IMG/VR virus record: IMGVR_UViG_3300028388_002446
Span: 1-21,180 of that record
Source of the DNA: a virus
Strand: one strand, 5' to 3'
Length of the DNA: 21,180 nt
Shown: piece after piece, positions 1 through 21,180 of the stretch
Layout: every line of letters starts with the position of its first letter
Position numbering within the stretch: position 1 is the stretch's first letter
Notes under the pieces: model-generated
What the model was told of the DNA's origin: nothing
Databases searched by the model: none
Seen by the model: the letters and a program-made list of their open reading frames with translations, nothing else
Made by a program: the position numbers and the translations under genes

Positions 1-22
1 GCTTGAGCTGAAAGAGGAGTGA
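1..22 (+). CDS. 3' end of an upstream gene (partial)
   Basis: The first bases read as the last six codons of a gene (LELKEE) and a TGA at 20-22. The other two frames stop earlier, so this frame is the only one that could carry a protein into the window. Too little is left to say what it was. Low confidence. Confidence 0.3.
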
Positions 23-96
23 TCAGCGGGCTTCCCCTTCGCAAGAGGGGGTTGTCCGGTGCTTGCACCAAAACCCTAACCCAAGGAGAAAGGAAA

Positions 97-834
97 ATGA
101 ATGTATTTACTGACGAAGCAGTTGCGGAAGCTGTGCGCTTCATGGCGATTCCTGATAATGGGAAAATCCGAGCAGGATCAGCCAGCGTCCATTACATGGA
201 CGTGCGCGGCAGGCTTGACGATTACCTCAACGTCAATATGCACATCGGCGGTCTTCGTGTGCCTGCTTATCGACTGGATGGCTCGGGGCTCTGGATGAGT
301 CTCACACCGATGGAAGTGCAGTCCGCGTGGGTGCCCATTCGCAGGGCCAATGGCCTTGTTGTTTGCGGCGGGCTCGGTTTGGGCTACGCGCCGCTGCGAA
401 TGGCAGCCAAGAGCAATGTCGAAGAAGTCATCGTCTATGAAACAGATGGAGACTGCATTGGCCTGTTCGAGCAGCTCCACGGGATGCGCAAGGAAGCGGA
501 AAAGATACTCATTCGCCATGAAGATATACGCGAAGATGCCGACGAAATCACGGCGGACTTCCTGTGGATGGACGTGTACCAGACCCTGCTACCTGATGAG
601 GTGCTGACAGATGCGAAACTCTTTACCGCCTTACCGGGTATCCAAGAGTATCGTTTCTGGGGTCAGGAGCTGTGTACGTTTATGATCGCGCACGACGAGG
701 GAGAGATTCCCTACTGGGCGACTTCGGAAGAGCGCGAGCTGTTTTCCATGCACTTCTTGTCGGGCCTTGCAAACCTGCGGCCGCCTTTTATGTACGTGGA
801 TTTCGCCAACGAGGTCATGGAGGTTATGGCATGA
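97..834 (+). CDS. Rossmann-fold, SAM-dependent methyltransferase-like protein
   Basis: A 245-residue protein, start chosen at ATG 97 because AAGGAGAAAGG lies just upstream; an in-frame start at 19 has no such site. Residues 87-100 hold a glycine-rich nucleotide-binding loop (VVCGGLGLG) followed after about fifteen residues by a strand ending in an acidic residue (VIVYE, E115), the usual layout of motifs I and II of class I SAM-dependent methyltransferases and spermidine-synthase-like folds. A second hydrophobic strand with acidic residues (ADFLWMDVY, 153-161) fits motif IV. No target-recognition domain or NPPY/DPPY motif is visible, so the substrate is unknown and loss of activity is possible. 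It overlaps the next gene by ATGA and is probably transcribed with it up to the terminator at 1219. Confidence 0.6.
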   Translation: MNVFTDEAVAEAVRFMAIPDNGKIRAGSASVHYMDVRGRLDDYLNVNMHIGGLRVPAYRLDGSGLWMSLTPMEVQSAWVPIRRANGLVVCGGLGLGYAPLRMAAKSNVEEVIVYETDGDCIGLFEQLHGMRKEAEKILIRHEDIREDADEITADFLWMDVYQTLLPDEVLTDAKLFTALPGIQEYRFWGQELCTFMIAHDEGEIPYWATSEERELFSMHFLSGLANLRPPFMYVDFANEVMEVMA

Positions 835-1190
835 AGTTCTACGAGGAAGTTCTCGACAGCAACTACGGGACACCTGATCCGATGAAGGTGCTCATGTTTA
901 TTGGGCACTCTTGCTCGAACAAAGACGATCTGTACCAAGACGTAGTAAAAAGCTCGCCGGCGATCTTCGTGCTGGCTGACGGTGCACTGTCTATTCACGG
1001 AGCCTATGGTACCGGCGAAAGAGAGCCCACTTCGAAAGCTGAGTTTTTCGCGGCCTTCGAAAAGCAGGTGCTGCGTGAAAAGCAGGACGTGCAGATGATC
1101 GTTCTTATGTCCTCGCTGGGGCATTTTCAAAACCCTGTTCGGCGCAGCCGCCAAAGAGGTGTTCGAAAATTGGTTCGATTCTCACCTTGA
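831..1190 (+). CDS. small protein with an apparent frameshift near its end
   Basis: The gene starts at ATG 831, overlapping the previous stop as ATGA, and reads as a 119-residue product ending in a basic tail unlike the rest (PVRRSRQRGVRKLVRF). If one G is skipped in the GGGG run at 1118-1121, the frame continues as IFKTLFGAAAKEVFENWF and ends at TAG 1210-1212, seven bases before the terminator. That tail looks far more like natural protein and uses the space to the terminator exactly. I infer a real product of about 126 residues that is either frameshifted by mutation or sequencing error, or made by +1 slippage. I do not recognise the family; the N-terminal half has alternating strands and helices (KVLMFIGHSC, AIFVLADGAL). 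Confidence 0.5.
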   Translation: MKFYEEVLDSNYGTPDPMKVLMFIGHSCSNKDDLYQDVVKSSPAIFVLADGALSIHGAYGTGEREPTSKAEFFAAFEKQVLREKQDVQMIVLMSSLGHFQNPVRRSRQRGVRKLVRFSP

Positions 1191-1218
1191 CCTGACCAAA
1201 ACCTTGCACTAGTCTTCT

Positions 1219-1248
1219 GGGGTGGCTTCGGCCACCCCATTATTTTTT
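1219..1248 (+). terminator. Rho-independent terminator with UUCG loop
   Basis: A perfect 8-bp GC-rich stem (GGGGTGGC 1219-1226 with GCCACCCC 1231-1238) is closed by a TTCG tetraloop and followed by ATTATTTTTT. This is a textbook intrinsic terminator closing the transcript of the two genes upstream. The SNF2 helicase gene starts 29 bases later, so it either has its own promoter further upstream or depends on readthrough. Confidence 0.9.
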
Positions 1249-1276
1249 GGCTCCGAAAAACTGGAGCGGGGACAAC

Positions 1277-2989
1277 ATGAAAATCACATCTGACGGAAAG
1301 AGCCGTGGGGTGTTCGCGTTCGACTACGACCCAGCGTTGGTCGATGTTGCGCGTGGCATACCGGGGCACCGGAAGTTCAATCGAGAAACCAAGCAGTGGG
1401 AGTTTAAGCTGTCGCGTGCCTCGTTGGACTATCTGCGTAGCAAGCTGCCCGACATTCCCATGTGCGCGGCGACAGAGCGCTATCTGGACAAGTGCCGAGA
1501 AAAAGACCAGCAGGCTTTAAAGGCCCGCTCCGAAGCCGAAGGCATAACTGCCGAAAGCATCAGGGACTACCGATTCAAGACCGCGCCGTTCAATCATCAG
1601 GCCGAGGTATTCCTGCGCTCCAGAGACCTTGAGAGCTTCGCCTTGCTGATGGAGCAGGGGACGGGCAAGACCAAAGTTGCGCTGGACACCATTGCGTACC
1701 TGCATGTAAATGGCCGGTGCGATTCGGTGCTGGTAGTCACGCCCAACTCAGTGAAGACCAACTGGATCACTGACGAGATACCGAACCACCTGCCGGACTA
1801 CGTGGAGGTGCGGGCCGCTTACTGGGAGTCGACGCCGAAGAAAGCAGAGCGTCATGCGCTGGAGCGTCTTTTCGAGCCGTTCGCAGGGCTGCGCGTGTTG
1901 ACCATGAACCACGAAGCGCTGTCCCATGAGCGTCCTGTAAAGTTCGCTGAGCGCTTCCTGAAGACGGCCATGAAATCGATGGTGATCATCGACGAGTCGA
2001 CCTCGATTAAGACTCCGGGCAAGAAGCGCACGCGAGCCGCTATCCGTCTCGGCAAGATGGCGGACTACCGGCGCATAATGACTGGCACCCCTGTCACCAA
2101 GTCACCGATCGACCTGTATTCGCAGTTCGCGTTCCTAGACCCCGACATACTAGGCCACTCGTCCTTCTACTCGTACCGCAATGAGTATTGCGTGATGGGT
2201 GGTTACGAGCACAAGCAGATCATTTCGTACAAGAACCTCGATCAGCTCACGGCCCGCATCGAAGCCTACTCGTACCGCAAGCTGAAGAAAGACTGCCTCG
2301 ATCTTCCGGAGAAGCTGTACCAGCGCCTCAAGGTGCCGCTGACGCCAGAGCAGAAAGCGCTCTACGATGAAATGGCCGCTGATATGCGGGTCCAGTTGGG
2401 CGAAGAGAAGATCACCGCGACCATTGCGCTGACCAAGCTCCTGAAGCTGCAGCAGATCACGTCCGGTTTTATCACTGATGACGAGGGCAACAAGCGCGTC
2501 ATTGCGGGCAAGAACCAAAGGCTGGCTGCGCTCGTTGAGTTGCTGGAGAACCACGGCGGCAAGGCGATCATCTGGTCAAGATTTACGCACGACATTGAGA
2601 CGATCACCGAAGAGCTGAATCGGCAGTTCGGGGCAGGGGCAGCTCGTGCCTTTTACGGCGCGGTAAAATCGGAGGAGCGCACGGAGATCCGGCAGGAGTT
2701 CCAGAAGCAGGACAGCGCGCTGCAGTTTTTCGTCGGCAATCCGCAGGCTGGTGGTACGGGGCTTACGCTCACCGAGGCCAATCTCGTGGTGTACTACGCC
2801 AACAGCTTTGACCTTGAGCATCGTCTGCAGTCAGAAGACAGGGCGCACCGAATCGGTCAGGTCAGGAACGTGACGTATGTGGACATAATTGCTCCGGGCA
2901 CTATGGACGCGAAAATCGTTCAGGCGCTGCGAGACAAGAAAGGCATTGCGGACATGATCAATCAGGATGGTGTATCGGACTGGATATGA
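1277..2989 (+). CDS. SNF2-family DEAD-like helicase
   Basis: A 570-residue superfamily 2 ATPase that probably remodels or translocates along DNA during replication or recombination. The start at ATG 1277 follows a GGAGCGGGG site. The N-terminal 20-60 region (FDYDPALV, IPGHRKFNRETKQWEF) resembles the HARP-like element of SMARCAL1-type annealing helicases. The motor is complete: Walker A MEQGTGKT (125-132), Ia VVTPNSVKTNW, Walker B VIIDEST (237-243), III MTGTP (268-272), then the second RecA lobe with IIWSRFTHD, motif V AGGTGLTL (491-498) and motif VI QSEDRAHRIGQ (518-528). Length fits phage members of the family. Unlike the replication enzymes downstream it shows no missing block. It overlaps the next small gene by ATGA. 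Confidence 0.93.
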   Translation: MKITSDGKSRGVFAFDYDPALVDVARGIPGHRKFNRETKQWEFKLSRASLDYLRSKLPDIPMCAATERYLDKCREKDQQALKARSEAEGITAESIRDYRFKTAPFNHQAEVFLRSRDLESFALLMEQGTGKTKVALDTIAYLHVNGRCDSVLVVTPNSVKTNWITDEIPNHLPDYVEVRAAYWESTPKKAERHALERLFEPFAGLRVLTMNHEALSHERPVKFAERFLKTAMKSMVIIDESTSIKTPGKKRTRAAIRLGKMADYRRIMTGTPVTKSPIDLYSQFAFLDPDILGHSSFYSYRNEYCVMGGYEHKQIISYKNLDQLTARIEAYSYRKLKKDCLDLPEKLYQRLKVPLTPEQKALYDEMAADMRVQLGEEKITATIALTKLLKLQQITSGFITDDEGNKRVIAGKNQRLAALVELLENHGGKAIIWSRFTHDIETITEELNRQFGAGAARAFYGAVKSEERTEIRQEFQKQDSALQFFVGNPQAGGTGLTLTEANLVVYYANSFDLEHRLQSEDRAHRIGQVRNVTYVDIIAPGTMDAKIVQALRDKKGIADMINQDGVSDWI

Positions 2990-3120
2990 AAGAGAAGAAG
3001 CTCGAAGCAGTATTCAAGAAACAACGCGCTGCCCATGTGAAGGCCGGGAAATCCAAGGAATGGCTGAAGTCGTGGGAACGAAAGTGGCGAGAGGTAGCCC
3101 AGCGGAAGGTGGCGTCATAA
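2986..3120 (+). CDS. small basic protein, 44 residues
   Basis: An ATGA overlap with the helicase stop begins a 44-codon frame rich in lysine, arginine, glutamate and tryptophan (SKEWLKSWERKWREVA near residues 23-38), ending at TAA 3118-3120. The composition suggests one amphipathic, positively charged helix. I do not recognise it. Translational coupling to the helicase and its protein-like composition support it as real. It may bind nucleic acid or the helicase, but that is inference. Confidence 0.6.
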   Translation: MKEKKLEAVFKKQRAAHVKAGKSKEWLKSWERKWREVAQRKVAS

Positions 3121-3238
3121 CGTCCGCAGTTGGTGGAGGCGAGGTTTGGTGAGTGCCTTCTTCTGGCTGCTCTGTCAGTAGGGGATCGCAATACCGCGTG
3201 AACTGAAAGCAGGCAGTTAGCTTCTGAACCAACGGACA

Positions 3239-3254
3239 GCCGGGAAAGACCGGC
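3239..3254 (+). other. short hairpin in the leader of the next gene
   Basis: GCCGG and CCGGC pair around a GAAAGA loop, 25 bases upstream of ATG 3279. It lies in a 158-base gap (3121-3278) that otherwise shows no gene, clear promoter or terminator. No T-tract follows, so it is not a terminator. It could stabilise the transcript or shape the leader. Confidence 0.3.
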
Positions 3255-3278
3255 ACCTTATTCAACAGGAGAAAGCCA

Positions 3279-3608
3279 ATGAGTGACACACCGCTTTACG
3301 GATGCCGAAACCAATGGTGCGCCGAAGAATGCACATGGCCGGAGTCCGATCTGATGGAGCATCCAGAAGGCGGGCCAATTTGTGGTCCGTGCTGGGATGA
3401 AGAAAAGTGGGACTACTGCGATAGCGAAGCGGACGAGTTCCCACCAAGCCTGAATAGGTGGCGGTCGTCGCAGAGTTTGGAGCGGGATTCCTTGCGCGAG
3501 GCGCTGGAAGAAACCCTGCTATGGCTGCGTGAAGCAAAGGAGCGTTACGGGAGCAAGTTTGGAAGTGAGCAAGACGAGGAGTTTCAAAGGTGCTTGCCAC
3601 TGAAGTAA
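3279..3608 (+). CDS. cysteine-rich acidic protein, possible zinc-binding N-terminus
   Basis: A 109-residue protein starting at ATG 3279, eight bases after a CAGGAG site. Six cysteines lie in the first half (C9, C14, C18, C35, C38, C47), with CGPCW giving a CxxC pair, so a small zinc-binding fold is plausible. The second half is a charged helix (SLREALEETLLWLREAKER). No family recognised. It overlaps the next gene by 19 bases, pointing to one operon with the small genes that follow. Confidence 0.65.
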   Translation: MSDTPLYGCRNQWCAEECTWPESDLMEHPEGGPICGPCWDEEKWDYCDSEADEFPPSLNRWRSSQSLERDSLREALEETLLWLREAKERYGSKFGSEQDEEFQRCLPLK

Positions 3609-3886
3609 ACCTATTCCTTGTTAAGGCTCGGGAGCAGATAGAAACCGCCAAGTATGCCTTTGGCGTGTACACGTACCGCGACCGAGGACCGGAAGAGGTC
3701 ATGGATGTACCTGCCCTAGCGGTAGATATGCGGGCGCTTGGCCACGGCGACGCCGCCGATGCCATAAACAAGATGTCCAAGGAGAGCCACGACATGAGTT
3801 TGCTGGCAACTGCCCTACTGCATGAGCTTGAGGACTGGGACGAGCTGTTCGATCTACACGAAGACGAGATTACCCACGCTTACTGA
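3590..3886 (+). CDS. hypothetical protein with GTG start
   Basis: A 98-residue acidic protein. GTG 3590 is chosen because GAGGAG lies eight bases upstream inside the previous gene; no ATG fits as well. Mostly helical by composition (KAREQIETAKYAFGVYTYRD; LLATALLHELEDWDELFDL). No family recognised. Just past its stop a +1 frame continues as a protein-like tail (see findings), so the natural product could be longer. Confidence 0.6.
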   Translation: MLATEVNLFLVKAREQIETAKYAFGVYTYRDRGPEEVMDVPALAVDMRALGHGDAADAINKMSKESHDMSLLATALLHELEDWDELFDLHEDEITHAY

Positions 3887-3984
3887 CCCAGATTTTACAT
3901 CAAAATGGGCATACAAAGTGGCTGATGCAATGATGAGCGCCCGTGCGCTTGACTCCGATCAACACCAATAGAGGGAAGAAAGAA

Positions 3985-4209
3985 ATGACGAGGGTTACAG
4001 TACGTTTGATGTTGAGCACCGAAAAAGTGGTCGTGATGGCCATTCCCAATAACGATAGCTATGAGGAGACCATGGAAGCACTGGTCAACTGCATGTCTTG
4101 CGGGGAAGTGTTTGCGATCGGCAACTATAAGGGCGTGACGGCGCGGTTTGGCGGCGTCTCTCTCGACTTCATCAACATGGCGCACGTCGCTGCGATAGGA
4201 GTTGTGTGA
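3985..4209 (+). CDS. hypothetical protein, 74 residues
   Basis: The start at ATG 3985 follows GAGGGAAG by about nine bases; the in-frame ATG at 3943 has no ribosome binding site. The sequence alternates strands (TRVTVRLML, KVVVMAIPN, GVSLDFINMAHVAAIGVV), suggesting a small alpha/beta or beta-barrel-like fold. No known family. It ends in TGATG overlap with the next gene. Confidence 0.6.
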   Translation: MTRVTVRLMLSTEKVVVMAIPNNDSYEETMEALVNCMSCGEVFAIGNYKGVTARFGGVSLDFINMAHVAAIGVV

Positions 4210-4439
4210 TGGACGACGATTTCACACCAACACACTACGGATGGGTCTTTGGAGTGGTACCCGTCATGGTGGACATGACGACCCCAGAAGTGCCTGTAAT
4301 AGACGTGAGGCACTGGGCCTTTGAACCGCTGCTAGATGTGTGCGAAGCCGTCCATGCCTTCGTGGCATGGCTCGTCACAGCAGTAAACCCCGATTTCGAG
4401 CCCACCTTTGCCATCAGGCTCACAGGAGAAGTTGAATGA
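4209..4439 (+). CDS. hypothetical protein, 76 residues
   Basis: ATG 4209 overlaps the previous TGA and has AGGAG seven bases upstream at 4197-4201. The protein is hydrophobic in patches (GWVFGVVPVMVDM, AVHAFVAWLVTAV) but with acidic residues between, so it is a weak candidate for membrane association. No family recognised. An AGGAG near its 3' end serves the tiny frame at 4436. Confidence 0.55.
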   Translation: MDDDFTPTHYGWVFGVVPVMVDMTTPEVPVIDVRHWAFEPLLDVCEAVHAFVAWLVTAVNPDFEPTFAIRLTGEVE

Positions 4440-4483
4440 TCCCTCCAGAACCACAGGGCGGGGAGGTTAAGGATGAGCGTTAG
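4436..4483 (+). CDS. possible 15-residue leader peptide
   Basis: ATG 4436 overlaps the previous stop (ATGA) and has AGGAG at 4424-4428, seven bases upstream, the same arrangement as accepted genes here. It reads MIPPEPQGGEVKDER and stops at 4481, inside the start of the next gene. It includes the PPEP stretch, which tends to slow ribosomes. It may be a leader that couples translation, or a chance frame. Confidence 0.35.
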   Translation: MIPPEPQGGEVKDER

Positions 4484-4784
4484 TAGCCAAACCAGAGGCA
4501 GCACTGTTGAGCAGCTTGTATGGTGCGAAAAGAGCATCGCCGAGCTAGAGGCCCGGCTTGCCGAGGCGGTTCGTATCAAAAGCTACTGGCAAGGTGAAGC
4601 GGTTCGCATTGCAGACGAAAGAGATAAGGCGCAGGCCCAGCTTGCCGAAAGGAACAAACTCCTGCGTGAGTGCAAGAAAGTGATGAAGGCAGACAACCTG
4701 CACAGAGGCAATCCCGACAGAAGGAGCCTTTGGAACAGGCTGAACAAAACCCTCGCGGGCAACAATGAGGGGAAGAAACGATGA
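4473..4784 (+). CDS. coiled-coil protein, 103 residues
   Basis: ATG 4473 follows a GGGGAGG site. Residues 12-70 are a long heptad-like charged helix (IAELEARLAEAVRIKSYW; ERDKAQAQLAERNKLLREC) and so probably a dimeric coiled coil. The C-terminus is basic. Such proteins are frequent in phage early regions and have no set function. It overlaps the next gene by ATGA. Confidence 0.65.
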   Translation: MSVSSQTRGSTVEQLVWCEKSIAELEARLAEAVRIKSYWQGEAVRIADERDKAQAQLAERNKLLRECKKVMKADNLHRGNPDRRSLWNRLNKTLAGNNEGKKR

Positions 4785-4915
4785 AATACGCACTGCATGG
4801 TGCCATCGTGCTAATTATCTGCTTAGAAAAGGACGGACTTCATTACGACCCCGCCGCCTTCGGCTACGTGTGGGCTGTTATCAACTGCTACTTCATAGAT
4901 TACGCGAGGTCGTAG
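4781..4915 (+). CDS. small, partly hydrophobic protein, 44 residues
   Basis: ATG 4781 overlaps the previous stop (ATGA) and follows GAGGGGAAG. The 44-residue product has two hydrophobic runs (HGAIVLIICL at 6-15 and AFGYVWAVINCYFI at 26-39) separated by an acidic, histidine-containing link. It may sit in the inner membrane as a hairpin. No family recognised. It is followed within five bases by another membrane frame. Confidence 0.5.
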   Translation: MKYALHGAIVLIICLEKDGLHYDPAAFGYVWAVINCYFIDYARS

Positions 4916-4919
4916 AAAA

Positions 4920-5018
4920 ATGATTTGCGCGATTGCATACATGGCGGCGGGGCTGGCTTTTGCGGTCTGGCTCCGTTGGATAGCTAGCAGTACATCTGAA
5001 CAGGAGGCCAACAAGTGA
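4920..5018 (+). CDS. single-pass membrane micro-protein, 32 residues
   Basis: Starts at ATG 4920, five bases after the previous stop, and ends at TGA 5016-5018. Residues 3-18 form one transmembrane segment (CAIAYMAAGLAFAVWL) followed by RW and a polar tail, suggesting an N-out or signal-anchor-like insertion. No Shine-Dalgarno is obvious, so translation may depend on coupling. Its 3' end carries the CAGGAGG site of the next gene and overlaps it by four bases. Confidence 0.45.
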   Translation: MICAIAYMAAGLAFAVWLRWIASSTSEQEANK

Positions 5019-5314
5019 GCCTTATAGACGGAAAACCGGCAGTGGAGTGGACGTTCGATCGGGAGACTGTGCTGTCCCCTAATTTTGGGCCAGACCCAAG
5101 CGACTATTACTGGCAGATCACCGCACCATGTCTGCCGTGGCCGACGTGCTTCTATGAACCGCCGATCAGCTTTGACCCAAACACCGTGCCGCCGCACACG
5201 TCTGACGTGCCGCTGCCGGGGACTCTGGCGCTGGTTGTTCTAGGAGCGATCATGCTGTGGTCAACGCGAGTCAGAAGGTCGCACCACGGCGGCCGAGATA
5301 GCTGCACGGCGTAG
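5015..5314 (+). CDS. protein with a VPLPG-type C-terminal sorting-like signal
   Basis: A 99-residue protein with GTG start at 5015, eight bases after CAGGAGG. The N-terminal 60 residues are polar and proline/aromatic-rich with two cysteines (C39, C45) and no signal peptide. Residues 65-88 read VPLPG, then a hydrophobic stretch (TLALVVLGAIMLW), then RVRR. This is the three-part layout of PEP-CTERM/VPLPA-CTERM tails that exosortase or rhombosortase enzymes process in Gram-negative bacteria. Here the basic cluster is followed by eleven more residues and no signal peptide is visible, which is unusual. It may simply be a tail-anchored membrane protein. Confidence 0.6.
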   Translation: MSLIDGKPAVEWTFDRETVLSPNFGPDPSDYYWQITAPCLPWPTCFYEPPISFDPNTVPPHTSDVPLPGTLALVVLGAIMLWSTRVRRSHHGGRDSCTA

Positions 5315-5400
5315 CTTTATGGCTGGCAACCGGGCACAAGTCCCTTTGCTCTCACAGAGAGCACTGGCCGGCTCTGCTAGCCTCCCACATGGAGACAATA

Positions 5401-5727
5401 ATGATTGACACAGGGCAAAACCCTGCTAGAGTGGTTGTCGTGCAGGATCTCGGCTTCGCTTACCACGACGCCGAAAACTTCGGAAAACTGGAGTTTCTGT
5501 TGCCTGCCAACGAGTCGCCTGAAAACTATATGCGGGTGGCCTCGATAATCCGGAAGCGTCTCTGGGACTTGGCGTTCAGTCCAAGGGACTACCTGCTGTG
5601 CAGCGGTGCGCCTTCTGTTCTGATGCAGGCCGCCGTAGAGGCCAAAGCTCTTTGCAGGAGCGAGGGGTTTTTTGTGCTGCAGTGGGATCGGGATATTCGA
5701 GGCTATCTCCAACGGAGAGTGCTATGA
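5401..5727 (+). CDS. hypothetical protein, 108 residues
   Basis: ATG 5401 has GGAG six bases upstream; the in-frame ATG 5389 lacks a site. The protein mixes strands and helices (ARVVVVQDLGFAYHD; YMRVASIIRKRLWDLAF; FFVLQWDRDIRGYL). I do not recognise the family. It is preceded by an 86-base gap with no convincing gene and overlaps the next gene by ATGA. Confidence 0.6.
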   Translation: MIDTGQNPARVVVVQDLGFAYHDAENFGKLEFLLPANESPENYMRVASIIRKRLWDLAFSPRDYLLCSGAPSVLMQAAVEAKALCRSEGFFVLQWDRDIRGYLQRRVL

Positions 5728-6173
5728 CTGATCTGGAAGAGTTCGAGCCGGCACCTGATGCCGATGTGCTTAAAGACCTGACCGATACTGCGGAGGAGCT
5801 TATCGGGATCAGGGACAATATTGCGAGCCTGAACGAGACCCTGAAATCCTTGGCCGAGGAGGAGCGCAACCTCTCGCAGGTGGTGCTGCCTGAGAAGATG
5901 AGGGAGGCGAAGCTGGAGTCTTTTTCTCTGGAGGGTGGCCTGACAGTCAAGATCGAGCACAAGGTCAAGGCGTCTCTCAGCAAGGCCCGCAGGAAAGAGG
6001 GCTTCGCATGGCTGCGAGAAAACGGCTTCGGTGCGTTGATCAAGGAGCGAGTCGTAGAAGAAAGCATCCACCACGGCACCCTGACCGCCTTCGCCAAAGA
6101 GCAGCTACGCGAAGGCAACCCGCTGCCGGAGTGCTTCACCGTGTACGAGTTCGATCACACGGAGGTGAAGTGA
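5724..6173 (+). CDS. conserved phage protein with coiled-coil N-terminus
   Basis: A 149-residue protein starting at ATG 5724 after CGGAGAG. Residues 14-55 form a charged coiled coil; 56-110 (LPEKMREAKLESFSLEGG, then SLSKARRKEGFAWLRENG) match the pattern of a conserved phage protein often found near replication genes, where a helix is followed by a small beta domain and a FAWLRENGFG helix. I recall the pattern but know of no function. It overlaps the next gene by TGATG. Confidence 0.65.
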   Translation: MTDLEEFEPAPDADVLKDLTDTAEELIGIRDNIASLNETLKSLAEEERNLSQVVLPEKMREAKLESFSLEGGLTVKIEHKVKASLSKARRKEGFAWLRENGFGALIKERVVEESIHHGTLTAFAKEQLREGNPLPECFTVYEFDHTEVK

Positions 6174-6445
6174 TGACGCTCGAACAAACACTGGACGAGC
6201 TGTCGAAGTATGCGCGACCGTACCTGAATCAGCACGAAGACAATACATGGTCGTGTAGTGCTGTTCTTCGGGTCAATGTTAAGGGCTCTGATTTCAAGGT
6301 GCGCTCTGACTTCAACCACCCTACTGCTACAGCCGCTGCTTCAACGTGTCTCTGCAGAGTAAGGGCCATGCTCAAGGATATTCACAAGATGGCCCCACAG
6401 GTGCCGCACAACCGGCCGGGTGTGACGTATGTACACAATGCATGA
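6173..6445 (+). CDS. hypothetical protein, 90 residues
   Basis: ATG 6173 overlaps the previous TGA and follows GGAGG. The protein has a helical start (TLEQTLDELSKYARPYL), a central beta region (TWSCSAVLRVNVKGSDFKVR) and a helix with two cysteines (CLCRVRAML). No family recognised. It overlaps the next gene by 17 bases. Confidence 0.6.
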   Translation: MTLEQTLDELSKYARPYLNQHEDNTWSCSAVLRVNVKGSDFKVRSDFNHPTATAAASTCLCRVRAMLKDIHKMAPQVPHNRPGVTYVHNA

Positions 6446-6767
6446 TGCGAAGTTTATGGCGGAGATCCTTGCTCCGGGGCTGGAGAGGCTTGGGCTCTAC
6501 ATCGCGGTAGCTGGTGGCACCCTGACCAAGATGGGGGCTAGGAAAGATATCGACCTTGTTCTCTATGGCAATCGCCAGACGGAAAGGTGGCACTGGCCGA
6601 CTGCTGTAGATGACTTCCTTTTTATAGCTCGCCGACATTACAGAGTTACTGATGTGAAGAAGTACGGGTTCTGCACGAAGATGAAACTCGACGGTATACC
6701 TGTGGACCTGCTCGTTCCGGAGTTTCCCAGAGACGCTGATGCAGAGGGCAATCCTTATGGATCTTAA
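6429..6767 (+). CDS. nucleotidyltransferase-fold protein
   Basis: A 112-residue protein; ATG 6429 is used, with ATG 6438 as an alternative. It has the pattern of minimal nucleotidyltransferases: a GG turn (29-30), then RKDIDLVLY with the DxD pair D40/D42, and a third acidic strand PVDLLV (D93). This is the Mg2+-binding triad that transfers a nucleotide to RNA, protein or small molecules. The glycine motif is GGTLT rather than GS. The next gene, an XRE-type regulator, overlaps it by 11 bases, which resembles toxin-antitoxin arrangements, but phages also carry lone nucleotidyltransferases. Confidence 0.65.
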   Translation: MYTMHDAKFMAEILAPGLERLGLYIAVAGGTLTKMGARKDIDLVLYGNRQTERWHWPTAVDDFLFIARRHYRVTDVKKYGFCTKMKLDGIPVDLLVPEFPRDADAEGNPYGS

Positions 6768-6978
6768 AAACATCGGCAAGGTGCTGCGCAGGGTTCGCCT
6801 TCGGAAAAAGATGACGCTTGTCGAGGTGTCGAAACAATCCGGGGTTTCTGTGCCTATGCTGTCTCTGCTGGAACGCGGCGAGCGGACGCCAGCCCTGATC
6901 ACCCTTATGTCTCTGTCTCAGGTGTATGGAAACAAGCTGAGCTGGCTGATCAAGAAAGCGGAGGATTACCGTGACTAG
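6757..6978 (+). CDS. XRE-family helix-turn-helix regulator
   Basis: A 73-residue Cro/C1-type DNA-binding protein. ATG 6757 is chosen over ATG 6739 because AGAGGG lies eight bases upstream. The helix-turn-helix spans about residues 20-41 (MTLVEVSKQSGVSVPMLSLL), followed by the usual ERGERTPALITLMSLSQVYG segment. It probably represses a phage promoter. It could also be the partner of the nucleotidyltransferase immediately upstream. No dimerisation domain beyond the core is present. Confidence 0.85.
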   Translation: MDLKNIGKVLRRVRLRKKMTLVEVSKQSGVSVPMLSLLERGERTPALITLMSLSQVYGNKLSWLIKKAEDYRD

Positions 6979-7138
6979 TACGACACTGTATTTTGAGTAT
7001 CGGCACTCCGGCACCGACATGGAGTACGCCGATTGGCTAGAGGAAAAACTCCTCGAAGCACGGGACGACCTGACCGTATTGGACGACGAGGTGAGATATC
7101 TTCGCCGAGTCGTTGACCAGAATCAGCCTGCAGAGTAG
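6971..7138 (+). CDS. small acidic helical protein, 55 residues
   Basis: GTG 6971 overlaps the previous gene by eight bases and has GGAGG at 6960-6964, six bases upstream. The 55-residue product ends at TAG 7136. Its C-terminal half is a charged helix (YADWLEEKLLEARDDLTVLD, then EVRYLRRVV), possibly a coiled coil. No family recognised. The strong binding site supports it. Confidence 0.6.
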   Translation: MTSTTLYFEYRHSGTDMEYADWLEEKLLEARDDLTVLDDEVRYLRRVVDQNQPAE

Positions 7139-7148
7139 GCTGGTACTT

Positions 7149-7170
7149 CGTCGCCGGAAAACTGGCGGCG
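7149..7170 (+). other. hairpin before the DNA-binding protein gene
   Basis: CGTCGCC (7149-7155) pairs with GGCGGCG (7164-7170) with one G-U pair around an eight-base loop. The following TCTCCCCC is not a T-tract, so it is not a normal terminator. It sits in the 74-base leader of the gene at 7213. Confidence 0.35.
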
Positions 7171-7212
7171 TCTCCCCCAAAGCGGAAATGCCAAAGAGCA
7201 AGGAGAACCACA

Positions 7213-7992
7213 ATGGGAAATGCAGTACGCAAGACCGAAGAGCAGTTGCCGCTTGCGTTCGATGCCAATGAGTTCGAGGGACTCGGGCAGGAGAACACGC
7301 AGGCCGATGACTTTGCTATTCCGTTCATCAACATCGCGCAAGCGCTGTCGCCGCAGCTCAAGCGTTCCGATGCTGCCTACATCGAAGGGCTGCAGACGAA
7401 TCAACTGTTCAACTCTGTGACCGGCGAGATTTTCGAGGATGGCGTCACCGTGATCCCCGTGAAGTACGAGCGCAAGTATCTGGAGTTCAATCTTCGCGAG
7501 AACGGCGGTGGCCTCGTGGCCATTCACGATGACTACGATCCGGAGATCCTGAAGCGGCGCGACGACAAGAACCGATCGATCACTGACGACGGCACGCAGA
7601 TCGTGGAGACGCGATCTTTCTACTGCCTTGCGCAGGGCGGGAACGGTGACTGGTATCCGGCGATGATCTCCATGAAGTCCACCGGCCTGAAGAAGGCGAA
7701 GCAGTGGATGAGCATGGCGCAGGATGTGAAGTGGCCGAAGAAAGATGGCAGCAAGTTCATTGCGCCGATGTTCGCGAGGAAGTATCGGATCGGGGTTGCG
7801 GAAGAATCGAGCAAGGGCAACACGTGGGGCAACTGGACGGTGCAGCGTCTCGACGATGAGCCCCTGACCCCTGAAGACGCCCTGTTCAACATGGCCTATG
7901 ACCTGTACAAGTCGCTCGACAAGTACCGCGTCGACTATGCCGCGCAGGCTGAGACCGGCGAATCCGAGGAAGAGGAGGTTCCGCACCAGTAG
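7213..7992 (+). CDS. probable single-stranded DNA-binding protein
   Basis: A 259-residue protein with an AAGGAG site before ATG 7213. It matches a widespread phage family placed beside primase and polymerase genes, recognisable by IPFINIAQALSPQLK (residues ~36-50), NSVTGEIFEDGVTVIPV (~67-83) and ISMKSTGLKKAKQWM (~152-166). Members are commonly taken as replication-associated, single-stranded DNA-binding proteins. An acidic tail (ESEEEE) at the C-terminus, as in many SSB proteins, could recruit partners. The function is inferred from the tail and from context. It is a single gene between its own leader and the terminator at 8011, as expected for a highly made protein. Confidence 0.7.
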   Translation: MGNAVRKTEEQLPLAFDANEFEGLGQENTQADDFAIPFINIAQALSPQLKRSDAAYIEGLQTNQLFNSVTGEIFEDGVTVIPVKYERKYLEFNLRENGGGLVAIHDDYDPEILKRRDDKNRSITDDGTQIVETRSFYCLAQGGNGDWYPAMISMKSTGLKKAKQWMSMAQDVKWPKKDGSKFIAPMFARKYRIGVAEESSKGNTWGNWTVQRLDDEPLTPEDALFNMAYDLYKSLDKYRVDYAAQAETGESEEEEVPHQ

Positions 7993-8010
7993 GATCGCGG
8001 GTATCTTGTA

Positions 8011-8031
8011 AAGGGGCTTCGGCCCCTTTTT
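8011..8031 (+). terminator. Rho-independent terminator with UUCG loop
   Basis: AAGGGGC (8011-8017) pairs with GCCCCTT (8022-8028) around TTCG, followed by TTT. It closes the DNA-binding protein transcript 18 bases after its stop. It has the same UUCG loop as the terminator at 1219. The primase start is 17 bases downstream. Confidence 0.88.
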
Positions 8032-8047
8032 CATCTGGAGCCTCTTT

Positions 8048-8653
8048 ATGCAGCCAACAGAAGAACAGGTACAGCGCATGGCCGCGTTGTACGATGGGCT
8101 CGACAGGGCCTACGGCCAGTACACCACCAACTCCACCCCAAACCCCGAAACAGGCAAGCTCGAAGGCCAAGCCCTGACCGTCAAAGACATGGTCACACCG
8201 GAGCTTTGGCACGCACACCTTTCCGGCGAACAATCGCTCGGCATAGTCCCCATCGATGACAACGGCATGGTCAGCTTTGCCGTGATCGATATCGACGACT
8301 ACGGATTTTCTCTCGAAACGATCAAGCAGGTTGTGCGGGACTATCAGCTTCCCATGCTGTGCCTGCACAGCAAGAGCGGCGGCTTCCACCTCACGGCGTT
8401 CTTCAAGGAGAAGGTGCCGGCGAAGTTCGCGAAAAAGCAGGTGTCCTGTGTCCTGAAGCTACTGGGCAGCCCCAAGGCGGACCTGTTCCCCAGACAGGTG
8501 AAGCTGGCCAATGAAAATGATGTCGGGAACTGGATCAACATGCCGTACTTCGGCGACACGCGGAAGCTGGTCAGCGGCAAGTCGCTCGATGCGTTTCTCG
8601 ACATGGCCGAAGCGATGCAGGCCACGCAGAAAGAGTGGGCGGCGCTTGGGTAA
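8048..8653 (+). CDS. archaeo-eukaryotic-type primase, catalytic part
   Basis: A 201-residue protein from ATG 8048 (GGAG seven bases upstream). It carries the signature of AEP primases close to the TOTE/phage branch: VIDIDDY with the metal-binding D81/D83, HSKSGGFHL (107-115, the S-x-H nucleotide-binding motif), DLFPRQ (145-150) and NWINMPY (161-167). It would make primers for the family A polymerase downstream. It ends abruptly after a helix (AFLDMAEAMQATQKEW). Homologues usually continue through a helical PriCT-like region to a zinc motif; here those parts are missing or in the next frame. Catalytic residues are intact, so it may be active alone. Confidence 0.82.
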   Translation: MQPTEEQVQRMAALYDGLDRAYGQYTTNSTPNPETGKLEGQALTVKDMVTPELWHAHLSGEQSLGIVPIDDNGMVSFAVIDIDDYGFSLETIKQVVRDYQLPMLCLHSKSGGFHLTAFFKEKVPAKFAKKQVSCVLKLLGSPKADLFPRQVKLANENDVGNWINMPYFGDTRKLVSGKSLDAFLDMAEAMQATQKEWAALG

Positions 8654-9360
8654 TCACGGTCGCCAATCAAGTCGACAAGATCGAGTATTTCTACCAATGC
8701 GATGTTGAGCCGCTGTGCTCACACTGCAACAAGTCGGAGTGCAAGAAGCGGAAGTACGGGATAGGGAGCGGCGGCGAGATATCCGCGAACATCCAGCGCG
8801 TCATCAAGGTGATGACGGACCCTGTTATCTGGTACTTGGAGATCGACGACCACCGCATCGAATTAAGCACCGATCAGCTCCTTAATTTCCAGCTCCTGAA
8901 ACGCGCCGCGCTGGAATCGCTGGACCGGATTATCGGGCAGATGAAGAACTCCGAATGGCAGGAGATACTGCAGAAGATGCTGGAGGAGAATCTCGAAATC
9001 GTCCACATGCCGGCCGACTCCGGATCGAGTGGGGCGTTTATGGGGATGCTCAGCGACTTCCTGACCAACAACGCAGCGTCCCCGAACTTCGAAGACCTGC
9101 TCAACGGTGTGCCGCACTTCGACAAGAAAGAGGGTAAGTACGTATTCCGCTTGTCTGACCTGATGGACTATCTGTCGGCGCGGAAATTCACGCAGTACAG
9201 CACTGCGAAGGTGTCGTCGAAGCTCAGGGAAATTGGCGCGGAGTATGGCACTACGCGGGTCAAGGGGAAGCAGGTGCGGTGGTGGAAGCTGTCGCCACCT
9301 GACGACGAGCAGGACGAAGATTTCAAGGTACAGGAACCAGAGGAGTTACCACTGCAATGA
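8635..9360 (+). CDS. primase C-terminal part with zinc motif, in a second frame
   Basis: A 241-residue frame from GTG 8635, overlapping the catalytic part by 19 bases in the -1 frame. Residues 19-44 contain C22, C28, C31 and C36 and end in KKRKYGIG, the cysteine cluster that in related primases follows the catalytic core in one protein. Next comes PVIWYLEIDDHRIELSTDQL, a conserved part of the same C-terminal region, and a winged-helix-like end (SDLMDYLSARK, YSTAKVSSKLREIG) with an acidic tail. No good ribosome binding site precedes GTG 8635 and the first residues (about 1-5) are probably not natural. I infer one ancestral gene interrupted by a deletion or indel, unless reinitiation yields two subunits. 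Confidence 0.7.
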   Translation: MGGAWVITVANQVDKIEYFYQCDVEPLCSHCNKSECKKRKYGIGSGGEISANIQRVIKVMTDPVIWYLEIDDHRIELSTDQLLNFQLLKRAALESLDRIIGQMKNSEWQEILQKMLEENLEIVHMPADSGSSGAFMGMLSDFLTNNAASPNFEDLLNGVPHFDKKEGKYVFRLSDLMDYLSARKFTQYSTAKVSSKLREIGAEYGTTRVKGKQVRWWKLSPPDDEQDEDFKVQEPEELPLQ

Positions 9361-9536
9361 TTTATTGGATAGTGATTCTGTACGTGTTGGGCGCGGTCAA
9401 CACGTTTTACCTAGTGAAGACACTTACGCGGGCCGCGCCGGAATTCAGCATGTTCGTTGGCATAGAGACTTTCGCTGCATTCGCGTGGCCAATCTCGGCT
9501 GTCCTCTATCTTCGGCCAAAAAAGAGGTCGATGTAA
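9357..9536 (+). CDS. small two-pass membrane protein, 59 residues
   Basis: ATG 9357 overlaps the primase stop by ATGA, with GAGGAG about eleven bases upstream. Two hydrophobic segments (IYWIVILYVLGAVNTFYLV, about 2-20, and FVGIETFAAFAWPISAVLYL, about 33-52) are followed by RPKKRS, suggesting an inner-membrane hairpin with cytoplasmic C-terminus. Placed among replication genes it could tether replication to the membrane; it is too small for a typical holin. No family recognised. Confidence 0.6.
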   Translation: MIYWIVILYVLGAVNTFYLVKTLTRAAPEFSMFVGIETFAAFAWPISAVLYLRPKKRSM

Positions 9537-9802
9537 TGAGCCACACAAAAGGGCCATGGGAGTGGGAATACGGCCCGTATTCCCTTCTGAGACAAACAGC
9601 AACCAGAAAACACATTCTGTATTACACGATGGACGATGACGGCATCTATTGCACAAACCTTGACGACTACGACTTGATCGCTGCTGCCCCTGATCTGTAT
9701 GCAGCGCTGGTGATGTTTCTTGAGGAGGACACAGGCCCAGACCATCCCGCGAAAGAAGTAGCGAAGAAGGCTCTTGCCAAAGCCAGAGGAGAATCAGCAT
9801 GA
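9536..9802 (+). CDS. conserved phage protein of the AAAPDL type
   Basis: An 88-residue protein beginning at ATG 9536 (TAATG overlap). It shows the layout of a very common phage early protein: an N-terminal HTKGPW motif, a beta-rich middle and the hallmark DLIAAAPDLYAAL at about 60-72, ending in an AKKALAKARGE helix. Similar sequences occur in many phages of Proteobacteria near Ea22-like genes. The function is unknown. It overlaps the next gene by ATGA. Confidence 0.75.
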   Translation: MSHTKGPWEWEYGPYSLLRQTATRKHILYYTMDDDGIYCTNLDDYDLIAAAPDLYAALVMFLEEDTGPDHPAKEVAKKALAKARGESA

Positions 9803-10053
9803 CGCTTGCGGAAAAGATCATGGCCACTGAGGCCGTGGAAAACTTGGAGTGGGTGACTGCAACACAAATCGCTGAGCAGTTGGGCGCTAGGCGCGATTCT
9901 GTGCGGGCCGCTCTCTCAAACATGGTTGCGATGGATGTCATGGAGGTTCAACAGGATTGCGCCTATCGGCCAGCGAAGTACCGCAAGATCGTTCGGCACT
10001 GGATAAACTCACGCCCGTTGGCTGATACGTCGCAGGGGCCGACGAGGCCGTAG
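9799..10053 (+). CDS. small winged-helix DNA-binding protein
   Basis: An 84-residue protein from ATG 9799 after AGAGGAG. Residues 16-50 (EWVTATQIAEQLGARRDSVR then AALSNMVAMDVMEV) form a helix-turn-helix with a wing, typical of small transcription regulators. The last residues (INSRPLADTSQGPTRP) look unnatural. From about 10041 the other frame already encodes helicase sequence, so this tail is probably read out of frame across a deletion junction. The natural end is likely near YRKIVRH. Confidence 0.6.
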   Translation: MTLAEKIMATEAVENLEWVTATQIAEQLGARRDSVRAALSNMVAMDVMEVQQDCAYRPAKYRKIVRHWINSRPLADTSQGPTRP

Positions 10054-10112
10054 AGCGAGCATCGGCTCGATTCCCCGGCCAGAAGTTCCCCTACTTCCGA
10101 ACACTGCACTCC

Positions 10113-11333
10113 ATGTGCTTTCACCACACCGGCATGAAGCGCCGGCACGTCATGGACAACAGGGACTACGCGGAGCTGCAGGAGCTTCTCGGCTTCCCCG
10201 TCCACCTCGAAGGTGGCAGCGGCCGCATGGCACGGCACGTCGCCGAGCAGGCCAGAATGCGGTGCCTGCCTCTCGACGAAACGCAGCGCCTGTTACGCGC
10301 TCATGTGAACCCCTATCAGGTCCGCGAATACGCCAAGACCCTAGAAGCCTACAAGCTGGCCCACGGCCTGTTCGACTACACCGACATGCTGGAGCGTGGG
10401 GCTCGTGCGGGCTCGCTTGATGTGGACGTAATGATCGTGGACGAGGCGCAGGATCTGACCGACCTGCAGTGGCGCGTCGTGAGAGCGCTTACTCCTGATC
10501 ACGCGGACGTTTACTGGGCGGGGGATGATGACCAGACGATCCACGAATGGGCCGGCGCGTCTCTTGATGCTTTCCAGCGGCTGGGCGATGAGGCCGACGA
10601 AGTCATCGTGCTCGACAAGTCCTATCGCCTGCCGAGGGCGATCTTTGACTTTGCTGCGGGCCTTATTGGGCGCGTGAGCCGGCGCTACGCCAAGGAGTGG
10701 CGACCGCACGCCGAAGGCGGCTGCGTGAAGACCGTGGCGAGCTACGCCATGCAGAACCTGCCGGTGAAGGAGGGCTCGTGGCTCTTGCTGGGCCGCAACA
10801 GGCACGACCTGCCCGTATTCGAAGAGCTGCTGCGCAAGCAGGGGGTGCCCTACTTCCTGAACGGAAAGCTGGTGAACGACAACTACCTCAACGTGATCGT
10901 CAACTGGGAAAAGATGCGGCACGGCGAGAAGCTGAATGCGCGACAGGTGAACCAGATATACCGCCTCGGCCTCGGCCTTCCCGCAACAGCACAGAAGGGC
11001 CTGAAGTACGGCATCAAGGATATGCCTACCGACGCCGTCTGGTACGAAGCCCTCGACCGCATACCGTCCCGCGTCGTCTCCTTCATCCGCAAGGCCAGAG
11101 CAGCCGGCGAGGATATCCGCAACCCAAGGGTCCGTGTGTCGACGATACACGGCTGCAAGGGCATGGAGGCTGAGCACGTAGCCTGCCTGTCCGATATCTC
11201 ACCAAAGAGCGTGGACACCATGCTTATGAAGCCCGACGAAGAGCACAGGGTCTTCTACGTGGCGGCAACACGAGCCAAGCAGAGCCTGTACCTCATCGGC
11301 CCACAAGGAGGTAATCACTATCGATGGCACTGA
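10113..11333 (+). CDS. UvrD/Rep-like SF1 helicase lacking its Walker A region
   Basis: A 406-residue reading frame holding most of a superfamily 1 helicase: motif II IVDEAQD (108-114), III AGDDDQTIHEW (136-146), IV SYRLP (170-174), V STIHGCKGMEAEHV (343-356) and VI EEHRVFYVAATRAK (376-389). The frame is open back to 10026 and reads DEAVERASARF and PYFRTLHS, the part that follows motif Ia in related phage helicases. The Walker A loop (GPPGTGKT-like) that should precede it by a few dozen residues is absent. Upstream sequence belongs to the winged-helix gene. No start with a ribosome binding site precedes ATG 10113. ATP hydrolysis by this product is unlikely; it is probably a truncated or decaying gene. 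Confidence 0.75.
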   Translation: MCFHHTGMKRRHVMDNRDYAELQELLGFPVHLEGGSGRMARHVAEQARMRCLPLDETQRLLRAHVNPYQVREYAKTLEAYKLAHGLFDYTDMLERGARAGSLDVDVMIVDEAQDLTDLQWRVVRALTPDHADVYWAGDDDQTIHEWAGASLDAFQRLGDEADEVIVLDKSYRLPRAIFDFAAGLIGRVSRRYAKEWRPHAEGGCVKTVASYAMQNLPVKEGSWLLLGRNRHDLPVFEELLRKQGVPYFLNGKLVNDNYLNVIVNWEKMRHGEKLNARQVNQIYRLGLGLPATAQKGLKYGIKDMPTDAVWYEALDRIPSRVVSFIRKARAAGEDIRNPRVRVSTIHGCKGMEAEHVACLSDISPKSVDTMLMKPDEEHRVFYVAATRAKQSLYLIGPQGGNHYRWH

Positions 11334-12946
11334 TATCGATCGACATTGAAACCAAAGACCCCGACCTAAAAACAAGGGGCGCTGGTGTCAGGAGAGGCGA
11401 CGGCCACATCTGCGGCATAGCGATTGCCTCCGAAGCCAAACCAAGAGGCATCTACTACTCCCTAACCCACCCCGAATCCGAAAACACCGACTGGAACACT
11501 CTGCAGCGAGTTCTTAGCGACCATGCGCGGCTCTGTACCGGCGTCGTGGGCGCGAACCTGATCTACGACCTCGACTGGATCGAAGAGGAGTTCGGCGTCA
11601 CCTTCTACCATGTGCCGTGGTACGACGTTCAGGTGGCTGAGCCCCTGATCGACGAAGAGACGACTTACGGGCTTGGCGACCTCGGCGAGCGCTATCTGGG
11701 GACAGGGAAGAACGAAGACGCCCTGTATCGGTTCTGCGCTGAGCACTTCGGCGGCAATCCAACGCGCCGCGCTCAGGCCAAGAACATCTGGCGATGCCCT
11801 TCACGCATCGTCGCGCCCTACGCCGAGGAAGACGCCGCGCTGGCGCTGGCCGTGTGGAAAAAGCAGCGCGAGGTTTTGCGGGAAGAGGGTCTGTGGGAAA
11901 TCTTCGACCTCGAACGCCGCCTGCAGCCGATCCTGCTGCGCATGAAACGCCGTGGCGTGCGGATCGACGAGGAGCACCTCGCCGCGCTGCGCCGCAAGTT
12001 CGCCGCTGACAGGGACGGCCTGCTGCACGAGTTGGGCGACGTGAACATCTGGGCCGCTGCCTCTATTGCGGAGGCGTTTGATGGCGCGGGCGTTGCGTAC
12101 CCAAGAACAGAGAAGGGCAACCCTTCGTTCACGCGCCAGTTTCTGGAGTCCTGCCAGTGGCCTACCGCGCAGAAGATCGTGAAGGCGCGGCGGCTCGACA
12201 AGCTCATCGGCACCTTTCTGGACAACGCGATCAGCAAGAACCTCGTGCGCGGCCGTCTGCACTGCCAGTTCAACCAGCTCAGGGGCGATGAGTATGGGAC
12301 TGTTACGGGCCGGCTGTCCCAGATCGAGCCCCGCCTCGTCCTGACCTACGCCGCGAATCTGCGTGGGGCCATGGACATGATCAACGCCTACGCGGACAAC
12401 CCCGACCTCGACTGCTACGACGGCATGATGAAGACGATGCCGCCATGGCTCGACCGCAACGCAGTGAAGGCTATCTATCTGGGCTCGATCTACGGCATGG
12501 GCATCGACAAGCTGGCCGACCAGATGAACGTGGCCCGAGAAGAAGCAGAGAGGGCCTACTGGGCCTTCCACGACTCCGCGCCCTACCTGCGCCAGCTCGC
12601 CAAGATGGTTACGCGCCTCGCCGAGACCAAGGGCAGGGTGCGGACCATTGGGGGCCGCTACCGGCGCTTCAAAGATACCCGCTTCGCCTACAAGGGCCTC
12701 AACGCGGTGATACAGGGAGGCGCTGCCGACATTATGAAGAGGGCGCTCGTGACCGGCGTGGAAGAGGGGTTGGAGCTACCGCTTCTGACCGTGCATGACG
12801 AGCTTGATTTTTCACTGCTGGATAAAGGGCAGGCGCTTTGGTGGCGGGGGATTATGGAGGAGGTGTACTCCGACCAGTTGAAGGTGCAGATGAGGGTGGA
12901 CCCTGAGATGGGGCCGTCGTGGGGCGAGGTGGAGAAGGTGCAATGA
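11324..12946 (+). CDS. polA: family A DNA polymerase with internal loss of motif A
   Basis: A 540-residue replicative polymerase with an excellent AAGGAGGT site. The 3'-5' exonuclease is complete: D7/E9 (IDIET), NLIYDLDW (78-85) and YAEED (166-170). The thumb and first palm motif (CQFNQLR, GTVTGRLS 325-332) follow. Then the sequence jumps to QIEPRL (333-338). In homologues about 38 residues stand here, including the NPNLQQIP motif and the DYS of motif A, whose aspartate binds the catalytic metals. Motif B (R378, K382, Y390-G391) and motif C (HDE 491-493) are present. Leucine 386 occupies the position of E. coli Phe762. As read, it may proofread but should not polymerise. Confidence 0.88.
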   Translation: MALISIDIETKDPDLKTRGAGVRRGDGHICGIAIASEAKPRGIYYSLTHPESENTDWNTLQRVLSDHARLCTGVVGANLIYDLDWIEEEFGVTFYHVPWYDVQVAEPLIDEETTYGLGDLGERYLGTGKNEDALYRFCAEHFGGNPTRRAQAKNIWRCPSRIVAPYAEEDAALALAVWKKQREVLREEGLWEIFDLERRLQPILLRMKRRGVRIDEEHLAALRRKFAADRDGLLHELGDVNIWAAASIAEAFDGAGVAYPRTEKGNPSFTRQFLESCQWPTAQKIVKARRLDKLIGTFLDNAISKNLVRGRLHCQFNQLRGDEYGTVTGRLSQIEPRLVLTYAANLRGAMDMINAYADNPDLDCYDGMMKTMPPWLDRNAVKAIYLGSIYGMGIDKLADQMNVAREEAERAYWAFHDSAPYLRQLAKMVTRLAETKGRVRTIGGRYRRFKDTRFAYKGLNAVIQGGAADIMKRALVTGVEEGLELPLLTVHDELDFSLLDKGQALWWRGIMEEVYSDQLKVQMRVDPEMGPSWGEVEKVQ

Positions 12947-13338
12947 GCGAGAAGACGCATGTATGGCATGTGGTCAGGGATGGGATGCGCGGCCTGTGGA
13001 AGGCGACGAGGGTCGAGGCCCGCTACCCAGCCGGCATCCCTGATGTGTGCTTCGAGCATGGCTGGATGGAGCTGAAATGGTCGCCGCGAGCCGCGAAAAA
13101 GGGGCGCGTGCAGACGCTGCCGCACTTCAAACCGGAGCAGAGGCGGTTCCTGCAGGACTGGGACAACGCCTTCCTGCTTTGGCGGGTCGGTGATGAGTGG
13201 TTCCTGTTCGATAACTTTTTTGATTTGATAGGGCACGTTCCTATAGCCAATTTGCATAAGCTGGCATTGGCACATTGGAACGGACCCCCTGTGTGGCCGC
13301 ACCTTGCAGCAAAGTTGAATGTGAGGAGTCCGGTGTAA
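12943..13338 (+). CDS. PD-(D/E)xK (VRR-NUC-like) nuclease
   Basis: A 131-residue protein starting at ATG 12943 (ATGA overlap with the polymerase, GGTGGAG upstream). Residues 28-45 read YPAGIPDVCF then HGWMELKW, the PD...ExK catalytic pattern (D34, E43, K45) of small VRR-NUC or Holliday-junction-type nucleases, followed by the supporting HFKPEQRRFL helix and FLLWRVGDEWFLF strands. It likely trims replication or recombination intermediates. Located at the end of the replication operon; the 240-base gap after it marks the operon end. Confidence 0.78.
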   Translation: MSEKTHVWHVVRDGMRGLWKATRVEARYPAGIPDVCFEHGWMELKWSPRAAKKGRVQTLPHFKPEQRRFLQDWDNAFLLWRVGDEWFLFDNFFDLIGHVPIANLHKLALAHWNGPPVWPHLAAKLNVRSPV

Positions 13339-13578
13339 GTTGTTGATTGCGGGACGGTTGTTCGATTTCACATATAGATACATGTTACAGGGGGAGGGGT
13401 GGTTACTTACTAAAAAATTTTTTACTAGCTTACCCTTGGTGTAGCTGTAACAGGTGTAACACGTGTAGCACGTAGGGTTATTTCACATTGGCGCGCGCGC
13501 AGGAACAGCTTGTATCCTGCTGGCAGGTACATGGGGGTCAAAAATCCCCTAATGCGAAATTCTGGAGGAGCCCTCGGG
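13339..13578 (+). promoter_or_regulatory. non-coding gap: candidate origin or operator region
   Basis: This 240-base gap separates replication from packaging genes. It holds an A6T6 block (13412-13423), the 9-bp repeats at 13439-13472, a GC-alternating tract (13491-13500), a near palindrome CCTGC-TG-GCAGG (13516-13527), and a GGGG/CCCC hairpin (13533-13549) ahead of the GGAGGAG site of the next gene. An AT-rich TATAGAT lies at 13373, but I see no matching -35 box. A promoter for late genes is expected here, but I cannot point to one. Confidence 0.5.
13439..13472 (+). repeat. 9-bp iterated repeats
   Basis: Near-tandem copies TGTAACAGG, TGTAACACG and TGTAGCACG (13446, 13455, 13464) with a shorter TGTAGC in front (13440). 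They include the palindrome ACACGTGT (13459-13466). An AT-rich block lies just upstream. Iterons beside an AT-rich element are typical of replication origins or of repressor and ParB-like binding sites; a ParB-domain gene lies directly downstream. Confidence 0.6.
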
Positions 13579-14796
13579 ATGGAAATCGTCTCTGTTGATC
13601 CGATCAAACTCAGGCCACACCCTGACAACGCCAAGATCCACACGGACAAGCAGATCGATCGGATCGCGAAGTCCATGGAGAACACGGGCGGATCGATCCA
13701 GCCCATCGTCGTGGACGAGGATTTTGTGATCCTCGCCGGCCACGGTCGGTGGATGGCCCACAAAAAACGTGGTGACGTGGAATGCCCTGTTATCGTGAAG
13801 AGCGGGCTGTCTCTCGCGCAGAAGCGCAAGTTTTTGCTCGCAGATAATCAGACCAACGCGATGACCGGCAGCGACTTCGACGCCGTCGCCAAGATCCTGC
13901 AATCGCTCGACGGCCAGCAGGTCGATGTGTCTGATATCGGGTTCAGCGAGAAGGAGCTGGACAAGTACCTCGCCTTCGAGGAGGAGGAAGCGGAGCGCGA
14001 CATCATGGCCGAGGCCGGCGAAGCCTCCACCACGGCCCGCGAGCTGAAGGAATCCATCCTGCTCCAGCCAGAGGAGTACGTCGGACCCTTCGAGCTGCCG
14101 CGACTCAAGGAGCACATGCTCGTCGACGAGCTGCCGGAAGAGTTTGTGGTCTGGATGAATCGCCACCGGACCCCGCCACTCGGCAAGGGCCAGATGCACT
14201 ACCACCTGTTCGGTCGCGAGAGCACCAAGGGCCTCGATCCGGCGAACACCCTGATCTCGTTCTACATCGACGATTCGCGGTTTGAGCGGGTCTGGTCGAA
14301 GCTCAAGGAGAACACGCAGCGGTTCCTGAACTCCAACGTCTGGGGCCTCGTGATGCCGGACTTCTCACGGAACATCGATTCGTGGCCCCTGCCCATGAAC
14401 GTCTGGAACACCTACCGGAATTACTACTGCGCCCGCTACTGGCAAGAGGCCGGCCTGCCAATCATCCCCAACCTGTCCTTCGGTTCGCTGGACACCATCG
14501 AAGCGTTCCTCGCGCCCATACCAAAACACTGCCCGGTAGTCTCCGTGCAGCTTCAGACGATTGGGGGCCGAACGATGAAATCAGGGCAGGGCGGCAAGGG
14601 CGCGGACCCTGACGACATGCGAGCACTGGTAGGCACAGCGCTGGACCTGATCAAGCCTGAATCGCTCGTGGTCTACGGCGGCGAACCCGGCTTGATTCTA
14701 GGGCAGGAGTTGTGTACAAGACATGGGACACGCTTTGTTGGCGTGGCCAACCGAGCCACGGCGGCTCAGGATCTTGATCAAGAACGAGGGTTTTAG
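13579..14796 (+). CDS. ParB-like nuclease domain fused to DUF4417
   Basis: A 405-residue protein; ATG 13579 is used because GGAGGAG lies eight bases upstream, whereas the in-frame start at 13510 has none. Residues 1-131 are a ParB/sulfiredoxin-like domain (LRPHPDNAKIHTDKQI, then ILAGHGRWMA with GHGR at 54-57, then LLADNQTN). Residues 132-225 are an acidic linker. Residues 225-395 match DUF4417 (ISFYIDDSRFERVW, MPDFSRNIDSWP, NTYRNYYCARYW, then SLVVYGGEPG), a domain of unknown function seen in mobile elements. It sits between the iterated repeats and the terminase genes, so binding to DNA or a role in packaging or partition is plausible, though the ParB fold in phages is often a nuclease or CTPase-type accessory. 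Confidence 0.82.
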   Translation: MEIVSVDPIKLRPHPDNAKIHTDKQIDRIAKSMENTGGSIQPIVVDEDFVILAGHGRWMAHKKRGDVECPVIVKSGLSLAQKRKFLLADNQTNAMTGSDFDAVAKILQSLDGQQVDVSDIGFSEKELDKYLAFEEEEAERDIMAEAGEASTTARELKESILLQPEEYVGPFELPRLKEHMLVDELPEEFVVWMNRHRTPPLGKGQMHYHLFGRESTKGLDPANTLISFYIDDSRFERVWSKLKENTQRFLNSNVWGLVMPDFSRNIDSWPLPMNVWNTYRNYYCARYWQEAGLPIIPNLSFGSLDTIEAFLAPIPKHCPVVSVQLQTIGGRTMKSGQGGKGADPDDMRALVGTALDLIKPESLVVYGGEPGLILGQELCTRHGTRFVGVANRATAAQDLDQERGF

Positions 14797-14798
14797 CG

Positions 14799-15011
14799 AT
14801 GGGTACACCTTCAGGTGGCGGCGGTGCCGCAGTGGGCGGGGGCCTCGACAATGCGGCCGCGCAATTCGTGGGCAACCTCATTGACGACGTGGCTCCGGGC
14901 GCAACTCGTGAACAGCGCGGCACGATCTTCGACGAGGTAGCGCGTACCGGCGCAGGTGGCGGCGAGCTGTCCACGGCAGCGATCCGGCGCATCATCAACG
15001 CCAACACGTAA
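14799..15011 (+). CDS. small glycine-rich protein
   Basis: A 70-residue protein with GAGGG eight bases before ATG 14799, starting three bases after the previous stop. The first 15 residues are a flexible Gly/Ala-rich stretch; the rest is helical (NAAAQFVGNLIDDV, then ELSTAAIRRIINA). No family recognised. Its place directly before the small terminase suggests a packaging or head role, but this is only context. Confidence 0.55.
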   Translation: MGTPSGGGGAAVGGGLDNAAAQFVGNLIDDVAPGATREQRGTIFDEVARTGAGGGELSTAAIRRIINANT

Positions 15012-15014
15012 ACC

Positions 15015-15467
15015 ATGGCGCGTGTCGGCCGCCCTGCTGCGGGCGACTTTTGCGATACGGAGACCGGCGAGTTCACCGAGGAGGGCAGAAACCTGATCCG
15101 GAGGGCCGCCGGTCTTGGCTTACGCCACAAGGCAATCGCCGCCCTGATCGGCATCACGCAGCCGACGTTCAGCAAGCGGCTCAAGCTCTTCCCCGAAGCC
15201 GAACAAGCCTACGAGCTTGGCAAGGCCGAGGCGGACCTTCAGGTATCCAACGCCCTGTTCCAGAGGGCCATCGGCGGCGACATGGCCGCCATCCGCTGGT
15301 ACGAGATGACGCGCACCGACCGGAACCCGAACATTCCGGTCGTCGAAGACGCTACCAGCTCATCAGTTATCGAAGTCCCTGCAACACTTCCGGAGGATGA
15401 ATGGACGGCGCGGTTCTCCCCACCGGAGAGGCTGGATTCGCCACAGAGCGTGGTGAGCGACCAGTAG
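15015..15467 (+). CDS. terS: terminase small subunit
   Basis: A 150-residue protein with an N-terminal helix-turn-helix (about 36-57: LRHKAIAALIGITQPTFSKR) and a following helical oligomerisation region (EAEQAYELGKAEADLQVS; ALFQRAIGGDMAAIRWYEM), as in small terminases that recognise the packaging site on DNA. The acidic C-terminus would contact the large subunit. No clear ribosome binding site precedes ATG 15015, so coupling to the gene three bases upstream is likely. Its last 67 bases overlap the large subunit gene in another frame. Confidence 0.85.
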   Translation: MARVGRPAAGDFCDTETGEFTEEGRNLIRRAAGLGLRHKAIAALIGITQPTFSKRLKLFPEAEQAYELGKAEADLQVSNALFQRAIGGDMAAIRWYEMTRTDRNPNIPVVEDATSSSVIEVPATLPEDEWTARFSPPERLDSPQSVVSDQ

Positions 15468-16897
15468 CATATCGGCCCCAGCCGGGGCCGCAGGCAGCCT
15501 TCCTATCCTGCCCCATCGAAGAGGTGTTCTTCGGCGGCGCGCGTGGCGGCGGCAAGACGTTCGTACTCGCGCTGGACTGGGTCAAGCATCAGGCGAAGCA
15601 CGGGCGTCATGCCAAAGGCGTCATCTTCCGGAAGTCCTACAAGGAACTCGAAGAGGTCGTCGCCACCTTCCGCGAGGTGACGCGATCCGCTGGCGGCCAG
15701 ATCGTCGCGCAGGAATGCCGGATGCCGAACGGGGCTGTGGTCAAGTTCCGGCACCTGAACAGGGACGCTGACGCCGACGACTATCAGGGCCACCAGTATT
15801 CGTGGATGGCATTCGACGAGATCACGAACTGGGCCAACGAAGCCCCAATCAAGAAGGTCAAGGCGTGCGTGCGCTCTGCTGTCGTGCCGGCCGGCGAGCT
15901 GCGCATCCTCGCCACCGGAAACCCCGGAGGTGCCGGCCACAACTGGGTCAAGGCGCGGTACATCGATCCTGCGCGGCCCTACGAAATTATCAAGGAGTAC
16001 GATGAGGACACGAAGACCTACAAGAGCCGTGTCTTCATCCCATCCCTGCTCAAAGACAACCCTGCCCTCGCCGAAAACGACCCCGGCTATCTCTCTCGAC
16101 TCAAGGACGCCGGCCCAGCATGGCTGGTCAAGGCATGGGTCGAAGGTGACTGGTCCATCGTGGCCGGCGGCATGTTCGACGATGTACTAGACACGAAGAC
16201 GCCGCACGAGCATGGCGGCTTGGTTTGGGGGACGGGCTCTATTTGCCCACCTTTCAAGATTCCTGCCTCGTGGCGCGTAGACCGTGCTTTCGACTGGGGC
16301 AGCAGCCGGCCCTTTTCCGTGGGCTGGTATGCGGAGAGCAATGGCGACGAGGCTATTGCTCAGAACGGGTGTCGGATCATTGTTCCACGTGGGACAGTGT
16401 TTCGGATCGCGGAATGGTACGGCTCGACAGGCGAGCCCAACGTGGGCCTGAAGATGCTGGCCAAGGACGTGGCCAAGGGCATCCTGAATCGCGAGAAGCG
16501 AATGAGGGACAGCGGCATGATCGCCGTGACTCCTCGGCCGGGGCCTGCGGACTCAGCGATCTACAACGCCGAGGATGGGGTATCGATCGGCGACAACATG
16601 GCCTCGGCTGGCGTGAAGTGGCAGCCTGCGGACAAGCGTCCGGGCTCTAGGACGAATGGCTGGGAGTGTATGCGCGAGATGTTCGCTGCTGCTGCGCAGC
16701 CTGTAATGGAGAGGCCGGGGCTGATAGCATTCGACACCTGCCGCGAGTTCTGGCGTACTGTTCCGGTGGCCCCACGCGACGACAAGCGCATCGACGACGT
16801 TGCGACGGACTCCGAGGATCACATTGCAGACGAGGTGCGCTATCGCTGCATGAACCTTGTGCGGGAACTGAAGGTGCGCCGGATAAAGGGAATCTGA
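15401..16897 (+). CDS. terL: terminase large subunit
   Basis: The 498-residue packaging motor. ATG 15401 follows CGGAGG with a short four-base gap, inside the small-subunit gene. ATPase: Walker A GGARGGGKT (45-53), Walker B WMAFDE (135-140) and coupling motif ATGNP (171-175). Nuclease: FDWG (D298), PADS (D384) and DHIADE (D477), the three metal-binding acids of the RNase H-like domain. The ending IDDVATDSEDHIADEVRYR is typical for TerL proteins that work with DUF4055 portals. It is full length with no missing motif. It cuts DNA and drives it into the prohead through the portal encoded next. Confidence 0.94.
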   Translation: MDGAVLPTGEAGFATERGERPVAYRPQPGPQAAFLSCPIEEVFFGGARGGGKTFVLALDWVKHQAKHGRHAKGVIFRKSYKELEEVVATFREVTRSAGGQIVAQECRMPNGAVVKFRHLNRDADADDYQGHQYSWMAFDEITNWANEAPIKKVKACVRSAVVPAGELRILATGNPGGAGHNWVKARYIDPARPYEIIKEYDEDTKTYKSRVFIPSLLKDNPALAENDPGYLSRLKDAGPAWLVKAWVEGDWSIVAGGMFDDVLDTKTPHEHGGLVWGTGSICPPFKIPASWRVDRAFDWGSSRPFSVGWYAESNGDEAIAQNGCRIIVPRGTVFRIAEWYGSTGEPNVGLKMLAKDVAKGILNREKRMRDSGMIAVTPRPGPADSAIYNAEDGVSIGDNMASAGVKWQPADKRPGSRTNGWECMREMFAAAAQPVMERPGLIAFDTCREFWRTVPVAPRDDKRIDDVATDSEDHIADEVRYRCMNLVRELKVRRIKGI

Positions 16898-16898
16898 C

Positions 16899-18317
16899 AT
16901 GGTCAAGTCGATCACACAGGTGGGCTCCGGTGTTGCTACACAGCACATTGAGTACACGTACTACATGGACGAGTGGGAAATCCTGCGTGATCACTTGGCG
17001 GGTTCTCGCCGGATCAAGGAGCAGGGCCAGAAGTACCTGCCGCGTCTCTCCGAACAGGATGACGACGAGTACGATGCGTACAAGCTGCGTGCCCTGTACT
17101 ACGATGCGACAAAGCGCACGCATCAGGCGATGCTCGGCGCGATTCTCTCCAAACCACCCGTTTTCTCCGACTTCGATGAGGAAAGGCACAAGGAAGCGTT
17201 CCGGCAGATAACGCCGGACGGCTACTCCTTCCAGACTTTCGTGCGCAACGTGCTCAGTGAGCTGATCGCTGTCAGCCGGTGCGGGGTGCTTGTGGATCTT
17301 CCGATGACTGGCGGCGACGTGCCGTACTTCGTCATGTACAAGGCCGAGGACATTCTCAACTGGCGATTCGAGCGCGTGAACGACGAGATCATCCTGACCA
17401 TGGTCGTGTTGCGGGAGACGGAGGAGGAGGCGCAGAACCGATACGGCACGCAGCTTGTCACCTACTACCGAGTGCTCGAACTGGTCGATGGCGTATACAT
17501 GCAGTCCAGATACCGGCAGGTCGTGAAGGGCAGCAAGGGCAACACCGAGCTGGGCACCGAGCTTGTTGACGATGACATTGTGCCGTTGAAAGTCGGGCAG
17601 CCGCTTGAGCGCATCCCCTTCGTGTTCTTCACGCCGAAGGGCAATGTGCCGACCTGCGAATCGCCCCTGCTCATGTCGATCGCTGAGATCAACGCCAGCC
17701 ACTATCGGTCCAGCGCGGATCTTGAGCATGGCCGGCACTTCACTGGTCTTCCTACGCCTTGGGTTGCGGGCTTCGATGTCGACATGGAGCTGACCATTGG
17801 CTCCACGAGGGCGTGGGTATCTGACAATCCTTCTGCGAGGGCGGGCTTTTTGGAGTTCACCGGCTCCGGCCTGACCAACCTGCAGGCGGCCCTTGCCGAG
17901 AAGCAGGAACAGATGGCAACGATGGGCGCACGGATGCTCAGGCCACCGCGCAGCGGCGTGGAGGCGGCAGAAACGGCGCGCATTTACCAGAGCGCGGAGA
18001 GCGGGACTTTGGCCTCGCTGGCTCAGGCCGCCTCGGAATCCATGACGGACCTGATCCGTCACTGGCTTCGCTGGCAGGGCATCGAGGACTCCGCTTCGGT
18101 AGAGATGAATCAGGACTACGTTGACACGCGCATCGATGCGCCCATGCTGACGGCGCTGATGAACTCTTGGCTGGCGGGCTCTATCAGCTACGAGACCCTG
18201 TTCTACAACATGCGGCAGGGTGAGGTGCTGCCTGATTCGGCTACCGTGGAATCGGAGCTGGAGAAAATAGAGCAGGAAGGTATGCGCCGAGATGTCCCGC
18301 CAACTGACGCTGAATGA
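16899..18317 (+). CDS. portal protein, DUF4055 family
   Basis: A 472-residue protein following the terminase by one base. Its N-terminal region (YYMDEWEILRDHLAGSRRIK, then GQKYLPRLSEQDDDEYDAYK) and RALYYDATKRTHQAMLGAIL match the DUF4055 family of phage portals, as does IPFVFFTPKGN in the middle and the helical crown near the C-terminus (AAETARIYQSAESGTLASLA). Portals form the twelve-fold ring at one head vertex through which DNA enters and leaves. Position between TerL and the minor head protein is the standard order. It overlaps the next gene by 26 bases. Confidence 0.88.
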   Translation: MVKSITQVGSGVATQHIEYTYYMDEWEILRDHLAGSRRIKEQGQKYLPRLSEQDDDEYDAYKLRALYYDATKRTHQAMLGAILSKPPVFSDFDEERHKEAFRQITPDGYSFQTFVRNVLSELIAVSRCGVLVDLPMTGGDVPYFVMYKAEDILNWRFERVNDEIILTMVVLRETEEEAQNRYGTQLVTYYRVLELVDGVYMQSRYRQVVKGSKGNTELGTELVDDDIVPLKVGQPLERIPFVFFTPKGNVPTCESPLLMSIAEINASHYRSSADLEHGRHFTGLPTPWVAGFDVDMELTIGSTRAWVSDNPSARAGFLEFTGSGLTNLQAALAEKQEQMATMGARMLRPPRSGVEAAETARIYQSAESGTLASLAQAASESMTDLIRHWLRWQGIEDSASVEMNQDYVDTRIDAPMLTALMNSWLAGSISYETLFYNMRQGEVLPDSATVESELEKIEQEGMRRDVPPTDAE

Positions 18318-19233
18318 GGCCCTCGCCTCACAGGTAACACTGCGCTCTGCGGAGGTCATGCGTAGTACAGGAGAAGCGCAGCAAAGAGCCCTCGCCCACC
18401 TGATCCGTCTGGAGCAACAGCTTACTGGCATCCTTGCCCAGTCTTCGCGGGCCAATTACCGAAAGCTGCTGAAGCAGGCTCGCGACACCATCAAGGCCAA
18501 CGTATCGGCAGCGGAGGCTGAAGCGTTGCGGCAGCAGTCGGCGCTCATTGTGTCCGAGGCGCAGGCCACGGCGCAGGCGATAAACATTGCGGTTGGCGGG
18601 CCTTTGGCTACGGCCCCTTCGTCGGAGGCTTTCGTGACGGCGGTCAATCGCAGGGCCGTGGTCATGGGAGCGCCAGCCGAGGAGTGGTGGCGGCGTCAGT
18701 CGCGGCGCACTTTCGAGCGATTCTCCGACATAACCCGCCAAGGCGTGCTGCTCGGCCGCACCAATCAGGAAATGATCTCCGACTGGTCCATGGCCAGCCG
18801 CCAGCTTCGCCGCCATGCCGAAGCGCAGGTACGCACGAGTGTCCAGTCCACCACCAACATGGCCCGCCTAGAAACCCTGAAACGCAACAGCGACGTGATC
18901 AAGGCTGTGCAGGCCGTGGCCACCCTCGACCTACGAACATCGGAAACCTGCAGGGACCGCGACGGCATGTCGTGGCCGCTCGATTCCCCCAGTTTCCCCG
19001 GCCCACCACCATGGCACTGGAACTGTCGAACTACACTCGTGCCGGTGCTGAAGGAATACGACGCCCTGAAGCCTTCGGACAAGCTGAAAGTCCCTGCTGC
19101 TACTAGGGCCTCGATGAACGGGCAGGTGCCGCGATCCATGACCTACTGGGAATGGTTCCGCACGCTCGACGATGGCGATCAGATCAAGGTGCTTGGCCGG
19201 AAGGAATGGGAAAAGTGGAGGGCCAAGCAATGA
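18292..19233 (+). CDS. minor head protein, Mu F-like
   Basis: A 313-residue protein starting at ATG 18292, eleven bases after AGGAAGG. The long N-terminal region is alpha-helical. The C-terminal domain at 205-255 holds the Mu gpF/SPP1 gp7 signature: VATLDLRTSETCRDRDG then PPWHWNCRTTLVPV, with C220, H242 and C245 conserved. These proteins bind the portal and a few copies enter the head, where they help assembly or DNA ejection. Order and length fit the family. It overlaps the sulfotransferase gene by ATGA. Confidence 0.87.
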   Translation: MSRQLTLNEALASQVTLRSAEVMRSTGEAQQRALAHLIRLEQQLTGILAQSSRANYRKLLKQARDTIKANVSAAEAEALRQQSALIVSEAQATAQAINIAVGGPLATAPSSEAFVTAVNRRAVVMGAPAEEWWRRQSRRTFERFSDITRQGVLLGRTNQEMISDWSMASRQLRRHAEAQVRTSVQSTTNMARLETLKRNSDVIKAVQAVATLDLRTSETCRDRDGMSWPLDSPSFPGPPPWHWNCRTTLVPVLKEYDALKPSDKLKVPAATRASMNGQVPRSMTYWEWFRTLDDGDQIKVLGRKEWEKWRAKQ

Positions 19234-19757
19234 AGCCGAAGATGGCCGCCGCGCCGCGCTATAACTGGATCTGGCCGAACAAGAGCTTCGCCTTCATCGG
19301 CGTGCCTAAGTGCGGGTCGATGACGATGCGCAAGGCGCTGGCCTGCAGCAATGGCGTGGTCAGGGAGAAGACGCACCAGATGGCCTGCCGACTGGCCGTG
19401 ATTCGAGACCCTGTTGAGCGGGCCGTGTCGGCCCACGCCCACGGATGGCCGGACGTGCCCATCGAAGACTGGTGGCTGGAGGTGAAGCGCGACCTGTACT
19501 TCGACGTGCATACGACGCCCTACACGGACTGGCTTGGCTGCGACGCCAACAGGATTGTCTGCATCGAAGATATCGACGAATGGTGGCCGGATTTGCGGGC
19601 CATGTTCCGGCATTTGCCGTCCATGCCGCCGCACGAGAACAGGGCCAAGGCGAAGGCCACCCTATCGGCACTCCTCGCCCATGACATTGCCAAGGTCTAC
19701 AGGCGAGATATCGCGCTGTTTGGGCGAGCTAGACACACGGTACGGGCTGTGTTTTAG
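19230..19757 (+). CDS. sulfotransferase-like protein
   Basis: A 175-residue protein with GGAGGG before ATG 19230. FIGVPKCGSMTMRKAL (22-37) is the 5'-phosphosulfate loop of PAPS-dependent sulfotransferases, and RLAVIRDPVERAVSAHAHG (54-72) is the 3'-phosphate-binding motif with the usual RDP...R...S. It would transfer sulfate from PAPS to an unknown acceptor, perhaps a virion or cell-surface glycan. It is shorter than typical bacterial members (about 200-300 residues), so a minimal version or loss of a substrate lid is possible. Its position in the head operon suggests modification of virion or host surface, which is inference. Confidence 0.78.
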   Translation: MKPKMAAAPRYNWIWPNKSFAFIGVPKCGSMTMRKALACSNGVVREKTHQMACRLAVIRDPVERAVSAHAHGWPDVPIEDWWLEVKRDLYFDVHTTPYTDWLGCDANRIVCIEDIDEWWPDLRAMFRHLPSMPPHENRAKAKATLSALLAHDIAKVYRRDIALFGRARHTVRAVF

Positions 19758-19764
19758 TGCCGGA

Positions 19765-19857
19765 ATGATATGTAGGCACGCAGCGGCTTTCGTCTTCCTG
19801 CTCCTCAGTGTCGCGCTTGTCGGCGCTTGTGGCGGGTTGGCGTTGAGGGTTTCCTGA
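19765..19857 (+). CDS. tiny lipoprotein, 30 residues
   Basis: ATG 19765, seven bases after the sulfotransferase stop, reads a basic start (MICRH), a hydrophobic stretch (AAAFVFLLLSVALVGA) and a lipobox LVGAC, with only CGGLALRVS left after cleavage at the cysteine. This is the pattern of a signal-peptidase II substrate. Such short lipoproteins can be outer-membrane spanin subunits or lysis peptides, but no partner spanin is seen. The ribosome binding site is weak (CCGGA). Confidence 0.5.
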   Translation: MICRHAAAFVFLLLSVALVGACGGLALRVS

Positions 19858-19870
19858 CTGAGGGCTGAAA

Positions 19871-20107
19871 ATGAATCTTCGCGACCGAAGAAACCTTGAA
19901 TCCGCGCTGAAGCGACTCGACAAGGCTGAAAAAGAGCTGAAGCGAGCCCGTAGCGTTCTGGCTGGTGTAAGCAAGCGCGCGAATGAAGACGCAGAACGTG
20001 AAGCGGAGCGTAAGGCCGAGGCTGCGCAGAAGAAAACGCGAGAGTGGCAGCGCAAGCAGAATGCCGGCACCAAGAAATCAGGCAGGCGGCTGTCGCGTGG
20101 CGGGTGA
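19871..20107 (+). CDS. basic coiled-coil protein, 78 residues
   Basis: Start ATG 19871 follows GAGGGCTGAAA. Nearly the whole protein is one charged helix (LESALKRLDKAEKELKRARS, then EDAEREAERKAEAAQKKTRE) with a lysine/arginine-rich end. It could bind DNA or act as a scaffold-like helper between head genes. No family recognised. Confidence 0.6.
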   Translation: MNLRDRRNLESALKRLDKAEKELKRARSVLAGVSKRANEDAEREAERKAEAAQKKTREWQRKQNAGTKKSGRRLSRGG

Positions 20108-20143
20108 TCAATCACGAATTGCGGGCAGGGTTGCAGGGGACTG

Positions 20144-20193
20144 CTCCTGCTCGCATAACCTGCGGCTCTGTCCGCACCTAATCTGAGCAGGAG
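20144..20193 (+). promoter_or_regulatory. structured leader that pairs with the ribosome binding site
   Basis: CTCCTGCTC (20144-20152) and GAGCAGGAG (20185-20193) are perfect inverted 9-mers. Inside them TGCGG (20161-20165) pairs with CCGCA (20172-20176), with matching eight-base internal loops. The right outer arm contains the AGGAG of the gene at 20202, so the hairpin would hide its ribosome binding site. The rest of the 94-base gap (20108-20201) shows nothing else. Confidence 0.55.
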
Positions 20194-20201
20194 TTATTCC
20201 T

Positions 20202-20786
20202 ATGGCTGAACCTGTAGTAGACCGCAGCCCCGAGTGGCTGTCCGACGTTGTCGAAACCAGAAACATGCTGGTGGCGACATGGTGTGAGTTGATCCTCAAC
20301 GCACGCAAGCAGATCCTCGAATGCGAGAGCGCCAACGAGGAAACCAACGAGATGTCGTCGCACGACATTCGCCGTCTTGAAGCGGACATTGCGGAGATTC
20401 GCGATCACGAGCAGTTTGGCCTCCAGCGCCCTCGCCGTGACGCGCCGCACAGCAAGAACCGGCTCTACAAGATCGAGTTCGTCGGCCTTGAGTCCAACAT
20501 TCGCGTCACCAATCGGTTCTGCCGCGACATCGCCCGCCTGTTCGAAGAGGCGTTTCAGGAGGTCAGCGAGGGCGATTCCGCCAACTCGCGCGGCGCGTTG
20601 AATGTTCACGACGTTGCCCGTACCGAGCAGCACTGGCAGGAAATCGAAGAGTACATCAAGCTTGCCAAGGCGCACACGCCGAAGGATCAACCGGCTGTCA
20701 CGCCTTCCGGCATTCGTAACGGCCCCGGCTCCAGCAACAGCGCCCCTGAGTATTCGGTAACGCTGGCAACGGATAGCCGGTCGTAA
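20202..20786 (+). CDS. hypothetical protein, 194 residues
   Basis: ATG 20202 has CAGGAG eight bases upstream. The protein is acidic and mostly helical (SPEWLSDVVETRNMLVATW; SSHDIRRLEADIAEIRDH; NRFCRDIARLFEEAFQEV) with a flexible, Ser/Pro/Gly-rich C-terminus from about 160. No signal peptide or enzyme motif is visible and I do not recognise the family. Its place after the portal and minor head genes suggests a virion or assembly role, such as scaffold-like. Translation may be controlled by the leader hairpin. Confidence 0.7.
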   Translation: MAEPVVDRSPEWLSDVVETRNMLVATWCELILNARKQILECESANEETNEMSSHDIRRLEADIAEIRDHEQFGLQRPRRDAPHSKNRLYKIEFVGLESNIRVTNRFCRDIARLFEEAFQEVSEGDSANSRGALNVHDVARTEQHWQEIEEYIKLAKAHTPKDQPAVTPSGIRNGPGSSNSAPEYSVTLATDSRS

Positions 20787-20819
20787 GCCCCTTCGCTTCG
20801 GTGACTGGGGTCAGCGGCA

Positions 20820-21158
20820 GTGGATCGGTTTGCAAAGCTCACAGGGTCAGCGACTACGCTGGCCCTGCGGGCGTTTATCCGGCCGCTGATTACTCCGCTG
20901 GTCATTATCGCCGCACACAACGGGTGGATACCGGCTTCGGCCAGTAAGTCCGCCACGGAAGCGGCGGCACTGGGGCTGTCCGTTTTGGTTGTTGTGGCAT
21001 GGGAGCTGTTTGATGGAATTCGTGATCGACGCGCTGCTGAACAATCAGATCGTTCAGGGTCTGGTGGCGGGCCTAGTGGGCCTGATGGCGTGGTGGGGCA
21101 AGGGCCTGCTGGCTCGCCGCAAGGGTCGCAAGCAGGCCAGAGAGGAGGCGAGGGATGA
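20820..21158 (+). CDS. small membrane protein, possible holin
   Basis: GTG 20820 starts a 112-residue frame. Two hydrophobic segments (RPLITPLVIIAAHNGWIP, about 21-38, and AAALGLSVLVVVAWELF, about 48-64) flank a short turn, then RDRRAAEQ and a low-complexity Gly/Ser/Pro tail to TGA 21156. The layout fits small class II holin-like or other phage membrane proteins. The last 146 bases overlap the next gene in another frame, so the glycine-rich tail may be incidental. The ribosome binding site is weak. Confidence 0.5.
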   Translation: MDRFAKLTGSATTLALRAFIRPLITPLVIIAAHNGWIPASASKSATEAAALGLSVLVVVAWELFDGIRDRRAAEQSDRSGSGGGPSGPDGVVGQGPAGSPQGSQAGQRGGEG

Positions 21159-21180
21159 CGATGTTGCCGCCGCCCTTGAG
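21013..21180 (+). CDS. small membrane protein, runs off the window (partial)
   Basis: ATG 21013 has GGAG at 21001-21004, eight bases upstream. It reads MEFVIDALLNNQIVQGLVAG, a hydrophobic helix through LMAWW, then a lysine/arginine-rich stretch (KGLLARRKGRKQAREEARDD) that continues past the end. This resembles N-terminal-anchored phage proteins with a charged cytoplasmic helix that follow small holin-like genes. It overlaps the gene at 20820 by 146 bases. Confidence 0.6.
   Translation, partial: MEFVIDALLNNQIVQGLVAGLVGLMAWWGKGLLARRKGRKQAREEARDDDVAAALE

What the first reader, a model, noticed from the sequence alone, without database searches (positions are those of the whole stretch)
12305..12340. 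DNA polymerase lacks motif A, including the catalytic aspartate
The reading frame passes from GTVTGRLS (residues 325-332) directly to QIEPRL (333-338). In family A polymerases these are separated by roughly 35-45 residues that contain the NPNLQQIP motif and the DYS of motif A. Here the block, and the metal-binding aspartate with it, is gone, yet frame, exonuclease, motif B and motif C are intact. The join sits at TCC|CAG, both common codons in the missing block's ends, consistent with a microhomology deletion. The product could proofread or bind DNA but should not polymerise, so the phage would need another polymerase.
Basis: partly seen in the sequence, partly recalled or inferred. Interest (0 to 1): 0.85.

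Follow-up and report, generated by a model that had tools for sequence, protein, structure and literature searches.

The report
Broken phage DNA polymerase gene
In this 21-kb phage fragment the DNA polymerase gene really lacks the piece that carries a catalytic aspartate, but the primase and helicase genes beside it are broken in the same way while all other testable genes are intact, so this is a damaged or mis-built record of an ordinary polymerase rather than a new kind of enzyme.

Summary
The gap is real in the sequence. The 540-aa family A polymerase (11324-12946) runs GTVTGRLS|QIEPRL at 12319/12320. Its closest relatives have 37 residues there (111 nt), including NPNLQQIP and the DY of motif A. 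All 169 relatives checked keep the block, and no IMG/VR contig has the join.

The interpretation changes once the surroundings are checked. The primase is missing about 65 codons and shifts frame near 8650. The UvrD-like helicase is missing its first ~41 codons, including the P-loop, near 10020-10032. Nine other genes show no lesion. The polymerase shows no other decay: exonuclease motifs, motif B and motif C are intact and its divergence is ordinary. Relatives offer at most 4 nt of microhomology at the join, so assembler repeat collapse is excluded.

Best reading: a recently inactivated, or artefactually joined, copy of a normal replication polymerase in a record whose whole replication core is disabled. 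Chimeric or gap-closed sequence and true deletions in a defective genome remain about equally likely; reads would decide. The left edge coincides with an intein site used by the closest relative. In passing, relatives carry polymerase inteins with an HNH nuclease gene nested in another frame.

The parts
11324..12946 (+). family A DNA polymerase gene, 540 aa, 3'-5' exonuclease domain + polymerase domain without motif A
   Evidence: Pfam PF01612 and PF00476; alignments; RBS-like AAGGAGG just upstream; same N-terminus as L091
12317..12322 (+). deletion join (TCC|CAG); 111 nt / 37 residues missing relative to L093 and L091
   Evidence: at most 4 nt microhomology available in 109 relatives; AF2 model is disordered only at 317-331 and at the last 4 residues
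8048..8653 (+). 5' part of a TOTE-type AEP primase, ends at a stop just after a second join (about 8640-8652)
   Evidence: aligns to residues 16-204 of ~510-aa primases; L091 homologue is one intact ORF of 518 aa
8647..9360 (+). 3' part of the same primase in a different frame; about 65 codons missing between the two parts
   Evidence: aligns to residues ~273-502 of the same relatives; 0 of 60 complete relatives are split
10029..11333 (+). UvrD-like helicase without its first ~41 codons (P-loop GPPGTGKT); third join at about 10020-10032
   Evidence: homology begins at the residue after FTR of motif Ia, and an in-frame TGA (10023-10025) precedes it
9799..10053 (+). small winged-helix-like gene whose tail runs into the third join
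   Evidence: ORF reads into the helicase sequence in another frame

Best explanation
The gene is a normal phage replicative family A polymerase (exo+) recorded with a 111-nt in-frame loss that removes the strand carrying the motif A aspartate, so the product cannot polymerise. It is one of three block losses confined to 8.6-12.3 kb that disable primase, helicase and polymerase together, while nine other genes are intact. It is therefore an inactivated or artefactual allele, not an adapted enzyme. The join is of the non-homologous or microhomology type (0-4 nt). It arose either as real deletions in a defective, non-replicating phage or prophage genome, or in chimeric or gap-closed sequence during library making or assembly. 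I rate these two about equally (artefact 0.45, real deletions 0.42). Shown: the missing blocks, their clustering, and the absence of other decay. Inferred: that no functional product exists and how the joins arose.
For: Block missing in the window and present in 169/169 relatives. Closest relatives L093 and L091 have intact motif A. Primase split with ~65 codons missing and a frame change. Helicase lacks the P-loop block. Base rate in relatives: 0 of 60 complete primases split, and helicases lack the N-terminus only where a contig end cuts them. No lesion in ParB-DUF4417, TerS, TerL, portal, MuF-like, VRR-type, Pam3 gp34-like and the 5703 gene; the SNF2 helicase matches its relatives as a single piece. 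Polymerase divergence is ordinary: window-L091 53% versus L093-L091 57%, with no internal stops, so the loss is very recent or artefactual. At most 4 nt of repeat available at the join.
Against: No reads could be examined, so artefact and true deletion cannot be separated. Repeat collapse, a common short-read assembly cause of a deletion, is excluded at the polymerase join. The polymerase loss is in frame (1 in 3 by chance), and its left edge lies exactly at an intein site, which hints at a biological cause.
Confidence: 0.87

Rival explanations
1. Real deletion seeded by homing: an HNH endonuclease from an intein-bearing relative cut the intein-free allele at GRL|S, and end repair through the TCC microhomology deleted 111 nt.
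For: The left edge of the deletion is exactly the insertion point of intein A in L093 (GTVTGRL|C...HN|SSS), which carries a nested HNH gene. Other phage PolA inteins sit at a similar site (L219) or just after SQ[IV]E of motif A (L203, L228). By rough arithmetic, a random edge falling within 2 nt of one of two sites in a 1.6-kb gene has a chance of about 1%.
Against: Does not explain the primase and helicase losses, whose positions carry no intein in L091/L092. Repair of homing cuts normally copies the intein. The coincidence was found after the fact.
Confidence: 0.08
2. A replication-disarmed but particle-making element (gene-transfer-agent-like or PBSX-like): selection keeps packaging and head genes while primase, helicase and polymerase have been inactivated.
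For: All three replication-core genes with testable relatives are broken and none of the nine other tested genes is.
Against: The three broken genes are physical neighbours, so a local defect explains the pattern equally well. No host flank, integrase or second copy is visible in the 21-kb fragment. The lesions are too fresh (no point decay) for a settled element.
Confidence: 0.07
3. A functional protein: an exonuclease or DNA-binding subunit derived from PolA, with polymerisation done by another enzyme.
For: The frame is open, exonuclease motifs are kept, and the AF2 model is confident outside the join (pLDDT 89; only 317-331 and the last four residues are below 50).
Against: No relative shares the architecture. 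Motifs B and C, useless without motif A, are still conserved. Neighbouring replication genes are dead. No second polymerase in the window.
Confidence: 0.03
4. A fractured gene whose missing block is supplied in trans (split intein or trans-splicing).
For: Close relatives have inteins in this gene, one at exactly this site.
Against: No intein half flanks the join. Neither the block nor intein or HNH sequence occurs in the window. The flanks are joined directly.
Confidence: 0.01

Closest known systems
Phage family A DNA polymerases of PHROG 17 (relatives L093/L091; phage DSL-LC04, phage 023Pt_psg01, Dinoroseobacter phage R5C)
   Same: Exonuclease and polymerase domains, motifs B and C; DSL-LC04 and 023Pt_psg01 also have a primase, a UvrD-like helicase and an SNF2-type helicase
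   Different: Lacks 37 residues with NPNLQQIP and the motif A aspartate; also lacks a ~26-residue loop after residue 450 that most, but not all, relatives have
Vibriophage phiVC8 DpoZ (7pbk) and Klenow-type Pol I
   Same: Best sequence and fold matches among solved structures
   Different: Those are complete enzymes with the motif A strand
divPolA1 and other phage PolAs with one inactive domain (PMC11348598)
   Same: Family A protein with one activity lost
   Different: There the exonuclease is lost and the polymerase kept, as a conserved family; here the polymerase motif is lost in a single record

Membership tests
Family A DNA polymerase (homology) | significant match to the DNA_pol_A and DNA_pol_A_exo1 models | tested here: met
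   PF00476 115 bits, PF01612 27 bits, both over cut-off; 7pbk and Klenow by fold
Family A DNA polymerase (active) | motif A with catalytic aspartate (DYSQIE) | tested here: not met
   missing block; present in 169/169 relatives
Family A DNA polymerase (active) | motif B (R...K...YG) | tested here: met
   R378, K382, Y390, G391 invariant
Family A DNA polymerase (active) | motif C (HDE) | tested here: met
   H491, D492, E493 invariant
DnaQ-like 3'-5' exonuclease domain | D-x-E, second and third acidic motifs | tested here: met
   D7, E9, D82, D170 invariant
Replication-disarmed domesticated phage element | chromosomal location and vertical conservation of the lesions | not testable with these tools
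   21-kb record without host flank; no sister record found
Assembly or library artefact | reads do not support the joins | not testable with these tools
   no reads available; repeat collapse excluded for the polymerase join

The most novel reading that the evidence does not exclude
A phage-derived, particle-making element whose primase, helicase and polymerase have been inactivated in turn by short deletions, one of them starting at a homing-endonuclease target in the polymerase gene, while packaging and head genes stay under selection.
Probability: 0.07. Interest if true: 0.55.

Novelty: already known. Interest (0 to 1): 0.2.

Why it matters
If taken at face value the gene would suggest a polymerase that works without motif A. 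The companion lesions show that it should not be catalogued as a functional variant and that this record should not be used to infer how the virus replicates. The comparison also exposed phage PolA inteins with an endonuclease gene nested in another frame, which may be the more interesting lead.

Tried and rejected
Other contigs with the same join: none. Missing block displaced elsewhere in the window: none. Repeat collapse in assembly: relatives offer no more than 4 nt of shared sequence at the two edges. Idea that the lost blocks are the most conserved ones, and so were lost to a systematic cause: only the polymerase block is unusually conserved (top 6%; helicase 30%, primase 52%). N-terminal truncation of the polymerase: L091 starts at the same place. 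Intein explanation for the primase and helicase lesions: L091/L092 have no inteins there. Rfam search for introns in L091/L093: nothing. Host prophage relatives: only 8 distant ones. N runs as scaffold gaps: none in the window or in the 693 kb of loci held at that point. Text searches for phage family A polymerases lacking the catalytic aspartate gave only the opposite case, a lost exonuclease.

Full report
Observation. The window is a 21,180-base IMG/VR virus record. The ORF at 11324-12946 encodes 540 residues with PF01612 (3'-5' exonuclease) and PF00476 (DNA_pol_A). The frame passes from GTVTGRLS to QIEPRL at TCC|CAG, 12319/12320. Alignment to eight phage polymerases, 88 relatives and then 169 relatives shows a single clean gap there. 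Relatives have the block SSxPNLQQIPAR...IRxLFIPEEG..W...DY, usually 37-38 residues long. Every one of the 169 keeps it. The closest relatives, L093 and L091, found through the terminase and 36-66% identical in the matched polymerase stretches, have 37 residues that the window lacks. No IMG/VR contig carries the join in either common spelling.

What is left. Exonuclease residues D7, E9, D82 and D170, motif B (R378, K382, Y390) and motif C (HDE 491-493) are all kept. An AlphaFold2 model built with 26 relatives is confident overall (pLDDT 89), with the only long stretch below 50 at residues 317-331, i.e. at the join (the last four residues are also below 50). It matches phiVC8 DpoZ and Klenow-type polymerases. 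From established knowledge of family A polymerases, motif A supplies one of the two metal-binding aspartates and a central palm strand, so polymerisation should be lost. This was not assayed.

Surroundings. The two genes of the same replication core just upstream are also damaged. The primase (AEP-TOTE) is split. Its 5' part ends at 8653 and its 3' part continues in another frame to 9360, and the ~65 codons between them in L091 are missing. The UvrD-like helicase begins, after an in-frame stop, at the residue following FTR of motif Ia. The first ~41 codons, including GPPGTGKT, which L091 and L092 have intact, are missing, and the upstream small gene runs into the join. Among relatives, 60 of 60 complete primases are unsplit, and helicase N-termini are missing only where the contig ends. 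In contrast ParB-DUF4417 (13510-14796), TerS (15015-15467), TerL (15401-16897), portal (16899-18317), MuF-like (18292-19233), the VRR-type nuclease (12943-13338), the Pam3 gp34-like gene (7213-7992) and the gene at 5703-6173 align to the closest relatives without a gap of more than 8 residues, and the SNF2 helicase (1277-2989) aligns to its relatives as one piece over 82% of its length.

Age and cause. The polymerase shows no internal stop and no faster divergence. In the shared C-terminal half, window-L091 identity is 53% and L093-L091 identity is 57%, in line with terminase and portal. The loss is therefore very recent or not biological. In 109 relatives the two edges of the block share 0-4 nt, so assembler repeat collapse is excluded unless the window's own lost sequence was unlike all of them. 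A microhomology-type deletion, a chimeric library molecule, or a wrong gap closure remain. No N runs were seen in the window or in the 693 kb of loci held.

Intein site. In L093 the same gene carries two inteins. Intein A (267 aa) is inserted at GTVTGRL|S, exactly the left edge of the window's deletion. Intein B (245 aa) sits in motif B, and L091/L092 carry it too. Intein A matches Pfam Intein_splicing (E 6.5e-6, below the curated cut-off); intein B was recognised by its ends and its position only. This makes a deletion seeded by a homing cut possible for the polymerase. It does not explain the other two lesions.

Conclusion. The finding is confirmed as sequence and reinterpreted. It is a disabled or artefactual copy of an ordinary replicative PolA in a record whose replication core is broken in three places. 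A functional motif-A-less polymerase is very unlikely. Whether the joins exist in real DNA can only be settled with the reads.

By-product. HNH genes nested in the +2 frame of PolA inteins occur in several further phage contigs. In intein B the HNH frame of L093 versus L091 differs by 29, 31 and 71 at codon positions 1, 2 and 3, as expected for a selected gene. A published analogue, an out-of-frame HNH inserted in phage methylases without any splicing domain, is PMC11855218. My text searches found no paper on the intein version in the open library, which is not proof that none exists.

Noticed in passing
L093:227-1027 and 1301-2035; L091 intein B around 6000-6750; L185, L187, L189, L191, L193, L203, L219, L228: Phage PolA genes interrupted by inteins (C...(H/S)N|C/S/T ends) that carry an HNH endonuclease gene nested in the +2 frame while the intein frame stays open; insertion sites lie at motif B, after SQ[IV]E of motif A, and at GRL|S. 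The HNH frame is under purifying selection (codon-position differences 29/31/71, L093 vs L091).
   Followed up: partly
window 831-1210: ORF 831-1190 seems to change frame near 1110-1120: another frame continues as WGIFKTLFGAAAKEVFENWFDSHLDLTKTLH*. Possible fourth lesion; no homologue found.
   Followed up: partly
window about 12670-12690: Polymerase also lacks a ~26-residue loop (LWEP...GIKR) between GRYRRF and FAYK that L093, L091 and most relatives have; L008 lacks most of it too, so it may be natural.
   Followed up: partly
window 19152-19757: Sulfotransferase-like gene (PF03567) in a phage fragment, also present in L093 (43% identity).
   Followed up: no
window 13510-14796: ParB-like N-terminus fused to DUF4417 near the terminase genes; 68-77% identical in the closest relatives, the best conserved gene tested in the window.
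   Followed up: no
L203, L228: Inteins of the same family inserted directly after SQ[IV]E in polymerase motif A, about 9-12 nt from where the right edge of the window's deletion would lie.
   Followed up: no
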